Source: Flavobacterium frigidimaris
GTDB taxonomy: Bacteria > Bacteroidota > Bacteroidia > Flavobacteriales > Flavobacteriaceae
DNA length: 64,000 nt
Assembly (NCBI GenBank): GCA_900129595.1
Contig: FQWG01000024.1
Coordinates: 1 to 64,000, forward strand
Direction: 5' to 3'
Numbering within the stretch: position 1 is the stretch's first letter; the number at the start of each line of letters is the position of its first letter. The translations under genes and the position numbers were made by a program. The notes below the pieces were generated by a model. The model saw only the letters and a list, made by a program, of their open reading frames with translations. It searched no databases and was not told where the DNA came from. Positions 1 to 64,000 of this stretch are shown one piece after another.

Positions 1-83
1 TCGGTATTAGTTGATGAAACTACTTCAAAATGTTCTACTAAAAAATCAGGAAGCATAAACTTCAATAGTTCTATAGGGGTCAT
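1..83 (-). CDS. ISAon1-family transposase, N-terminal region protein (partial, runs off left edge)
   Basis: Reading the minus strand from the ATG at 83 gives 27 codons starting MTPIELLKFMLPDFLV and continuing EHFEVVSSTNT to the window edge. This matches my recollection of the conserved start of the short first protein of ISAon1-type elements in Flavobacteria. Only the first part is visible, so I cannot say whether the element is intact. No terminal inverted repeat or target duplication was identified in the 130 bases that follow. The call is from recognition of the N-terminal motif only. Confidence 0.6.
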   Translation of the reverse strand, partial: MTPIELLKFMLPDFLVEHFEVVSSTNT

Positions 84-190
84 ATAAAATTCTTATATTA
101 CAAAGTTCTTATTTTATTTTGACATTTCATCCCCAAGTTTTGCACTTCATCCTAAATGAACTTGATGAAAAACTAATCGTATAAAACCAA

Positions 191-217
191 AAAAACCTCT
201 TCGAAAGAAGAGGTTTT
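191..217 (-). terminator. Hairpin terminator downstream of tRNA-Leu
   Basis: An AACCTCTT stem closed by a short CGAAAG loop is flanked by A and T tracts on both sides, so it could terminate in either direction. It lies directly 3' of the minus-strand tRNA-Leu gene. Confidence 0.7.
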
Positions 218-219
218 TG

Positions 220-299
220 TACCCGGAGCCGGAGTCGAACCGGCACGGTTTCCCACAGGTGTTTGAGACCAGCGCGTCTACCAATTCCGCCATCCGGGC
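220..299 (-). tRNA. tRNA-Leu (anticodon CAA)
   Basis: The minus strand folds as a class II tRNA. The acceptor strand GCCCGGA (299-293) pairs with TCCGGGT (227-221), with one G-U pair at the end. The D arm carries GGCGGAATTGGTAGACGCG, typical of tRNA-Leu. The anticodon loop CTCAAAC gives CAA, reading UUG codons. A long variable arm and a GGTTCGACTCC T-arm follow. The anticodon stem has one T-T mismatch. CCA is not encoded. A terminator hairpin follows. Confidence 0.93.
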
Positions 300-470
300 T
301 TAGCAGACGAAAAAATAACTAATAAATCAATTATTTTAACGCAATAGAATAAGTTAATTATGATGTCATAACTGTGCTTATTCCTTTAACACGGTGCAAA
401 TGTAAAAAATAATTTTAAATGTTCTACTAAAAATACTTAAATTTTTCCTTTCAGTGTCCAATAAATTTTC

Positions 471-478
471 TAAATTTG
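471..478 (+). promoter_or_regulatory. Bacteroidota -7 box (TAAATTTG) for prs
   Basis: TAAATTTG matches the TAnnTTTG -7 consensus of Bacteroidota sigma-70-type promoters. It lies about 120 bases before the prs ATG, so the mRNA would have a long leader. I found no convincing TTG at the expected -33 distance, so the call rests on the -7 box only. Confidence 0.5.
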
Positions 479-597
479 CACCTCGTTAAAACGAAGCACA
501 CACAACTAACTACACCCGAGGCAAATACATTGATCTGGCTAGGACAAAAGAAATAGCCGAATTGATGTAGCGTAGCGGAATAAAACAACAAATTATA

Positions 598-1539
598 ATG
601 TCGCACCTAGAACCAGAAGCTAAAATTTTTGCTTGTTCACAAAGTGTTTATCTTGCAGAAAAAATTGCAGAACAATACGGAATTCCGTTAGGAAAAGTAA
701 CGATGTCAACGTATAGCGATGGAGAATTTCAGCCGTCATACGAAGAGTCAATTAGAGGATTACGCGTTTTTATCGTGTGCTCAACATTTCCAACTGCTGA
801 TAATTTGATGGAATTGTTGCTAATGATCGATGCAGCAAAACGCGCATCAGCAAGACACATTACAGCTGTTATGCCTTATTTTGGTTGGGCAAGACAAGAT
901 AGAAAAGATAAACCAAGAGTTCCGATTGGAGCAAAATTAGTAGCTAATTTATTAGATGCTGCCGGAGCAACAAGAGTGATGACAATGGATTTGCATGCAG
1001 ATCAAATTCAGGGGTTTTTCGAAAAACCAGTAGATCATTTATTTGCATCTACCATCTTTTTACCATACGTAGAAAGTTTAAAGTTAGACAATCTAACCAT
1101 TGCATCTCCGGATATGGGAGGTTCAAAAAGAGCATATGCTTACTCTAAGTTTTTAGCATCAGATGTAGTAATCTGTTACAAACAAAGAAAAGCAGCCAAC
1201 GTTATCGATACTATGGAGCTGATTGGTGAAGTAAAAGGGCGTAACGTAATATTAGTAGACGACATGATCGATACTGGTGGTACATTGGCAAAAGCAGCAG
1301 ATTTAATGATCGAAAAAGGAGCATTAAGTGTTAGGGCAATTTGTACACACGCCATTTTATCAGGTGACGCATACGAAAAAATCGAAAACTCAAAATTAAG
1401 CGAGTTAATAGTTACCGATTCTATTCCGTTAAAGAAAGAATCAAAGAAAATCAGAGTAGTGAGTTGTGCACCTCTTTTTGCTGAAGTTATGCACATGGTG
1501 CACCACAACAATTCCATCAGTGGAAAATTTATAATGTAG
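598..1539 (+). CDS. prs: Ribose-phosphate pyrophosphokinase
   Basis: Makes PRPP from ribose 5-phosphate and ATP, the activated sugar used for purines, pyrimidines, NAD, His and Trp. The 313 residues match the usual ~310-320 length of class I bacterial enzymes. Visible landmarks are the ATP-binding stretch RQDRKDKPR near residue 99, the metal-binding histidine in DLHADQIQGFF (His133) and the PRPP loop DDMIDTGGT at 221-229. The ATG at 598 gives a normal N-terminus. It is followed by rplY after a 119-base gap holding a hairpin, an arrangement I recall from other Flavobacteria. The cytoplasmic function is well established for the family. Confidence 0.96.
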   Translation: MSHLEPEAKIFACSQSVYLAEKIAEQYGIPLGKVTMSTYSDGEFQPSYEESIRGLRVFIVCSTFPTADNLMELLLMIDAAKRASARHITAVMPYFGWARQDRKDKPRVPIGAKLVANLLDAAGATRVMTMDLHADQIQGFFEKPVDHLFASTIFLPYVESLKLDNLTIASPDMGGSKRAYAYSKFLASDVVICYKQRKAANVIDTMELIGEVKGRNVILVDDMIDTGGTLAKAADLMIEKGALSVRAICTHAILSGDAYEKIENSKLSELIVTDSIPLKKESKKIRVVSCAPLFAEVMHMVHHNNSISGKFIM

Positions 1540-1548
1540 AAGCAATAA

Positions 1549-1613
1549 GCTTTAGGCAATATGCTGTAAGCATTGTTCTCATTTTAAAAAGCTTAAAGCG
1601 TAATGCCTAAAGC
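1549..1613. repeat. Intergenic inverted repeat between prs and rplY
   Basis: GCTTTAGGCAATATGCTGT (from 1549) is mirrored by AAAGCGTAATGCCTAAAGC (ending 1613), allowing a mostly paired hairpin with a ~20-base AT-rich loop. There is no T tract after it, so it is not an obvious terminator. It may modulate expression of rplY relative to prs. Confidence 0.55.
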
Positions 1614-1658
1614 CTATAGCAAACAAGAATATTTATTAATAACTATATTTTTTTTACA

Positions 1659-2270
1659 ATGAAATCGATTACAATTAAAGGATCAGAAAGAGAAAGCGTG
1701 GGCAAAGTGTCAACTAAAGCCTTACGTAATGCTGGAGCGGTTCCTTGCGTGTTATACGGAGGAAATCAGGCAGTACATTTCTCAGCGGAGGCTGCGGCAT
1801 TCAAAAACTTGGTTTATACTCCAAACGCACACACAGTTGTGATTGAGCTTGGAAAAGGAAAATCATTCAATGCAATTTTACAAGATATCCAGGTTCACCC
1901 TGTATCTGACAAAATCTTACACATTGACTTCTTTCAATTATTTGATGACAAAGAAATCACTATGGAAGTTCCTGTAAAAATTGTAGGTACATCAAAAGGT
2001 GTTCTTGCAGGTGGTGTTTTACGTTTGAACACTCGTAAATTAAAAGTAAAAGCTTTACCTAAAGATCTTCCTGATTTTGTTGAAGCTGATATTACTCCAC
2101 TTGAAATGGGTAACAAATTATACGTTACTAAAGTTGGTGCTCCGGAATACAAAGTAATGCACCCTGAAAACACAGTTGTGGCTCAGGTAAGAATTTCTCG
2201 TGCTGCTATGAAAGCTGCTCAAGAAGCTGCAAAAGCTGCAAAAGCTCCTGCAAAAGGAAAGAAAAAATAA
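1659..2270 (+). CDS. rplY: 50S ribosomal protein L25 (general stress protein Ctc type)
   Basis: Binds 5S rRNA in the large ribosomal subunit. At 203 residues it is the long Ctc/TL5 form: an N-terminal L25 beta-barrel (residues ~1-90, with [12 protein letters not shown] early on) followed by the C-terminal TL5 domain ([16 protein letters not shown] onward), then an Ala/Lys-rich tail ending KAPAKGKKK. The ATG at 1659 begins [12 protein letters not shown], typical for the family. It is probably co-expressed with prs upstream and is closed by a strong terminator. Confidence 0.95.
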
Positions 2271-2290
2271 TTTTTTTCAAATTCAATACA

Positions 2291-2326
2291 AAAGCATCAA
2301 TCGAAAGATTGGTGCTTTTTTTTTTT
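2291..2326 (+). terminator. Rho-independent terminator after rplY
   Basis: AAGCATCAATC and GATTGGTGCTT pair around a GAAA tetraloop, with one G-T pair, followed by a run of about ten T residues. Confidence 0.9.
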
Positions 2327-2746
2327 GTTTTAGAGGTACTGAGTTATTAAGATTCTGAGGTTCTAAGATTTCTGCTCAGAAAACATCCAGTGTCAGGCTG
2401 AGCGGAGTCGAAGCCCCTTTCTAATGTTTTGTGTTTATTTTTCTTTGAAGCAGAAATTTTCGGTTTCTTCAAGACCTGAAGTTCCTGCCATCCGCTATAT
2501 CTTTTCCTTGCTAAAGAAGCAAGAAAAAGGATGCCGCTCCTGTCAGGGCTAGCCAGAAGTTAGTTTTTTATTAGAAAAGAGATGCAAAGGTTCAGAGGTA
2601 CAAAGTTGCAAAGGTTTTTACGCAATCTTGTAAGTCTGACAAAAACGAGAAAAAATAATCCGCGTAAATCCATTCAAATCCGCGTCATCCGCGTGCCATT
2701 ATTTGCAGTTGAAGCCGCGCACAAACCAAATTATCTGATTATCTAA
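2327..2746. other. Gene-free spacer with dispersed-repeat-like sequence
   Basis: No coding sequence is supportable here. The stretch holds a small hairpin (TTTTCCTTGCT at 2502 against AGCAAGAAAAA ending 2528), the phrase GGCTGAGCGGAGTCGAAGCC near 2397, and short direct repeats of ATCCGCGT around 2660-2697. These phrases look like pieces of dispersed intergenic repeats rather than genes. Confidence 0.5.
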
Positions 2747-2777
2747 TTGCCACATTCTCTAATTAACCTTATTTTTG
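2747..2777 (+). promoter_or_regulatory. Promoter of pth (TTG-N20-TATTTTTG)
   Basis: TTG at 2747-2749 and TATTTTTG at 2770-2777 are separated by 20 bases, matching the Bacteroidota -33/-7 promoter layout. Transcription would begin near 2783, at or just past the first possible ATG (2782). This bears on the choice of the pth start. Confidence 0.65.
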
Positions 2778-2781
2778 CATC

Positions 2782-3456
2782 ATGATAAAATGGATAACAA
2801 AACTGTTTTCATCAACACAAAAAGAAGAGAACATAGATAATATGAAACCGGAGGTTCACGAACACCCAAAAAACAATATAAATAGCGTGAGTAAAAAATA
2901 TTTAATCGTAGGACTTGGTAATATTGGAGCCGAATACGTAAATACACGACATAATATAGGATTTAAAGTCCTGGATTTTTTAGCTAAAAAAGAAGGGCTT
3001 TCATTTGAAACTGTAAAATTGGGTGCTTTGGCCGAATATAAATTCAAAGGAAGAACCTTTTTCCTGCTTAAACCTAATACCTATATGAATTTAAGCGGTA
3101 AGGCTGTAAAATACTGGATGGACAAAGAAAATATACCTTTAGAGAATATTTTGGTTATTACAGACGATTTAAACCTCTCATTCGGAACCATCCGCATCAA
3201 GCCAAAGGGAAGTGACGGCGGTCATAACGGATTGAAAAATATCAATCTGGTTTTAAACACGCAAAACTACACCCGTTTTAGATTTGGTATCAGCGATCAG
3301 TTCAAAAAAGGACAACAGGTAGATTACGTTTTAGGGGATTGGGACGAAGAAGAAAAGGCAAAATTACCCGAACGTTTAGAAGTGGCTTCTGAGATTATCA
3401 AATCTTTTGGTACCGCCGGATTAGAAAACACAATGACAACTTATAACGGAAAGTAA
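2782..3456 (+). CDS. pth: Peptidyl-tRNA hydrolase
   Basis: Releases tRNA from prematurely dropped peptidyl-tRNA, recycling it in the cytoplasm. The core (from KKYLIVGLGNIGAEY) carries the catalytic histidine in TRHNIGF and the LLKPNTYMNLSG and GSDGGHNGL motifs of the family. The longest frame is 224 residues, about 35 longer than usual, with a charged N-terminal extension. The promoter -7 box ends five bases before the ATG at 2782. A start at the internal ATG 2842 (204 residues, MKPEVHEH) would leave a normal ~60-base leader and a family-like length. I list the longest form, but 2842 is at least as likely. Confidence 0.93.
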   Translation: MIKWITKLFSSTQKEENIDNMKPEVHEHPKNNINSVSKKYLIVGLGNIGAEYVNTRHNIGFKVLDFLAKKEGLSFETVKLGALAEYKFKGRTFFLLKPNTYMNLSGKAVKYWMDKENIPLENILVITDDLNLSFGTIRIKPKGSDGGHNGLKNINLVLNTQNYTRFRFGISDQFKKGQQVDYVLGDWDEEEKAKLPERLEVASEIIKSFGTAGLENTMTTYNGK

Positions 3457-3594
3457 AGAATTACAGTTATTTAACTGTTAAATAATCAAATTATCAGTTA
3501 ATTAAATGGAATTATAACGAAATAGTATTTTCTATTCCAAACTTAAATGTCTAAATTTGAAATAAATTATTATAAATCATAAAATCATAATATC

Positions 3595-4206
3595 ATGGCT
3601 TTTGAATTACCACAATTACCTTATGCATATGATGCATTAGAACCACATATTGATGCTCGTACAATGGAAATCCATCATACAAAACATCATAATGCCTACA
3701 CAACAAATCTTAATGCAGCAATTGCAGGAACAGATTTAGAAGGAAAAACAATCGAGAATATCTTAATCAACTTAGATAAATCAAACGCAGCAGTTCGTAA
3801 CAATGGTGGAGGTTTTTACAACCACAATTTATTCTGGACAGTAATGGCTCCTAACGGTGGCGGATTACCAACAGGTGATTTGTTAGCTGCTATCGAAGCT
3901 TCTTTTGGAACTTTCGAAGAGTTCAAAGCAAAGTTTGCTAAAGCTGGTGCAACACAATTCGGTTCAGGATGGGCTTGGTTAACAGTGCAAAAAGGTGGTA
4001 AACTAGAAGTTGTAGGTACTCCAAATCAGGACAATCCATTAATGCCGGAAGTTGCTGGTAACGGTGGAACTCCAATCTTAGGAATGGATGTTTGGGAGCA
4101 CGCTTACTACTTAAACTACCAAAACAGAAGACCGGATTATATTGAGGCTTTCTTCAGTGTAATTAACTGGACAGAAGTTGCAAGAAGATTTGCTTTGGAT
4201 AAATAG
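3595..4206 (+). CDS. sodA: Superoxide dismutase, Fe/Mn family (Mn-type signature)
   Basis: Dismutates superoxide to peroxide and oxygen. At 203 residues it is normal length with no signal peptide, so it is cytoplasmic. The metal ligands are visible as His27 ([10 protein letters not shown]), His77 (NHNLFW), Asp165 and His169 (DVWEHAYY). The outer-sphere glutamine falls in TPNQDNPL (Gln145) and the stretch before His77 reads GGGFYNH rather than the AAQxxNH of iron enzymes. Both point to a manganese-type or cambialistic enzyme. Metal use cannot be decided from sequence alone. It is a single gene with its own terminator. Confidence 0.95.
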
Positions 4207-4232
4207 TCAAAAATAGAGTAAAGAATAAAGAG

Positions 4233-4268
4233 AAAAGACGGATGACTTAATAGTTATCCGTCTTTTTT
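4233..4268 (+). terminator. Rho-independent terminator after sodA
   Basis: AAAAGACGGAT and ATCCGTCTTTT pair around a 12-base loop and are followed by a T run. Confidence 0.88.
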
Positions 4269-4313
4269 TGTTTATACTTTTATAATCTATTTTCTTTTCT
4301 CTAAAAAAAAAAT

Positions 4314-4382
4314 AAAAAAGGCGGAATTTCTTCCGCCTTTTTTGCCCCAAATCTACCATAAACTTACCTACTAATGTTATGG
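4314..4382 (-). ncRNA. Putative ~69-nt small RNA, copy 1 of 3
   Basis: On the minus strand this reads CCATAACATTAGTAGG, a short stem-loop closed by TTATGG, a conserved linker TAGATTTGGGGC, then a GGCGGAA/TTCCGCC stem with a GAAA tetraloop and a T run. The terminal stem differs from copies 2 and 3 by a compensated pair (C-G here, T-A there), which supports a folded RNA. A -7-like box TATATTTA lies at 4395-4388; no good -33 was seen. It has one T fewer in the first loop than copies 2 and 3. Confidence 0.55.
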
Positions 4383-4454
4383 TTCAGTAAATATAGAGCA
4401 GCTATTTCTATTGTAAAAACTTTTCAGATGAATGGTCAATATATCCGATTAAGT

Positions 4455-4660
4455 AAGAAAAAGATAGAATATGGAGTAAGAATATAGGTAAAGAGTAAGA
4501 GAAAGAGAAAAGAGAAAAGAATAAAGAATAAAGAGAAAAGAGAAAAGAATAAAGAGAAAAGAGAAAAGAATAAAGAGAAAAGAATAAAGAGAAAAGAATA
4601 AAGAGAATGGAATATAGAGAATGGAATATAGAGAATGGAATATAGAGAATAGAAGCAACA
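4455..4660. repeat. Low-complexity purine tract (AGAGAAAAGAATAA and GAATGGAATATA repeats)
   Basis: About 200 bases of irregular tandem repeats: first AGAGAAAAGAATAA-type units, then three to four GAATGGAATATAGA units. The plus strand is almost pure A/G with occasional T. It separates small-RNA copies 1 and 2. An open frame on the minus strand across it is a by-product of the repeat, not a gene. Confidence 0.75.
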
Positions 4661-4771
4661 AGGGGAAAGAATAGAGAGAATTAAGAAAGCGCTTTTCGAT
4701 TATTTGTCTATTCTAGAAGCTTTTAGTCTATATTCTTTGCTCTATAATCTATTCTCTAAAAATAAATAAAT

Positions 4772-4841
4772 AAAAAAGGTGGAATTTCTTCCACCTTTTT
4801 TGCCCCAAATCTACCATAAACTTAACCTACTAATGTTATGG
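4772..4841 (-). ncRNA. Putative ~70-nt small RNA, copy 2 of 3
   Basis: Same design as copy 1: CCATAAC...TTATGG stem-loop, TAGATTTGGGGC linker, then GGTGGAA-GAAA-TTCCACC and T run. The -7-like box is TACTTTTA at 4854-4847. Sequence similarity with copy 1 continues upstream to TCAGATGAATGGCCAATAT (4883 on), so the duplicated unit is roughly 140 bases. Confidence 0.55.
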
Positions 4842-4956
4842 TTCAGTAAAAGTATGGCAGCTATGCTTATTAAAAAAAAATTTCAGATGAATGGCCAATA
4901 TATCCGACCAAAAGAGAGTAATGGTTTTAAATTGAAATACTTGAGTTTATTCCAAT

Positions 4957-5026
4957 AAAAAAGGTGGAATTGCTTCCACCCTTTTTGCCCCAAATCTACC
5001 ATAAACTTAACCTACTAATGTTATGG
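4957..5026 (-). ncRNA. Putative ~70-nt small RNA, copy 3 of 3 (best promoter)
   Basis: Same two-hairpin design, with the terminal stem GGTGGAA/TTCCACC closed by GCAA instead of GAAA, still a GNRA tetraloop. It has the only full promoter of the three. It lies just downstream of purF on the same strand but has its own promoter. The predicted RNA would begin at CCATAAC and end in the T run of the hairpin. Confidence 0.6.
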
Positions 5027-5031
5027 TATGT

Positions 5032-5063
5032 CAAAAGTATTATAGCTTTTCATTTTTACCAAA
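5032..5063 (-). promoter_or_regulatory. Promoter of small-RNA copy 3
   Basis: On the minus strand TTTG (5063-5060) and TACTTTTG (5039-5032) are 20 bases apart, a full match to the Bacteroidota -33/-7 pattern. The predicted start is about 5026, exactly where the conserved repeat unit begins. Confidence 0.68.
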
Positions 5064-5127
5064 CATATGGGATGAACGGCAAAAAAAACCGATGAAATGC
5101 ACAAATTAACCTTTTGTTAGTATTTTA

Positions 5128-7026
5128 TTAATACGCTCTTGCGTCTTTTCCCTCATAGAAATTCATGAAAGCTCTGTTTACAACACGATTTCCTCCCGGA
5201 GTCGGATAATCACCTGTAAAGTACCAGTCTCCAAGATTTTTTGGACATGCAATGTGTAAATCTTCTACTTTTTGGAAAATGATTTTTACTTCAGCATTGA
5301 TTTCCGGAGAACTCAACATCTCGGCAATTTTATCTGAAACTTCTTCAGGAGTAAACTGATCGTAGATGGCAGTAACATAATTTATAACATCACTATCGAT
5401 ATAGTTTTCCTGAGCTTTACATTTTGCATATACTTCATCAACAATATGATATAAGTTTCTTTCTTTCAATAAGGCTAAAGCTGCTCTAAAAGCAACAAGA
5501 CCTTCTAATTTTGCCATGTCAATTCCGTAACAGTCAGGGTAACGGATTTGTGGAGCAGATGAAACGATTACGATACGTTTGGGATTTAAACGATCCATCA
5601 TTTTGATGATACTCATTTTTAATGTAGTTCCGCGAACAATACTATCATCGATGATCACCAGGTTGTCAGTTGGTTTTATTACTCCGTAAGTTACATCGTA
5701 AACGTGAGCCACTAAATCATCACGGCTGCTGTCTTCAGTAATAAAAGTCCTAAGTTTAGCATCTTTGATCGCTACTTTTTCTGTACGGATCTTTACAGCT
5801 AGTAATTCCTGTAAAGTTTCTGCAGTTAGTGTATTTCTGTTGGCCAGAATATAATTGTTTTTTCTCTGATTTAAGAAATCCTGAGCAGCTTCAACTAAAC
5901 CATAAAAGGAAGTTTCTGCTGTGTTTGGGATGTAAGAGAAAACAGTGTTGTCAGTATCGCTGTCAATTGATTCAAGAACTGCAGGTAAGATTAATTTACC
6001 TAAGTTTTTACGTTCCTGGTATATTTCAGCGTCACTTCCTCTTGAGAAATAAATTCTTTCAAAAGAACAGGCTTTCTTAACGGTTGGTTCCAAAATCTGT
6101 TCCATCGAAACTTTTCCGTTTTTCTTGATAATCAAAGCGTTTCCGGGTTCGATTTCCTGAACACTATCAAAAGGTACGTTAAATACCGTTTGAATAACAG
6201 GTCTTTCAGAAGCTACAACGACAACTTCATCATCCTGATAAAAGTAAGCCGGACGAATTCCTGCCGGATCTCTGAAAACAAAAGCATCACCATGACCTAA
6301 TAATCCGGCCATTGCGTAACCTCCGTCAAGATTTTTAGCAGAGCGTGTTAGTATTTTTGCAATATCCAATCGGTCTGCGATTACGGGAGAAGCTTCTCTT
6401 TTAGAGTAACCTTCGAGTTTGCAGTCCTGATACAATTGCATTACTTCTTTGTCTAGAAAGTGACCAATTTTTTCCATAACGGTAACAGTGTCCGCCATTT
6501 CTTTCGGGTGTTGTCCCAGTTCTACTAAATTTTCGAAAAGTTCTTTAACATTCGTCATGTTAAAGTTACCTGCCAAAATTAGATTACGGTGCATCCAGTT
6601 ACTCTGACGTAAAAATGGGTGTACACTTTCGATACTGTTTTTTCCGAAAGTTCCGTAACGAACGTGACCTAAAAATAATTCTCCTATATAAGGAATGTTT
6701 GCTTTTTGAGCTGCAACATCATTTGCATATTCAGGATGAGAAGTCATTTCTTCGTTGACACGCTCATTGATTTGTTTGAAAACGTCCTGGATAGGCTGCG
6801 CGTGGTTCGAACGGACTCTGCTGATATAACGTTCGCCTGGTTCTACGTCTAATTTGATGCTGGCAAAACCCGCACCATCCTGACCACGGTTGTGCTGCTT
6901 CTCCATCATCAGGTACATTTTCTGAATCCCGTAAAAAGCAGTTCCGTATTTCTCTTTATAATATTCAAGCGGTTTAAGAAGTCTAACTAAGGCTATACCA
7001 CATTCGTGTTTTAAAGCGTCGCTCAT
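5128..7026 (-). CDS. purF: Amidophosphoribosyltransferase (PurF family, long form)
   Basis: First committed step of purine synthesis: moves glutamine amide nitrogen onto PRPP. The N-terminal glutaminase domain begins MSDALKHECGIALVRL; Cys9 would become the N-terminal nucleophile after removal of an eight-residue propeptide. HNRGQDGAGFA and HVRYGT are glutaminase motifs. The C-terminal phosphoribosyltransferase domain has NLVIIDDSIVRGTT near residue 455-470. At 632 residues it is over 100 longer than the E. coli enzyme, with extra sequence in the C-terminal part. It is monocistronic: a terminator precedes it, and small-RNA genes follow it. Confidence 0.9.
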   Translation of the reverse strand: MSDALKHECGIALVRLLKPLEYYKEKYGTAFYGIQKMYLMMEKQHNRGQDGAGFASIKLDVEPGERYISRVRSNHAQPIQDVFKQINERVNEEMTSHPEYANDVAAQKANIPYIGELFLGHVRYGTFGKNSIESVHPFLRQSNWMHRNLILAGNFNMTNVKELFENLVELGQHPKEMADTVTVMEKIGHFLDKEVMQLYQDCKLEGYSKREASPVIADRLDIAKILTRSAKNLDGGYAMAGLLGHGDAFVFRDPAGIRPAYFYQDDEVVVVASERPVIQTVFNVPFDSVQEIEPGNALIIKKNGKVSMEQILEPTVKKACSFERIYFSRGSDAEIYQERKNLGKLILPAVLESIDSDTDNTVFSYIPNTAETSFYGLVEAAQDFLNQRKNNYILANRNTLTAETLQELLAVKIRTEKVAIKDAKLRTFITEDSSRDDLVAHVYDVTYGVIKPTDNLVIIDDSIVRGTTLKMSIIKMMDRLNPKRIVIVSSAPQIRYPDCYGIDMAKLEGLVAFRAALALLKERNLYHIVDEVYAKCKAQENYIDSDVINYVTAIYDQFTPEEVSDKIAEMLSSPEINAEVKIIFQKVEDLHIACPKNLGDWYFTGDYPTPGGNRVVNRAFMNFYEGKDARAY

Positions 7027-7072
7027 TGTTTTTTGTATTTTGTGTTGTTGTAAGTTGTGTGTATTAACGTAA

Positions 7073-7099
7073 TAAAAAAGCCCCGTTATTAGCGAGGCT
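7073..7099 (-). terminator. Rho-independent terminator after the PfkB kinase gene
   Basis: On the minus strand AGCCTCG and CGGGGCT pair around CTAATAA, followed by six T residues. It separates transcription of the kinase from purF. Confidence 0.85.
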
Positions 7100-7107
7100 T
7101 TCGGGCA

Positions 7108-8031
7108 TTATATTTCTATGTCAAACTGAGTTAACGACTTAAATTGTTGTAATCGAATCGCTACTTCTGCTTTGCTTAATGTTTCCATCCTTTCAGTTCC
7201 AAATTTCTCCACACAAAATGAAGCTAAATTCGATCCGTAAATTATGGCGTTTTTCATATTGCCAAATGAGATGTTTTCGCTTTGTGCAATGAATCCTGAG
7301 AAACCACCTGCAAAAGTGTCTCCGGCTCCTGTTGGATCAAAAACATCTTCTAGTGGTAAAGCCGGTGCAAAGAATACTTCTCTGTTATGGAATAAAAGTG
7401 CTCCGTGTTCTCCTTTTTTGATTACCACATATTTTGGTCCCAATTCCTGGATTTTGTTAGCCGCTTTTACTAATGAATATTCGCCTGAAAGTTGTCTTGC
7501 TTCTTCGTCATTGATTGTAATCACGTCTACACGTTTAATTACTTCAAGTAATTCCGGTAAAGCGCAATCCATCCAAAAGTTCATAGTATCTAAAACTACT
7601 AATTTTGGTTTTTTCTCCATTTGGTCCAAAACACTACTTTGTACTAACGGATGTAAGTTTCCTAACATCACAACATCAGCATCTTTATAGTTTTGAGGAA
7701 CTTTTGGTTGAAAATCAGCCAAAACGTTAAGTTCAGTTACAAGAGTGTCTCTTGAATTTAGATCGTTATGGTATAAACCGCTCCAGAAAAAGGTTTTTCC
7801 GCCTTTTACAATTTCGATACCAGAGATATCAATATTTTTTGAAGTTAAAAGATCTAAATGTTCTTGAGGAAAATCGTCGCCAACTACAGAAACAATGGCC
7901 GATTGTAAGTTAAAAAATGATGCTGATAAACCAATGTACGTTGCAGCACCACCTAATATTTTATCTGTTTTTCCGAAAGGAGTTTCAATCGCGTCGAAAG
8001 CAACCGTTCCAACAATCAATAATTTATTCAT
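7108..8031 (-). CDS. PfkB/ribokinase-family sugar or nucleoside kinase
   Basis: A 307-residue cytosolic kinase. The N-terminus has the GGAATYIGLSASFFN substrate/lid region, and the DPTGAGDTFAGGF anion-hole motif with the catalytic Asp sits at about residues 230-242. The substrate cannot be read from the sequence; ribokinase, adenosine kinase-like or other PfkB specificities are all possible. It lies next to purF, as I recall from other Flavobacteria, which may hint at nucleoside or ribose salvage, but they have separate transcription signals. Confidence 0.88.
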   Translation of the reverse strand: MNKLLIVGTVAFDAIETPFGKTDKILGGAATYIGLSASFFNLQSAIVSVVGDDFPQEHLDLLTSKNIDISGIEIVKGGKTFFWSGLYHNDLNSRDTLVTELNVLADFQPKVPQNYKDADVVMLGNLHPLVQSSVLDQMEKKPKLVVLDTMNFWMDCALPELLEVIKRVDVITINDEEARQLSGEYSLVKAANKIQELGPKYVVIKKGEHGALLFHNREVFFAPALPLEDVFDPTGAGDTFAGGFSGFIAQSENISFGNMKNAIIYGSNLASFCVEKFGTERMETLSKAEVAIRLQQFKSLTQFDIEI

Positions 8032-8242
8032 TTTATGAATTTCGAATTAGGGTGCAAAGATACTTCATAAGTTGCAATATTGCAACGGTTTAAGTTCTCA
8101 AAATTTTCATAAAAAAAGAATATCGTTTTCGGGGCTAAAACTATTGTAAATGAATGAATTAAAATTGATTGCCCTGAGTGCTTAAAATATGTTTTTTGGA
8201 TTTAAAATACAATATTTATTTTTGAAAAAAAACTTCAAAAAA

Positions 8243-8584
8243 TTATTTAAGTTTTCTAAAAGAAGAAGTTTTTCTTTTTCCACTTAAAACGCCAAGAATT
8301 GTAATGTGACTATTTTTAAGTTTAAATATAATTAGCCACGTTTTATATGTGGCTTCTCTATAAATTTTTGTTTTGGTTGGTAAATTTTCGCATTCAGAAT
8401 AAATCAAAGGATTATCTATAATTTTAGTCATCGTTTTATTTATACCATTACCAATTTTAATCGCATTTAAAGGTTGATGTTTTTCGAAGGCAATGTAATC
8501 GACAATTTCTTCTAAATTTTGAAAATATTTCTCAGATATTTCTAACGTATATTGTTTTGAATCTTCAGCTTTTTCTCTTCCCAT
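8243..8584 (-). CDS. RelE/ParE-superfamily toxin-like protein
   Basis: 113 residues, with the pattern of the ParE/RelE fold: an N-terminal helical half (YFQNLEEIVDYIAFEK) and a C-terminal sheet with YREATYKTWLIIFKLKN and ILGVLSGKR. The start codon lies inside the preceding gene, a 43-base overlap typical of toxin-antitoxin pairs. If active it would inhibit translation or gyrase. Family membership is by pattern recognition; the target is not inferable. Confidence 0.7.
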   Translation of the reverse strand: MGREKAEDSKQYTLEISEKYFQNLEEIVDYIAFEKHQPLNAIKIGNGINKTMTKIIDNPLIYSECENLPTKTKIYREATYKTWLIIFKLKNSHITILGVLSGKRKTSSFRKLK

Positions 8585-8796
8585 TTTTCATTAAACTTTT
8601 CTAAAGACATTGTTGGCGATTTTTCAGCAATTTCTATCCATTTTGCAAATTCTTCTTTGGATAAATTACTTTGAATTTGATCAGTTTCATCTTCAAAATC
8701 TATAGATACCTTTAATGATTTTCCAACATAATTTTTTGGAATCTCAAAAGAAAGATTAACAATTTTATCTTTGGGAGTAATGGTTTTTTGTATCAT
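8542..8796 (-). CDS. Probable antitoxin of the overlapping ParE-like toxin
   Basis: 84 residues, acidic-to-mixed, beginning MIQKTITPKDKIVNLSFEIP. It looks like an AbrB/swapped-hairpin-like or small unclassified antitoxin N-terminus followed by a Lys/Glu-rich helical tail (SLEKFNEKWEEKKLK) that would bind the toxin. The function is inferred mainly from position: upstream of and overlapping a ParE-like gene, in the canonical antitoxin-toxin order. Confidence 0.6.
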   Translation of the reverse strand: MIQKTITPKDKIVNLSFEIPKNYVGKSLKVSIDFEDETDQIQSNLSKEEFAKWIEIAEKSPTMSLEKFNEKWEEKKLKIQNNIR

Positions 8797-8868
8797 TTTA
8801 TTAAAATTAAAGACATTACAAAATTACAACAAATTGAAATTCAAATTAGTTAAAGTTTTGGTTTAATT

Positions 8869-9264
8869 CTACAACTCATACTTCTTATCAAAATAATTTT
8901 TCAAAACCCCAATCTGAATTAAAACCATAAACGGAACCACCAATAAAGCGTAAAGTACATTTTTAGAAATATGAATTCCTGAAAATAGTGCAGAAGCTTT
9001 ATCCGAATATGTTTTAGCTATTTCAAAATTAGAAATGTCGTTATTGAAATAAATAGCATAAGCCGTTAAAGCAGCTAAACTGATACCAATAAATATCCAG
9101 GTCGATTTAGAAATCAACGGTTTGTAAACTTTGATTTTGCTTTTTTCAGCAACTAAAACCTGAGACATGATTTTTGAAGTAAAGTCGAAAGATGGCGTTT
9201 CCAAAGTGTTTTCGGCCATCATTCTTTCAATCAGATTTTCTATTTCTTTATCATTTTCTTTCAT
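8869..9264 (-). CDS. Probable membrane anti-sigma factor
   Basis: 131 residues. The cytosolic N-terminal ~45 residues (MKENDKEIENLIERMMAEN then TPSFDFTSKIMSQV) are followed by two membrane segments at about 49-68 and 101-120. The gene overlaps the end of the ECF sigma factor gene by 14 bases, so the two are translationally coupled. That layout, sigma factor then small membrane protein with a cytosolic helical N-terminus, is typical of an anti-sigma factor. No zinc-binding HxxxCxxC motif is visible. Confidence 0.7.
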   Translation of the reverse strand: MKENDKEIENLIERMMAENTLETPSFDFTSKIMSQVLVAEKSKIKVYKPLISKSTWIFIGISLAALTAYAIYFNNDISNFEIAKTYSDKASALFSGIHISKNVLYALLVVPFMVLIQIGVLKNYFDKKYEL

Positions 9265-9835
9265 AACATTCTATTATTTCTGGTTCTAATTGCTTTTTCA
9301 AAATTACGGCTAATTTTTGTCGGCTTCTGAATAATTTTACCTTAACATTATTAGCATTAATGTTCATGACCTTTCCGATTTCTTCTAAACTCTGATCTTC
9401 AAAATAAAATAAGGTGAGCAGGAAATTATCTTCACTCGGCAATAAATTCAAACAATTCTGAATGGTCTGCTTTCGTTCTTTATCTTCTAAAGCGCTCAAA
9501 GCATTGTCCATCGTTTTTATTAAATGAGCCGAAAACTCATCTATTGATATATTGTTGTCTTCTTTTTTGTTTTTCTTCAAACGATCTAAACACGTATTAT
9601 AAGCAACCTTATAAATCCAGGTCGAAAATTTAGAATCGCCTTTAAACTTGCTTAAAGAATTATACGCTTTAATAAAAGTATCCTGCGCAACTTCTTCGGC
9701 TTCTTCTCTGTTTGTAACCATTTTGAGAGCTAATGTAAAGATCATATTTTTATAACGGTCAACTAACACGGCAAAAGCATTCGTCTCGCCGTTTATAATT
9801 TTATCGATATAATATTGATCACTTTGTGCACTCAT
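9251..9835 (-). CDS. ECF-family RNA polymerase sigma factor
   Basis: Directs RNA polymerase to ECF-type promoters. The region 2 core (NAFAVLVDRYKNMIFTLALK through AEEVAQDTFIKAYN and STWIYKVAYNTCLD) and region 4 (NFLLTLFYFEDQSLEEIGK and VKVKLFRSRQKL) are clear. I place the start at the ATG at 9835 (194 residues, MSAQSDQYY). The reading frame is open to 9964, but that extension would run across the ECF-type promoter found upstream and is not sigma-like. That promoter implies autoregulation. It is coupled to the membrane anti-sigma gene. Confidence 0.92.
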   Translation of the reverse strand: MSAQSDQYYIDKIINGETNAFAVLVDRYKNMIFTLALKMVTNREEAEEVAQDTFIKAYNSLSKFKGDSKFSTWIYKVAYNTCLDRLKKNKKEDNNISIDEFSAHLIKTMDNALSALEDKERKQTIQNCLNLLPSEDNFLLTLFYFEDQSLEEIGKVMNINANNVKVKLFRSRQKLAVILKKQLEPEIIECYERK

Positions 9836-9844
9836 GTTATGTAA

Positions 9845-9871
9845 GACGACACATTCTGTGTTTAGGTTACA
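9845..9871 (-). promoter_or_regulatory. ECF-type promoter (TGTAACC-N13-TGTCGTC) of the sigma factor operon
   Basis: On the minus strand TGTAACC (9871-9865) and TGTCGTC (9851-9845) are exactly 13 bases apart. The same two 7-mers with the same spacing occur upstream of the divergent gene at 10342. AAC in the -35 and CGTC in the -10 are hallmarks of ECF promoters. Transcription would begin only a few bases before the ATG at 9835. Confidence 0.75.
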
Positions 9872-9965
9872 AGAATTTTTAAAAAATAAATAAATTCCAA
9901 TTTTTAAATTCCAAATTCCATTTCCAAAGCTTTTTTCAGGAGCTAATCCCGCTATTCGTTCCAAT

Positions 9966-9995
9966 CTTTTGTGTCCGCCGCGGCGGGCACAAAAG
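9966..9995. repeat. GC-rich 30-bp palindrome
   Basis: TTTTGTGTCCGCCG is followed immediately by its near-perfect mirror CGGCGGGCACAAAA, with one mismatched pair. The GC content is far above its surroundings. It resembles a REP-type dispersed palindrome. Confidence 0.65.
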
Positions 9996-10054
9996 GATTT
10001 CCACTTCTATCGGGGCTAGGGCACTTGTTTTCATGAGAACCATTTCTCATTTTT

Positions 10055-10154
10055 GTCATCCCGAGGAACAAGGGATCTTCATAAGAAACTCCGCAATCAA
10101 AATCGCTAATCTCTGTCGAGCTACTTCTGGAGATCCCTTGTTCCTTGGGATAAC
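10055..10154. repeat. Inverted repeat with 24-bp arms (REP/MITE-like)
   Basis: The left arm GTCATCCCGAGGAACAAGG (from 10055) and the right arm CCTTGTTCCTTGGGATAAC (ending 10154) pair over 24 positions with two mismatches and a 52-base interior. Together with the adjacent GC-rich palindrome it fills the gap between the sigma factor and the DUF6249 gene. A 66-codon open frame across it is not credible. Confidence 0.7.
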
Positions 10155-10279
10155 AAGATTATGGTTACTATATATAAAAATTTGTCGTTTCTCAGTAATA
10201 ATTTTAAACTCAAAATTAACTCATTATCAGTAAGTTTTGGAATTTAGAATTTAAAATTTGAATTTTTTTTATCGAAAGT

Positions 10280-10306
10280 TGTAACCTCAATTCAAAACAT
10301 GTCGTC
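10280..10306 (+). promoter_or_regulatory. ECF-type promoter (TGTAACC-N13-TGTCGTC) of the DUF6249 gene
   Basis: TGTAACC at 10280-10286 and TGTCGTC at 10300-10306 are separated by 13 bases, identical in both boxes and spacing to the sigma factor's own promoter. The intervening bases differ, which points to selection on the boxes. Confidence 0.75.
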
Positions 10307-10341
10307 CTATAGGTATCAATCAATTATAAAACACAAAAATT

Positions 10342-10689
10342 ATGGGAGCTCAAATTTTAGTACCAATTAGTCTTTTCCTAATGATCTTCGGAATCGTCTA
10401 TCTTATTTACTCAACAAGAAACAGAGAGCGTTTAGCACTTATAGAAAAAGGAGTTGATGCCAGTATCTTTTTAAAAGGAAGAACGAATGGAGTTCCGGCC
10501 TGGAAAATCCTTATTTTGAATACGGCTTTTCTTTTAATAGGTATTGGACTTGGATTTTTTATTGCTTTATTTCTATCTACTTATACAGCAATGAATTCAG
10601 ATGTGGTGTATCCGGCAACAATCATCACGATGTCAGGAGTAGGTTTGCTTGTAGGGTTTCACAGGGCTAAAGATCTGGATAAACAATAA
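10342..10689 (+). CDS. DUF6249-type small inner-membrane protein
   Basis: 115 residues with membrane segments at about 5-24, 56-79 and 90-105. A conserved cytosolic stretch STRNRERLALIEKGVD follows the first segment. I recognise the family as the membrane protein often found beside ECF sigma/anti-sigma pairs in Bacteroidota. The identical ECF promoter upstream makes it the probable first regulon member of the neighbouring sigma factor. Its biochemical role is unknown. It ends at a bidirectional terminator shared with rnhA. Confidence 0.8.
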   Translation: MGAQILVPISLFLMIFGIVYLIYSTRNRERLALIEKGVDASIFLKGRTNGVPAWKILILNTAFLLIGIGLGFFIALFLSTYTAMNSDVVYPATIITMSGVGLLVGFHRAKDLDKQ

Positions 10690-10719
10690 AATTGTTTAAG
10701 TTAGTAACTTCAGAAACGA

Positions 10720-10758
10720 AAAAACGCGTCGGAAACAATTGTTTTTTTACGCGTTTTT
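10720..10758. terminator. Bidirectional terminator between DUF6249 gene and rnhA
   Basis: AAAAACGCGT and ACGCGTTTTT form the outer stem, and an AAACAATTGTTT palindrome lies inside the loop. A and T tracts on both sides suit termination of both convergent genes. Confidence 0.8.
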
Positions 10759-10760
10759 TT

Positions 10761-11237
10761 TTATGATTTAGAACCGATAGTTTCGTAATAAACATCTATC
10801 GAAAGATTTTTCTGCATAGCCGCCATAACAGCCAATTCATCACAGCGTTCGTTTTGGGGATGATTGTTGTGTCCTTTGATCCATTTAAAGTCGACTTGAT
10901 GTTTCCTGTAAATGATTAAAAAGCGTTTCCATAAATCCGGATTTTTTTTGCCGGTATAGTTTTTTTTCTCCCACCCAAAAACCCATTTTTTTACAACAGA
11001 ATCAATGACGTATTTAGAGTCTGAAACCACAAGAACCTTCATATTAGGGTTTTTGAGTTTTTCAAGCCCGACAATTACGGCTAAAAGTTCCATTCTGTTA
11101 TTTGTAGTCAAACGGAAACCTTCGTAAAATTCTTTTTTATGCGGAGTTCCAACCAATTCCATCACTACGCCATAACCGCCGTTTCCGGGATTTCCTTTTG
11201 CAGCGCCATCTGTATATATATGTACTTCGTGATTCAT
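10761..11237 (-). CDS. rnhA: Ribonuclease HI
   Basis: Cleaves RNA in RNA-DNA hybrids, removing primers and R-loops. 158 residues, normal length. The acidic catalytic set is visible: Asp10 (YTDGAAKGNPGNGGYG), Glu50 (NNRMELLAV), Asp73 (SDSKYV) and Asp133 (ERCDELA), with the conserved His in KGHNNHPQN. No N-terminal hybrid-binding domain. The start at 11237 is the natural MNHEVHIYTDG. It is upstream of nothing on its strand except the terminator; purN lies behind it across a 146-base AT-rich gap. Confidence 0.95.
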   Translation of the reverse strand: MNHEVHIYTDGAAKGNPGNGGYGVVMELVGTPHKKEFYEGFRLTTNNRMELLAVIVGLEKLKNPNMKVLVVSDSKYVIDSVVKKWVFGWEKKNYTGKKNPDLWKRFLIIYRKHQVDFKWIKGHNNHPQNERCDELAVMAAMQKNLSIDVYYETIGSKS

Positions 11238-11244
11238 TTTTTTA

Positions 11245-11361
11245 GACTTCTTAGATTTTAGATTGTTAGACTTTTTAGATTTTTTGTTTTTTGGACTTCC
11301 TAGAATTTGATATTGCGGATTTCTTAGATTTTAATTTTAAATAATCAAAATCTAAGAAGTC
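11245..11361. repeat. AT-rich intergenic inverted repeat between purN and rnhA
   Basis: GACTTCTTAGATTTT (11245-11259) is perfectly mirrored by AAAATCTAAGAAGTC (11347-11361). The 87-base interior is itself full of TTAGA/TTTAGA words. There is no coding sequence. Confidence 0.6.
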
Positions 11362-11383
11362 TTATGTCCAAGAAATCTAAAAT

Positions 11384-11947
11384 CTAATCCTCCAATAATC
11401 TCGAAATGATTTCCGGAAAATACTTTTGTTCCAGTTCATGAATCTTTTCGGCCACAGTTTCCGGGGTGTCATCTTCTGTCAGTGCAACATTTTTCTGAAA
11501 GATAATGCCGCCTTCATCATAATGTTCGTTTACATAATGAATAGAAATTCCTGTTTCTTTCTCTTTATTATTAACTATAGCCCTGTGTATGTGCATTCCG
11601 TACATTCCTTTTCCTCCGTAATTAGGTAAAAGTGCAGGATGTATGTTGATTATCTTGTTGGGATATTTCTCGATTATATGATCCGGGAATTTCAATAAAA
11701 AACCTGCCAGAACTATCATATCCGGGTCGATTTCCTGTATTTTCTGTAAGAGGTTTCGCTCTAATAATTCGCTTTTTGAGAAGATTTCGGTCGGAATTTG
11801 ATGATTCGCTGCTCTTTCAATGACTTTTGCCGAAGCATTATTAGTAAAAACAGAAACAACTCTTGCGATTTTAGTTTTGGCAAAATATTTTATGATATTT
11901 TCAGCATTAGTCCCTGATCCTGAGGCAAAAACAATAATTTTTTTCAT
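11384..11947 (-). CDS. purN: Phosphoribosylglycinamide formyltransferase
   Basis: Formyl-THF-dependent third step of purine synthesis. 187 residues, normal length. It opens with the MKKIIVFASGSGTN phosphate-binding loop. The catalytic triad is visible as Asn101 and His103 in NIHPALLPNYGGKGMYG and Asp144 in HYDEGG. With purF at 5128 it is the second purine gene in the window, but they are not adjacent. It is transcribed away from acpP. Confidence 0.95.
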   Translation of the reverse strand: MKKIIVFASGSGTNAENIIKYFAKTKIARVVSVFTNNASAKVIERAANHQIPTEIFSKSELLERNLLQKIQEIDPDMIVLAGFLLKFPDHIIEKYPNKIINIHPALLPNYGGKGMYGMHIHRAIVNNKEKETGISIHYVNEHYDEGGIIFQKNVALTEDDTPETVAEKIHELEQKYFPEIISRLLED

Positions 11948-12084
11948 AATACAGTGTAATTTTAGAATGCAAAAAACGGAATAAAAATCGAAAATAAATA
12001 GTATTAAAAAGTCTTTCTTGAAATTAATTTTATAAATTAGTGTTACATTTATAAACTAAATCGTGGTTTTAAAATAAAGTTTTT

Positions 12085-12092
12085 TATTTTTG
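12085..12092 (+). promoter_or_regulatory. Bacteroidota -7 box (TATTTTTG) for acpP
   Basis: TATTTTTG fits TAnnTTTG and lies 30 bases before the acpP ATG. No exact TTG was found at the -33 distance. Confidence 0.5.
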
Positions 12093-12122
12093 CCAACAAA
12101 TTAAATTCTAAAATTAAAGATT

Positions 12123-12359
12123 ATGTCAGACATTGCATCAAGAGTAAAAGCGATTATCGTAGACAAATTAGGTGTTGACGAAAACGAAGTTGTAACAGAA
12201 GCAAGCTTCACTAATGATTTGGGAGCTGACTCATTAGACACTGTTGAGCTTATTATGGAATTCGAAAAAGAATTTGATATTCAAATTCCAGACGATCAAG
12301 CAGAAAACATTGCTACTGTTGGTCAAGCTATTTCTTATATCGAAGAAGCTAAAAAATAA
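12123..12359 (+). CDS. acpP: Acyl carrier protein
   Basis: Carries growing fatty acyl chains on 4'-phosphopantetheine. 78 residues, acidic, with the attachment serine Ser37 in the invariant [12 protein letters not shown] motif. Followed by fabF, the classical fatty-acid cluster order. The spacer between them holds a large hairpin, which may make acpP mRNA more abundant than fabF mRNA. Confidence 0.97.
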
Positions 12360-12366
12360 TAATACC

Positions 12367-12471
12367 GCACCCGATTTCTAAAAGCACCAATTTTTGAAAT
12401 TCAAAATTCCAAAATTGGATTTTGATTTTTCACTTTTGTAATTTTTAAGAGTCGGGTGTTATTATTTTTTT
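12367..12471 (+). terminator. Nested hairpin with T run between acpP and fabF (terminator or attenuator)
   Basis: CACCCGA (12368-12374) pairs with TCGGGTG (12452-12458), followed by TTATTATTTTTTT. An inner stem CCAATTTT / AAAATTGG (12387-12418) lies inside the loop. The two stems could stack as one long structure. It would separate acpP from fabF at the RNA level, fully or partly. Confidence 0.6.
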
Positions 12472-12599
12472 AAAATTTAAATTTCGATTGGTTTTCAATC
12501 AAAAAGATATATTTATATTGTAATGCCCATGGCTCTTAAGTAAACAATACAGTTAAGAAAGCGTGGGTTTTATTTGTTTAAAGTACAAAATACATATTT

Positions 12600-13853
12600 A
12601 TGACGTTAAAGCGAGTTGTTGTAACAGGATTAGGTGCTCTTACTCCTATCGGGAATAATATCCAGGATTATTGGGAGGCACTTGTGAATGGGGTAAGCGG
12701 AGCCGCTCCTATCACGTATTATGATACAGAGAAGCATAAAACGAAATTTGCCTGTGAAGTAAAAAACTTCAATATTGAAGATTACATGGATCGCAAGGAA
12801 TCTCGAAGATTAGATAAATTCGCTCAATATGCTGTTGCTGCAAGTGACGAAGCTATCAAAGATGCCGGACTTACTGATGATAATATCGACAAAACAAGAG
12901 TGGGTGTTATTTGGGGAGCTGGAATTGGTGGTTTAGAAACTTTTCAGGATGAAGTAATTTATTATGCTAAAGGAGACGGAACGCCAAAATTTAATCCGTT
13001 TTTTATTCCTAAAATGATTGCCGATATTGCACCAGCACACATCTCCATGCGTAATGGGTATATGGGGCCAAATTATACTACTGTTTCTGCATGTGCATCT
13101 TCTGCAAATGCATTAATCGATGCTTTCAACTACATTCGTTTAGGAATGTGTGATGTTATTGTATCAGGTGGTTCAGAAGCTGCTATTACTATTGCGGGTA
13201 TGGGAGGTTTTAACTCTATGCACGCTTTATCAACAAGAAACGAAAGTCCGGAAACGGCTTCAAGACCTTTTGATGCAACCAGAGATGGTTTTGTTTTAGG
13301 AGAAGGAGCAGGAGCTTTGGTTCTTGAAGAATACGAACATGCCAAAGCCAGAGGCGCAAAAATTTATTGCGAAGTTGGCGGTGGCGGAATGTCATCTGAT
13401 GCTTACCACTTAACTGCACCACATCCGGAAGGAATTGGAGTTATTGCAGTAATGAAAAATACATTAAGAGATGCCGGATTAAAACCGGAAGATATTGATC
13501 ATATCAATACTCACGGAACTTCTACTCCATTAGGAGATGTAGCCGAATTGAAAGCAATTAGTGCTGTTTTTGGTGATCATGCAAAAACAATCAATATCAA
13601 CTCTACCAAATCAATGACCGGTCACTTACTTGGTGCTGCCGGAGCTATTGAGGCAATTGCTTCGATTTTAGCAATGAAACATGGTATTGTTCCTCCAACT
13701 ATCAACCATACAGTAGTGGATGAAAAGATTGATCCTTCATTGAATCTTACCTTAAACAAACCTCAGAAAAGAGAAGTAAATGTTGCGATGAGTAACACTT
13801 TTGGTTTTGGTGGACACAATGCTTGCGTATTGTTTAAAAAATTAGTTGACTAA
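12600..13853 (+). CDS. fabF: Beta-ketoacyl-ACP synthase II
   Basis: Condensing enzyme that elongates acyl-ACP with malonyl-ACP. 417 residues. The Cys-His-His active site is visible: Cys165 in VSACASSAN, His305 in NTHGTSTPLGD and His342 in MTGHLLGAAG, with the C-terminal FGFGGHNA motif. Start at 12600 gives the standard MTLKRVVVTGLG. Only nine bases separate its stop from rnc, so the two are probably co-transcribed. Confidence 0.96.
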   Translation: MTLKRVVVTGLGALTPIGNNIQDYWEALVNGVSGAAPITYYDTEKHKTKFACEVKNFNIEDYMDRKESRRLDKFAQYAVAASDEAIKDAGLTDDNIDKTRVGVIWGAGIGGLETFQDEVIYYAKGDGTPKFNPFFIPKMIADIAPAHISMRNGYMGPNYTTVSACASSANALIDAFNYIRLGMCDVIVSGGSEAAITIAGMGGFNSMHALSTRNESPETASRPFDATRDGFVLGEGAGALVLEEYEHAKARGAKIYCEVGGGGMSSDAYHLTAPHPEGIGVIAVMKNTLRDAGLKPEDIDHINTHGTSTPLGDVAELKAISAVFGDHAKTININSTKSMTGHLLGAAGAIEAIASILAMKHGIVPPTINHTVVDEKIDPSLNLTLNKPQKREVNVAMSNTFGFGGHNACVLFKKLVD

Positions 13854-13862
13854 TTTCTGTAT

Positions 13863-14603
13863 ATGAATTTTATCAAAAAAATATTTTCTAAATCCCGTTC
13901 TCTAGAAGACGGGATTTTTTTTGACACTATTCAGAAAATACTTGGTTTTCAGCCTACAACGATCGATTTTTATAAGAAAGCTTTTACCCACAGATCTTCC
14001 AATAAATTAGACGAATCAGGACATCCAATAAATTATGAACGACTCGAATTTTTAGGAGATGCGATGTTAAGTGCTGTAATTGCAGCGCATCTATTTAATA
14101 AAGCACCAAATGGAGACGAAGGTTACCTGACCAAAATGCGGTCAAAGATTGTGAGCCGTGAACATCTAAATGAATTGGGTAAAGATTTAAACCTGGTTCG
14201 TTTTGTAGAAAGCAAAGTACCCATTCAGCATTTTGGAGAAAACATTCATGGTAATATTTTTGAATCTCTTGTAGGAGCCATTTATCTGGACAAAGGATAT
14301 TCGTTTTGCGAAAAATTTATTCAAAAAAGAGTTGTTGCGCCTTATGTTGATATTGCACGACTTGAAGGTAAAGTAATTAGTTATAAAAGTTTGGTTATCG
14401 AATGGTGTCAGAAAGAGAAAAGAGTTTTTCATTATGACATTTTTGAAGATAACGGTATCGACGGACAGCGCTTATTTGGCGTTAAATTAAGTATAGACGA
14501 TAAAGTCATCGCAAGAGCGCGGGCCACTTCAAAAAAGAAGGCAGAAGAGAAAGCATCACAAAGAGCTTATTTTGCATTTCAGGAAAAAATAGACAAGAAA
14601 TAG
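13863..14603 (+). CDS. rnc: Ribonuclease III
   Basis: Cuts double-stranded RNA in rRNA and mRNA processing. 246 residues. The signature ERLEFLGDAMLSAV (residues 59-72, acidic residues Glu62 and Asp66) and the second acidic site in GNIFESLVGAIYLD mark the nuclease domain. A C-terminal double-stranded RNA-binding domain spans about 175-240. The 20-residue N-terminal extension is typical in this phylum. It sits directly after fabF. Confidence 0.95.
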   Translation: MNFIKKIFSKSRSLEDGIFFDTIQKILGFQPTTIDFYKKAFTHRSSNKLDESGHPINYERLEFLGDAMLSAVIAAHLFNKAPNGDEGYLTKMRSKIVSREHLNELGKDLNLVRFVESKVPIQHFGENIHGNIFESLVGAIYLDKGYSFCEKFIQKRVVAPYVDIARLEGKVISYKSLVIEWCQKEKRVFHYDIFEDNGIDGQRLFGVKLSIDDKVIARARATSKKKAEEKASQRAYFAFQEKIDKK

Positions 14604-14728
14604 CTACAATTTTGCTGTAACTATCTTAAAGCTATAACGTTTTCGTTTATAAATTAATAAAAACAACCCCTTCTTAACTATTTAAGCTCCGCAAGAAATA
14701 GTATATTTACACCTTGATTTTTCATGAC

Positions 14729-15217
14729 ATGGCTATTCATAGATTGGATTTAGACGAATTTGACGAAATTGATTATTATTTAATGGCAATCCACACTTCA
14801 TTAGAAGATTATAGATTGGCCTATTTTATCAATAAAAACCTTCCGATAAACTTAAGTAAGAGCAAAAACGAGATCCATGCTCAAACTAAAGAAGGCGAGG
14901 CAAATTTTTCGAGATACTATTATTATGATGCTGAAAAAACAGTGTCATGGAATTTAATTCAGAATAAAAATGAAATCATTTCAGTGAGTAGAAATGATTC
15001 TCAAGATTTGTTTTCTAATGAAACGAGTGAGGTTTCAACAACAATTCATTTACTTCCTGAATTCAAAAAGGTAGATTTTTTCCTGAAAATAGAAAATAGT
15101 GAAGAGACTATTGATTTTTCAGAAATTCAACAACAGTTAAATACCATCGAGAGTATTGCAGCTATTTATGCTGTCGATACTGATAAAATAAAATCAAAAA
15201 ACAATCTAATTTTTTAA
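14729..15217 (+). CDS. IPExxxVDY family protein (unknown function)
   Basis: 162 residues, small and acidic, no signal peptide or membrane segment. The late motif LLPEFKKVDFFL corresponds to the IPExxxVDY signature of a family confined to Flavobacteria and found between rnc and pyk. I set the start at the ATG at 14729 (MAIHRLDLDEFDEI); an in-frame TTG at 14714 is less likely. A -7-like box TATATTTA lies near 14702. Its stop is five bases before pyk, so a role linked to pyruvate kinase expression or assembly is possible but unproven. Confidence 0.8.
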   Translation: MAIHRLDLDEFDEIDYYLMAIHTSLEDYRLAYFINKNLPINLSKSKNEIHAQTKEGEANFSRYYYYDAEKTVSWNLIQNKNEIISVSRNDSQDLFSNETSEVSTTIHLLPEFKKVDFFLKIENSEETIDFSEIQQQLNTIESIAAIYAVDTDKIKSKNNLIF

Positions 15218-15222
15218 AAAAA

Positions 15223-16653
15223 ATGTTAACAAACAAGAAAACCAAAATTGTCGCTACACTTGGTCCTGCATGTGGTACGAGAGAGATCATCAAAGATATG
15301 ATCGATGCAGGGGTTAATGTGTTTAGAGTTAATTTTTCGCATGCTGATTACGAAGGAGTAAAAGAGAAAATTAATATTATCAGAGGCCTGAACGAAGAGT
15401 TTGGCTACACTACAGCAATCCTTGGAGATTTACAGGGACCAAAACTTAGAGTTGGTGTAATGGAGGAAGGAACTGTAGTTCATGATGGTGATTTGATCAC
15501 TTTTACAACCGCAGAAGATATTTTGGGAACAGCTCAAAAAGTGTTCATGAAATACCAAAACTTTCCAAATGATGTTAATGCTGGTGAGCGTATTTTGCTT
15601 GACGACGGTAAACTGATTTTTGAAATTGTTTCAACAGATAAAAAAACAGAAGTTGTTGCCAGAGTTATACAGGGTGGAGAATTAAAATCTAAAAAAGGAG
15701 TTAATCTTCCAAACACTAAGATTTCTTTACCGGCTTTAACTGAAAAAGATATTGCAGATGCTATTTTTGCTATTGAGCAAAAAGTAGACTGGATCGCACT
15801 TTCGTTTGTAAAAACACCTCGTGATTTACAAGACCTTCAAGAATTAATCGCGAAACATTCAGAATATAAAATTCCAATTATTGCGAAAATTGAAATGCCG
15901 GAAGCTCTTGAGAACATGGATAAAATTGTAGCGTATTGTGATGGTTTAATGGTGGCACGTGGAGATTTAGGAGTTGAACTTCCTGCACACGAAGTACCAT
16001 TGGTTCAAAAAGATTTGATCAGAAGAGCTAAAATTGCAAGAATTCCTGTTATCGTTGCTACACAAATGATGGAGACAATGATTACAAGTCTAACACCAAC
16101 AAGAGCTGAAGTAAATGACGTTGCAAACTCTGTAATGGATGGAGCTGATGCTGTAATGTTATCTGGAGAAACGGCTACAGGAAATTATCCTGTACAGGTT
16201 ATTCAAAGAATGACACAAATTTGTGAAGCTGTAGAGGATTCTCCACTTATTCAGGTTCCGCAAAATACACCACAAATTAAAACAAAACGTTTTGTTACTA
16301 AAACAGTTTGTCATCAGGCAGCTTTATTGGCTAACGAAATCAAAGCAAAAGCAATTTGTACATTAACAAATAGCGGATATACAGCTTTTCAGGTTTCGGC
16401 TTGGAGACCGTCTGCACACATTTTAGTATTTACTTCAAACAGAAGAATCTTAACACAATTGAATTTATTGTGGGGAGTTAAGTCTTACTTCTATGATAAA
16501 GACGAAAGTACAGATGATACTGTAACAGATGTAAATAAAATTGCTGTTGAAAAAGGTTATGCTACAAAAGGGGATTATTTGATTAATCTTGCAGCTATGC
16601 CAATTAAAGATAAAGGAATGGTAAATACCATGAGAGTTTCTGAAATAGAATAA
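15223..16653 (+). CDS. pyk: Pyruvate kinase
   Basis: Last glycolytic step, phosphoenolpyruvate plus ADP to pyruvate plus ATP. 476 residues. It opens TKIVATLGPACGTRE, has the catalytic IIAKIEMPEALENM region with MVARGDLGVELP and the MMETMITSLTPTRAEVNDVANSV stretch, then the C-terminal allosteric domain. The start is five bases after the IPExxxVDY gene, suggesting an operon. A strong terminator follows. Confidence 0.96.
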   Translation: MLTNKKTKIVATLGPACGTREIIKDMIDAGVNVFRVNFSHADYEGVKEKINIIRGLNEEFGYTTAILGDLQGPKLRVGVMEEGTVVHDGDLITFTTAEDILGTAQKVFMKYQNFPNDVNAGERILLDDGKLIFEIVSTDKKTEVVARVIQGGELKSKKGVNLPNTKISLPALTEKDIADAIFAIEQKVDWIALSFVKTPRDLQDLQELIAKHSEYKIPIIAKIEMPEALENMDKIVAYCDGLMVARGDLGVELPAHEVPLVQKDLIRRAKIARIPVIVATQMMETMITSLTPTRAEVNDVANSVMDGADAVMLSGETATGNYPVQVIQRMTQICEAVEDSPLIQVPQNTPQIKTKRFVTKTVCHQAALLANEIKAKAICTLTNSGYTAFQVSAWRPSAHILVFTSNRRILTQLNLLWGVKSYFYDKDESTDDTVTDVNKIAVEKGYATKGDYLINLAAMPIKDKGMVNTMRVSEIE

Positions 16654-16682
16654 TAATCTTCTTTTAGGATTACAATATAATG

Positions 16683-16712
16683 AGCCATTCGATACTTCGA
16701 ATGGCTTTTTTT
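16683..16712 (+). terminator. Rho-independent terminator after pyk
   Basis: AGCCATTCGA and TCGAATGGCT form a perfect 10-bp stem with a TACT loop and a T run. Confidence 0.92.
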
Positions 16713-16735
16713 ATGACATTTTTCTTTTTTTAAAT

Positions 16736-16903
16736 TTATGCAGACTTATGAACAATTTCATAAGTCTTTTTTATTCTCTTTAGTTTAGGATAAATCATGT
16801 CTTCAAAATTGTTTTTCATCGAATAGACTGCAAAATAATTTGCAAATTTCTTACTATAGTGAAGGTGAAAATCTGCCAATTTCGCTTCATGATATTCAAT
16901 CAT
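16736..16903 (-). pseudogene. Small unrecognised ORF, probably a gene remnant
   Basis: The minus strand encodes 55 residues from an ATG at 16903, MIEYHEAKLADFHLH through SKKFANYFAVYSMK to YEIVHKSA. Codon use and amphipathic character look protein-like, and the frame stays open about 14 codons further upstream (to about 16945, RTFDFAQSLRLYL) before a TAA. That suggests the 3' end of a longer decayed gene rather than a complete small gene. I do not recognise the family. A small hairpin ACTTATGA / TTCATAAGT overlaps its last codons. Confidence 0.4.
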
Positions 16904-17045
16904 CAAATACAATCTTAAGCTTTGCGCAAAATCAAATGTTCTTTTTTAAAGTTTGACTAAAAAAAGAGATTAAAATAAAGTGATTTTGTTACCCTCTTAT
17001 TGAAGATAAAATAATCGATATAACTTCTTGATTTAATTTTTAGAT

Positions 17046-17067
17046 GTTTCATTTTATAAAATGGAAC
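17046..17067. promoter_or_regulatory. Palindromic operator-like site 1
   Basis: A 22-bp palindrome with half-site GTTTCATTTTA and one mismatch in the second half (GGAAC instead of GAAAC). It is the weaker twin of the site at 17094-17121; the centres are 51 bp apart, about five helical turns. Such paired palindromes usually bind a dimeric repressor. Confidence 0.55.
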
Positions 17068-17093
17068 ACGATGTAGCAAAATAAAACATTTTT

Positions 17094-17121
17094 ATTGTTT
17101 CATTTTATAAAATGAAACAAT
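17094..17121. promoter_or_regulatory. Palindromic operator-like site 2 (28-bp perfect palindrome)
   Basis: The half-site ATTGTTTCATTTTA is perfectly mirrored over 28 bp. No T run or coding frame is attached. It lies between the orphan ORF remnant and the DUF4136 gene, with no regulator gene adjacent. Confidence 0.6.
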
Positions 17122-17170
17122 GTCAGACAAGACAGTTATGTAGTTGTACAAGGAAAATAGAACTTAAAAA

Positions 17171-17214
17171 TACTCAGGGTTATTCATTCTAATCCGAATA
17201 GATGACTCTGAGTA
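17171..17214. repeat. Hairpin TACTCAG ... CTGAGTA
   Basis: TACTCAG at 17171 is mirrored by CTGAGTA ending 17214, with inner pairing of ATTC and GAAT. There is no T tract. Apart from this and the two palindromes, the 17120-17416 stretch shows nothing I can name. Confidence 0.45.
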
Positions 17215-17416
17215 ATTAAGTAAGAATTTTACTGGCGGCATGATGTCAGTTAAATAAAATAATTATATCTTTGAGTATGGGCTAATATATTGTTTAATAG
17301 TTGTTTGTGAAAATACAAGCAAATATTTAACATGACTTCCCGTATATTCAGGGTTTAAGCACGATTTTAAGAATTTCAAGTAAAACTAATTTAATCATTA
17401 ATTTAAATACCATAAG

Positions 17417-18001
17417 ATGAATATTAAAAGAAAGAATCTTCGTATAATCCCAATATTGTTTTTGGGTTTAATTTACAGCTGCTCTCCAACTGTAAAAGTT
17501 ACAAGTGATTATGATCACTCGGCTAATTTTAGTGAATATAAAACTTTTGCATTTTATGATTTAAAAGCGCAGGAAGGTCAGATCAACCAGTTAAATGTTG
17601 ATCGTATTACAAAAGCAATCCGTTCTGAGCTGATCAGCAAAGGTTTTACAGAAACAACCAGCAATCCGGATCTAAAAGTAAATGCAGTAACCATCTTAAA
17701 AAACAAAACATCTGTATCTGCCAATACTGATTTTTATGGTTATGGAGGAATGTATCGTCCTTACGGATATTGGGGAGGCGGCGGTGCCATGATGGGTAAT
17801 GCAAATACAACCTTCAACTCCTACGATTATGTTGATGGCTCACTGATAATTGATATTGTATCCTCAAAAACTCAAAAACTGATTTGGCAAGGAATAGGAA
17901 ATGCTCAAATAGACAGCAAGCCTAGTGATCCTGAGGAATTTGTTACTAATTCTATCAAAAAAATCCTGGCTGGTTTCCCTCCCGGATTAGCAAAAAAATA
18001 G
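17417..18001 (+). CDS. DUF4136 lipoprotein
   Basis: 194 residues. The lipoprotein signal ends in the lipobox LIYSC (Cys22), so it is exported and lipid-anchored. The mature part begins SPTVKVTSDYDHSANFSEYKTF, typical of DUF4136 proteins, and contains a Gly/Tyr-rich loop (YGYGGMYRPYGYWGGGG) before a beta-rich end. Function unknown; family members are envelope-associated. It stands alone between gene-poor regions. Confidence 0.85.
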   Translation: MNIKRKNLRIIPILFLGLIYSCSPTVKVTSDYDHSANFSEYKTFAFYDLKAQEGQINQLNVDRITKAIRSELISKGFTETTSNPDLKVNAVTILKNKTSVSANTDFYGYGGMYRPYGYWGGGGAMMGNANTTFNSYDYVDGSLIIDIVSSKTQKLIWQGIGNAQIDSKPSDPEEFVTNSIKKILAGFPPGLAKK

Positions 18002-18145
18002 TTTGTAAATATTTGTGGTCTTATCACTGTACTTGTTTGTTGAACAAATAAGTACAGTCTATAGACACAATATCCGGAAACTTTCTTTTTAAAATTTATT
18101 TTGAAAAGGAAAGGAAAATACGAAATAAATTAAGCTTAAAAACTC

Positions 18146-19332
18146 ATGATCGATATTATACTTTCGCTTTTCTTTTTTATAGCTACAATAGTTGGTTTTG
18201 CAACATCCTTTATGGTTCTTTTTTCAAAAAAAAATTACTCAAAAAGTTTTTTTTAGGCCTGTTTTTATTCAGTCTTGCTGTGGTGAGTATTTATAACTTT
18301 TACTTATCGGCAAATGGCTTAAAGGATTTTCCTGATTTATTTATAATTGCAAAATCATTTATCTTTTTAGTGGCTCCTTGTGCTTTTTTGTATGTAAGAA
18401 GTATTTTGTTTTCAGACAAACTGTTCAAAAAATATGATTGGTTTCATTTTTTGCCATTTCTGATTTATTTTAGTTTAACGTTTTTTGTATGGATAGGAAA
18501 TTATATTGATCTTCATATCATTCACAACATTTCTGCCAGAATAAAAAATCCTTTTTCTATGTTAAGTCTGACCGTATGGCTGTTATATGCTTTTTGTCAG
18601 ACAATGATGATTTTAAATTATGATTTGAAAAAATTTAAAGAAAATCATTTTAACAGGGTAAAGATTCTAAGTTGGATCAGAGTATATAATTTGATGATTT
18701 TGTTTTTGTTCTCAGCACTTTTTGTACATTATTTTTTAATCAGAAGAGTAGATAATATTGATTTTTCAAGTTACATTTTAATATCATCAGTTTTAGTTTT
18801 TACAGTGGGCTGGCTTTATTTTAAACCACAAATTTTTTATGATACGAGTGAAACTTTTGAGGCTGCTGAAGAAAGTCCTGTGATAATAAAAACAAACGAG
18901 AATAAAACCGTTTTACCATTAGTTAAAGAATTAACTCCCGAAAAAAAATTACTATACCTTAATAAGCTCGAATGCATATTTGCATCAAAAGAACTTTTTT
19001 TAAAAAAAGATTTAGTAATTCGCGATATAGCTGATGAAACCGGAATATCAGTTCATCATATTTCTAATTTAATTAATTCTGAATTCAATCTTCATTTTCA
19101 GGATTATGTCAATATAAAAAGGATAGAATACTTTAGAGAAAAAATCAATGATCCTGAATGGAAAGATCTATCGCTCGAAGGTATGGCATGGGGATCAGGT
19201 TTTAAATCCAGAACCACTTGTTTTAGGGCATTTATAAAACATACCGGAAAATCTCCTTCTGAATATTTCAAAGTAATTAGAATTAACCCTGAGAAAAACA
19301 ATACTTATTATTTTAAACAAGCTTCCGGCTAA
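18146..19332 (+). pseudogene. AraC-family regulator with N-terminal membrane domain, frameshifted
   Basis: Two frames together make one protein. Frame one starts at the ATG 18146 (MIDIILSLFFFIATIVG) and stops at 18254. The second frame continues the same membrane domain (VSIYNFYLSANG...) through six to seven membrane segments to a C-terminal AraC-type helix-turn-helix (LVIRDIADETGISVHHISN ... RAFIKHTGKSPSEYF). The break falls in an A9 tract (18226-18234) or T8 tract (18247-18254); one added base restores the frame. A GTG at 18280 could start the second part alone, but would lose the first membrane segment. The likely targets are the outer-membrane genes that follow. Confidence 0.8.
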
Positions 19333-19391
19333 ATAAAAATAGTAGGTCAAAGAAGTTGTGAAATCTCTTTAATTTTTTAAAAACAGCAACT

Positions 19392-20363
19392 ATGAAGACG
19401 AAATTTAATATCCAAAGACAGACCATAAAATCAGGTTATATAGTGCTACTTCTTTTTGTCTGTTTTTTTAGTCATGCACAGCTTAAAGGAGGTCATATTT
19501 TAGGTGCCATGGGATTACAGTCAGGAACCCAGACTCCGGAAAACACATTAAGTGTTTATGTTCCCGGATATTTTTATACCGCATCCTCTTTACGAAATGC
19601 AGATGGTGACAAGTCAATTGCAAATCCTGATCTCACCATGTCCATCACGGGAGCGGGAGCCTCTTATGTAAGTGATTTCAAAATTCTGGGAGCCAATTAC
19701 GGAGCCACTATCTTACTTGCTTTTGCGGCAAACACAATTCAGGGAAATAGTGTAGACACCAGAAATTCTTTAGCTTTTACAGACACCTATATACAGCCTT
19801 TGCAATTAGGATGGCACAATAAAAGAGCCGATTTTGTTTTTAGCTACCAAATGTATTTACCAACCGGAAAATTTGATGTGGGAGCTTCAGATAATAGCGG
19901 TTTAGGGATGTTTATGAATGAGTTTTCTGCCGGAACAACCTTATTCTTTAATGATAAAAAGACCTTTCATTTTTCAGCTTTATTCTCTTATGAAATAAAT
20001 AGAAAAAAGAAAGATACAGATATTAAAACCGGAGATATCTTAAGTGTCGAAGGCGGTTTAGGAAAAACATTTTACGTAATGGACGGTACAAATCCTGTTC
20101 CGAAATCAATCATAAACGCAGGGTTGATTTATTATTTGCAATACAAAGTTACGAATGATAAAATTCCGGTTCCCGTAATAGGTACTATTGAAACCGATAA
20201 AGACCGTATAGGCGGCATAGGAGCCGAGGTAAATTATTTTCATATTGGCTGCAGCACTTCTGCAGGACTGCGCTGGATTGCTGAGGTCAATGCAATCAAC
20301 AGATTTCAGGGAAATACCTTTTTCTTAACGCTGGCACACGTGTTTAGTTTCAAAAAAAAATAG
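19392..20363 (+). CDS. SphA/MetA-pathway-type outer-membrane channel protein
   Basis: 323 residues with a signal peptide ending SHAQ. The mature part starts GGHILGAMGLQSGTQTPEN and is rich in alternating beta strands with a typical family pattern (YLPTGKFDVGASDNSGLGMFMNEFSAG, HFSALFSYEINRKKKD). It resembles the phenol-degradation MetA-pathway (COG4313) family of outer-membrane beta barrels thought to admit hydrophobic compounds. The substrate is unknown. It is the first gene after the frameshifted AraC regulator and probably in one unit with the next gene. Confidence 0.72.
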   Translation: MKTKFNIQRQTIKSGYIVLLLFVCFFSHAQLKGGHILGAMGLQSGTQTPENTLSVYVPGYFYTASSLRNADGDKSIANPDLTMSITGAGASYVSDFKILGANYGATILLAFAANTIQGNSVDTRNSLAFTDTYIQPLQLGWHNKRADFVFSYQMYLPTGKFDVGASDNSGLGMFMNEFSAGTTLFFNDKKTFHFSALFSYEINRKKKDTDIKTGDILSVEGGLGKTFYVMDGTNPVPKSIINAGLIYYLQYKVTNDKIPVPVIGTIETDKDRIGGIGAEVNYFHIGCSTSAGLRWIAEVNAINRFQGNTFFLTLAHVFSFKKK

Positions 20364-20440
20364 TCTGAATAACGATTTTGATTGTTTTTTTTAGTTGAGG
20401 TTTTTTTTGATGGATTTAATAAATTCTAAATTTAGTTTAA

Positions 20441-21598
20441 ATGAAAAACACAAAATTCTTCAGGAAATTATTTCTCATAAATTTTTTCTTTCTGTTATCA
20501 ATCACGACAGTCAATGCACAAAAACAACATATTAGTTTACGGGATTCTATAGACGGAGCAATAGATTTGAGCGATTATATTATCTATGCGCACGGTTTTA
20601 TTGTAGTGCCAACGCTTATTACAGAGCCTGCTTTGGGAGGCATTGGAGGTGCAGTATTGCCTATTTTCCTTAAAAAACACGACCCGATTATTGATGAAAA
20701 CGGGAAGAAAAGATTTATCGATCCGGACATTACAGGTGCGATGGGAATGTATACAGGTAATAAGAGCTGGGGTGCAGGTGCCTTTCGGGCAGGAAGTTTT
20801 ATAAAATCAAAAATAATGTATCGCGTTGGAGCTGGTTACGGAGATGTAAACATGTCCTTCTATGAAAATATGCCCTCTGGAAAAGACAAGGAAATTGACC
20901 TTAATTTTAGATCATTTTTCTTTTACGCAAGAGTGATGAAACAGTTTAGAAATGCAAAATGGAGTGCAGGTCCGCAGTATTTTTTGATGGATTCTAAAAT
21001 CAATTTTCCTGATTTAGCTAATCTTCCGGTTTTTGCTAACGCAAAAGACATCAATAGTACTGTCAGTCAACTTGGGGCAGCATTACAGTTTGATGGCCGT
21101 GATAATATCTTTACTCCCGATAAAGGAATAAGACTTCAGTCAGACTTTTTTTGGTCAGATAAAGCAATTGGAAGCGATTACCAGGCTTGGCGGTTAAATT
21201 TATCTGCAATAGGGTATTATCCTCTAACCAAAAAACTAATTGGAGGATTGAGGCTCGAAGGAGAACAAGCCTTTGGAAGTCCGCCTTTTTATCTTCGTCC
21301 GGGAATAAACCTAAGAGGAATTCCTGCCGCAAGATATCAGGGCAAAACCAGTATCGTTACCGAAGGCGAGCTGAGATGGGATTTGTATAGAAGATGGAGT
21401 CTTATGGGCTACGGCGGTGTTGCAAGTGCTTTTGACAATTGGGACAAGGCTTTTGCCAAACCCGTAGTTTACAGTTACGGAACTGGTTTTAGATATTTAC
21501 TGGCCAGAAAATTCAAACTCCGCATGGGAATCGATGTAGCAAAAGGCAATGAAGATTGGGCGTATTATGTGGTGTTTGGCAGCAATTGGCTGCGATAA
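20441..21598 (+). CDS. Omp85/BamA-superfamily outer-membrane barrel protein without POTRA domains
   Basis: 385 residues. A signal peptide ends NAQ. The C-terminal half has the surface-antigen barrel pattern, including GRDNIFTPDKGIRLQSDFF and the loop-6 motif LRGIPAARYQG, and it ends in a terminal beta strand YYVVFGSNWLR. No POTRA repeats fit in the ~200 residues before the barrel, so it is a single-barrel member like patatin-less TamA relatives rather than BamA. It follows the SphA-like gene by 77 bases. Confidence 0.78.
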   Translation: MKNTKFFRKLFLINFFFLLSITTVNAQKQHISLRDSIDGAIDLSDYIIYAHGFIVVPTLITEPALGGIGGAVLPIFLKKHDPIIDENGKKRFIDPDITGAMGMYTGNKSWGAGAFRAGSFIKSKIMYRVGAGYGDVNMSFYENMPSGKDKEIDLNFRSFFFYARVMKQFRNAKWSAGPQYFLMDSKINFPDLANLPVFANAKDINSTVSQLGAALQFDGRDNIFTPDKGIRLQSDFFWSDKAIGSDYQAWRLNLSAIGYYPLTKKLIGGLRLEGEQAFGSPPFYLRPGINLRGIPAARYQGKTSIVTEGELRWDLYRRWSLMGYGGVASAFDNWDKAFAKPVVYSYGTGFRYLLARKFKLRMGIDVAKGNEDWAYYVVFGSNWLR

Positions 21599-21622
21599 CT
21601 TTTACAGTATTAAAATATAAAT

Positions 21623-21649
21623 AAACCCGACAATAATTTTGTTGGGTTT
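21623..21649 (+). terminator. Terminator after the Omp85-type gene
   Basis: AAACCCGACAA and TTGTTGGGTTT pair (one G-T) around a TAATT loop, with T-rich sequence after. The remaining bases up to 21898 are AT-rich and I see nothing further in them. Confidence 0.8.
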
Positions 21650-21898
21650 TGTTGTTTTTTATATTCAGGATGTATCTCTTTTTCTCAGTTCGTTATCTCA
21701 AATTATAGAGATAAATAGCTATTTCTGCTAATTCTATATAGGTTATTGATTTTGCAGAGTTTGTAAGTTTTTATAGCTTAATAAAAACATTTTGTAAAAA
21801 TTAACGCTTGAAGGTTAGTTTTATTAACTAAAATTTAATTGTTTTGTAACAAATTGTAGATTACAACAACTAATTTATCAAATCATTAAACATAAATT

Positions 21899-23095
21899 AT
21901 GAATACATTTTCATTCAAATCAGTACTTGCGGCTTCCGTTTTTTTTGTTGGGGCAACAGGCTGTTTTGCACAAGACATTTTAGTGAATTCACTAAAACTA
22001 AATGCAAGCGAAAAAAGTAAAGAAAACTTTAAATTTACTGACGTTATCAATCTTGGAACTACTTCTGTAAAATTACAAGGTTCATCAGGAACTTGCTGGA
22101 GTTATTCTACGAACTCTTTCTTAGAATCAGAAATGATTCGTTTAGGAAAACAACCGGTAGAATTGTCTCAAATTTACTCGGCAAGAAACGTTTATGTAGA
22201 AAAAGGAGTTAATTATGTTCGTATGCACGGAGCGGTTACTTTAGGCGACGGTGGTGCATTGCATGATGTAATTAATATGTATAAAAAATACGGAACTGTA
22301 CCTAGAGAAGTTTACACTGGACTGAACTACGGAACAGACAAAAATAAATTTGGAGAAATGGCTGCAATGATCGAAGGTGTTTTGACAGCTGTAGTTAAAA
22401 ACCCGAACGGAGAATTAACCCCAAACTGGAAAAAAGCTTACACTGCAGTTATCGATTCTTATTTAGGAACCGTGCCGGAAAACTTCGCATACAAAGGAAA
22501 AAACTATACGCCACAAACTTTTGCTAAAGAAGTAGTAGGTATTAATCCGGATGAGTATGTAGAGATTTCATCTTTTACAACTTCTCCTTATTACGAAAAA
22601 ACAACGATGATGGTGCCGGACAACTGGTCATTTGATCAGGTTTACAACGTAAAAGTAAACGACATGACAGATGTTATCGACAATGCTCTGAAAAAAGGAT
22701 ACACAGTAGCCTGGGCAACAGATGTAAGCGAGAAAAGCTTTAGCTGGAAAAATGGTGTTGCATATGTACCAACAAAGAAATTTGACGATATGACTGCCGA
22801 AGAAAAAGCAGACATGTTCAACGGACCAAAAGCAGAACCTGAAATTACTGCTGAAATGCGTCAGACTGCGTTTGATAACTACACAACAACAGACGATCAC
22901 GGAATGCACATTATTGGTCTTGCCAAAGATCAAACCGGAAAAGAATATTATATCGTAAAAAATTCTTGGGGAGCAACAAACGACTACAAAGGTTATTTGT
23001 TTGTAACTAAGAATTTCGTAAAATACAAAACAACTGCTTTGTTGCTAAACAAAGGCGGAATTCCAACGGATATCGCTAAGAAGTTAGGGGTTTAA
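21899..23095 (+). CDS. C1-family cysteine peptidase (aminopeptidase C / bleomycin hydrolase-like), exported
   Basis: 398 residues with a signal peptide ending CFAQD. The papain-fold catalytic set is visible: Gln60 in VKLQGSSGTCWSYS, Cys66, His337 in DDHGMHIIG and Asn355 in VKNSWGA. Family members of the PepC/bleomycin hydrolase group are normally cytosolic, but the signal sequence puts this one in the envelope or outside, as is common in Bacteroidota. It probably trims peptides. Single gene with its own terminator. Confidence 0.88.
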   Translation: MNTFSFKSVLAASVFFVGATGCFAQDILVNSLKLNASEKSKENFKFTDVINLGTTSVKLQGSSGTCWSYSTNSFLESEMIRLGKQPVELSQIYSARNVYVEKGVNYVRMHGAVTLGDGGALHDVINMYKKYGTVPREVYTGLNYGTDKNKFGEMAAMIEGVLTAVVKNPNGELTPNWKKAYTAVIDSYLGTVPENFAYKGKNYTPQTFAKEVVGINPDEYVEISSFTTSPYYEKTTMMVPDNWSFDQVYNVKVNDMTDVIDNALKKGYTVAWATDVSEKSFSWKNGVAYVPTKKFDDMTAEEKADMFNGPKAEPEITAEMRQTAFDNYTTTDDHGMHIIGLAKDQTGKEYYIVKNSWGATNDYKGYLFVTKNFVKYKTTALLLNKGGIPTDIAKKLGV

Positions 23096-23118
23096 TTACC
23101 TTAGGTTTTATAAAATAG

Positions 23119-23153
23119 AAAAAGCGCTGCAAGATAATTGCGGCGCTTTTTTT
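23119..23153 (+). terminator. Rho-independent terminator after the C1 peptidase gene
   Basis: AAAGCGCTGC and GCGGCGCTTT pair with one T-G wobble, followed by a T run. Confidence 0.88.
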
Positions 23154-23308
23154 ATTCATTTAGTTAAGCAATTATTGTTAATTTCAACAAAGAATCTAAG
23201 ATTCTAATGGGCTTAAATAATTTTTGTAGGTTTTCTATATTGTAAATAGCATAAGTGCAGTATATTCGCATAAATTTAAAAGTGTTGAAATAATTTTATC
23301 GATTCATT

Positions 23309-24208
23309 ATGAAAGCTTTTTCAGTTTATTATTTGGCTATTATAACTGTTTTTTCTATAAATAGTTTTGGGCAAAGCATTAGTAGTGCGGCGTCAATGCC
23401 AGAGAACATTTCTAACAATGATCCTATTATAGGATATCTTGTTGTAGAAACGATTAATAAAACTTTTGGCAGAAGTGTCACCCAATACAAGGTTTCAAGG
23501 TTAAGTATGATAAGTACTTACGATCTTGGTCCTAATAATACCAGAACCATAACTCCGATATACGGAGAAGTAAAAGGAAAAAATTCGCGATTAACGCTGG
23601 CGCCAAAAGCTCTGGTTGATACTGCAGTCGCGGCTGCTAAACCTATCAGGCTGGATGCAATATACAGAAGATCAAAAGAAAAAACTTCGTATGGAGAAGC
23701 AGACTCAACAGTCGTAGTAAATTCTGAATTGACAAACGGATCATCAAACGAAAAAAAGGAAGAAGTAAAGCCACAATCAAAAGCACTTGTTGCTACAGCT
23801 TCTAAAGCTATTAAGACCGATCTGACTGATACAAAAGCAAAAGTTGTTAAAACGGGACTGCAATCAAAAAATGTAATTGCAGCTACTGCGACCGCTGTTA
23901 AACCTGTCGAGGTTGAGTTAACAGCTCCGGCGGATGGAGGGCCAAAATCTTTGTCTATAGATGTCGTAAAAACGTATGCTAAAGTGTTGGACAAAGGATA
24001 TAAATCTATAGAGATGCTCACAAAGGTTGGAGACAGGGCTTATTTTGACGGTGATTTGGCAACAGCTGCTAAATATTATTCGGAGTTGTTTAGCATGGCT
24101 AAAAATTTAGAACCCGTGTATTATTATCGTTATGCTCAATCCTTAAAAGCAATCAATCAAATGGATAAAGCAGATGAGATGATGAAATTGTTTGAAAATA
24201 AAAAATAA
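23309..24208 (+). CDS. Exported protein with TPR-like C-terminus, tandem paralogue A
   Basis: 299 residues, signal peptide ending SFGQS. A conserved N-terminal block (VVETINKTFGRSVTQYKVSR ... TYDLGPNNTR) is followed by a Lys/Ala/Thr-rich linker of about 100 residues. The C-terminal ~85 residues (AYFDGDLATAAKYYSEL, YYYRYAQSLKAI) look like two tetratricopeptide helices, similar in style to the N-termini of Bacteroidota OmpA-family proteins. Function not recognised. The next large gene is a shorter paralogue lacking most of the linker. Confidence 0.7.
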   Translation: MKAFSVYYLAIITVFSINSFGQSISSAASMPENISNNDPIIGYLVVETINKTFGRSVTQYKVSRLSMISTYDLGPNNTRTITPIYGEVKGKNSRLTLAPKALVDTAVAAAKPIRLDAIYRRSKEKTSYGEADSTVVVNSELTNGSSNEKKEEVKPQSKALVATASKAIKTDLTDTKAKVVKTGLQSKNVIAATATAVKPVEVELTAPADGGPKSLSIDVVKTYAKVLDKGYKSIEMLTKVGDRAYFDGDLATAAKYYSELFSMAKNLEPVYYYRYAQSLKAINQMDKADEMMKLFENKK

Positions 24209-24340
24209 ATGTATAAAACAGCCAAAGAGTTGGTGTATTATACCATTAAAACTTTGGAAGATATTCTCGAAACAAACATAATTTTGAACCCGAACAAAGA
24301 AAGCAGGCACTTCAACGGGTTTTTAGGTAATTTGAAGTAA
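24209..24340 (+). CDS. Possible small ORF of 43 residues abutting the upstream stop
   Basis: Starts at the ATG directly after the stop codon of the upstream gene and encodes MYKTAKELVYYTIKTLEDIL, then ETNIILNPNKESRHFNGFLGNLK. The composition is protein-like, but no family is recognised. It may be a genuine small gene coupled to its neighbour or a chance frame. Low confidence. Confidence 0.25.
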   Translation: MYKTAKELVYYTIKTLEDILETNIILNPNKESRHFNGFLGNLK

Positions 24341-24411
24341 AATTAAATGTAACTTACTGATAATTAGTATATTTGCATTGTATTTATTCCTAATAACCTT
24401 ATTGATGTATC

Positions 24412-25119
24412 ATGAAAGTTTATGTGCGATGTTTTATAGCAATGATGTCTGTTTTTTCTTTTCACTCCTTTGGGCAAAGTAAGGATCGTATTTCTGCTCA
24501 TGCTGTGAATGGGACTGCAATTTTAAAACCGGAAGATACCTCAAAGGACGGTCTTGTTATCGTAGCTTATTATGTCGAAGAAACGATCAATATGACTTTT
24601 GGAAGAAGAATTACCAAATATGAGGTTTCAAAATTAGAAATGGTCAACACGTATGACTTAGGGCCTAATAATACCAGAGTTGTAACTCCTATATACGGAA
24701 AACCAAAAGTAAAGAGCGTCAAACTGGCACTAGAACCCAAAACCTTTGTTGATACAAGTGCTGCAGTTATAAAACCAATCAAAGTTGATGTAATGGCAGT
24801 ATCAGAGCCTCCAAAATATTTAAGTATAGATATTGTAGAAACATATGCTAAGGTTCTGCACAAAGGCTATAAATCGATAGATATGCTTATAAAAGTGGCT
24901 GACAGGGCTTATTTTGATGGCGATCTTGTAACGGCAGCGAAATACTACGAAGAGCTCATTAGCATGACTACAGATTTAGATGCGATGTATTATTACCGCT
25001 ATGCGCAATCCTTAAAAGGAATCGACCAGGCGGAGAAAGCAAATGAAACAATGCTTTTGTTCGAAAGTAAAAATATTGGTAATAATGTAGTAAAGCATAA
25101 TAAGCTGGTCAGAAACTAA
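24412..25119 (+). CDS. Exported protein with TPR-like C-terminus, tandem paralogue B
   Basis: 235 residues, signal peptide ending SFGQS. It matches paralogue A in the N-terminal block (EETINMTFGRRITKYEVSKL, TYDLGPNNTR) and in the C-terminal TPR-like block (AYFDGDLVTAAKYYEEL, YYYRYAQSLKGI), but the central linker is about 70 residues shorter. It clearly arose by tandem duplication. Function unknown; the shared parts are presumably the functional ones. Confidence 0.7.
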   Translation: MKVYVRCFIAMMSVFSFHSFGQSKDRISAHAVNGTAILKPEDTSKDGLVIVAYYVEETINMTFGRRITKYEVSKLEMVNTYDLGPNNTRVVTPIYGKPKVKSVKLALEPKTFVDTSAAVIKPIKVDVMAVSEPPKYLSIDIVETYAKVLHKGYKSIDMLIKVADRAYFDGDLVTAAKYYEELISMTTDLDAMYYYRYAQSLKGIDQAEKANETMLLFESKNIGNNVVKHNKLVRN

Positions 25120-25132
25120 GCTTAGTTATTAG

Positions 25133-25161
25133 CTGAATAAAAAGAATTTCTTTTTATTCAG
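25133..25161 (+). terminator. Terminator hairpin after paralogue B
   Basis: CTGAATAAAAAGAA is perfectly mirrored by TTCTTTTTATTCAG. The rest of the gap to 25331 is AT-rich and shows nothing I can name. Confidence 0.65.
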
Positions 25162-25331
25162 AAGCTTGGCAAATTACAAAATTAATATCTTTTTTCTTAT
25201 TGGGATTATCTCATCTTTTTGCTTAATCCCTAACTTTTGCATCTGATCCGACAAAATCTCCATTTTTTAATAAATTATCGTGAAGTACTGATTTTACTAT
25301 AGTATTAAAAGAGAAAAGACTTTTTTTAAAA

Positions 25332-25387
25332 GCTCCCTCTCTTGGGCTTGAACCAACCCCGATGGCTATCGGGGCTCTGATTAACAG
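25332..25387 (-). pseudogene. Broken tRNA-Asn (3' half) carrying an 18-bp palindrome, copy D2
   Basis: The plus strand reads GCTCCCTCTCTTGGG, then the T arm, then CTCTGATTAACAG, as in the intact tRNA-Asn genes nearby. Where those have GGACC, this copy has CCCCGATGGCTATCGGGG (25357-25374). The anticodon arm stops at AACAG and the 5' half is missing, so it cannot be a working tRNA. Confidence 0.8.
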
Positions 25388-25389
25388 TT

Positions 25390-25671
25390 TTAGTTGTATT
25401 TGTTTTTAAGTTTTAAAATAATTTCTGGATACTTCAGAAGGTTTTGGATATAAGTTTTGCTTTTCATTTTTTTAATGTGCTTCTCGATTTGTAATCCTTG
25501 GGTTTTGCTTTCGCATATTATTTTGAGGAACAATACCCAATCATCAGCGTTTGCTGTAAATTTATGAGATTGAGCATTTTTATGAAATTCAATTCGGGTA
25601 TCGAAATCAGATGTGAACCCGATATAAAATCGGTTAAGCTTATTGGAATGAAGAATGTAGACAATGTGCAT
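25390..25671 (-). CDS. Small GIY-YIG domain protein
   Basis: 93 residues from the ATG at 25671 (MHIVYILHSNKLNRFYIGFT), with the GIY-YIG-type VYI...YIG pair and a typical short core ending in Lys-rich sequence. The frame can be read from an upstream ATG (25692), giving seven more residues. Such single-domain GIY-YIG proteins are putative endonucleases of unknown role and are multi-copy in Flavobacteria. It lies exactly between two broken tRNA-Asn copies that share the same inserted palindrome, which suggests it moved with, or was duplicated with, that sequence. Confidence 0.85.
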   Translation of the reverse strand: MHIVYILHSNKLNRFYIGFTSDFDTRIEFHKNAQSHKFTANADDWVLFLKIICESKTQGLQIEKHIKKMKSKTYIQNLLKYPEIILKLKNKYN

Positions 25672-25694
25672 AGTGATTTGAGATAAAAACAAAA

Positions 25695-25724
25695 AAATAC
25701 CACTTACGTTTGTAAGTGGTATTT
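25695..25724 (-). terminator. Terminator hairpin, tRNA-Asn region (copy 1)
   Basis: AAATACCACTTAC and GTAAGTGGTATTT pair around GTTT. On the minus strand it follows the broken tRNA copy D1. A close relative lies at 25811-25837. Confidence 0.75.
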
Positions 25725-25731
25725 AAAAAAA

Positions 25732-25788
25732 GCTCCCTCTGGATCGAACCAACCCCGATGGCTATCGGGGCTCTGATTAACAAGATCC
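25732..25788 (-). pseudogene. Broken tRNA-Asn carrying an 18-bp palindrome, copy D1
   Basis: GCTCCCTCT is followed by a shortened T arm (GGATCGAACCAA), then CCCCGATGGCTATCGGGG (25753-25770), then CTCTGATTAACAAGATCC. It shares the palindrome at the same place as copy D2, and has lost part of the T stem as well. Not functional as a tRNA. Confidence 0.78.
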
Positions 25789-25810
25789 TTTTGAGTAAAT
25801 ATCAAAAAAA

Positions 25811-25837
25811 AATACCACTTAAAATATAAGTGGTATT
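25811..25837 (-). terminator. Terminator hairpin after tRNA-Asn (copy 2)
   Basis: AATACCACTTA and TAAGTGGTATT pair, with A and T tracts on both sides. It lies directly 3' of the tRNA-Asn at 25847-25920 on the minus strand and is nearly the same as the hairpin at 25695. Confidence 0.8.
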
Positions 25838-25846
25838 TAAAAAAAG

Positions 25847-25920
25847 CTCCCTCTCTTGGGCTCGAACCAAGGACCCTCTGATTAACAGTCAGATGCTCTA
25901 ACCAACTGAGCTAAGAAGGA
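25847..25920 (-). tRNA. tRNA-Asn (anticodon GTT)
   Basis: 74 nt on the minus strand. Acceptor TCCTTCT (25920-25914) pairs with AGAGGGA, with one T-G. The anticodon arm TCTGA-CTGTTAA-TCAGA gives GTT. The T arm has GGTTCGAGCCC. CCA is not encoded. Followed by a terminator. Confidence 0.95.
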
Positions 25921-25958
25921 ATCACCTTAAAGGTAAATATGTTTGCTAAAAAAAGTTG

Positions 25959-26032
25959 CTCCCCCTCTTGGGCTCGAACCAAGGACCCTCTGATTAACAG
26001 TCAGATGCTCTAACCAACTGAGCTAAGGAGGA
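25959..26032 (-). tRNA. tRNA-Asn (anticodon GTT), second copy
   Basis: 74 nt on the minus strand, almost identical to the downstream copy. Acceptor TCCTCCT (26032-26026) pairs with AGGGGGA. Same anticodon arm and T arm. The two copies are 38 bases apart and probably co-transcribed. Confidence 0.95.
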
Positions 26033-26115
26033 AGTTGTTGCTCGTTTTAGCGAGTGCAAATATAGATCATTTTTTAGATTCTCAAAAATATTTTAGCACT
26101 TTTTATTAAATATTT

Positions 26116-27459
26116 TTACTTGCCTGCAATTGCTTTGTAGATATCGTTTCCGTTAGCAAACAAAAGCAGTCCTATAAGTAAAACGAAGCCAACTACTTGG
26201 GCGTTTTCAAGGAATTTATCGCTTGGTTTTCTACCACTAATTATTTCGTATAATAAAAACATTACATGACCACCATCGAGAGCCGGAATTGGCAATAAAT
26301 TCATAACTCCAAGCATAATCGACAATAAAGCAGTGATTGTCCAGAAAGCTTCCCAACTCCAGGTACTAGGAAAAATATTGAAAATAGCCGTAAAACCACC
26401 TACTTGTTTGTATGCTTTCGTTTCAGGGTTAAAAATCATTTTAAGCTGTTTTCCGTAACTGATCAATTGATCCTTCCCTTTTGTTAGTCCAACCGGGATT
26501 GATTCAAAGAAACCGTAGCTTTTAGTGCTTACTTTATAGTATCCTAGTTTTTCTAATGATTCGATATTTAAACCTCCAACACCAACGCCTAATTTTCCTG
26601 CATCAGAAACTTTAACCGTAATAGGTGTTTTTTTCAAATCACGTAAAACGACAGCAGGAATTGTTTTTCCTTTATTGCTTTCTAAAATCGTTTTAACCTG
26701 ATCAAAATATCTTGCATCTTGTCCGTTAAGACTAACGACTACATCTTTTGCTTTTAAATCCGTATTTCCTGATTCCGGAGTAACATTAGCCACAGCAAAA
26801 GGAACTCTCATAGTAAAAAGTGGCTCTTTTTTTTGTTTAGCTAACTGATCAACAAAATCAGTTGGTATTTTTATGGTTTGCTGCTGTCCGTTTCTTTCGA
26901 TCAAAACTTCTTTTGCCATGATAATTTTCATGTTGATATCATTGTCTAAGTTTTCGATTTTTTGTCCGTCAACAGCAAGGAATTTATCACCGGTTTTAAA
27001 ACCTGATTTAAGCATGATTGGATTTTCAATCAATACACCATCTTTTAGATCTGCACTGGCAACATAAGTATCGCCATAGGCAAACGCCATTCCGATATAT
27101 ATAATAAATGCCAGAATAAAGTTTACAGTAACTCCGCCCAACATAATGATCAAACGCTGCCATGCCGGTTTAGAACGAAATTCCCAAGGTTGCGGTGGCA
27201 AAGCCATTTGATCCTTGTCCATGCTTTCGTCGATCATTCCGGAGATTTTCACATAACCACCAAGCGGTAACCATCCGATTCCGTATTCAGTTTCGCCAAT
27301 TTTCTTTTTTAACAGCGAATATTTAACATCAAAAAATAAGTAAAATTTTTCAACTCTTGTTTTAAATAATTTTGCAGGAATAAAATGTCCTAATTCGTGA
27401 AGAATAATAAGTAATGATAAACTCAATAGAAATTGAGAGAGTTTGATAACTATATCCAT
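26116..27459 (-). CDS. rseP: Site-2 intramembrane metalloprotease RseP
   Basis: Cleaves membrane-embedded substrates such as anti-sigma factors. 447 residues. The zinc motif HELGH (His21, Glu22, His25) is in the first membrane segment; a periplasmic region with PDZ-like modules (GFKTGDKFLAVDGQKI and AKDVVVSLNGQDA) fills the middle; LLPIPALDGGHVMF near residue 395 supplies the third zinc ligand, and further membrane segments follow. It begins MDIVIKLSQFLLSL. It may act on the membrane anti-sigma factor at 8869, but nothing in the sequence shows that. Confidence 0.93.
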   Translation of the reverse strand: MDIVIKLSQFLLSLSLLIILHELGHFIPAKLFKTRVEKFYLFFDVKYSLLKKKIGETEYGIGWLPLGGYVKISGMIDESMDKDQMALPPQPWEFRSKPAWQRLIIMLGGVTVNFILAFIIYIGMAFAYGDTYVASADLKDGVLIENPIMLKSGFKTGDKFLAVDGQKIENLDNDINMKIIMAKEVLIERNGQQQTIKIPTDFVDQLAKQKKEPLFTMRVPFAVANVTPESGNTDLKAKDVVVSLNGQDARYFDQVKTILESNKGKTIPAVVLRDLKKTPITVKVSDAGKLGVGVGGLNIESLEKLGYYKVSTKSYGFFESIPVGLTKGKDQLISYGKQLKMIFNPETKAYKQVGGFTAIFNIFPSTWSWEAFWTITALLSIMLGVMNLLPIPALDGGHVMFLLYEIISGRKPSDKFLENAQVVGFVLLIGLLLFANGNDIYKAIAGK

Positions 27460-27718
27460 TTTGTATTTTTAGTTCGTAATTTAACGCACAAAAGTAGCGT
27501 TTCTATTTTAATTTAAGACCGCAAGATAACACTTAAGGTTTTAAATTCTTGTTAATAAATGATCTTGCTTCTCTATAAATTTAGCAAAGCTTTCTTTGCT
27601 CATAATCTATTAGTAAGTTATTTATTGTGAATGTTACAAAATATCTCATAAAAGGTCTTTCCTGATTGCATCTGCTGTAATTTTATTAAAAGGTCATTCG
27701 GGTTTATTAAAACAAAAT

Positions 27719-27749
27719 TTGGATTAAATAAAATTTAATAATAGATTTA
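27719..27749 (+). promoter_or_regulatory. Promoter of the double-glycine peptide gene (TTG-N20-TAGATTTA)
   Basis: TTG at 27719-27721 and TAGATTTA at 27742-27749 are 20 bases apart, near the Bacteroidota consensus (last base A rather than G). Upstream, 27460-27718 holds no gene or other feature I can support. Confidence 0.6.
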
Positions 27750-27750
27750 A

Positions 27751-27777
27751 CCTTAGGAAATTAGTAAAGTCCTAAGG
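27751..27777 (+). promoter_or_regulatory. Hairpin at the transcript start of the double-glycine peptide gene
   Basis: CCTTAGGA (27751-27758) is mirrored by TCCTAAGG (27770-27777) with an 11-base loop. It starts two bases after the -7 box, so it is either a regulator-binding site over the start point or a 5' hairpin of the mRNA. Confidence 0.5.
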
Positions 27778-27807
27778 AGATATTTTATAAATTTAAATGT
27801 TAATATT

Positions 27808-27927
27808 ATGAAATCAATAGAAGATTTTAATTTAGAAGAGATTAGTACTAAAGAATTACAAAGTATAGTTGGAGGAAAAGATGTGGCGCCGATTTTAATT
27901 GGAGGCATTTTGATTGGAGCTGCGTAA
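27808..27927 (+). CDS. Double-glycine leader peptide (bacteriocin/ComC-like precursor), 39 residues
   Basis: Encodes MKSIEDFNLEEISTKELQSI, then VGG, then KDVAPILIGGILIGAA. The first 23 residues match the GG-type leader pattern (acidic-hydrophobic helix with Leu, Ser/Ile and a final Gly-Gly) that peptidase-containing ABC exporters cut. The 16-residue tail is hydrophobic, with small-residue GxxxG-like spacing. It has its own promoter, a 5' hairpin and a terminator. No modification enzyme or exporter lies nearby, so it is an orphan precursor and its product may be a bacteriocin, signal or modified peptide. Too short for routine gene callers. Confidence 0.72.
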   Translation: MKSIEDFNLEEISTKELQSIVGGKDVAPILIGGILIGAA

Positions 27928-27957
27928 AATTTGCGGAGTTGTAATTTTACACCAAAG

Positions 27958-27994
27958 AAAAACTCTTTTCAAAATTTTTGAAAAGAGTTTTTTT
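27958..27994 (+). terminator. Terminator after the double-glycine peptide gene
   Basis: AAACTCTTTTCAAAA and its mirror ending GAAAAGAGTTT form a long stem, followed by a T run. Confidence 0.88.
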
Positions 27995-28045
27995 GAAAAT
28001 CATTGTACTGAATCAAATTAGAATGTCTCAGATGATGCATAAAAA

Positions 28046-28089
28046 TAGAAATCTAAATGTTTGTTAATTAATAAACATTTAGATTTCTA
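28046..28089. repeat. Perfect inverted repeat with 17-bp arms
   Basis: TAGAAATCTAAATGTTT (28046-28062) is perfectly mirrored at 28073-28089 around a 10-base loop. It sits between the peptide gene's terminator and the flavin oxidoreductase gene, with no T run. Confidence 0.65.
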
Positions 28090-28172
28090 CTTTTAACAAG
28101 AAGCTTTAACTTTACTTTTTTAAACACTATCGTACTCAATAGATAGCGTATAATCATTAAAAAGGTACAACT

Positions 28173-29243
28173 ATGGCTTCATTATTATTTTCACCGCTTA
28201 CTATAAAAAATATCACCTTAAAAAATAGAATTACGATTTCGCCTATGTGTCAGTATTCGGCGATTGAAGGCTTTGCAAACGATTGGCATTTGGTTCATTT
28301 AGGAAGTCGTGCCAGTGGTGGAGCGGGTTTAATCATTCAGGAAGCTACAGCGATTTCTCCTGAAGCCAGAATTTCTCCTTCGGATCTTGGGATCTGGAAA
28401 GACGAGCACATTCAGAAACTAAAAACAATCACCGAATATATTGTTTCCCAAAATTCGATTCCCGGAATTCAGTTGGCACATGCCGGACGAAAAGCAAGTG
28501 TTTCGATTCCGTGGGAAGGCAATAAAAAGTTAGGTTTCGATCAGGGCGGATGGCAGACCGTTGCTGCAAGTGCGATTCCGTATCACGATAACGAGCCATT
28601 TCTTCCGGAAGCTTTAGATAAAAAAGGAATTCAGAAAGTGATTTCAGATTTTAAAACAGCAACAAAAAGAGCTGTTGAAGCCGGTTATCAGGTAATGGAA
28701 ATTCACGGTGCACACGGTTATTTACTGCACCAGTTTTTATCTCCTTTAACTAACATAAGAACCGATGAATATGGAGGAAGTTTCGAAAACAGAATTCGTT
28801 TTACACTCGAAATTATAGCAGCAGTACAATCAGAATGGCCTTCGGATTTGCCTTTATTCGTGCGGATTTCAGCCACAGACTGGGCAGAAGGCGGATGGAA
28901 TCCTGAAGAATCAGTAAAGCTTTCTGAAATATTAAAAGAAAAAGGAGTAGATTTAATCGATGTCTCATCAGGCGGATTGGTTTCGCATCAGAAAATTGAA
29001 TTAAAACCGGGTTATCAGGTTTCATTTGCGGAAAAAGTTAAAAAGGAAGCTTCAATTTTAACCGGTGCAGTAGGCCTAATTACAGAAGCAAAACAAGCCG
29101 AAGCAATTTTAGAAACGGGTCAGGCAGATTTGGTTTTATTCGCCAGAGCCTCTTTGAGAAATCCAAATTTGCCTTTAGATTTCGCAAGAGAACTAAACGA
29201 CGATATTCAATGGCCAAAACAATACGAACGCGCTAAAATTTAA
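28173..29243 (+). CDS. NADH:flavin oxidoreductase, Old Yellow Enzyme family (NamA/YqjM-like)
   Basis: 356-residue FMN enzyme that reduces activated double bonds with NAD(P)H. It begins SLLFSPLTIKNITLKNRI with SPMCQYSA, has GIQLAHAGRKAS, and the substrate-site HGAHGYLLHQFLSPLTN motif. The CQYS cysteine and length put it with the YqjM/NamA class. Cytosolic, with no partners in an obvious operon; the next gene is on the same strand 127 bases on. Confidence 0.9.
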   Translation: MASLLFSPLTIKNITLKNRITISPMCQYSAIEGFANDWHLVHLGSRASGGAGLIIQEATAISPEARISPSDLGIWKDEHIQKLKTITEYIVSQNSIPGIQLAHAGRKASVSIPWEGNKKLGFDQGGWQTVAASAIPYHDNEPFLPEALDKKGIQKVISDFKTATKRAVEAGYQVMEIHGAHGYLLHQFLSPLTNIRTDEYGGSFENRIRFTLEIIAAVQSEWPSDLPLFVRISATDWAEGGWNPEESVKLSEILKEKGVDLIDVSSGGLVSHQKIELKPGYQVSFAEKVKKEASILTGAVGLITEAKQAEAILETGQADLVLFARASLRNPNLPLDFARELNDDIQWPKQYERAKI

Positions 29244-29370
29244 TAAAAATTATTGGCAACAGATTACAAGATTAAAATGATTTATAAAGAAGGTTGCCAA
29301 TAATTACACGAATTATCACTAATTTTTTCTTTTTTATAATTCGCGACGAAAAAACTAAATACTATACAAA

Positions 29371-30411
29371 ATGCAAAAAATAAGAACAGCATTATTATCA
29401 TACGGAATGTCAGGGAAAGTTTTTCACGCTCCGTTTTTAAACCTACACTCCGGATTTGAATTATTAGGATCTTGGGAAAGAAGCAAAAAACTCGTTCAGG
29501 AAGATTATCCTGCAGTAAAAAGTTATCCAACAATCGACGAATTATTAGCTGACGATGTCGATTTGGTAATCGTAAATACACCGGTTGGAACACATTTCGA
29601 ATATGCCAAAAAAGTTTTGTTGGCAGGAAAACATGCCGTTGTCGAAAAGGCATTTACTACAACCGTGGCAGAAGCCGAAGAATTAGCAGCAATTGCCAAG
29701 GAAAAAGGATTGAAATTGGCCGTTTTTCAAAATAGAAGATGGGATAGTGATTTTAAAACCGTTCAGAAAGTAATTAAAGAAGGAGTTTTAGGCGATTTAG
29801 TCGAAGCAGAATTTCATTTTGACAGATACAATCCGTTATTGAGTCCAAAAGCACATAAAGAAACCGTAAATGACGGAGCCGGAATCCTGAAAGATTTAGG
29901 TCCGCATTTAATAGATCAGGCAGTTTGTTTATTTGGTTCACCTAAGTCAGTTTTTGCAGATATCCGTTTTACAAGAGAGAATTCTCTGGTAGACGACTGG
30001 ATCGATTTATTATTGATTTACGAAGATTTCAGAGTACGGTTAAAAGCCAGCTTCTTTGTCAGGGAAGCCAATCCTGCTTATACGATTCACGGTAAAAAAG
30101 GATCTTTCTTGAAACCGCGCGGAGATGTTCAGGAAGATGATTTGAAATTGGGTAAAAAACCAAACTTAGAATCTTGGGGAACAGAATCAGAAACATTGCA
30201 AGGACTTTTGCACACGGAAATCGAAGGAAAAGAAATTTGCGAAAAAATCCCAACACTTCAGGGTAATTATTTCTCATTCTTTGATGGCGTTCATGATGCA
30301 ATTGCAAACAATAAACCAGAACCGGTTACAGCACAAGATGGAGTAAAAGTCATGCAGATTATCGAAGCGGCAATTGCAAGTAATACACAGCAAAAAGTGA
30401 TTAATTTGTAG
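29371..30411 (+). CDS. Gfo/Idh/MocA-family oxidoreductase
   Basis: 346 residues. An N-terminal Rossmann domain (IRTALLSYGMSGKVFHAPF, VNTPVGTHFEYAKKVL, GKHAVVEKAFTTT) is followed by the family's C-terminal alpha/beta substrate domain (GGILKDLGPHLIDQA-like stretch GAGILKDLGPHLIDQAV). The EKAF in place of the usual EKP motif is common in the YdgJ/YhhX subgroup. NAD(P)-dependent sugar or inositol-like oxidoreductase; substrate not inferable. Stands alone. Confidence 0.9.
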   Translation: MQKIRTALLSYGMSGKVFHAPFLNLHSGFELLGSWERSKKLVQEDYPAVKSYPTIDELLADDVDLVIVNTPVGTHFEYAKKVLLAGKHAVVEKAFTTTVAEAEELAAIAKEKGLKLAVFQNRRWDSDFKTVQKVIKEGVLGDLVEAEFHFDRYNPLLSPKAHKETVNDGAGILKDLGPHLIDQAVCLFGSPKSVFADIRFTRENSLVDDWIDLLLIYEDFRVRLKASFFVREANPAYTIHGKKGSFLKPRGDVQEDDLKLGKKPNLESWGTESETLQGLLHTEIEGKEICEKIPTLQGNYFSFFDGVHDAIANNKPEPVTAQDGVKVMQIIEAAIASNTQQKVINL

Positions 30412-30655
30412 CATTATTAACCCACGGATTTGCACCGATTCCTAATATTAAAATTATATCCTAAAGACGCACAGGTAGTGCGTCTTTTTTATGCGTAGAA
30501 ATAGAAAACCTTAGCACCTTAATTCCTCAGAACCTTAGTCCCTTTTTAAAAATTTATAAACATATAACGTTATAAATTTAGGAACTAGTAGGGTTCTGTA
30601 GTCTGTAAAGTTGCTTTTTAGTACTTTTGCAGTATAAAACTCAAAAAGCATCAAT

Positions 30656-31873
30656 TTGTTTAGTTTCAATCCATTATCGCTATTCCAGACCAAAGGAAAA
30701 ATTAAGAAAGTTTATAGAGAAGCAAAAGCGTCTTATTTAAACCGAATTCGATTTGCCGTAGGAATGTTCTATTTCGGAATGGGTTTAAGTTTTGCGACCT
30801 GGGCAAGCCGAATTCCGGATATTAAAACGGCTTTGCATTTGACCGAAGGCGATTTAGGTTCTATTCTTTTTGCCCTTCCGGTGGGACAATTAATTGTTAT
30901 GCCTTTTTCAGGAAAAATGGTAACGAAGTTTGGCAGCCATCGAATTCTGGTTTTCTCTCTGATCATGTATGTTTTATGTCTGGCTAATTTAGGTTTGGCA
31001 ACATCGGCATTGCAGTTATCCCTGGGATTATTTCTATTTGGAGTGTTTGGGAATCTGGCCAACATTGCCGTTAATACCCAGGGAGTTTATACCGAAGTAC
31101 TTTTCAAAAAAACAATCATGTCTTCTTTTCACGGAATGTGGAGTTTTGCCGGATTTACGGGAGCGCTGGTAGGTTTAGGAATGTTAACTTTAAAGCTGAC
31201 TCCCTTTCATCATTTCTTGATTGTGGGCGGAATTGTGCTTTTAATGGTTGTTTTTAATTTTAAATTTTTAGTAAAAGCCAAAGAAAAAATAAAAAATAAA
31301 AGCACCGAAAAGAAAAAGTTATTCGTAAAACCGGACAGTTCTTTACTCTGGCTTGGAGTTATTGGTTTTTGCAGTATGGCGAGCGAAGGTGTAATGTTTG
31401 ACTGGAGCGGAGTTTATTTTAAAGATATTGTACAGGCACCCGGACCTTTGGTTATTTTAGGGTATACTTCTTTTATGATTATGATGGCCAGCGGCAGATT
31501 TTTAGGCGATGGCCTGATCAATAAATTTGGCCGTGAACGTGTGATGCAAATTAGTGGAATCATGATTTCTGCGGGTCTTTTTACCGCAGTTTTTCTTCCT
31601 TATATCATTCCCTGTACACTTGCCTTTATGCTTGTTGGTCTGGGAGTGGCTACAATCGTGCCTACTGTTTATAGTATGGCAGGAAAAAATCCAAGCGTTC
31701 CGCCGGGCGAAGCCTTAACCATTGTTTCGAGTGTAAGTTTCTTAGGTTTTCTGATGGGACCTCCTGTTATTGGGCATATTGCTGAGGCTTTTGGACTTCA
31801 GTTCTCTTTTGCTTTTATCGGAATCTTTGGCGTTTTGATTGCCTTTATGGTTTCGAAAATTAGAACAACATAA
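30656..31873 (+). CDS. MFS transporter (YbjJ-like)
   Basis: 405 residues with about twelve membrane segments. The first conserved stretch SFATWASRIPDIKTALHLTEGD, with GKMVTKFGSHRI after the second helix, matches the YbjJ-type major facilitator group. The frame has no ATG before the first membrane helix, so translation most likely starts at the TTG at 30656 (MFSFNPLSLF). A -7 box TACTTTTG lies at 30622-30629. The substrate is unknown. Confidence 0.82.
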   Translation: MFSFNPLSLFQTKGKIKKVYREAKASYLNRIRFAVGMFYFGMGLSFATWASRIPDIKTALHLTEGDLGSILFALPVGQLIVMPFSGKMVTKFGSHRILVFSLIMYVLCLANLGLATSALQLSLGLFLFGVFGNLANIAVNTQGVYTEVLFKKTIMSSFHGMWSFAGFTGALVGLGMLTLKLTPFHHFLIVGGIVLLMVVFNFKFLVKAKEKIKNKSTEKKKLFVKPDSSLLWLGVIGFCSMASEGVMFDWSGVYFKDIVQAPGPLVILGYTSFMIMMASGRFLGDGLINKFGRERVMQISGIMISAGLFTAVFLPYIIPCTLAFMLVGLGVATIVPTVYSMAGKNPSVPPGEALTIVSSVSFLGFLMGPPVIGHIAEAFGLQFSFAFIGIFGVLIAFMVSKIRTT

Positions 31874-32121
31874 TAAATTCTTTTTCACTTCACGTATAAT
31901 AATTAGGCTTATTGAAAATTAGCTTAGCAAAAAAGTGTTTTTATTTAATAAAATTTAACAAGAAAATATTTTCATATTATTTTTTGTTTATATTTGAATT
32001 TAAAATCTGCCACAAGTTTTTTCCAAAGACCAATTTAATTTTTTGATCCGGAATTGATATGTTTTGAAAAATCAAGACACATCAATCTGAAAACTATTTA
32101 TCAAAAATAAATTGGATTTTT

Positions 32122-32286
32122 ATGAGAAGAAATTATATGGTGGTTTGTCTTTTATTGTTTTTTGGAGTCACTTTTGCGCAAGATGAAACTATTTTTAAAG
32201 GAATAGTGATCGATGCAAAGACACAAAATCCTCTTGAGAATGTCGTGATAAGTATTCAAAATTCTGCGATAACACAACTCACCACT
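32122..32286 (+). pseudogene. N-terminal fragment of a carboxypeptidase-regulatory-like domain protein
   Basis: Starts MRRNYMVVCLLLFFGVTFAQ, a signal peptide, then DETIFKGIVIDAKTQNPLEN, the opening of a CarboxypepD_reg-like domain as found in TonB-dependent receptors and carboxypeptidase-like proteins. After about 54 residues it runs into sequence homologous to a different gene, out of frame, and stops at 32307. It is a truncated remnant joined to the next one by a deletion. Confidence 0.65.
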
Positions 32287-32999
32287 AGAGTGGTATTCAA
32301 AAAGTAACTTTTAGATTATTTCCTGTAGGAAAAGATAAAGATGTTGATTTTTCTACATTGACAGATGATACAGAGATGAAAATTGAAATATCAGAATCTG
32401 ATAATAATAATCGAAATGTAGACGGAAAAACTATAGTGAACTATATTACTCCATTTATTGAAAAAAAAGATCCTACTGACGAAGAAAATAAATTTAAAGG
32501 GTCAGGAAAAAAATATTATGAAGCTAGTTTTACATTTAATGCCACCGTGCCCTATTCATTTGATAGCTTGAATAATGCTCAGGATTTAAGTAAATTAAAA
32601 CAAGAAGTTTTACAAAATAAAGTGATAGCATTTTACAAAAATCAATGGGATATTATAAAAGAAAAAAGAGCTGATGACTTTTTTTCTTTTTTGTTTTTAA
32701 AAGAAAAGGAATTATCCCAAAGTACTTATAGTTCAAGAGCCGAATTAGAAGAAAACTTTCAAACTTATATGGAACCTTTTACTAATTTAAAATTTAGACT
32801 AGAGCCTTTAGAAAACTTTAAACTTAAAATTTAAGGAGATGGTAAAATAGTTTGCTTAGAACTTACAAGTCTTGAGTCAAAATTCAGAGGGAAATCAGCT
32901 TTTTGGGGGAAAGTGCAAAGAGATGGATTAAGAGCAATTTTCAGAAGATATTATTTGTATATACCAGAAGGTGAAACGGAGCTTAAAATTTTAAGGTAA
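32287..32999 (+). pseudogene. 5'-truncated paralogue of the lipoprotein gene at 33006, with internal stop
   Basis: From the AGAGTGGTAT breakpoint the frame reads SGIQKVTFRLFPVGKDKDVD, parallel to the downstream gene. It continues through KYYEASFTFNATVPYSFDSL to a TAA at 32832, after which the same frame still matches (GDGKIVCLELTSLE ... RYYLYIPEGETEL) to a final stop at 32997. The signal peptide and first ~95 residues of the paralogue are gone. So it has both a deletion and a stop mutation. Confidence 0.75.
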
Positions 33000-33005
33000 G
33001 TGATC

Positions 33006-33993
33006 ATGAAGAATTATTTATTTTTTTGCTTGTTGATGGTTTCTTGTTGTGGTTGCTCTCAGAATAAATCAACAATCACCATGCAGAACCCAGAAATAAC
33101 AGAAAAAAACATTGTCGATAAATTAGCATCCAATATAAAACATTATGATTATGAACCCATGTACTATTTGACATATGTCCAGAACGTTTGTTATTCAGAA
33201 ATACTGGTTAATGATATTCCTGATAATAAAAATTTTCAAGAAATTGGAGATGGAGGAACTGTGCCAATCAATAATTGCATTTTTAAGAGTGGTATCCAAA
33301 AAGTAACTTTTAGATTGTATCCAGTAGGTAAAAATAAAGACTTTGATTTTCCTACTTTAGTAGACAATACAGATATGAAAATTGAGGTTGAAGAATCTGA
33401 CAATAATGAAAGGAATGGTGACGGAAAAAAAAATAGCTTCTTACATTACACCGCTTGTTATAACTAAAGAATATGAAGAAGGTAAATTTGAATTTGCGGG
33501 AAAAACATATTATGAAGCCAGTTTTACTTTTGAGGCAAAAATACCTTATGAAGTTGAAGGATTCGAAAATGCACGAGATTTAAGAGAATGGGATAAAGAA
33601 ATTTTACATAAAAAATTATTGCAGGAGTATAATAAAATAAAAGAGATTTACCAGAAAAAAGATTACCGTAACATTGCTAGAATCTCTTACGATAATTTAA
33701 AAAATCAATTTGTGTCTGAATATCAAGATCGTAAATATATAGATGATGTTTGGACGATGCTTATGGATGCCTACAAACTACCAACATTTGAAATGCAACC
33801 CATTGAAAACTATAAAGTGGTGTTTTTGGCAGATGGTAAATTGGTTGCTTTAATGCAAAACACAAAAGATTCAAGAGTAAGAGGAAATACTTCTTTATGG
33901 GCAAAATTTGACAGAGGAGAAGGAATTGAAACCTTATTTTGCAATAGATATTTCTATATACCAAAAGGAGAAGCAGAATTTGAAGTTTATTAA
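33006..33993 (+). pseudogene. Lipoprotein of unknown family, frameshifted in an A9 tract
   Basis: The ATG at 33006 gives MKNYLFFCLLMVSCCGCSQ, a lipoprotein signal. The frame holds to ...NNERNGDGK, then an A9 run (33424-33432) shifts it and it ends at 33467. One A fewer restores the paralogue-like sequence KIASYITPLVI, which runs to 33993 (KTYYEASFTFEAKIPYEVEG ... RYFYIPKGEAEFEVY). The total would be about 329 residues. No domain is recognised. It may be a true pseudogene, a phase-variable gene or a sequencing error. Confidence 0.72.
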
Positions 33994-34178
33994 AATGAAA
34001 TTATTAAAGAAAAATATTTTGCTTTAGTATTATAATTTTACTCACAGATAGGTGAAATGTGAAATTAAAGTATGGATTTTTAGCTGATAATTTAATAGTA
34101 GGTTGTTTTTAAGTTTTAAACTGTTAAAATTTAATTGAATTTTGTATTTTGGTCATCCCAAATCAATACAAATACCAC

Positions 34179-35045
34179 ATGAAAACCTACTTTACCGCCA
34201 TCATGATGATGGTCTTTCCATGCATTTTGCACAGTCAGGATCAAAATGCGCCTGTACGATTAAAACAAATCAACATTGTAAAAACAAATTACCAAAATTC
34301 TAAAGACGGTGAAATTGTAAACAAAACAGTTGTTTTTAAAGACGGGAAACTTCAAACTATTACTACTTCAGATGTGGTTCAGCATTTTTTTTATAACCCT
34401 AAAGGATTGTTGGATAAAACCGTAAAAGACAAAGTGGGAAGCGAATGGAAAGAAGTTGTGAATTACTCTTATGATGCAGATAATAACATTACAAAATTTA
34501 TTAAAAAATATCAGGAAGGTAACGACTATATTACCAAAACAGTAACTTTTGGTTACGAGGGAGCAAGAGTAAAAGTAATTACTAAAAAAAGTACGAATCA
34601 CCAGAATGTGGTTGATGATGTCGAATATATCGTAGAAAACGGTATAATTGTAAGACGTACAACGAGAGATAGAAACAAAGCAATAATTGGTAAAATTGAA
34701 TATGTTTATATCAATGACAATGTTGCTAAACATAAAGGTCTGGTTGGGGATAAAATTTCCAGAACTTATACTTTTGATGATAAAAAATCAGTAGATCAAT
34801 TAATTGTTCAGAGTTTGTTTGGCGACAATTATAAAGTTATCGTCCCCATGATTTCGTATCACGAAGAAGAGTTTAGTTTTGAAGCCATATCGTATAACAA
34901 CGAAATGAATTTTAGCCCGTCATCCACTGTCTTAGTTGGTGTGAGTAGAAAATACAAATACAATAAATTAAACTTTCCAATTTCGTGTTCCCAGATTGAA
35001 GAAAATGGGATTGTAAAAACAGAAAAGACTTTTATTTACGAATAA
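34179..35045 (+). CDS. Exported protein of unknown function (YD-repeat-like strands)
   Basis: 288 residues from the ATG at 34179 (MKTYFTAIMMMVFPCILHSQ, a signal peptide); the frame extends to 34149 but without a better start. The body is beta-rich, with motifs such as FFYNPKGLLDKTVKDK, VNYSYDADNNITKFIKKY and IEYVYINDN that recall YD/RHS-type strand repeats. I do not recognise a family. It stands alone between decayed genes and hflX. Confidence 0.6.
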   Translation: MKTYFTAIMMMVFPCILHSQDQNAPVRLKQINIVKTNYQNSKDGEIVNKTVVFKDGKLQTITTSDVVQHFFYNPKGLLDKTVKDKVGSEWKEVVNYSYDADNNITKFIKKYQEGNDYITKTVTFGYEGARVKVITKKSTNHQNVVDDVEYIVENGIIVRRTTRDRNKAIIGKIEYVYINDNVAKHKGLVGDKISRTYTFDDKKSVDQLIVQSLFGDNYKVIVPMISYHEEEFSFEAISYNNEMNFSPSSTVLVGVSRKYKYNKLNFPISCSQIEENGIVKTEKTFIYE

Positions 35046-35212
35046 AAACAATCTTTTTAAGGTGCCCTCAAACCATTTAGAAATTAAGTTTTGTTAAGAT
35101 TAAATTCTTATTATTCTTAATTTTTAAATGGTTTGCTTGTTTATAGGGCTATTAATTTCCCAAATGGAACTTAAAAACGAAATTCTATAAGTGTTAGTAC
35201 CTTACAAATCAT

Positions 35213-35220
35213 TAAATTTG
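35213..35220 (+). promoter_or_regulatory. Bacteroidota -7 box (TAAATTTG) for hflX
   Basis: TAAATTTG fits TAnnTTTG and lies 17 bases before the hflX ATG. A clear -33 TTG was not found. Confidence 0.5.
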
Positions 35221-35236
35221 CACCTTATTCAAAGCT

Positions 35237-36478
35237 ATGTTAGAAAAAGAAATTATAAATTTTGAGAGAACGGCCATTGTTGGTATCGTAACTCAAAACC
35301 AAAGTGAAGAAAAACTTAACGAATATCTGGATGAACTGGAGTTTTTGACTTTTACCGCCGGAGGTGAAGTGATAAAGCGCTTTTCTCAAAAAATGGAACG
35401 CCCAAATCCCAAGACTTTTGTTGGAACGGGGAAAATTGAAGAAATCAATCTTTTTGTAAAAGAAAACGACATATCGACTTTAGTATTTGATGATGAATTA
35501 TCGCCATCTCAACAAAAAAATATATCTAAAATCATAGATTGTAAAATCTTAGACAGAACGCACCTTATTCTGGATATTTTTGCTCAGAGAGCTGAAACAT
35601 CTTACGCAAGAACTCAGGTAGAATTGGCGCAATGCCAGTATTTATTGCCTAGACTTTCCGGTATGTGGACACACCTGGAGCGTCAAAAAGGGGGTATTGG
35701 AATGCGTGGACCCGGAGAAACTGAGATTGAAACAGACAGACGTATCGTTCGTGACCGAATTGCACTCCTGAAAGAAAAAATAAAAACGATCGACAAACAA
35801 ATGGGCGTGCAGCGTAGTAATCGCGGCGCAATGGTCCGTGTTGCTCTGGTAGGATATACCAATGTTGGAAAATCGACATTAATGAACGCAGTTGGTAAAA
35901 GTGATGTTTTTGTTGAGAACAAATTATTCGCAACTCTTGATACAACAGTGCGAAAAGTGGTGATTAAAAACTTGCCATTCTTATTGTCAGATACAGTAGG
36001 TTTTATCAGAAAGCTGCCAACTCAGTTAGTAGATTCTTTTAAAAGTACATTAGATGAGGTTCGCGAAGCTGATTTGCTGTTGCATGTTGTAGATATTTCG
36101 CATCCCGATTTTGAAGATCATATCGAATCTGTAAATCAGACCTTGTTAGAAATCAAAAGCAATGATAAGCCAACAATTATGGTTTTCAATAAAATTGATG
36201 CCTACAAACATTTGACTATCGACGAAGATGATTTGATTACAGAGAAAACAAGAAGACATTATACACTTGAGGAATGGAAACAAACCTGGATGAGTAATGT
36301 TGGTCAGAATAAAGCATTGTTTATTTCGGCTACAAATAAAGAAAATTTTGAGGAATTCAGAGAAGTGGTCTATGAAGCAGTTCGCCAGATTCATATCACA
36401 AGATTTCCTTATAATAAGTTCTTGTATCCGGATTATAAGGATGCAATCGAGAAAGAAGAAGAACAAGATGTAGAATAA
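35237..36478 (+). CDS. hflX: Ribosome-associated GTPase HflX
   Basis: Splits stalled or heat-damaged 70S ribosomes. 413 residues. The N-terminal HflX domain (KTFVGTGKIEEI, LVFDDELSPSQQKN, LDRTHLILDIFAQRA) with the glycine-rich linker KGGIGMRGPGETEIETDRR leads into the G domain: P-loop GYTNVGKST from residue 206, DTVGFI, and NKID. Cytosolic. It is monocistronic, with a convergent gene beyond a long inverted-repeat element. Confidence 0.95.
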   Translation: MLEKEIINFERTAIVGIVTQNQSEEKLNEYLDELEFLTFTAGGEVIKRFSQKMERPNPKTFVGTGKIEEINLFVKENDISTLVFDDELSPSQQKNISKIIDCKILDRTHLILDIFAQRAETSYARTQVELAQCQYLLPRLSGMWTHLERQKGGIGMRGPGETEIETDRRIVRDRIALLKEKIKTIDKQMGVQRSNRGAMVRVALVGYTNVGKSTLMNAVGKSDVFVENKLFATLDTTVRKVVIKNLPFLLSDTVGFIRKLPTQLVDSFKSTLDEVREADLLLHVVDISHPDFEDHIESVNQTLLEIKSNDKPTIMVFNKIDAYKHLTIDEDDLITEKTRRHYTLEEWKQTWMSNVGQNKALFISATNKENFEEFREVVYEAVRQIHITRFPYNKFLYPDYKDAIEKEEEQDVE

Positions 36479-36481
36479 AAA

Positions 36482-36708
36482 TTTTACCGCAAAGAGCGCC
36501 AAGATTTTATATTAAGTATCTCAGGAAAACACAAAGTTCGCAAAGCTATATAGATTTAGCTTTGCGAACTTTTTTTAAGCTTTGTGTTCTTATGCCGGGA
36601 TTAATTTCACTAAGATGCAAAAGTATTCATAATATAAACTTTGCGTCCTTGCGGCTTTGCGCGATTATTTCAGCCCAGTAAAAAAAACTTGCGTTCTTTG
36701 CGGTAAAA
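36482..36708. repeat. ~225-bp nested inverted-repeat element, copy A
   Basis: Outer arms TTTTACCGCAAAGAGCGCC (from 36482) and TTCTTTGCGGTAAAA (ending 36708) are imperfect mirrors. Inside lies a perfect 12-bp hairpin GTTCGCAAAGCT / AGCTTTGCGAAC (36537-36569) and the phrase CTTTGCGTCCTTGCGGC. The same plan and closely similar sequence recur at 61674-61866. It fills the gap between convergent hflX and the DUF3078 gene and might serve as a terminator. Confidence 0.7.
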
Positions 36709-36716
36709 TTAATTTG

Positions 36717-37667
36717 TTAGAATCCGAAATTAACTCCTAAACCAAATACTTCTCTCGTTTGAAATCCCTGAAAAGCATTGTCATCATAAATTGCCTGAAA
36801 TGATAGGTTAGCAGATAAAAACTTATTTACTTTCATGATAATATTCAAAGAGTAGTTGATATCTACGTTTTGAGGATCTTCAAGATAGTTTGAATATAAA
36901 TTCAGGGTATTTTCAGCTGTTACATTCGTCATAATGGCTAATTTATAATAAACAGAAGCATAGAAATCCAATTCGTAACGCATCGTTTTGTTAGCGTCTA
37001 CACCAAAATAAGCACCATCAACATAGGGTAAACCAGTTGCCTGATCTATTCCAGATGTATAAGCACCATCTACAAAAGTGAATTTTGAAGTTAAAGGCGC
37101 GAAGTTTATTTTAAGATTATCATCTTTTGTCCAGTAAATACCAGGACCAGTAGTAAGATAACCAGGAGACATAAATTTGGTGTTTTCAGTTCTGATTTCT
37201 TTTCCGTTTGCATCCTTACCATATAAATAACCCGTCGTAAACTGAGTTCTGAAATTTAGAAAATAAGAATAATACCATTGACCAAAAGCGCGTTTTCCAA
37301 CGATCGAATTGAATTCAAGACGGTCATCAGTCTTTTTTTCATAGTCGGCATTTTTAGTCTGCAAAAGGCCGTAAGACGCTAAGACTTTATTGTCCCAGGT
37401 AAGATCGTCTTTTTTATAATTGAAATCGTAGTTGATTCCTAAAGTTCCTGAAAAGCTATCTTCCCCTCCCGCAATCCAGTTATTAAAGCTTGACTGATTT
37501 AGTAAAAGCGAAACGGTTCCTTTTGCTTTCCAGCCTTCACCTTCGATTGTGTCGTTTATTTTTTTAACTGCTTTTTCAGTATTCTGAATCAGCTCTTTTT
37601 CTGAATTTTGGGCTTGAACAAAAGTTAAGTTCGTTAAAATAAAAAGTAGTAACGCTAGCTTTCTCAT
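36717..37667 (-). CDS. DUF3078 family protein, exported
   Basis: 316 residues. Signal peptide ending VQAQ, then a helical lead and a beta-rich body with WKAKGTVSLLLNQSSFNNWI and a repeat of amphipathic strands (YYSYFLNFRTQFTTGYLYG). It ends in an aromatic strand FGLGVNFGF, suggesting an outer-membrane barrel. Function unknown; DUF3078 is largely restricted to Bacteroidota. It is the last gene of the SUF-side minus-strand cluster. Confidence 0.85.
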   Translation of the reverse strand: MRKLALLLFILTNLTFVQAQNSEKELIQNTEKAVKKINDTIEGEGWKAKGTVSLLLNQSSFNNWIAGGEDSFSGTLGINYDFNYKKDDLTWDNKVLASYGLLQTKNADYEKKTDDRLEFNSIVGKRAFGQWYYSYFLNFRTQFTTGYLYGKDANGKEIRTENTKFMSPGYLTTGPGIYWTKDDNLKINFAPLTSKFTFVDGAYTSGIDQATGLPYVDGAYFGVDANKTMRYELDFYASVYYKLAIMTNVTAENTLNLYSNYLEDPQNVDINYSLNIIMKVNKFLSANLSFQAIYDDNAFQGFQTREVFGLGVNFGF

Positions 37668-37746
37668 GATGTATAGTTTAAATGTGTAGGAACAAATATA
37701 CTAAAAAAGCGTTAAAAGGCAGAGCGTTATTGATGTTGTAAGAAAG

Positions 37747-38256
37747 TTATTTCTTAGCTTCTTTGTATAAAGGTACTGCAGAACAGGCTTCTCCGTACAT
37801 GATACTTCGTGCAAAAGGTTGCAAATAAGTTGCTGCTAAAATATAAGCACGCGTTGGAACCGGTTTTTTAGAGCAGCCTTTTATGATAACGGGTTTGTTT
37901 TTATATTCAGAATAATCGAGCTTGCTTAAGAGCTCTTCGTATAAACTGGCATCTAGATCCTCGATAGTTCCGTTGACTACTTTTTTTGCATAAGGAGCAA
38001 GTTGAATCGCTACCAAAATAGATGACCAGGCAGGAACGATAGCATCTGTACTGCAATTTACAGCTACATATTGGTCTTGGTATTGTGACCAATCGTGATT
38101 TTTTAAGTGGTCCCTAAAGTCTTTTTCTTTTAATAAAAAACCTTCCAAAAGCCATTGCGAAATGTCAATTTGCACACGCATTCCCTTTGGATAATAATCC
38201 TCAAGATCAAAAACTTCTAAGGCACTATTGGCAACTTTATTGATTATCTCTTCCAT
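37747..38256 (-). CDS. DUF2480 family protein
   Basis: 169 residues, cytosolic, beginning MEEIINKVANSALEVFDLED. Recognisable stretches are VAVNCSTDAIVPAWSSILVA and VIIKGCSKKPVPTRAYI; two Cys residues lie in these conserved parts. DUF2480 genes sit in SUF loci of Bacteroidota, as here next to sufT, which suggests an Fe-S-related role; the function itself is unknown. A perfect hairpin lies 12 bases upstream of the start. Confidence 0.88.
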   Translation of the reverse strand: MEEIINKVANSALEVFDLEDYYPKGMRVQIDISQWLLEGFLLKEKDFRDHLKNHDWSQYQDQYVAVNCSTDAIVPAWSSILVAIQLAPYAKKVVNGTIEDLDASLYEELLSKLDYSEYKNKPVIIKGCSKKPVPTRAYILAATYLQPFARSIMYGEACSAVPLYKEAKK

Positions 38257-38267
38257 ATGAAAAGTTA

Positions 38268-38320
38268 GTTTCGGGTTTCAGGTTTCAAGTTGTTGGAACT
38301 TGAAACCTGAAACCCGAAAC
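38268..38320. repeat. Perfect hairpin with 24-bp arms upstream of the DUF2480 gene
   Basis: Arms at 38268-38291 (beginning GTTTCGGGTTTCAGG) and 38297-38320 are exact mirrors around a five-base loop. The arm itself is built from GTTTCxGG-type words. There is no T run, so it is not a standard terminator. It fills the sufT-DUF2480 spacer, just before the DUF2480 start codon. Confidence 0.85.
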
Positions 38321-38328
38321 AAATTTTA

Positions 38329-38652
38329 TTAAAGCATTCCTAATTCTAATTTTGCTTCCTCGCTCATTAAATCTTTACTCCATGGCGGATCAAAAGTAAT
38401 TTCAACATCAACATCTTTTATGTTTTCGATTGTTTTTACTTTTTCTTCTACTTCTCTGGGTAAACTTTCCGCAACCGGGCAGTTTGGAGAGGTTAATGTC
38501 ATCAGGATTTTTACTTCGTAATCAGTATTTACCATTACGTCATAAATCAATCCTAATTCATAAATATCTACAGGAATCTCCGGATCGTAAATGCTTTTTA
38601 AAACTTTTACAATTGATTCTCCTAATTCGTTTGTGTCTATTTCTTGTTCCAT
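38329..38652 (-). CDS. sufT: Fe-S assembly protein SufT (DUF59/MIP18 family)
   Basis: 107 residues. DUF59 core with DPEIPVDIYELGLIYDV and the reactive-cysteine motif LTSPNCPVAESLP. It assists maturation of Fe-S proteins. The natural start is the ATG at 38652 (MEQEIDTNELG); an upstream in-frame ATG at 38700 would add a poorly conserved stretch. It lies in the order sufS - lipoprotein - sufE - sufT - DUF2480. Confidence 0.9.
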   Translation of the reverse strand: MEQEIDTNELGESIVKVLKSIYDPEIPVDIYELGLIYDVMVNTDYEVKILMTLTSPNCPVAESLPREVEEKVKTIENIKDVDVEITFDPPWSKDLMSEEAKLELGML

Positions 38653-38677
38653 TTTTTTGTTTTTTGTTTTTTTTCTA

Positions 38678-38795
38678 CCATATAAGTTATATAAGTTCAT
38701 TTAAAAATAATGTGCTTATATTTTCTCAGTTCAATATGGTTTTTCTTCTGTAATATTGACCAACAAGCTTATAATTTCTTATATAACTTATATGG
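38678..38795. repeat. Inverted repeat with 18-bp arms between sufE and sufT
   Basis: CCATATAAGTTATATAAG (38678-38695) is perfectly mirrored at 38778-38795, with an 82-base interior. No coding sequence lies in the interior. Confidence 0.7.
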
Positions 38796-38810
38796 TTAAA
38801 AATCGGCTAA

Positions 38811-39236
38811 TTAATTTCTGTTTTTAGCATCAAAAGCCAAAGCGTACATTTTGATGTTTTTAATCATCGAAACCAATCCGTTTGCACGAGTGGCAGATAA
38901 ATGTTCCTTTAAACCAATTTCATCAATAAACTGAGTATCGGCATTTATGATATCTTCTGCTTTTTGATTAGAGAAAGCGCGGATTAAAATGGCGATAATT
39001 CCTTTGGTCAAAATCGCATCACTATCAGCAGTGAATACAATTTTATCGTCTTTTTGTTCGCCTTGCAGCCAAACTTTTGATTGACAGCCTTTGATTAAAT
39101 TTTCGTCTGTTTTGTATTCCTCTTTGATTAACGGAAGACTTTTTCCTAATTCGATGATGTATTCATAACGCTGCATCCAATCATCAAACATCGAAAATTC
39201 GTCTATTATTTCGTTTTGTATTTCTTTTATTGTCAT
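38811..39236 (-). CDS. sufE: Cysteine desulfuration protein SufE
   Basis: Accepts sulfur from SufS and passes it on to the SufBCD scaffold. 141 residues, normal length, with the active-site Cys51 in LIKGCQSKVWLQG. It lies two bases before the next gene (39239), so they are tightly coupled. Cytosolic. Confidence 0.95.
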   Translation of the reverse strand: MTIKEIQNEIIDEFSMFDDWMQRYEYIIELGKSLPLIKEEYKTDENLIKGCQSKVWLQGEQKDDKIVFTADSDAILTKGIIAILIRAFSNQKAEDIINADTQFIDEIGLKEHLSATRANGLVSMIKNIKMYALAFDAKNRN

Positions 39237-39238
39237 AA

Positions 39239-39664
39239 TTATTCTTTCGTAAAATCAACCAGCAAATTTACCAATTTTTCTATTTCCTTTGGAGGAAAAC
39301 CATTGTCGAAACCCGGAGTTTCATATGTTTTCTGGTTGTAAATTATCTTTAAATTTCCAATTGCAGCACCGTCGTAAAAACGTTTTTCAGTAGGTCCTTT
39401 TAATGTTGGAATACTTTCTAAATCAATTTTTGAAAACTCTGCAACAATCTGTTTCCATTTAGCATCGCTTATTTTATTTTCTACCGCTGGAGTGTTTCTG
39501 CCATTCGTAACCGAAACTGTTTTATTCTGAACGAGTATCACTTTATAAATACCTCTTGAAACTGCAGAATATTCTATTTGTGTTGATGTTATATCGTTTG
39601 CTTTTTGACTGGCACAACTCGTGCCAATGAAAATCGTTAAGAGTAATAAGGATAATGTTCTCAT
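39239..39664 (-). CDS. Small lipoprotein of unknown function inside the suf cluster
   Basis: 141 residues. Lipoprotein signal MRTLSLLLLTIFIGTSCASQ (lipobox Cys17). The mature part has IEYSAVSRGIYKVILVQN and a C-terminal helix (PPKEIEKLVNLLVDF). I do not recognise a family. It is sandwiched between sufS (eight bases upstream) and sufE (two bases downstream), so it is co-transcribed with them, though an exported lipoprotein has no obvious role in cytosolic Fe-S assembly. Confidence 0.8.
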   Translation of the reverse strand: MRTLSLLLLTIFIGTSCASQKANDITSTQIEYSAVSRGIYKVILVQNKTVSVTNGRNTPAVENKISDAKWKQIVAEFSKIDLESIPTLKGPTEKRFYDGAAIGNLKIIYNQKTYETPGFDNGFPPKEIEKLVNLLVDFTKE

Positions 39665-39672
39665 AAATAGTT

Positions 39673-40887
39673 TTAGCTTAACATGGTTTTTGCCTTCTTC
39701 ACCGCTTCCACCATAACATCAATTTCTTCTATGGTATTGTAAAAAGAAAATGAAGCACGGATGGTTCCGGGAATGCAGAAAAAGTTCATGATAGGTTGTG
39801 CACAATGATGTCCGGTTCGAACTGCAATCCCTAATTTATCGATAATAGAACCAATATCATAAGGATGAATTCCGTCAATATTAAACGAAACTACAGAAGC
39901 TTTATTTTTTCCGGTACCGTAAATTTTCAAACCTTCAATTTCTAGAAGACGCTTTGTAGCATGCTCCAGTAATTTTTCTTCTTGTTTTTGAATGTTGTGA
40001 AAACCAATATTGTTTAAATAATCAACAGCGGTTCCTAACACAATTCCGCCCGCAATATTTGGCGTTCCGGCTTCAAATTTATGAGGAAGATCAGCATAAG
40101 TTGTTTTCTCGAAAGTAACTTCTTTGATCATTTCTCCACCGCCCTGATAAGGAGGTAGTTTGTTTAGCCAGTCTTCTTTCCCGTATAAAATTCCGGTTCC
40201 TGTTGGACCGCACATTTTATGACCTGAAAAAGCATAAAAATCACAATCTAAATCCTGAACATCCGGTTTTAAATGCGGAACAGCCTGCGCACCATCGATT
40301 AAAACAGCAGCGCCAACAGCATGTGCTTTTTCGATTATATATTTGATAGGATTAATGATTCCTAATGCGTTCGAAATATGATTTACGGTTACCACTTTGG
40401 TTTTTGCTGAAAGCAAAGCATCAAAAGCCTCCATGATCAGTTCACCGTTTTCATTCATCGGAATAACTTTTAGCGTTGCTCCGGTTTTTTCGCATAACAT
40501 TTGCCACGGCACAATATTACTATGGTGTTCTAAAGAAGAAACCACAACTTCGTCACCAGGTTTTAGAATGGATGCAAAACCGTTGGTTACTAAATTGATT
40601 CCATGTGTTGTTCCCGAAGTAAAAAGTACTTCATGGGAGAACTTCGCATTGATATGATGTTGGATTTTTACTCTTGATATTTCGTATGCATCAGTTGCCA
40701 ATTGACTTAAGGTGTGAACACCACGATGAATGTTGGCGTTTATTTCCTGATAGTATTTTGCCTCAGCATCAATCACAATTTGAGGTTTTTGTGAAGTTGC
40801 TCCGTTATCGAAATATACTAAAGGTTTTCCGTTTACTTTTTCCGAAAGTATCGGAAAATCAGCTCTTATTTTTTGGATGTCTAACAT
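39673..40887 (-). CDS. sufS: Cysteine desulfurase SufS
   Basis: PLP enzyme that takes sulfur from cysteine for Fe-S clusters. 404 residues. The PLP lysine is Lys224 in AFSGHKMCGPTG, and the catalytic cysteine is Cys362 in VRTGHHCAQP. RGVHTLSQLATDAYE near residue 55 is typical of class II SufS. Start at 40887 gives MLDIQKIRADFPIL. First gene of the downstream half of the suf locus; sufD lies 1.7 kb upstream across a gene on the other strand. Confidence 0.95.
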   Translation of the reverse strand: MLDIQKIRADFPILSEKVNGKPLVYFDNGATSQKPQIVIDAEAKYYQEINANIHRGVHTLSQLATDAYEISRVKIQHHINAKFSHEVLFTSGTTHGINLVTNGFASILKPGDEVVVSSLEHHSNIVPWQMLCEKTGATLKVIPMNENGELIMEAFDALLSAKTKVVTVNHISNALGIINPIKYIIEKAHAVGAAVLIDGAQAVPHLKPDVQDLDCDFYAFSGHKMCGPTGTGILYGKEDWLNKLPPYQGGGEMIKEVTFEKTTYADLPHKFEAGTPNIAGGIVLGTAVDYLNNIGFHNIQKQEEKLLEHATKRLLEIEGLKIYGTGKNKASVVSFNIDGIHPYDIGSIIDKLGIAVRTGHHCAQPIMNFFCIPGTIRASFSFYNTIEEIDVMVEAVKKAKTMLS

Positions 40888-41110
40888 GTCTTATTTAGAA
40901 AAATTCTATCTACAAAAGTACTAAAACTAAATTGGTTTATCCATCAAAACTATAATTTCCTTTTATGGTACTATCAATCTAAGGAGGGAATATTGATTCT
41001 ATAACCTTAATTTAAGGTTTGTAAATGATTTGAAATTCAAAATGTGAATCGGATACTAATATCGTGATTGTAAATTATTTATATTGCAGTAAAAATAACA
41101 GTCAAATATC

Positions 41111-42460
41111 ATGAGGAAAATTATCAAATTACTTGCGCTTGTTTTACTAATTGTAGTTTTTTATTTTGGATTTACCACTTATCCAAAGCTTGAACTGATC
41201 TCTGGCTTCTCGGCGAAAAGTATTGCTTCGGGACATTTCTTAGATCATCGATCGAAAGAATTGATTGAAAAAGGCGATAATGATATTAAGTTAATGGATT
41301 TGGCAACAAATACAATTGATGAAGCCGGAAAATTTGCGACATCTTCTGTTTATGGTTTAAAAGAAAGAAAAGCAATTTACCGCGAAGGTTTAGGTGCGAC
41401 TTTAATAGATGATGATTATGATATTTCGAAGCCTTATTTACTTCCTAACCGAACAAAATTAGTCAATAATTTGCCTTTTCCTTACGGGAATAATGAACCA
41501 AAAGACACCTTACTTTCGAATGTAGATTATTCGAAATTGAAAAAATCTATTGATAATTCTTTTGATAAAAATGGCGAAAATGTAAAACGTACCCGAGCAG
41601 TTGTGGTTTTGTATAAAGATAAATTGATTGCTGAACAATATGATACAGGATTTAATAAAGACAGTAAAATTTTAGGCTGGTCGATGACAAAAAGTATTAC
41701 CAATTCTGCTTTTGGCGTTTTGGCAAAACAAGGAAAAATTGATATTTATAAACCGGCACCAATTGCTGAGTGGCAAAATGACGAGCGTAAAATCATTACT
41801 ATAAACGATTTGCTGCACATGAATTCCGGTTTGGAATGGGAAGAGAATTACAGCAAAATTTGTGATGCGACAATAATGCTGTTTCAGTCTGGAGATATGG
41901 CAAAAGTACAGCGTGAAAAACCGGCTCAGTTTAAGCCGAACACACATTGGAATTATTCTTCAGGAACAACCAATTTATTATCAGGAATTTTAAAAAGTCA
42001 GTTTAAAACACAACAGGAATATCTTGATTTCTGGTACAGCGCCGTAATCGATAAAATCGGAATGAATTCTATGATCGTTGAACAGGATATGTCCGGAACT
42101 TTTGTAGGTTCATCATATGCCTGGGCAACGGCCAGAGACTGGTCAAAATTTGGATTATTATATCTTCATAAAGGAAATTGGAACGGAGCACAAATTCTGG
42201 ACGAAAGCTGGGTAAAATATTCTGCAACGCCAACAAATACTTCTAAAGGAGCTTATGGAGCACAATTTTGGCTAAACGCCGGAGGAAAATTTCGGGATGT
42301 TCCTCGTGATATGTTTTATTGCAGCGGATATCAGGGACAAATGGTGGCGATTATTCCGTCTCTGGATATGGTAATTGTGAGAATGGGATTGAAAGAAGAA
42401 GATCAGGGATTTGATTTTAATGGGTTTTTGAAAGATGTCATTTCTGCAGTAAAAAAATAA
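41111..42460 (+). CDS. Serine hydrolase (class C beta-lactamase-like)
   Basis: 449 residues. An N-terminal membrane anchor or signal (KLLALVLLIVVFYFGF) is followed by the beta-lactamase-type transpeptidase fold. The SxxK motif is WSMTK (Ser191, Lys194); the Tyr motif is in NYSSGT. It acts in the periplasm on an unknown substrate, perhaps cell-wall peptides or esters. It lies on the + strand, splitting the minus-strand suf genes into two groups. Confidence 0.85.
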   Translation: MRKIIKLLALVLLIVVFYFGFTTYPKLELISGFSAKSIASGHFLDHRSKELIEKGDNDIKLMDLATNTIDEAGKFATSSVYGLKERKAIYREGLGATLIDDDYDISKPYLLPNRTKLVNNLPFPYGNNEPKDTLLSNVDYSKLKKSIDNSFDKNGENVKRTRAVVVLYKDKLIAEQYDTGFNKDSKILGWSMTKSITNSAFGVLAKQGKIDIYKPAPIAEWQNDERKIITINDLLHMNSGLEWEENYSKICDATIMLFQSGDMAKVQREKPAQFKPNTHWNYSSGTTNLLSGILKSQFKTQQEYLDFWYSAVIDKIGMNSMIVEQDMSGTFVGSSYAWATARDWSKFGLLYLHKGNWNGAQILDESWVKYSATPTNTSKGAYGAQFWLNAGGKFRDVPRDMFYCSGYQGQMVAIIPSLDMVIVRMGLKEEDQGFDFNGFLKDVISAVKK

Positions 42461-42474
42461 AAATAAACCACAAT

Positions 42475-42591
42475 CCCGATAGCTATCGGGAGCAAAGTAT
42501 AAAACCGCAAAGTTCGCAAAGCTTATATAAAAACCTTGCGAACCTTGTGTAAACCTTAGCTCCAGATATTATCGGGATTGCGGTTAAGAAA
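42475..42591. repeat. REP-like palindrome plus partial TTTGCG repeat between the serine hydrolase gene and sufD
   Basis: CCCGATAGCTATCGGG at 42475-42490 is a perfect palindrome, present also at 48864 and in variant form in the broken tRNA-Asn copies. It is followed by ACCGCAAAGTTCGCAAAGC and CTTGCGAACCTTGTG, fragments similar to the nested inverted-repeat elements at 36482 and 61674. Confidence 0.7.
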
Positions 42592-42593
42592 AT

Positions 42594-43910
42594 CTACAAA
42601 TCAAATCCTAAATTCACGCCCAATTTCATGGCAATGATTTTAGTAATTCTTTGTTTCAATTCCGGTATTTTAATGCTTTCGATAACAGCATTCGAGAATG
42701 CGTACATCAATAAAGCTTTAGCCTCTTTTTTAGGAATTCCACGAGATTGCATATAGAACATTGCAGTTTCGTCAAGTTGTCCTACGGTACAACCGTGAGA
42801 ACATTTTACGTCATCAGCAAAAATTTCTAATTGCGGTTTTGCATTGATTGTAGCTTTATCACTCAATAGAATGTTGTTGCTTTTTTGGAAAGCATTTGTT
42901 TTTTGAGCTTCTTTTTCTACCAAAACTTTTCCGTTGAAAACGCCTGTTGAGCGATCAGCGAAAATTCCTTTATAATCCTGGAAACTCTCGCAATTTGGCG
43001 TTGCGTGGTTTACCAAAGTATAATGATCAACGTGTTGTTTTTCGCCAATAATAGTGATTCCGTTTAACGTGCTTGTTAATCTTTCACCAAAGTGATAAAA
43101 GTTTAAATTGTTACGGGTTAAATTTCCTCCAAACGAAAAAGTATGCACATAAACGTGACTTTCCTGTTGTTGCGAAACGTAAGTATTATCAATTAAATTC
43201 GCCTCGATATTATCGTTTTGAATTTTATAGTGATCTACAATTGCGCGTTTTTGAGCAAAAATCTCTGTAACCGAATTGGTTAAAACGGGATTTTCATTCA
43301 AACTTTGGTGACGCTCGATAATCTGAACATGAGAATTCTCTCCAACAATAATCAGATTTCTAGGCTGAACCAATAAAGCAGCTTCGTTTCCTGTTGAGAA
43401 ATACATAATCTCGATAGGTTTGTCAGCAACTTTCTTTTGTGGAATATTGATAAAAGCGCCTTCACTTGCAAAAGCAGTATTCAACGAAGTCAAACTTTCG
43501 TCTTTACTGGCAATTTGGTTGAAGTATTTGTCAATAACCATTTTATATTTTGGTTTGGTCAGTGCCGATGACATCAAGCAAACATCGATTCCGTCATGCG
43601 TAGTAGAAGACAAATGCGAGCTGAAAACACCATCAATAAACACTAATTTATAAGTGTCAATTTCGTGTAAAAAGTATTTTTTTACCTGATTAAATTCGAT
43701 TGCATTTTCCTGCTTAGGAAAAACCGTAAAGTCATTTTTTAAGATGGCGTTTAGCGATGTATATTTCCAAGCTTCTTCTTTTTTGGTTGGGAAACCTTTA
43801 TTTTCGAAGTTTTTTAAGGCATTTGTGCGTATGTCATGCAAATCTGAATGTACATCGACACGCTCTTCAAAAGCCATAAAAGACGATACTAATTTTTCTT
43901 TTAAATCCAT
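42594..43910 (-). CDS. sufD: Fe-S cluster assembly protein SufD
   Basis: SufBC2D scaffold subunit. 438 residues from the ATG at 43910 (MDLKEKLVSSFMAFEE); the frame runs further upstream through repeat-rich sequence and is not a better start. The beta-helix core with FADDVKCSHGCTVGQLDETAMFY-like C-terminal motif (CSHGCTVGQLDE, GIPKKEAKALLMYAF) is characteristic. It follows sufC across a 122-residue insert gene. Confidence 0.93.
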   Translation of the reverse strand: MDLKEKLVSSFMAFEERVDVHSDLHDIRTNALKNFENKGFPTKKEEAWKYTSLNAILKNDFTVFPKQENAIEFNQVKKYFLHEIDTYKLVFIDGVFSSHLSSTTHDGIDVCLMSSALTKPKYKMVIDKYFNQIASKDESLTSLNTAFASEGAFINIPQKKVADKPIEIMYFSTGNEAALLVQPRNLIIVGENSHVQIIERHQSLNENPVLTNSVTEIFAQKRAIVDHYKIQNDNIEANLIDNTYVSQQQESHVYVHTFSFGGNLTRNNLNFYHFGERLTSTLNGITIIGEKQHVDHYTLVNHATPNCESFQDYKGIFADRSTGVFNGKVLVEKEAQKTNAFQKSNNILLSDKATINAKPQLEIFADDVKCSHGCTVGQLDETAMFYMQSRGIPKKEAKALLMYAFSNAVIESIKIPELKQRITKIIAMKLGVNLGFDL

Positions 43911-43926
43911 TGTTCTTTTTAGTCTT

Positions 43927-44030
43927 AAAGTCGAAAGTCGAAAGTCGAAAGACTCCGGATTGTCGACCGTTTTGCCAATGGTCAAAAATTTAAAGCATAA
44001 AGTTTGCAACTTTATGACTTTCGACTTTAT
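43927..44030. repeat. AAAGTCG-type repeats downstream of the four-helix-bundle gene
   Basis: AAAGTCGAAAGTCGAAAGTC from 43927 is a short tandem repeat of CGAAAGT. Its mirror GACTTTCGACTTT lies at 44016-44028. The end of this block (44009-44030) is the first copy of a 22-bp direct repeat that recurs at 44408-44429. Confidence 0.7.
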
Positions 44031-44395
44031 GACTTTTGGCTCAAATATTTAATGAAACCACTTAATAATTTCGATATTTCTGTTATCGATTCTAAAAGTA
44101 TTTCAAATTCTTCTTTAATAATGTATTCTAGATCAAATGCTAAATATAATTGAGAACGAACTTCTCCTGCTGATGCTTTTGCTACATATAAAAAGTAAAT
44201 AAACTCTTTGTCTGTGTTTCTCTCAAAACCTTCTGCTATATTTGATGATATAGAAATTGATGCTCTTCTAATTTGTCTAACGAAATCAAAGTCTTTTTTG
44301 AAATTAGAATTTTCGGTAATCAGATATATTCTTTTGTTGAAGATTCTTGATTTTTGCCAGGAATTTATTTCTTCAAAAGATTTAAATTTACTCAT
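44027..44395 (-). CDS. Four-helix-bundle protein (23S rRNA intervening-sequence protein type)
   Basis: 122 residues. The centre has the family signature RQIRRASISISSNIAEGFER followed by FIYFLYVAKASAGEVRSQL. Proteins of this type occur in 23S rRNA intervening sequences and as free-standing copies; they form pentameric bundles of unknown function. Here there is no rRNA nearby. The gene is flanked by a 22-bp direct repeat (44009-44030 and 44408-44429), and its stop codon lies in the first repeat, so it looks like an insert placed between sufC and sufD. Confidence 0.88.
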   Translation of the reverse strand: MSKFKSFEEINSWQKSRIFNKRIYLITENSNFKKDFDFVRQIRRASISISSNIAEGFERNTDKEFIYFLYVAKASAGEVRSQLYLAFDLEYIIKEEFEILLESITEISKLLSGFIKYLSQKS

Positions 44396-44407
44396 GCTCT
44401 ACTTTTG

Positions 44408-44429
44408 ACTTTATGACTTTCGACTTTAT
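44408..44429. repeat. Second copy of the 22-bp direct repeat flanking the four-helix-bundle gene
   Basis: ACTTTATGACTTTCGACTT and the following three bases are identical to 44009-44030. The spacing of 399 bases encloses exactly one gene. Confidence 0.8.
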
Positions 44430-44439
44430 AGACTATTTT

Positions 44440-45186
44440 TTAGTTTTCTGCTTTAATCCAGTCGTATCCTTTTTCTTCCAGTTCGTAAGCCAATTCTTTT
44501 CCGCCAGATTTTACGATTCTTCCGTTGTAAAGAACGTGAACGAAATCCGGAACGATATAATCTAACAAACGTTGGTAGTGCGTGATTACGATAATGGCGT
44601 TTTTCTCGCTTTTTAATTTGTTTACTCCGTTAGCCACAATTCTTAAAGCATCGATATCAAGACCAGAATCAGTTTCGTCAAGGATAGCTAATTTTGGCTC
44701 TAACATTGCCATTTGAAAAATCTCGTTTCTTTTTTTCTCACCACCAGAAAAACCTTCGTTTAAAGAACGGGATAAAAATTTACGGTCGATTTCTAATAAT
44801 TCAGATTTCTCACGAATTACTTTTAGCATTTCGTTCGCAGGCATTTCAGCCTGACCGTTTGCTTTACGAGTTTCGTTGATGGCAGTTTTCATGAAGTTGG
44901 TAACGCTAACTCCGGGAATTTCTACAGGATATTGAAACGAAAGGAAAACTCCTTTGTGTGCTCTTTCTTCGGGAGCTAAGTCAGCAAGATCTTCTCCGTC
45001 AAGGAAAACTTCTCCTTCAGTAACTTCGTAGTTTTCGTTTCCGGCAATTACAGCCGAAAGGGTACTTTTTCCGGAACCGTTTGGTCCCATGATCGCGTGT
45101 ACTTCGCCAGCTTTAACTTCTATATTAATTCCTTTTAGGATTTCTTTATCACCAATTGAGGCGTGAAGGTTTTTTATTGATAACAT
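44440..45186 (-). CDS. sufC: Fe-S assembly ATPase SufC
   Basis: 248 residues, the ABC-type ATPase of the SufBC2D scaffold. Walker A GPNGSGKS (Lys40), signature FSGGEKKRNEI, Walker B LAILDETDSGLD and the H-loop VITHYQRLL are all present. The start at 45186 is MLSIKNLHASIGD. Located 13 bases after the FMN-reductase gene and downstream of sufB. Confidence 0.96.
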   Translation of the reverse strand: MLSIKNLHASIGDKEILKGINIEVKAGEVHAIMGPNGSGKSTLSAVIAGNENYEVTEGEVFLDGEDLADLAPEERAHKGVFLSFQYPVEIPGVSVTNFMKTAINETRKANGQAEMPANEMLKVIREKSELLEIDRKFLSRSLNEGFSGGEKKRNEIFQMAMLEPKLAILDETDSGLDIDALRIVANGVNKLKSEKNAIIVITHYQRLLDYIVPDFVHVLYNGRIVKSGGKELAYELEEKGYDWIKAEN

Positions 45187-45199
45187 TGTTTTTTTTATT

Positions 45200-45688
45200 T
45201 TATATAAATGTCAATTCTATTTTTGTTGTCTGGTTTAGGATATTGGCATTAAAATGCGCATGACCTAAATAATCCATGCCTAAATAATCGGCTGTTTTTT
45301 TGAACGGAATGTAAAAACTATCTTCGATTTCATTATCGTGTGAATTTGATATCACACCAATTTTCTTTCCTCTAAGTTTTCGTCCGGTTTCTTTTTCAAT
45401 TCGGATTAAATCCGAAAAGCGATCAAAGAAAACCTTCATGATTCCACTCATATTGTACCAGTATATGGGCGTTGCAAAAATCAAAGTTTCGTATTTCTCT
45501 AATATTCCTTTTATTAAAGGCAAAAAATCGTCTTCTCTGTTTTTGCTTTCGTAATCATAATGAGAAATATTATAATCACTTAAATTAATTATGTCTATTC
45601 CGGTTTCTTTAGCAATTTCATTCACAATTTTGGTTGTGTTTCCGTTTTTTCTGGATGAACCTAAAATGATCACTTTCTTCCCTTCCAT
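45200..45688 (-). CDS. NADPH-dependent FMN reductase / flavodoxin-like protein inside the suf operon
   Basis: 162 residues. Flavodoxin-like fold with the phosphate-binding start ILGSSRKNGNTTKIV and the ATPIYWYNMSGIMKVFFDRF motif of the NADPH-dependent FMN reductase family. It sits between sufB (seven bases upstream) and sufC (13 bases downstream), so it is translated with them. A redox role in cluster assembly, such as reducing flavin for electron supply to SufBC2D, is plausible from position only. Confidence 0.85.
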   Translation of the reverse strand: MEGKKVIILGSSRKNGNTTKIVNEIAKETGIDIINLSDYNISHYDYESKNREDDFLPLIKGILEKYETLIFATPIYWYNMSGIMKVFFDRFSDLIRIEKETGRKLRGKKIGVISNSHDNEIEDSFYIPFKKTADYLGMDYLGHAHFNANILNQTTKIELTFI

Positions 45689-45695
45689 TTCTTAA

Positions 45696-47144
45696 TTAAC
45701 CTACAGATCCTTCTAAAGAAATCTCTAATAATTTTTGCGCTTCAACAGCAAATTCCATTGGCAATTTGTTCAATACATCTTTACTGAAACCGTTTACAAT
45801 TAAGGCAATCGCTTTTTCAGTTGGGATACCTCTTTGGTTGCAATAAAAAACCTGATCTTCTCCAATTTTACTTGTAGTTGCTTCGTGCTCTATTTTAGCC
45901 GATGGATTTTTACTTTCGATATAAGGGAAAGTATGCGCCCCGCAATTGTTCCCCATTAAAAGAGAATCACATTGCGAAAAGTTTCTTGCATTCTCAGCTC
46001 TTGGGCTAATCTGCACTAATCCACGGTAACTGTTTTGTGATTTACCAGCCGAAATACCTTTAGAAATAATAGTCGATTTAGTGTTTTTTCCTAAATGGAT
46101 CATTTTTGTTCCGGTATCTGCTTGTTGGTAATTATTGGTAACGGCAATTGAATAAAATTCTCCTACCGAATTGTCCCCTTTAAGTACACAAGAAGGATAT
46201 TTCCAGGTTACAGCTGAACCTGTTTCTACTTGTGTCCATGAAATTTTAGCGTTGGTTTCGCATAAACCTCTTTTGGTTACGAAGTTATATACTCCACCTT
46301 TTCCTTCTTTATTTCCAGGGAACCAGTTTTGAACGGTAGAATATTTAATTTCTGCATCGTCTAAAGCGATTAATTCAACCACGGCAGCGTGCAATTGGTT
46401 TTCGTCACGGCTTGGGGCAGTACAGCCTTCAAGATACGAAACGTAACTTCCTGCATCAGCAATAACCAAAGTTCTTTCGAATTGTCCGGTTCCTGCCTGA
46501 TTGATTCTGAAATAAGTTGAAAGTTCCATTGGGCAACGAACGCCTTTTGGAATATAACAGAAACTTCCGTCAGAGAAAACTGCTGAGTTTAATGCTGCGT
46601 AGAAATTGTCTTTTTGAGGTACAACAGTTCCTAAATATTTACGAACCAATTCCGGATGTTCTTTTATCGCTTCTGAAATCGGACAGAAAATAATTCCTTT
46701 TTCTCCTAATGTTTTTTTGAAAGTAGTAGCCACAGAAACAGAATCGACCACAATATCCATAGCGACATTGTTCATCATTTTTTGTTCGTCTACAGAGATA
46801 CCTAACTTTTTGTACATTTCAAGAAGTTCCGGATCCACATCATCCAAAGTTTTGTTTGGATCTACTTGTTTTGGAGCTGAATAATAAGAAATGGCCTGAA
46901 AATCCGGTTTTTGATAATGAACATTTGCCCATTCCGGCTCAATCATTTCTTTCCATGCACGAAAAGCCTCAATGCGCCAGTCGGTCATCCATTCTGGTTC
47001 TTCTTTTTTAAGAGAAATAGCTCTTACGATATCTTCGTTTAAGCCAATAGGAAATGTCTCCGATTCAATATCAGTATAAAATCCGTATTCGTATTCTTTA
47101 GTTTCGAGTTCGATTTTTAAATCGTCTTCAGTATATTTTGACAT
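45696..47144 (-). CDS. sufB: Fe-S cluster assembly protein SufB
   Basis: 482-residue scaffold subunit. Recognisable motifs: [20 protein letters not shown] early on, [20 protein letters not shown]-like stretch ([20 protein letters not shown]), [18 protein letters not shown], and C-terminal [23 protein letters not shown]-type region with [10 protein letters not shown]. Cytosolic. It follows sufA across a short spacer. Confidence 0.96.
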
Positions 47145-47214
47145 TTTTTAGTTTTTTAAAACGCTTAAAGTTTTAAATTTTAAGCGTTTAAATTTTTGCT
47201 TTAGGACTCTTAAT

Positions 47215-47544
47215 TTATAACGAGAATGATTCTCCACAACCACAAGTTCTGCTTGCATTTGGATTATTGAATACAAAACCTTTCCCGTTTAATCCGCCTG
47301 AAAATTCAAGAATTGTTCCGGCTAAATATAGAAAAGATTTTTTTTCAACTGCAATTGTTATGTCGTTGTCTACAAATATTTTATCGTCGTCGCCTTTGGC
47401 TTTGTCAAATTTTAAATCATAAGACAAACCAGAGCATCCGCCACTTTTCACGCCTACTCTTACGTAATCGTGTGCAGCATCAAAACCATCATCTTTCATC
47501 AAGTCGATGATTTTCTTTTTGGCTGTATCAGAAACTTTTATCAT
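47215..47544 (-). CDS. sufA: Iron-sulfur carrier SufA/IscA (HesB family)
   Basis: 109 residues, A-type carrier. The three conserved cysteines are Cys37 (GVKSGGCSGLSY) and Cys101 and Cys103 in the C-terminal TCGCGESF. First gene of the suf locus as read on the minus strand. No IscR-like regulator is seen. Confidence 0.95.
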   Translation of the reverse strand: MIKVSDTAKKKIIDLMKDDGFDAAHDYVRVGVKSGGCSGLSYDLKFDKAKGDDDKIFVDNDITIAVEKKSFLYLAGTILEFSGGLNGKGFVFNNPNASRTCGCGESFSL

Positions 47545-47913
47545 TGTTTATGGTATTTATTTTTGCATTCATTTGTAATCGTATTAAAAACAGTAATTAA
47601 AATATTACATTTTAAAGTGCTGTCTTTCAATGTTGAAATGAAATTATCTGCAAAGATACGACTTAAAAACCTTTTTCCATAACGCTTCACATTATTATAA
47701 CAAATGTTAAAATAGATAATAGTTATATTAATAAAACAAATATCATTGTTTATCTCATTTATTTGTTTGATAGCGTTTTTATCAAAAATTTAAATATCTA
47801 CTAATTTTGTGGGATTTGCTTATCAATAGCTGTATTTAAGTGTTAAAAAAGCGTATTTATACGGGGTGCAGGCAATTTTTTATTATTACTTTTGCAGAAA
47901 ATTGTGAGTAATT
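47545..47913. other. Divergent intergenic region between sufA and the coiled-coil gene
   Basis: AT-rich region of 369 bases with no gene. A -7 box TACTTTTG lies at 47887-47894 on the plus strand, 20 bases before the coiled-coil gene start; no exact TTG was found at -33. I could not identify an operator-like palindrome for the suf operon. Confidence 0.5.
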
Positions 47914-48840
47914 ATGAAAAAACAATACAAAATTAAGTGGGTAAAAGCACTTTTAGCAGTGTTTTTTGTTTTTGGATTAGGTGCTACATTCTTTATTTTT
48001 AGCAGAGAGCCAAATGAAGTTGAAGAAAAAACTAAAGAGGTAATAAAAGAGCAGAAATTGAGTGACTCAAATCCTGAATCCCTTTCTCAGAAAAACATTT
48101 TAGATTCTTTGACCACTTTAAAACTGGCTTATGATGTGGCTATTCTGGAGAAAACTTCTTTATCTCAACAATTAGAACTTGAAAAGAAAAACATCGAGAA
48201 CCTGATGGAAATCATTAAAGCGTCTAAAAATCCTTCGCCTTTACAAATTAAGGTCTATAGAAAACAACTTTCTGATATCAAAATCGCATTAGAATCTAAA
48301 GTTGCAGAAGTTAAAAAACTAAAATCTCAAAATAAAAATTTACTTACTGAAATCGAAAGTCAGAATGTTGTGATGTATCAACAAAAGACTGAAAATGATA
48401 CTTTGGTTTCTAAACAAAAAAGACTGGAATCGACTTTAAAAGATGCTTCAAAGTTAGTTCCGGGCAACTTTAGTGTGATCGCTCTCCGGGAGAAAAAAAC
48501 CGGACAAGAGCTGGAAACGGTAAAGGCAAAAAACACTAAAAAACTTAAAATGAGCTTTTCTCTAAACGGAAATACCGTTGCCAAAACAGGAAAAAGAATT
48601 TTTTATATTCAGGTTTTAGATCAGAAAAATAAGGTTCTAGGCGTGAACAAACTGATCGAGTTTGGAAATAATAAGGCCTTGGTTTATAGTTTTATAGTTG
48701 CGGTTGACTTTCAGGGAAAAGCTGCGAATGTTTATGGGGTTTTAAACGCTGACGAAAACGGATTTCAAAAAGGAACTTATTTTGTCAATTTCTTCGACAA
48801 ACAAGAAATTATGGGAAGTACTTCGATTACGCTGGAATAA
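47914..48840 (+). CDS. Membrane-anchored coiled-coil protein of unknown function
   Basis: 308 residues. One N-terminal membrane segment (ALLAVFFVFGLGATFFIF, about 12-29) is followed by a long heptad-rich coiled coil (about 60-165, with LEKKNIENLMEIIKAS and ESKVAEVKKLKSQNKNLL), then a compact C-terminal domain (KKLKMSFSLNGNTV ... GNNKALVYSFIVAVDFQGK). No catalytic motif. Probably anchored in the inner membrane with the coiled coil in the periplasm. Not recognised. Confidence 0.75.
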   Translation: MKKQYKIKWVKALLAVFFVFGLGATFFIFSREPNEVEEKTKEVIKEQKLSDSNPESLSQKNILDSLTTLKLAYDVAILEKTSLSQQLELEKKNIENLMEIIKASKNPSPLQIKVYRKQLSDIKIALESKVAEVKKLKSQNKNLLTEIESQNVVMYQQKTENDTLVSKQKRLESTLKDASKLVPGNFSVIALREKKTGQELETVKAKNTKKLKMSFSLNGNTVAKTGKRIFYIQVLDQKNKVLGVNKLIEFGNNKALVYSFIVAVDFQGKAANVYGVLNADENGFQKGTYFVNFFDKQEIMGSTSITLE

Positions 48841-48863
48841 TAATGGCCGACTTTTAGCCCACT

Positions 48864-48879
48864 CCCGATAGCTATCGGG
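48864..48879. repeat. REP-like palindrome CCCGATAGCTATCGGG
   Basis: Identical 16-bp perfect palindrome to the one at 42475, again in an intergenic gap. Confidence 0.85.
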
Positions 48880-48894
48880 ATTACGGATCTGGCA

Positions 48895-48965
48895 GATTTA
48901 CACTGATTTTTTTTATTTGCACCAAAATTTGAAAATTTGATTAAACTAAAAAATCAGTGTAAATC
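48895..48965. repeat. Inverted repeat with 18-bp arms
   Basis: GATTTACACTGATTTTTT (48895-48912) is perfectly mirrored at 48948-48965. It lies in the gap between the coiled-coil gene and the MBL-fold gene and has no coding content. Confidence 0.7.
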
Positions 48966-49076
48966 AGTTTAACCAGTGGGCAATCTTTATATACATAAAA
49001 AACATTATTTAAAGAATACTTAGTATAAAGAGATTGGATTTCCTAGCTTTGTTTTCAATACTAGAAATGTACTCTT

Positions 49077-49934
49077 ATGAAACTTTACCCAATAGAATCC
49101 GGAAATTTTAAGTTAGATGGTGGCGCTATGTTTGGTGTTGTACCTAAAACAATCTGGAACAAAACCAATCCCGCAGATGATAATAATTTAATTGATATTG
49201 CCGCGCGATGTTTACTTATCGAAGACGGAAATCGATTAATTCTCATTGATACCGGAATGGGGGACAAACAATCTGAAAAGTTTTTTGGTTATTATTCGCT
49301 TTGGGGATCGCATTCTATCGATAAATCTTTGGCAAAATACGGTTTTAGCCGAGATGATATTACCGATGTTTTTATGACGCATTTGCATTTTGACCATTGT
49401 GGTGGAAGTGTAAAGTGGAATTCTGATAAAACAGGATACGAACCGGCTTTTAAAAATGCTAAATATTGGAGTAATGAAAATCACTGGGAATGGGCAACAA
49501 AACCCAATGCGCGTGAGAAAGCATCTTTTCTTTCGGAGAATATATTGCCCATGCAGGAAAGCGGACAATTGAATTTTATAAAACGTCCTGAATCTGATTT
49601 TGGTTTTTCTCACGAAATGAATTTCGGAATTTACTATGTCGATGGCCATACCGAAAAGCAAATGATTCCGCATATTCAGTACCACGATAAAACGATTGTT
49701 TTTTGTGCTGATTTACTGGCAACAGCAGGACATATTCCGCTGCCATATGTTATGGGTTACGACACAAGACCATTATTGACAATGCCTGAGAAATCAAAAT
49801 TTTTGAATGAAGCAGCAGATAAAAATTATTATTTATTTTTAGAACACGATGCACACAATCAGATTATAACGGTAGAACATACAGAAAGAGGAGTAAGGCT
49901 GAAAGACGTTTTTACTTGTGAAGAGATTCTTTAA
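49077..49934 (+). CDS. MBL-fold metallo-hydrolase
   Basis: 285 residues, cytosolic (no signal). The zinc motif is THLHFDHCGG (His102, His104, Asp106, His107), with further ligands in YYVDGHTEKQM and FCADLLATAGH. Resembles the quorum-quenching lactonase/AttM-like or general MBL group; the substrate cannot be decided. Start at 49077, MKLYPIESGNFKLDGG. Terminator follows. Confidence 0.88.
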   Translation: MKLYPIESGNFKLDGGAMFGVVPKTIWNKTNPADDNNLIDIAARCLLIEDGNRLILIDTGMGDKQSEKFFGYYSLWGSHSIDKSLAKYGFSRDDITDVFMTHLHFDHCGGSVKWNSDKTGYEPAFKNAKYWSNENHWEWATKPNAREKASFLSENILPMQESGQLNFIKRPESDFGFSHEMNFGIYYVDGHTEKQMIPHIQYHDKTIVFCADLLATAGHIPLPYVMGYDTRPLLTMPEKSKFLNEAADKNYYLFLEHDAHNQIITVEHTERGVRLKDVFTCEEIL

Positions 49935-49952
49935 AACAAAAATTAAATTATA

Positions 49953-49993
49953 AAAAAATCCCATTTTCAGTATGTCGAAAATGAGATTTTTTG
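49953..49993 (+). terminator. Terminator after the MBL-fold gene
   Basis: AATCCCATTTTC and GAAAATGAGATT pair with one mismatch, followed by a T run. A and T tracts on both sides suggest use in both directions. Confidence 0.8.
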
Positions 49994-50019
49994 GTTGAAC
50001 AAATTATAATTCTAAAATT

Positions 50020-50727
50020 CTAGTTGGTTTTAAATTTCCAAACCTGACCAACAGTTTCTCCTCCTTTATTGTCTTTTACAACAACTTGCCAGAAATATTG
50101 TGTTGCAGGTTCCAGTGTAACATCAAAAGAAATTGCACTTGTATTCTCGCTTACTTTTGCTGTAGGTGGATTGGTTTTTCCAAAATAAACATCATAAGTC
50201 AGAACGTCTTTTGTGTCAACATCTGTTGCTGTCCATTTTAGAGTTGCAGTCGTCGTATTCGACACAGAATTTATTGACGGCTGTACCAATTCCGGAGAAA
50301 AAGGCAAATGATTCACTACGGCATCGCCGGTAGTATAAAATTTATAAGTTGCCGTATAATTACTTGACAAACCCTTACTGTCAGTAGCTTTTACTCTCCA
50401 ATAGTAAGCAGTGTTTTTTTCTAATTCTGCAGATGTACTATTGGTTGTTACCTCCAGGGTCTTTACAATTTGAGAGAACGAATTATCTTTTGCAATCTGA
50501 ATCTGATAAGTGATATTATCTTTATTCTCATCAGTAGATAAAGCCCATTGAAATGCAATAATCTTGTCCAGGCATAATTTACCATCAGCCGGAGCTGTTA
50601 GTGCCGGTACAGTTGGTGCTATATTTACGATTGGTGGGACAACAACAGGATCTGAATCATCTCCGCCGCCTCCGCCACAAGCTGCAAATAAAAAACCAAT
50701 GATGGATAGGTATATAAAATTCTTCAT
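50020..50727 (-). CDS. Lipoprotein with two fibronectin type III-like domains
   Basis: 235 residues. Lipoprotein signal with lipobox LFAAC followed by a GGGGGDD linker, a common surface-export-type leader after cysteine in Bacteroidota. Two fibronectin type III-like domains follow (about 45-130 and 140-233; AYYWRVKATDSKG, TQYFWQVVVKDNKGG). Its start is two bases beyond the stop of the giant LRR gene, so it is co-transcribed and probably works with it at the cell surface. Confidence 0.85.
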   Translation of the reverse strand: MKNFIYLSIIGFLFAACGGGGGDDSDPVVVPPIVNIAPTVPALTAPADGKLCLDKIIAFQWALSTDENKDNITYQIQIAKDNSFSQIVKTLEVTTNSTSAELEKNTAYYWRVKATDSKGLSSNYTATYKFYTTGDAVVNHLPFSPELVQPSINSVSNTTTATLKWTATDVDTKDVLTYDVYFGKTNPPTAKVSENTSAISFDVTLEPATQYFWQVVVKDNKGGETVGQVWKFKTN

Positions 50728-50729
50728 TT

Positions 50730-53700
50730 TTATTTTTTTATAATTTTAATGTATTCCGGATTTTCCAAATAGATTTTGGCAGCATAAATTCCTGAAGGTT
50801 GGTTTTCAAGATTCAATTGTGCTTTTCCGCTTTCGATAGTATATGTTTTAGTCGAAACCAATTGCCCTGAGAAGTTGTATAATTCTATTTTAACTTCATT
50901 TTTAGCGGCTGGAATTTCAATTTCAAAACTTCCTGAAGTAGGGTTAGGGTAAGCAGATAAGATTTGTGATTCGAAATCTGAAACAGCAACCTTTTTAGAG
51001 AAAATACCTTCGCAGGCTTTTGCAGTGGCTACTTCGACTAATGCCGCTTTGTTAACATCTACAGAAAATGTTGCATCAGTGGTTTGAAACTGCTCAGCTC
51101 CGTCAACAAAAACAGTAAATGGTGCAGTTCCTGCTGTGATTTCAACATCAACGGTTTTGCTCGTAACACTTGATTTTCCTGTTATAATCGCACCTTTTGC
51201 AATAGTAACGGTAAAGTTTTGTTCGAAAATCATTTCCGGAATTGTAATCTTGATTTTGTAAACACCCGGAACTAAACTCGCTACTTTTAAGCTGTTGTTG
51301 GTAAAAGTGTAGGTTTTATCATTTATACTTGCCTGATAAGCAAAAGCCTGTTTTCCAACGATGCTGATTTCTCCATTGTTTTCGCCAAGACAAGATTCGC
51401 TTTTGGTTTCTACTGTAAAATTGTTTACCGGTAAAGTCATTTCGCCTGTACATTCTGTGTTGTAAGTTGCTATTCCATCTTTTTTGCTTAACCAGTTTGT
51501 ATTAGCATAATTTACGTCATCAACAAGAATACAGTATAATTTTGGATTTGATGTAAATAACAGATTGTTGAGTACAAGAGAAGTATTCTTCCCGTTTTGA
51601 AGGTTCAAACTCGTCAATTGATTCGAATTTACCCTTAATGAAGTCAATGCCGGATTTTTTGTAATATCTAATGCTTCAAGCATACTTCCAGAGGCTTCCA
51701 ATGTTATTAAGGCCTTATTATTAGAAACATCCAGAGTTTTTAGGTAGCAGCCTGATGCATCCAGATAAGTAAGCATTGTGTTTTTAGAAATATTTAAACC
51801 TGTCAAGGGTGAGTTTGAATTAATATTTAATGTTTTAAGAGACAAGTTTTTAGATAGGTCTATTGCTGCTAATTTATTATTATTAATAGTAAGATCTGTT
51901 AAAGCTGTGTTATTACTAAGATCAATGTTCGCAATTTTATTGGTATACAGAATTAATGTGCTTAATAAAGTGTTTTTTGATACATTAATCGTTGTTAGCT
52001 GATTACTTGAAGCATTGATGTTTTTTAAAGCTGTATTATTAGAAAAATCCAACGCTGTAAACTTATTAGAATAACAAACTACCTCCTCTACAGCCGTATT
52101 TGCAGACAGATCTAAAGTACTAAGATTGTTACCGGATACATCAACTAGCTTTAGTTTTTTGTTTGCAGACAGATCGATATTTGTAAGAGCCTGACCAAAG
52201 CAGTAAAATCTTTCTAAAGCAATAAAATCTGCTATACCTGTTAAGTCTGTTATTTTTTCTGTGGACGCAGGAATGTATAAATAGGTTACGTTCGAAATTT
52301 TTGAAGTTATAACTTTTCCATCAACTGCACCGGAATCTATTCCAAGACTAATCAAACGTTTTTCAAAGTTAACATCAGGAATAAGTGTGTATTGATAGTT
52401 TGTTTCGCACGGTTGTGACGAATAAGTCGCTTTTGCATCTTTAGCAATCCATTTTTCGTTAGAGAATGCAGCATCATCAACCTGAATACAAAGTAAATTT
52501 GGATTTTGAGTGAAATTTCCAAAAATTACTCTTTCCATGTTAACGTTGTTTCCGTTCTTCAGGTTCAGGTTATACAGGTTGTTACCGGCACAGTCGATTT
52601 CTTTTAATAAAGAATTTTTAGAAATATCTAAATTTTCTAGTTTGTTGATACTCGCACTTAAGACCGTTAGTTTAGTGTTTTTAGAAACATTCAAAACGGT
52701 AAGAGCATTCGTGCTGCAGTTTAAATTGCTTAATTGTAAATGGTTCGAAACATCTAATGCTGTAATGGCATTGTTACTGCAGTTTAAATTGCTTAATGAC
52801 ATATTATTAGAAATGTTTAAAACTGTAAGAGTATTTGAACTACAGTTCAAAGTAAGTAATTTGTTGTTTTTAGAAACATTTACAGCAGTCAATTGGTTTT
52901 TGCTTACATTTAAATTTGTCAGCAATAGATTATTGTCAACATTAATTGTTGTCAATTTGTTATCGGCAGCTTCCAATGAAGTCAATGCAGCAAAATCTTT
53001 TAAACCTGTCAGGTCAGTAATAGCGCTTTTTGATACGTTTAAAGAGGTTACAGTATCGATGCTGAATGTAACAACTTTTCCGTTTACACCATCTTTATCA
53101 ATGCCAAGAGCGATTAATTTGTTCTCAAAATTAACATCAGGAATCAAAGTGTAAGGTTCTTCATTTGGACAAGCTTCTGATGAAAAGCTTGTGTTCGCAT
53201 CTATTATTGCGCTCCATGTTGCATTTGAAAAAACTGCGTCATCAACCTGAATACAAGTTAAATAAGGGTTTTTCTTGAAATTAGAATTGTTGATATTCGT
53301 TATTAAACTATTGGCTCCGTTCTTTAAATTTAGTTTGTATAGTTTATTAGAGGACACGTTTACAGAAGACAATTTGGTGTTTTTAGATAAATCCAAGGTT
53401 TTGATTTGATTCTCGTAACACACTAGTCTGGTTAAAACTAAGTTATTCGAAAGATCTAAAGAAGTTAGTGAATTTTTATAAACAGAGAAATAGCTCAATT
53501 TTGTATTTTGAGATAAATCGATATCTTTAAATTTATTATTACCTAAAAGCAAGTCAGTCAGTTTGACATTTTTAGAAATATCCAAAGTCGTTAATTGATT
53601 GTTCTCAACATTGAGGAAATCTAATTGTGTATTTTTAGAAACATCAAGATTTGTTAGTTGATTGCTGCTAATTGACAGGGACCATATTAAAGTATTGTTC

Positions 53701-56660
53701 GATAAATCAATATTTGCTAATTTATTATTATCAAGATTCAGAACAAATAATTCAGTATTTTGAGAAAGATTAATTGTTTCGATTTTGTTATTTCCTGCGT
53801 TTAATGTCTTCAAACCCGTGAAATCCTGAATACCTGTTAAATCAGAAATTTTATTACTACTGTCATTTAAGACTAAATTGGTTAATTTTGATATACTTAA
53901 AGTACGTACTTTTCCATTTTCACCATCTTTATCTATCCCTTGGGCGATTAGTATTCTTTCAAAATTTGGGTCAGGAATTAATGTTTGTTGTTCGTTTAGC
54001 GGACAAGCCTGAATTGAATAATTTGCAGTTGCATCTTTTGCAATCCAGTTTGCGTCAGCAAATGCGGCATCATCAACCTCGATACATACTAATTTTGGGT
54101 TTTGGGTAAAATTGCCAAAAATCATACGTTGCATATTGGCGTTATTGCTGTTTTTCACGTTTAGATTGTGCAGGTTATTAGAAGCACAATCTACCTCTTT
54201 TAGATTTTTGTTTTTAGAAAGATCGAGGTTTATTATTTTATTAAAACTTGCGCTTAGATGGGTTAATTTAGTATTGCGGGATACGTCTAGTGCAGGAATG
54301 TTATTGTTGTTGCATTTTAGTTGTGTTAAAAATGTATTGTCGTTAACATTCAGTGCAGTCAAACTGTTTTTAGAACAATCTAAAGAAGTTAAAGACACAA
54401 AATCTTCAATTCCTGTCAGGTCTTTAATGTTGCTGTTAGATACATTTAAGGATGCAAGGTTAAGTATGCTGGAGGTTAAAACCTTTCCATTTTTACCATC
54501 TTTGTCAATTCCTTGTAAAATTAATGCATCTTCAAAATTTGAGTCGGGAATTAAGGTGTAGCTTAAGACTACATCACAAGAATTGGAATAAGTAGCAGCC
54601 GCATCTTTTAATTTTGACCAATTCGTATTAGAATACTCGACATCGTCTACTTCGATACAGCTTAATTTTGCATATATAAAACCTCTATAATTAGAGGTGT
54701 TGGTTATGAAATTTTTATTATTACCATTTTTAAGGTTTAAATAAGATAAGTCATAATTATAGCCACAAGTAACTTTAGTCAATAAAGTATTTTTAGAAAC
54801 ATCTAATGATTTCAGTGCGTTTTGATCGCAGTTTAGATTCAATAATTGTAGATTTTTAGAAAGATCCAGTAATTTTATATCGTTACTCTCTATGTCTAAA
54901 TATTGTAATGACGGATTGTTGGTAACATCCAAAGTTTTGATTTCTGTGTTTTTGCATTCAAGGCTTTGTAATGCAATGTTTTGAGAAATATCTATTATTG
55001 CTAAAGGATTCTGATCACAGCTTAACGTTTTTAATGCCGTGTTTTTTGTAACATTAAGTTCCGTAATTTTATTTGTAGAAATTAATAATTTTTCTAAAGC
55101 CAGATTTGAGGTTACATCAATTTTGGTTAACTTATTATTAGTTAAAGTTAATTCCTTAAGATTTAAATTCTTAGAAACATCAATTTCTGAAAAATTGTTA
55201 CTCCAGCAGGAAAAAGTCGACAGTTGAGTAAAAGGACTCAGATCAATTTTTGTTATCTTACTATTGGCTCCATTTGTAAGTTCTAATGATTTTAAGTTGG
55301 TAAAATATTCTATTCCTGTTAAATCAGTTACAGCAGCTATGTTAATGTTTAGTCTTTCAGCATTTAAGGCTTTAGATTTCATTACTTTACCGTCAATTAT
55401 ACCATCAACACTACTCGCTATTAAACCTTTTTCAAATTCCGGATCCGGTATTAAGATATATTCAGGGGTTTGGCAGGTTATTGAGAAATTAACATTTTTG
55501 TCTTTGAATGTGTTCCAATTATTGGTAGAATAGGCAGGATCATCAACTAGGATACAATATAAACTTGGAGTGTAGTTTAGGTTTATTTTTTGTAGTAAAG
55601 TATTTTTTCCATTCTGAAGATTTAATGTTTCAAGTCTTGCGTTTTCATGACACTGTATAGTAGTTAAAGCCGTATTTTTACTTAAATCCAATGCAGTCAA
55701 AAGATTTGAGTTTACATACAGATTTATTATTTTTTTATTTGCAGAAAGGTCTAAGCTGCTCAACTGGTTGCCGCTGCAATATAATTCTATCAACTCCGGA
55801 AGATTAGAAAGATCTAAGCTCGAAATTTTGTTGTTAGGACAATATAAATTAACGAGTTTAGAGTTTTTAGAAACATTCAGACTTGTAATAGTGTAGTTAG
55901 AATCGCATCGCAGTGTTGTTAATTCAATATTCTTAGATGCATCCAGTGTTGTCAATTTATTGCCCATTACATATAATTGAGTCAAAGAGACGAAATCTTC
56001 AATCCCGGTTAAATTAGTAATGTTGCTGCTTGAAACATCTAACGATGTTATTGTAGCGATGTTACTTGTCTGTACTTTTCCGTCAGGCAATCCGGAATCA
56101 ATACCCAAAGCGATTAATTTATTTTCAAAATTGATATCCGGAATTTGTGTGTATTTTTCTGTTCCTGCTACATATACCTGAACGTGGTCAATTAAAACCT
56201 TGAAAGCGGCATTATCAAAACTAAAAGTGGCAATTGATAAGTCGTACGACAGATTTGCGTCCGGAGTGAAGGTTGCTTCTATTTCATTCCAGGAATTATT
56301 TTTGGCGAGAGTACTTGAAGATAAAGTAGTAGCGCTTCCGTTTTTTGATATGTTTAATGAAATTGGATGATTCCCGCTATAATTACTATCGAGGTATTGG
56401 TACTTAAGTTTTATGGTGTAGGTAACGCCTGCCTGCAACGGAACTTGTGCAGTAATTTTAGGAGAGGAGTTTATATAGGATAATTGTGCACTAAATCTCC
56501 CTTCATAATTAGCAGTGGAGAAACTGATACCATTTGTGGCAGTCCAATTTTGAAGTGTATTTCCTGCCCAAAGATTAAGCCCCCCATTTGGGACTAAATT
56601 GGTTTGTGCATAAATAGAAAAATTTGCCAGAAACAGCAATAAGAGTAGTTTTGTTTTCAT
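50730..56660 (-). CDS. Giant leucine-rich-repeat protein secreted by T9SS (six repeat modules)
   Basis: 1976 residues. A signal peptide ends IYAQ; residues ~20-170 look like a carbohydrate-binding beta domain. Six modules follow, each opening with LIPDxxFE and GIDxxxxDGKV-type sequence (near residues 173, 405, 705, 895, 1172, 1427), holding leucine-rich repeats of LxxLDVSxNxxLxxLxCxxN type and closing with CIxVDDxxYxxxxW (near 370, 672, 862, 1142, 1397, 1715). A SprB-like repeat (ESCLGENNGEISI) precedes the C-terminal type A sorting domain (SAYPNPTSGSFEIEI ... IKIIKK, last ~80 residues). A surface or extracellular adhesin-like cargo. Confidence 0.9.
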   Translation of the reverse strand: MKTKLLLLLFLANFSIYAQTNLVPNGGLNLWAGNTLQNWTATNGISFSTANYEGRFSAQLSYINSSPKITAQVPLQAGVTYTIKLKYQYLDSNYSGNHPISLNISKNGSATTLSSSTLAKNNSWNEIEATFTPDANLSYDLSIATFSFDNAAFKVLIDHVQVYVAGTEKYTQIPDINFENKLIALGIDSGLPDGKVQTSNIATITSLDVSSSNITNLTGIEDFVSLTQLYVMGNKLTTLDASKNIELTTLRCDSNYTITSLNVSKNSKLVNLYCPNNKISSLDLSNLPELIELYCSGNQLSSLDLSANKKIINLYVNSNLLTALDLSKNTALTTIQCHENARLETLNLQNGKNTLLQKINLNYTPSLYCILVDDPAYSTNNWNTFKDKNVNFSITCQTPEYILIPDPEFEKGLIASSVDGIIDGKVMKSKALNAERLNINIAAVTDLTGIEYFTNLKSLELTNGANSKITKIDLSPFTQLSTFSCWSNNFSEIDVSKNLNLKELTLTNNKLTKIDVTSNLALEKLLISTNKITELNVTKNTALKTLSCDQNPLAIIDISQNIALQSLECKNTEIKTLDVTNNPSLQYLDIESNDIKLLDLSKNLQLLNLNCDQNALKSLDVSKNTLLTKVTCGYNYDLSYLNLKNGNNKNFITNTSNYRGFIYAKLSCIEVDDVEYSNTNWSKLKDAAATYSNSCDVVLSYTLIPDSNFEDALILQGIDKDGKNGKVLTSSILNLASLNVSNSNIKDLTGIEDFVSLTSLDCSKNSLTALNVNDNTFLTQLKCNNNNIPALDVSRNTKLTHLSASFNKIINLDLSKNKNLKEVDCASNNLHNLNVKNSNNANMQRMIFGNFTQNPKLVCIEVDDAAFADANWIAKDATANYSIQACPLNEQQTLIPDPNFERILIAQGIDKDGENGKVRTLSISKLTNLVLNDSSNKISDLTGIQDFTGLKTLNAGNNKIETINLSQNTELFVLNLDNNKLANIDLSNNTLIWSLSISSNQLTNLDVSKNTQLDFLNVENNQLTTLDISKNVKLTDLLLGNNKFKDIDLSQNTKLSYFSVYKNSLTSLDLSNNLVLTRLVCYENQIKTLDLSKNTKLSSVNVSSNKLYKLNLKNGANSLITNINNSNFKKNPYLTCIQVDDAVFSNATWSAIIDANTSFSSEACPNEEPYTLIPDVNFENKLIALGIDKDGVNGKVVTFSIDTVTSLNVSKSAITDLTGLKDFAALTSLEAADNKLTTINVDNNLLLTNLNVSKNQLTAVNVSKNNKLLTLNCSSNTLTVLNISNNMSLSNLNCSNNAITALDVSNHLQLSNLNCSTNALTVLNVSKNTKLTVLSASINKLENLDISKNSLLKEIDCAGNNLYNLNLKNGNNVNMERVIFGNFTQNPNLLCIQVDDAAFSNEKWIAKDAKATYSSQPCETNYQYTLIPDVNFEKRLISLGIDSGAVDGKVITSKISNVTYLYIPASTEKITDLTGIADFIALERFYCFGQALTNIDLSANKKLKLVDVSGNNLSTLDLSANTAVEEVVCYSNKFTALDFSNNTALKNINASSNQLTTINVSKNTLLSTLILYTNKIANIDLSNNTALTDLTINNNKLAAIDLSKNLSLKTLNINSNSPLTGLNISKNTMLTYLDASGCYLKTLDVSNNKALITLEASGSMLEALDITKNPALTSLRVNSNQLTSLNLQNGKNTSLVLNNLLFTSNPKLYCILVDDVNYANTNWLSKKDGIATYNTECTGEMTLPVNNFTVETKSESCLGENNGEISIVGKQAFAYQASINDKTYTFTNNSLKVASLVPGVYKIKITIPEMIFEQNFTVTIAKGAIITGKSSVTSKTVDVEITAGTAPFTVFVDGAEQFQTTDATFSVDVNKAALVEVATAKACEGIFSKKVAVSDFESQILSAYPNPTSGSFEIEIPAAKNEVKIELYNFSGQLVSTKTYTIESGKAQLNLENQPSGIYAAKIYLENPEYIKIIKK

Positions 56661-56946
56661 AGATAAGATTTATGATTAGGTCGCGCAAGTGTACAAATTA
56701 GAATTCAGATTTCATTACGGGAAGACGTAAGAACATCGTTCTTTTTTAACATATTTTACATTGAAATAATTTAGGTAAGAAATTTACTTTTGATTTAATC
56801 AAAATCTTTATTTTTAAAGTCTTAAATAAAGATTTAAGTTCTCTTTTATAGTAAGGTAAAAATCATAACACAGTGTTAATCGTTAGTTTTATGTAACAAA
56901 AAATCATAATTTAGACCCATATTTTAACTTTATTAAAAATAGATAG

Positions 56947-58581
56947 ATGAGTTCTATAAAATTAAATACATTATCTGCCTTTGCATTACTTGTATTAGCA
57001 GGTTGCAGTGCTACTTTGCAGGCACAGGTTTCTACCTCTAAAGAAATAATTACTGCTCCTTTAGCAGTGGTTAAAAAAGCACCGCTTAGTGAAAATGAAT
57101 TAAAAAGATGGAGCCATCTTGATCTAATCAAAGATTCAATTCCTGGAATGAGTGTTGATAAGGCTTACGCCGAATTATTACAAGGAAAAAAAGGCGTAAA
57201 AGTAATTGTAGGTATTGTAGATTCAGGTGTCGATATCGAACATCCGGATTTACAGGGAATGATCTGGACCAATCCTAAAGAAATTGCGGGTAACGGAATC
57301 GATGACGATAAAAATGGTTTTATTGATGATGTTCACGGATGGAATTTTCTTGGTGATGCCGTTCATGAAAATCTTGAAATGACACGTATTGTCAAAAAAG
57401 GAGATGATGGATCAGCGCAATACAAAGCGGCTTTAGCACAATACGAAGAAAAATCTAAAAAAGTTATAGAAGACAAACAACAAGTAGACTTCTTGCTAGA
57501 TGTGCATAATACTATAAAAAAAGAGTTAAATAAAACAACTTACAAGTTAGAAGATTTAAGTAAAGTTTCGTCAGTAGATCCAAAAGTTGCCAGAGCTAAA
57601 ATGATCATGACTCAAATTTTGACTAATGCAGGACCAACTTTTGATCCTGAGGCAGAATTAGAAGACTACAGGGAATCTGTTTACGATCAGTTCAATTATA
57701 ATTTGAATAAGGATTATGACGGAAGAAAAATCGTAGGTGACAATCCGGAAGATATCAAAGACAAATATTATGGCAACAATGTTGTTTTTGGACCAGACAA
57801 AGAAAAAGCATTGCACGGAACTCACGTTGCCGGAATTATTGCCCAAATTCGTGGTAATGATTTAGGTGGCGATGGTGTTGCAAACAATGTCGAAATATTA
57901 ACAGTGAGAGCAGTTCCTGACGGAGATGAGTACGATAAAGACATCGCTTTGGCCATTCGTTATGCAGTTGATAACGGAGCAAAAGTAATTAATGGAAGTT
58001 TCGGGAAAAGTTTTTCTCCACACAAAAAATGGGTTTACGATGCCATAAAATATGCGGCCAAAAAAGATGTTTTAATTGTACACGCAGCAGGAAATGACGG
58101 ATACAATATCGATAAAACAGAAAACATTAATTACCCAAATGATTCTGAAGATAATGTAAAAGAATTTGCTAATAACGTGATCACAATTGGAGCCATAAAC
58201 AATAAGTATGGAGAAAATGTAGTAGCGCCGTTTTCAAACTTTGGTAAAATAAACGTTGATGTTTTTGCCCCGGGTGAAGAAATTTATGCAACGGTTCCCA
58301 ATAATAAATACAAGTATTTGCAAGGAACATCAATGGCATCACCAAATGCGGCAGGAGTTGCAGCATTAATTCGTTCCTACTATCCGAAACTGAAAGCCGC
58401 TCAGGTAAAACAAATTTTAATGGATTCAGGAGTAGCACTTCCTTCCATGATAATTTTAGGTGAGAATCCAAATCCGGAACAGAAACCCGTAGCAGTTTCT
58501 GCTGCAGAATCCTCAAGAACAGCTAAAATGGTCAATGCTTATAATGCTTTATTGATGGCAGAAAAGATGTCTAAGAAATAA
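56947..58581 (+). CDS. S8-family subtilisin-like protease, lipoprotein
   Basis: 544 residues. Lipobox LVLAGC (Cys20) or a signal peptide ending LQAQ. The catalytic triad is Asp92 (GIVDSGVDIEHPD), His290 (HGTHVAGI) and Ser462 (GTSMASPNAAG), with the oxyanion Asn in HAAGNDG. A ~130-residue insert lies between the Asp and His blocks. Probably surface or periplasmic. It is divergent from the LRR gene and followed by an aminopeptidase gene, so both may serve extracellular protein use. Confidence 0.93.
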   Translation: MSSIKLNTLSAFALLVLAGCSATLQAQVSTSKEIITAPLAVVKKAPLSENELKRWSHLDLIKDSIPGMSVDKAYAELLQGKKGVKVIVGIVDSGVDIEHPDLQGMIWTNPKEIAGNGIDDDKNGFIDDVHGWNFLGDAVHENLEMTRIVKKGDDGSAQYKAALAQYEEKSKKVIEDKQQVDFLLDVHNTIKKELNKTTYKLEDLSKVSSVDPKVARAKMIMTQILTNAGPTFDPEAELEDYRESVYDQFNYNLNKDYDGRKIVGDNPEDIKDKYYGNNVVFGPDKEKALHGTHVAGIIAQIRGNDLGGDGVANNVEILTVRAVPDGDEYDKDIALAIRYAVDNGAKVINGSFGKSFSPHKKWVYDAIKYAAKKDVLIVHAAGNDGYNIDKTENINYPNDSEDNVKEFANNVITIGAINNKYGENVVAPFSNFGKINVDVFAPGEEIYATVPNNKYKYLQGTSMASPNAAGVAALIRSYYPKLKAAQVKQILMDSGVALPSMIILGENPNPEQKPVAVSAAESSRTAKMVNAYNALLMAEKMSKK

Positions 58582-58603
58582 AAATAATATACAGTACTAA
58601 TCC

Positions 58604-58635
58604 AATGGAAGAGTGGCAGCTCTTCCATTTTTATT
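58604..58635 (+). terminator. Terminator between subtilase and M1 peptidase genes
   Basis: AATGGAAGAG and CTCTTCCATT form a perfect stem around TGGCAG, followed by TTTATT. Confidence 0.8.
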
Positions 58636-58638
58636 AAC

Positions 58639-60525
58639 ATGATGATGCGAAAAATTTTACTACTTTCCTTTTTGAGTTTGGGTTTAAGCCCTGCATTTGC
58701 ACAAAATGCACCATATTGGCAACAACACGTTGATTACAAAATGGAAGTTTCCATGGATGTAAAAAACTATCAGTACAAAGGAAAACAAGAATTGGTCTAC
58801 ACCAATAATTCTCCGGATACTTTAAAAAAGGTTTACTATCATTTATTTCTAAATGCATTTCAGCCAGGGAGCGAAATGGATGCGCGTTTGCATACCATAA
58901 AAGACCCTGACGGAAGAATGGTAACCAAAGTAAAAGGTGCCGATGGAAAAGAGGTAAAACAAAGCCGAATTGAAACATTAAAACCTAACGAAATTGGATT
59001 CCTGAAAATTACCAATCTGAAACAAGATGGTGTAACGGCTCAAACCAGAGTTTCAGGAACAATAATGGAAGTGACTTTGGCAAAACCAATTTTGCCGAAT
59101 TCGAAAACTACTTTTACGCTGGATTTTGATGGTCAGGTTCCGCTTCAGATTCGTCGTACAGGACGTAATAATTCTGAAGGAGTCGAATTGTCGATGTCGC
59201 AATGGTATCCTAAATTAGCTGAATTTGATTTTGAAGGCTGGCATGCAGATCCTTACATAGGAAGAGAGTTTCATGGAGTTTGGGGTAATTTTGATGTAAA
59301 AATTACAATTGATAAAGACTATACGATTGGTGGTTCAGGATATTTGCAGGACAAGAACGAAATTGGACACGGATATCAGGATGCAGGTGTAACAGTTACT
59401 TATCCAAAGAAAACAAAAACGTTGACATGGCATTTTATTGCGCCAAATGTTCATGATTTTACATGGGCAGCGGACAAAGAATACACGCATGATATTGTAA
59501 AAGGACCAAATGATGTCGATTTACATTTCTTCTACAAAAACAATCCGAAAACAACTGAAAATTGGAAACAATTAGAGCCTTTAATGGTAAAAGTTATGGA
59601 GTATTACAACAATAGAGTAGGAGCATATCCGTACAAACAATACTCGTTTATTCAGGGTGGAGATGGCGGAATGGAATACGCAATGTGTACGTTAATATTA
59701 GGAAACGGAACCCTTCAGGGAATTCTGGGAACAGCAACGCACGAATTAGGACATTCATGGTTTCAGCATATTCTGGCTTCAAATGAATCAAAACACCCTT
59801 GGATGGATGAAGGTTTTACAACCTATATCGAAGACAGTGCTTTGAATGAATTAAAAGGAGATAAAAAAGAAGTAAATCCGTTTAAAGGAAATTATGCAGC
59901 TTATTACCAATTAGTAAATTCAGGAAAAGAACAGCCACAAGGAACTCATGGTGATCGTTATGACGAAAACAGACCGTATAGTATTTCAGCTTATATAAAA
60001 GGAAGTATCTTTTTATCACAATTAGAATATGTAATTGGTAAAGAAAATGTAGATGCTACTCTAAAAAGATATTTTAACGATTTCAAATTCAAACATCCAA
60101 CTCCAAACGATATCAAAAGAACAGCTGAAAGAGTTTCAGGAGCGGAGTTAGACTGGTATTTAATCGATTGGACAGAAACAACAAATACAATTGATTACGG
60201 CATCAAAGATGTGGCAGATAATGCAGGAAAAACTACTGTAAGTTTAGAAAGAATCGGCAGAATGCCAATGCCAATAGACCTGACAGTTCAATACACTGAC
60301 GGAACTTCTGAAACTTTCTATATTCCGTTAAGAATGATGAATTTTATTAAGCCAAATCCAAATCCTGAAGTAAAAAGAACAGTTCTGGAAGATTGGGCCT
60401 GGGCACAATCTAACTATAGTTTTACGATAGACAAAAACAAATCAGCGATCAAAAAAATCACCATAGATCCAAACGGATTAATGGCGGATGTAAAAGCTGC
60501 AAATAATGTTTTTGAAGTGAAGTAA
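58639..60525 (+). CDS. M1-family metalloaminopeptidase
   Basis: 628 residues. Signal peptide ending AFAQ. Zinc site HELGH (His368, Glu369, His372) with Glu391 in WMDEGFTT, 18 residues on as usual for M1. The exopeptidase signature GGDGGMEYAMCT precedes it, a divergent form of GxMEN. It hydrolyses N-terminal residues of peptides outside the cytoplasm. Three in-frame ATG codons (58639, 58642, 58648 region) could start translation. It follows the subtilase gene, separated by a terminator. Confidence 0.92.
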   Translation: MMMRKILLLSFLSLGLSPAFAQNAPYWQQHVDYKMEVSMDVKNYQYKGKQELVYTNNSPDTLKKVYYHLFLNAFQPGSEMDARLHTIKDPDGRMVTKVKGADGKEVKQSRIETLKPNEIGFLKITNLKQDGVTAQTRVSGTIMEVTLAKPILPNSKTTFTLDFDGQVPLQIRRTGRNNSEGVELSMSQWYPKLAEFDFEGWHADPYIGREFHGVWGNFDVKITIDKDYTIGGSGYLQDKNEIGHGYQDAGVTVTYPKKTKTLTWHFIAPNVHDFTWAADKEYTHDIVKGPNDVDLHFFYKNNPKTTENWKQLEPLMVKVMEYYNNRVGAYPYKQYSFIQGGDGGMEYAMCTLILGNGTLQGILGTATHELGHSWFQHILASNESKHPWMDEGFTTYIEDSALNELKGDKKEVNPFKGNYAAYYQLVNSGKEQPQGTHGDRYDENRPYSISAYIKGSIFLSQLEYVIGKENVDATLKRYFNDFKFKHPTPNDIKRTAERVSGAELDWYLIDWTETTNTIDYGIKDVADNAGKTTVSLERIGRMPMPIDLTVQYTDGTSETFYIPLRMMNFIKPNPNPEVKRTVLEDWAWAQSNYSFTIDKNKSAIKKITIDPNGLMADVKAANNVFEVK

Positions 60526-60550
60526 TTTTCACCCTAAACATTAATACATA

Positions 60551-60590
60551 AAAAAATGCCCGTTTAAATTAATAAACGGGCATTTTTATT
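60551..60590. terminator. Bidirectional terminator between M1 peptidase and threonine dehydrogenase-like genes
   Basis: AAAAATGCCCGTTT and AAACGGGCATTTTT pair around an 8-base loop, with A and T tracts on both sides of convergent genes. Confidence 0.9.
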
Positions 60591-60606
60591 TCATAGGCAA
60601 TTGAAA

Positions 60607-61545
60607 TTAGCTCAAATGCTCAATCATATCTTTTGTCATCGATTCCAGATCAAAAGTATGTTTCCAGTCCCAGTCTTCTCTTGCCTGAGAATCATCGATA
60701 CTTGCCGGCCAGCTGTCCGCAATTTTCTGACGGAAATCAGGCTCATAAGTAATGGTGAATTCAGGAATATGTTTTTTGATTTCATTCGCAATTTCAGTTG
60801 GCGTAAAACTCATCGCCGCTAAATTGTATGAAGAATGTATTTTGATTTTTTCAACCGGCGCTTTCATAATGTTAATCGTCGCATCGATCGCATCATCCAT
60901 ATACATCATTGGCATTTTTGTTTCTGATGATAAAAAGCATTCGTATTTTTTATCGGCAATTGCCTTATAGAAAATATCAACCGCATAATCAGTAGTTCCG
61001 CCACCAGGAGGTGTTGACCAGCTAATTAAGCCAGGATAACGTATACTTCGAACATCAACGCCATAAATATTATGGTAGTATTCGCACCATCTTTCTCCGG
61101 CTTGTTTACTAATTCCGTAAACAGTAGAAGGTTCCATTATTGTGTATTGAGGTGTGTTTTCTTTTGGTGTTGTAGGTCCAAAAACCGCAATACTGGATGG
61201 CCAGAAAATCTTTTTTATTTTTTTTGCTTTCGCTAAATTCAAAACGTGAAATAATGAATTCATATTCAGATCCCAGGCAAATGCAGGGTTTTTCTCGGCT
61301 GTAGCCGATAAAAGTGCCGCCATCAAATAGATATCGGTAATTTTATGCACTTCGACAAGATGCTCGATCTGATTGAAATCTAAAGCATTGACCACTTCAA
61401 ACGGACCTGAATTAACAACGTCAGTATTTAATTTTCGGATATCAGAAGCAATTACATTCTCTGTTCCGTATAACTTGCGAAGTTTTTGAGTCAGTTCTGT
61501 CCCAATTTGACCGCAAGCGCCAATGATCAATATTTTTGGATTCAT
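60607..61545 (-). CDS. NAD-dependent L-threonine 3-dehydrogenase (short-chain epimerase-like type)
   Basis: 312 residues from the ATG at 61545 (MNPKILIIGACGQIGTEL); the frame extends to 61587 but the extra residues are unlike the family. NAD-binding GACGQIG at 9-15, catalytic Tyr143 and Lys147 in YGISKQAGE, and SSIAVFGPTTPKENTPQ. This matches the short-chain L-threonine dehydrogenase described from psychrophilic Flavobacterium, which makes 2-amino-3-oxobutyrate. A sugar-nucleotide epimerase is the main alternative. Confidence 0.82.
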   Translation of the reverse strand: MNPKILIIGACGQIGTELTQKLRKLYGTENVIASDIRKLNTDVVNSGPFEVVNALDFNQIEHLVEVHKITDIYLMAALLSATAEKNPAFAWDLNMNSLFHVLNLAKAKKIKKIFWPSSIAVFGPTTPKENTPQYTIMEPSTVYGISKQAGERWCEYYHNIYGVDVRSIRYPGLISWSTPPGGGTTDYAVDIFYKAIADKKYECFLSSETKMPMMYMDDAIDATINIMKAPVEKIKIHSSYNLAAMSFTPTEIANEIKKHIPEFTITYEPDFRQKIADSWPASIDDSQAREDWDWKHTFDLESMTKDMIEHLS

Positions 61546-61673
61546 TTGTGATGTTTTTTTAGATGTACAAATATAACGTTTTCGCAAATATTTTTACTTT
61601 TCATAACAACAAATTATAAATATAACAACGATAAAGATGCTTTTTTGGATTATTCTCCGTTGAAGCGTTATGA

Positions 61674-61866
61674 TTTACCGCAAAGCACGCAAGTTTTTTT
61701 AATCTCGCAAAGGCGCAGAGGCGCGAAGTTTTTTAAGCTTATGATCTTATTTGGTCTTTAATTTTGCTAAGATGCAGCAGTTACAAGAAATATAAACTTT
61801 GCGCCCTTGCGCCTTTGCGAGATTATTTCATACTGGTAAAAAAGACTTGCGTGCTTTGCAGTTAAA
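61674..61866. repeat. ~190-bp nested inverted-repeat element, copy B
   Basis: Outer arms TTTACCGCAAAGCACGCAAG (from 61674) and CTTGCGTGCTTTGCAGTTAAA (ending 61866) share a perfect 15-bp core. Inner arms at 61701-61731 and 61793-61824 (ATCTCGCAAAGGCGCAGAGG against CCTTTGCGAGAT) pair with two mismatches. The whole could fold into one long hairpin. It is the same design as copy A at 36482. The rest of 61546-62033 shows nothing I can name. Confidence 0.78.
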
Positions 61867-62033
61867 TTTTCAAAGTACCTATTCCAATAAGACTGGTTTA
61901 TTTAGAATTAAATCCTTTTAATCTGTGAAATCTGTGGCAAATAATAATATGTTAATCTACATCATTTATAGCCCAAAACAGAATTCGTAATTGTAAATTT
62001 ACTTTGTAACTTTGTAGCTTAATGTTTTACCAA

Positions 62034-62660
62034 ATGAAATATAAAATATCTCTTTTTCTGCTTTTTGTTTTTGTATTGAATTCATGTCAAAATGAAGATG
62101 AAAAACGCCGTGCTGAAAATGAAAAAGAAGCCAAAAAAAAGGAAATTATTTTTAATACTATCAATAAAGGCTGGGAGTTTATTGACGAACCTATTAATGA
62201 AATTTCAGAACAAAAGGTAAGTTCATGGAATGAATGGCGTGAATTCTTAAAAGAAATCGCAGACAAACCGAGAAAAACAATAGGAGCGTTTCAAAAAAAA
62301 TCAACAGCTATTTCGAAAAAAGCACTGGCTTTAAACGACAATATTCCTGCTGAGTTTAACGTTCCTGCAATAAAAAGCCGAATTTCTGTTTTGATCACTA
62401 AAGTCAAAATGCTGGATTTGTTTATTCATTTAAATCAAATTCCGGCTGAAAAAGTGACCTTTTTAGTGGGAGATATCAACAAAGAATTAGTTTCTCTGGA
62501 AAGACAAATGGATAATATTATTATAAAAAGTAAAATTCCGAAAGAACAGGGAGAAGAGGATTTCTTAAAAATGTTAGACACAACACGTGCGATTCCGAAT
62601 GCAGTTGCAGTTCCAATTCAGGCACAAAACATAGATAAAAAATTACCAAAAGTTGAGTAA
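62034..62660 (+). CDS. Lipoprotein of unknown function, helical
   Basis: 208 residues from the ATG at 62034 (MKYKISLFLLFVFVLNSCQN; lipobox VLNSC). A four-codon longer start at 62022 is possible. The mature protein is almost entirely helical and charged (EKRRAENEKEAKKKEIIF, SRISVLITKVKMLDLFIHL), with a Trp-rich segment WNEWREFLKEIADKP. No family recognised. Its stop lies 16 bases before mfd, so the two are likely co-transcribed. Confidence 0.8.
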   Translation: MKYKISLFLLFVFVLNSCQNEDEKRRAENEKEAKKKEIIFNTINKGWEFIDEPINEISEQKVSSWNEWREFLKEIADKPRKTIGAFQKKSTAISKKALALNDNIPAEFNVPAIKSRISVLITKVKMLDLFIHLNQIPAEKVTFLVGDINKELVSLERQMDNIIIKSKIPKEQGEEDFLKMLDTTRAIPNAVAVPIQAQNIDKKLPKVE

Positions 62661-62676
62661 AAACGCCTTATATACC

Positions 62677-64000
62677 ATGTATGATAATCTGCCAAAAAAT
62701 CAGCAGATTGCCGCACAGTTACTAGAACAAAATCAGATAAAAATGCATCTTAACGGATTGTTAGGGTCTGCAGTTTCATTTGTGATGCGCGCCGTTTTCA
62801 AAAAAACAGAGTTGCCATTTTTGGTTGTTTTAGACAATAAAGAAGAAGCCGCTTATTACCTGAACGATCTCGAACAAATGATCGGAGAGCAGGATGTCTT
62901 GTTTTATCCCGCATCATTTCGCCGTCCTTATCAGGTTGATGAGACTGATAATGCGAATGTTTTGCTTCGTGCTGAGGTTTTAAACCGAATTAATTCCCGT
63001 AAAAAACCAGCGATAATTGTCACCTATCCGGAAGCACTTTTCGAAAAAGTAGTAACCAGACAACAACTGGATAAGAATACTTTGAAAGTGGCGGTCAACG
63101 ATAAGATTTCGATCGATTTTATCAACGAAGTTTTGTTTGAATACGAATTCAAAAGAGTCGATTTTATTACAGAACCCGGCGAATTTTCGGTTCGTGGAGG
63201 AATCGTCGATGTATTCTCATTTTCAAACGATCATCCTTATAGAATTGAGTTTTTTGGTAACGAAGTAGACAGTATTAGAAGTTTTGATGTTGAAACACAA
63301 TTATCGGTAGAAACCCATAAAAAAATCACGATTATTCCAAATGTTGAGAATAAGATATTTCAGGAAAACCGCGAAAGTTTCTTAGATTATATTGCTGAAA
63401 AAACAGTTGTTTTTATTCAAAATACAGAGGGACTTTTAAGTCAGTTAGACAAACAATTTGCCAGAGCCGAAGAAGCTTTTGAGAAATTATCCAAAGAAAT
63501 AAAACACGCAGAACCCGAACAATTATTTTTAAATCAGAGTTCGTTTATCAAACGAGCTTTAGATTTTTCGGTTGTAGAATTGGCTTCAAAGCCTATTTTT
63601 AAAACAACAAAAACATTTGATTTTCATATTCAGCCGCAGCCTTCTTTCAACAAACAATTTGATTTGTTGTTGAATAATCTGAGCGACAATCATTTCAACG
63701 GATACAAAAATTATTTGTTCTGTTCGAATGAAACACAGGCAAAACGTTTTCATGATATATTCGAAAGTCTGGATGAAGCCAATTCAGAAAATATCAGAAA
63801 GCAATATCATACGATTGTATTGCCTTTGTACCAGGGTTTTATCGACGAAGAAAACCAAATAACAGCTTATACAGATCACCAGATTTTTGAGCGTTATCAT
63901 AAATTTAATATCAAAAACGGCTATTCTAAAAAGCAAAATATCACGCTTAAAGAATTAACCGCACTTTCTGTTGGTGATTATGTAACCCACATCGATCACG
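62677..64000 (+). CDS. mfd: Transcription-repair coupling factor Mfd (partial, 5' part)
   Basis: 441 codons are open from the ATG at 62677 to the window edge, beginning MYDNLPKNQQIAAQLLEQNQ. The N-terminal UvrB-homology module is clear (LDNKEEAAYYLNDLEQ, FYPASFRRPYQ, AIIVTYPEALFEKV, TEPGEFSVRGGIVDVFSF, RIEFFGNEVDSIRSFD), and the visible part ends at ALSVGDYVTHIDH, the start of the RNA-polymerase-interacting domain. The helicase motor and C-terminal regulatory domain lie beyond the window. It removes stalled polymerase and recruits UvrA. Confidence 0.95.
   Translation, partial: MYDNLPKNQQIAAQLLEQNQIKMHLNGLLGSAVSFVMRAVFKKTELPFLVVLDNKEEAAYYLNDLEQMIGEQDVLFYPASFRRPYQVDETDNANVLLRAEVLNRINSRKKPAIIVTYPEALFEKVVTRQQLDKNTLKVAVNDKISIDFINEVLFEYEFKRVDFITEPGEFSVRGGIVDVFSFSNDHPYRIEFFGNEVDSIRSFDVETQLSVETHKKITIIPNVENKIFQENRESFLDYIAEKTVVFIQNTEGLLSQLDKQFARAEEAFEKLSKEIKHAEPEQLFLNQSSFIKRALDFSVVELASKPIFKTTKTFDFHIQPQPSFNKQFDLLLNNLSDNHFNGYKNYLFCSNETQAKRFHDIFESLDEANSENIRKQYHTIVLPLYQGFIDEENQITAYTDHQIFERYHKFNIKNGYSKKQNITLKELTALSVGDYVTHIDH

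Follow-up and report, generated by a model that had tools for sequence, protein, structure and literature searches.

A tandem family of putative trans-acting small RNAs between purF and sodA, conserved in the Flavobacteriaceae

Introduction

Near-identical base-pairing small RNAs (sRNAs) that are present in multiple, partly tandem copies and are controlled by dedicated regulators include LhrC1-5 of Listeria and AbcR1/2 of the Rhizobiales. In soils, fresh waters and the sea, Flavobacteriaceae are among the major degraders. To our knowledge, few sRNAs of this family have a known role, and none with a family-wide role has been described. The FopS family of Bacteroides consists of RNAs of about 65-70 nt with many scattered paralogues, which have housekeeping-type promoters and pair with 5′ regions of surface-protein mRNAs, mainly SusC mRNAs, near the start codon (PMC11697453). 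In Flavobacterium psychrophilum, the sRNA Rfp18 is conserved genus-wide, affects secreted-protease mRNAs, is described with a third stem-loop that pairs with targets, and has a predicted secreted adhesin target (PMC9723704).

Here we describe three tandem sRNA-like units in a contig of Flavobacterium frigidimaris (FQWG01000024.1, positions 1 to 64,000; this whole stretch of 64,000 nt is hereafter the window). Their multicopy arrangement is like that of LhrC1-5 and AbcR1/2, which belong to other phyla and have unrelated sequences. The units share with FopS the phylum Bacteroidota, the length, the many paralogues, the housekeeping-type promoter and a pairing, predicted in our case, with the 5′ region of a surface-protein mRNA. 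Unlike FopS, they are arranged in tandem, differ in sequence and have a predicted target paired far from the start codon; they also carry direct repeats upstream, whereas tandem activator repeats do not figure in the available part of the FopS report (PMC11697453). The units and Rfp18 are both conserved in the genus; compared by description only, the ~70-nt units fold into two hairpins, in contrast to an RNA that uses a third stem-loop, a longer transcript of the units being possible. One of the Rfp RNAs (PMC9723704) or of the candidate sRNAs of F. columnare (PMC5395568) may belong to the same family as the units.

Results

Three near-identical units downstream of purF

The three minus-strand units lie directly downstream of purF, on the purF strand and between purF and sodA, and are 96-100% identical over 70 nt (Table 1). 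The names purF and sodA come from the original prediction and our own reading of the sequence. Each unit consists of a 5′ hairpin (CCAUAA/UUAUGG), the linker UAGAUUUGGGGC and a 13-bp terminator hairpin with a T-run. Fold z-scores against shuffled sequences were -4.5, -3.5 and -3.7, the three units beating at least 198 of 200 shuffles. The array has the form of a tandem multicopy sRNA locus, with near-identical copies that each possess a promoter and a terminator.

The original prediction, made on this sequence alone, had placed three tandem units on the minus strand, and they are present at the coordinates it gave. The compensated pair that it pointed out is also seen, as GGCGGAA/TTCCGCC in copy 1 and GGTGGAA/TTCCACC in copies 2 and 3. 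Two of its observations hold in part. The terminator loops of the three units are of the GNRA type (GAAA, GAAA and GCAA), but homologues have others such as ATCT and CTCT, and the GNRA loop was rejected as a functional element since terminator loops vary. The conserved parts were described as single-stranded, which is true of the linker; CCATAA and TTATGG pair in the 5′ hairpin, so that part of this conserved sequence is paired.

Between copies 1 and 2, at window positions 4502-4654, about 11 copies of a purine-rich unit (AAAGAGAAAAGAAT) are repeated in tandem with a period of 14. Comparable purine-rich repeats adjoin the sRNA array in another genome (locus L283).

Table 1 Features of the purF-sodA interval in the window.
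Feature	Position	Strand	Remarks
sRNA copy 3 (purF-proximal)	4957..5026	-	Predicted transcript ~5026 to 4957
sRNA copy 2	4772..4841	-	
sRNA copy 1	4314..4382	-	
Copy 3 5′ hairpin	4999..5026	-	CCAUAAC...GUUUAUGG, loop AUUAGUAGGUUAA
Copy 3 linker	4987..4998	-	UAGAUUUGGGGC; invariant, single-stranded, proposed seed
Copy 3 terminator hairpin	4957..4986	-	Covarying in homologues
Copy 2 linker	4802..4813	-	UAGAUUUGGGGC
Copy 2 terminator hairpin	4772..4801	-	
Copy 1 linker	4344..4355	-	UAGAUUUGGGGC
Copy 1 terminator hairpin	4314..4343	-	
Copy 3 -7 box	5032..5039	-	TACTTTTG
Copy 2 -7 box	4847..4854	-	TACTTTTA
Copy 1 -7 box	4388..4395	-	TATATTTA
Copy 3 direct repeat 1	5088..5101	-	Core TTCATC at 5096-5091
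Copy 3 direct repeat 2	5068..5081	-	Core TTCATC at 5076-5071
Copy 2 direct repeat 1	4903..4916	-	Core TTGGTC, starting 4911
Copy 2 direct repeat 2	4883..4896	-	Core TTCATC, starting 4891
Copy 1 direct repeat 1	4444..4457	-	Core TTAATC, starting 4452
Copy 1 direct repeat 2	4424..4437	-	Core TTCATC, starting 4432
purF (amidophosphoribosyltransferase)	5128..7026	-	Upstream neighbour; ORF, synteny
sodA (superoxide dismutase)	3595..4206	+	Convergent neighbour; own terminator 4230-4269; ORF, synteny

Comparison with known RNA families

In Rfam 15, no family passed its gathering threshold, whether at the units or in eight loci that are homologous or related, and the core sequence was not met in the literature searched. 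Membership of Flavo-1 (RF01705), another flavobacterial RNA, which is about 76 nt long and occurs in this genome region, had been suggested. No RF01705 match was obtained at the units (gathering score 42 bits). Two Flavo-1 RNAs were detected elsewhere in the window on the minus strand, at 2477-2554 (70.8 bits) and 9941-10021 (71.7 bits); these serve as a positive control and argue against the units being overlooked Flavo-1 copies, Flavo-1 being a different RNA. FopS (RF04319) was rejected at 18.3 and 16.9 bits against a threshold of 56. STnc40 (RF02057) was likewise rejected, with 31.5 bits against a threshold of 45, a score driven by the terminator hairpin and obtained on the opposite strand too.

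Distribution and synteny

BLAST detected the unit in 32 of 60 related genomes, with strong matches in the same genus and few, weak matches outside it. A covariance model (R1) found the sRNA in 216 of 249 genomes of the genus Flavobacterium (E ≤ 1e-3), leaving about 13% in which it is absent or unrecognised, and in 165 of 199 Flavobacteriaceae genomes, corresponding to 164 of 198 genera. Named records carrying it include Aquimarina, Winogradskyella, Salegentibacter, Formosa, Lacinutrix, Aequorivita and Christiangramia, which identifies the host family as Flavobacteriaceae. The sRNA was not found in other families of the order, where the best match scored 34 bits, the size of a terminator-only match, against at least 65 bits for clear members. 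Conservation across the Flavobacteriaceae excludes a chance origin of the units.

Arrays contain one to six copies. In all same-genus loci inspected the units lie just downstream of purF, mostly with sodA next, and the order purF-units-sodA is retained in other genera; a few extra copies occur away from both genes (L075, L079, L090 and L131). In one Flavobacterium subclade, this position is occupied by a divergent form with loop GUAAAUUAA and linker UUUUUGGGGGC. A separate model (R3) confirmed this form in eight genomes that score weakly with R1. In the purF-sodA interval, the divergent sRNA is amplified to nine copies in one genome (L120, G239) and to six in another (L119 and L135, G251). Two weak R3 matches of 38.6 and 35.8 bits, 12 kb apart in one further genome (L350 and L357; G022, C1:1262304 and 1274067), may reflect a distant relative or be due to chance. 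Gene conversion of terminators between copies was considered and rejected, its signal being weak (23% vs. 5% near-identical).

Structure and covariation

In an alignment of 103 units (82 distinct), the terminator helix is paired in 99.9% of cells. The original prediction made further compensatory stem changes in homologues its touchstone, and two-sided changes were observed at eight of the 11 terminator pairs. The covariation score of the whole structure was 0.278, compared with 0.105 for shuffles and no more than 0.064 for slid versions of the structure. This alignment was fitted to the model and is hence biased towards the structure; an unfitted alignment (A3) agrees with it. The 5′ helix is paired in about 90% of cells, and its changes are mostly one-sided, from A-U to G-U, since hardly any variation occurs in its 3′ arm and the linker. 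The 3′ arm and linker are therefore constrained in sequence beyond pairing, indicating a seed or a protein site. Conservation is higher in the core than in the terminator that follows it, and the core is near letter-for-letter constant across the Flavobacteriaceae.

Two structural candidates were rejected. The inner UUA/UAA pairs of the 5′ hairpin do not form a conserved helix, one pair being unpaired in 37 of 82 sequences. An alternative hairpin (GUARR/UUUAY) is favoured in the divergent Flavobacterium clade, but the GUUCAUGG form, which is common among other genera, disrupts it.

A promoter with direct repeats at every copy

Every copy has its own promoter, composed of two GYAKTTCATCTAA-like direct repeats with a 20-bp period and a TAnnTTTG box, followed by the RNA start. 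Among 217 non-redundant upstream regions (mutual identity at most 70%), the -7 box TAnnTTTG matched at five or six of six positions in 209, and its end was 5-7 nt from the unit start in 206, with about 5 nt at the three host copies. The 14-bp motif resembling GYAKTTCATCTAA occurred twice, 20 bp apart, in 193 regions, and the second repeat was 37-38 bp from the -7 box in 198. The promoter score was 14.6, compared with a median of -2.7 in shuffled regions.

A full promoter had been noticed at copy 3 and an approximate -7 box at copies 1 and 2. The boxes are as described, with TTTG...TACTTTTG in copy 3 and TATATTTA and TACTTTTA in copies 1 and 2, respectively. However, copies 1 and 2 also have the direct repeats upstream of the -7 box and so are not promoter-poor. 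The TTTG box at -33, taken then as a key element, is weak family-wide; the conserved element is the direct repeat with its 20-bp period.

It is known that response regulators with a LytTR domain bind repeats of 9-11 nt with spacers of 11-13 nt, and that one of them, YpdB, binds GGCATTTCAT twice in the E. coli yhjX promoter (PMC4847170). Direct repeats of almost this sequence (GCATTTCAT) precede the sRNA promoter too, with a period of 20 bp in Flavobacterium as against 21 bp in the yhjX promoter. The sRNA promoter repeats, of about 9-10 nt with a spacer of about 10-11 nt, are at or just below the LytTR range (PMC4847170). The shape of the repeats and their 20-bp period thus incline us, with limited confidence, towards LytTR-type activation of the sRNA promoter.

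A predicted target in the leader of a giant adhesin mRNA

A scan of the host genome for the repeat-plus-box pattern, allowing one mismatch, gave 20 sites, including the three sRNA copies, compared with nine in a reversed control. Another of these sites (L270/L286, contig C30:2417-2549) would produce a transcript beginning CGACUCCAAAUCUACUAAUUUAACCUAAAGG, the leader of an ORF starting MRNFTF. This transcript start is predicted to pair with UAGGUUAA and GUAGAUUUGGGG of the sRNA, the duplex energy for the host genome being -30 kcal/mol, and the complementarity spans the first ~25 nt of the predicted leader transcript. The encoded protein has 2,400-3,800 amino acids in complete cases and a C-terminal CHU_C type IX secretion domain (PF13585, E = 1.1e-22); against TIGR04131 it scored 34.9 bits, with a cut-off of 35.

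The leader, about 220 nt long, was aligned with orthologues (L287-L307, L374, L379 and L381). The repeats, the -7 box and CC-AAAACUAC-UAAUUUAACC are kept in 22 genomes of the genus, and the same layout occurs in two further genomes (G077 and G106), giving 24 in all. In all 22 leaders the energy of the duplex with the sRNA was below the mean of dinucleotide shuffles, with a mean z of -3.1 and a best z of -4.7; pairing was weak in five of them (z -1.7 to -1.8). Later windows of the same leaders pair more weakly, with means of -10.7 to -14.1 kcal/mol. Furthermore, the letters differ between orthologues, for example CUACCAU against AUGGUAG in L305 and UUUAACCU against AGGUUAA in L296. That complementarity is reached by different letters argues for selected pairing. 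By energy alone, the leader ranks 11th of 63,840 windows from 0.8 Mb of the host genome, which is not specific; the case is therefore carried by conservation and by the shared promoter.

A conserved target leader with complementarity to the conserved proposed seed is confined to one Flavobacterium group, with genomes of 4.4-6.2 Mb, whereas the sRNA itself is family-wide. Within this clade, the adhesin leader is probably a true partner of the sRNA.

Other genes with the same promoter repeats

Across 81 genomes of the genus, the exact pattern occurred at about 76 sites, compared with about 18 in the reversed control. In addition to those of the sRNA, recurring sites lie 15-90 bp before genes for exported proteins of about 120 and about 215 amino acids and for secreted adhesin-like proteins. 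The two families of small exported proteins (L311, L317 and L326, and L324 and L328) had no Pfam or NCBIfam match and are possibly further members of one regulon. No clear complementarity to the sRNA was found in the leaders of these other genes.

Discussion

The covarying terminator stem, the promoter at each copy and the family-wide homologues bear out the triplicated sRNA family first proposed, and the units are almost certainly a real family of independently transcribed RNAs, transcription being what we infer from these features. The trans action proposed with it keeps its standing as probable, given the complementary adhesin leader conserved in 24 genomes: we consider it likely that the sRNA acts by base pairing in trans. 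The whole reading that best explains the data is that of ~70-nt trans-acting base-pairing sRNAs, activated by a LytTR-type regulator and having the adhesin leader as one target, to which we give a probability of about 0.68. Each copy would be its own transcription unit. Most likely a LytTR-type response regulator binds the two upstream direct repeats and activates the TAnnTTTG promoter, and the transcript would begin at CCAUAAC and end at the hairpin and T-run. The exposed linker UAGAUUUGGGGC and the hairpin loop AGUAGGUUAA would then pair with target mRNAs, the predicted one where the ~220-nt leader of the type IX-secreted adhesin begins. Since the adhesin promoter has repeats of the sRNA type, a single signal would induce the adhesin mRNA together with the sRNA that pairs with it, forming a feed-forward loop. 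Pairing may either repress or stabilise the adhesin mRNA, the start codon being too far downstream to be covered. The tandem copies would raise the sRNA dosage.

Other explanations were weighed against base pairing in trans. The units might instead be protein-binding RNAs, in which an RRM-type or other regulator recognises the invariant hairpin loop and the G-rich linker and is titrated by the tandem copies. RNAs of the CsrB/RsmY type titrate CsrA in this manner, and CsrA targets carry the site in a hairpin loop. The constancy of the core goes beyond what is usual for a seed alone and, together with arrays of up to nine copies, suits such a function. However, the G-rich linker is single-stranded, unlike CsrA targets, and a conserved complementary mRNA leader exists, so that protein binding appears improbable, though it is the strongest of the rivals.

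Less likely still, the adhesin leader may be a sponge, not a target, that captures the sRNA upon induction of the adhesin gene. The promoter repeats common to leader and sRNA, and a pairing site at the extreme 5′ end of the leader, more than 200 nt from the start codon, would be compatible with this role. Against it, the leader alignment has no evident terminator before the ORF, and therefore the leader is part of the mRNA; moreover, one sponge facing several sRNA copies makes a poor stoichiometry.

Very little speaks for the units being only the purF 3′ end, as a processed 3′-UTR fragment or a terminator shared with sodA, lacking a trans role. They are on the purF strand some 90-120 nt past its stop, and the hairpin, flanked by an A-run and a T-run, could terminate in both directions, but each copy comes with a promoter and repeats of its own, the core upstream is better conserved than the terminator itself, and copies exist away from purF and sodA at the four loci listed above. 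A short translated ORF (AUGGUAGAUUUGGGGCAA...) can practically be dismissed despite an AGUAGG 8 nt before the AUG in most units, for there is no stop codon ahead of the terminator, changes in terminator loop length shift the frame, and the core lacks third-position variation.

Returning to base-pairing sRNAs, a broader and tentative reading, which we hold to be rather less than an even chance, is that of a core Flavobacteriaceae sRNA with a dedicated two-component LytTR-type activator, serving a surface-protein regulon as its RNA arm. That activator would induce both exported proteins and the giant adhesins secreted by the type IX system, and the sRNA would pair with mRNAs of the regulon.

The sRNA is present in more than 80% of the sampled genera and absent from Rfam, and it comes with an activator signature and a testable partner. 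The covariance model obtained here allows its annotation. For the Flavobacteriaceae, the sRNA offers a direct way into studying how surface adhesins and type IX cargo are controlled after transcription.
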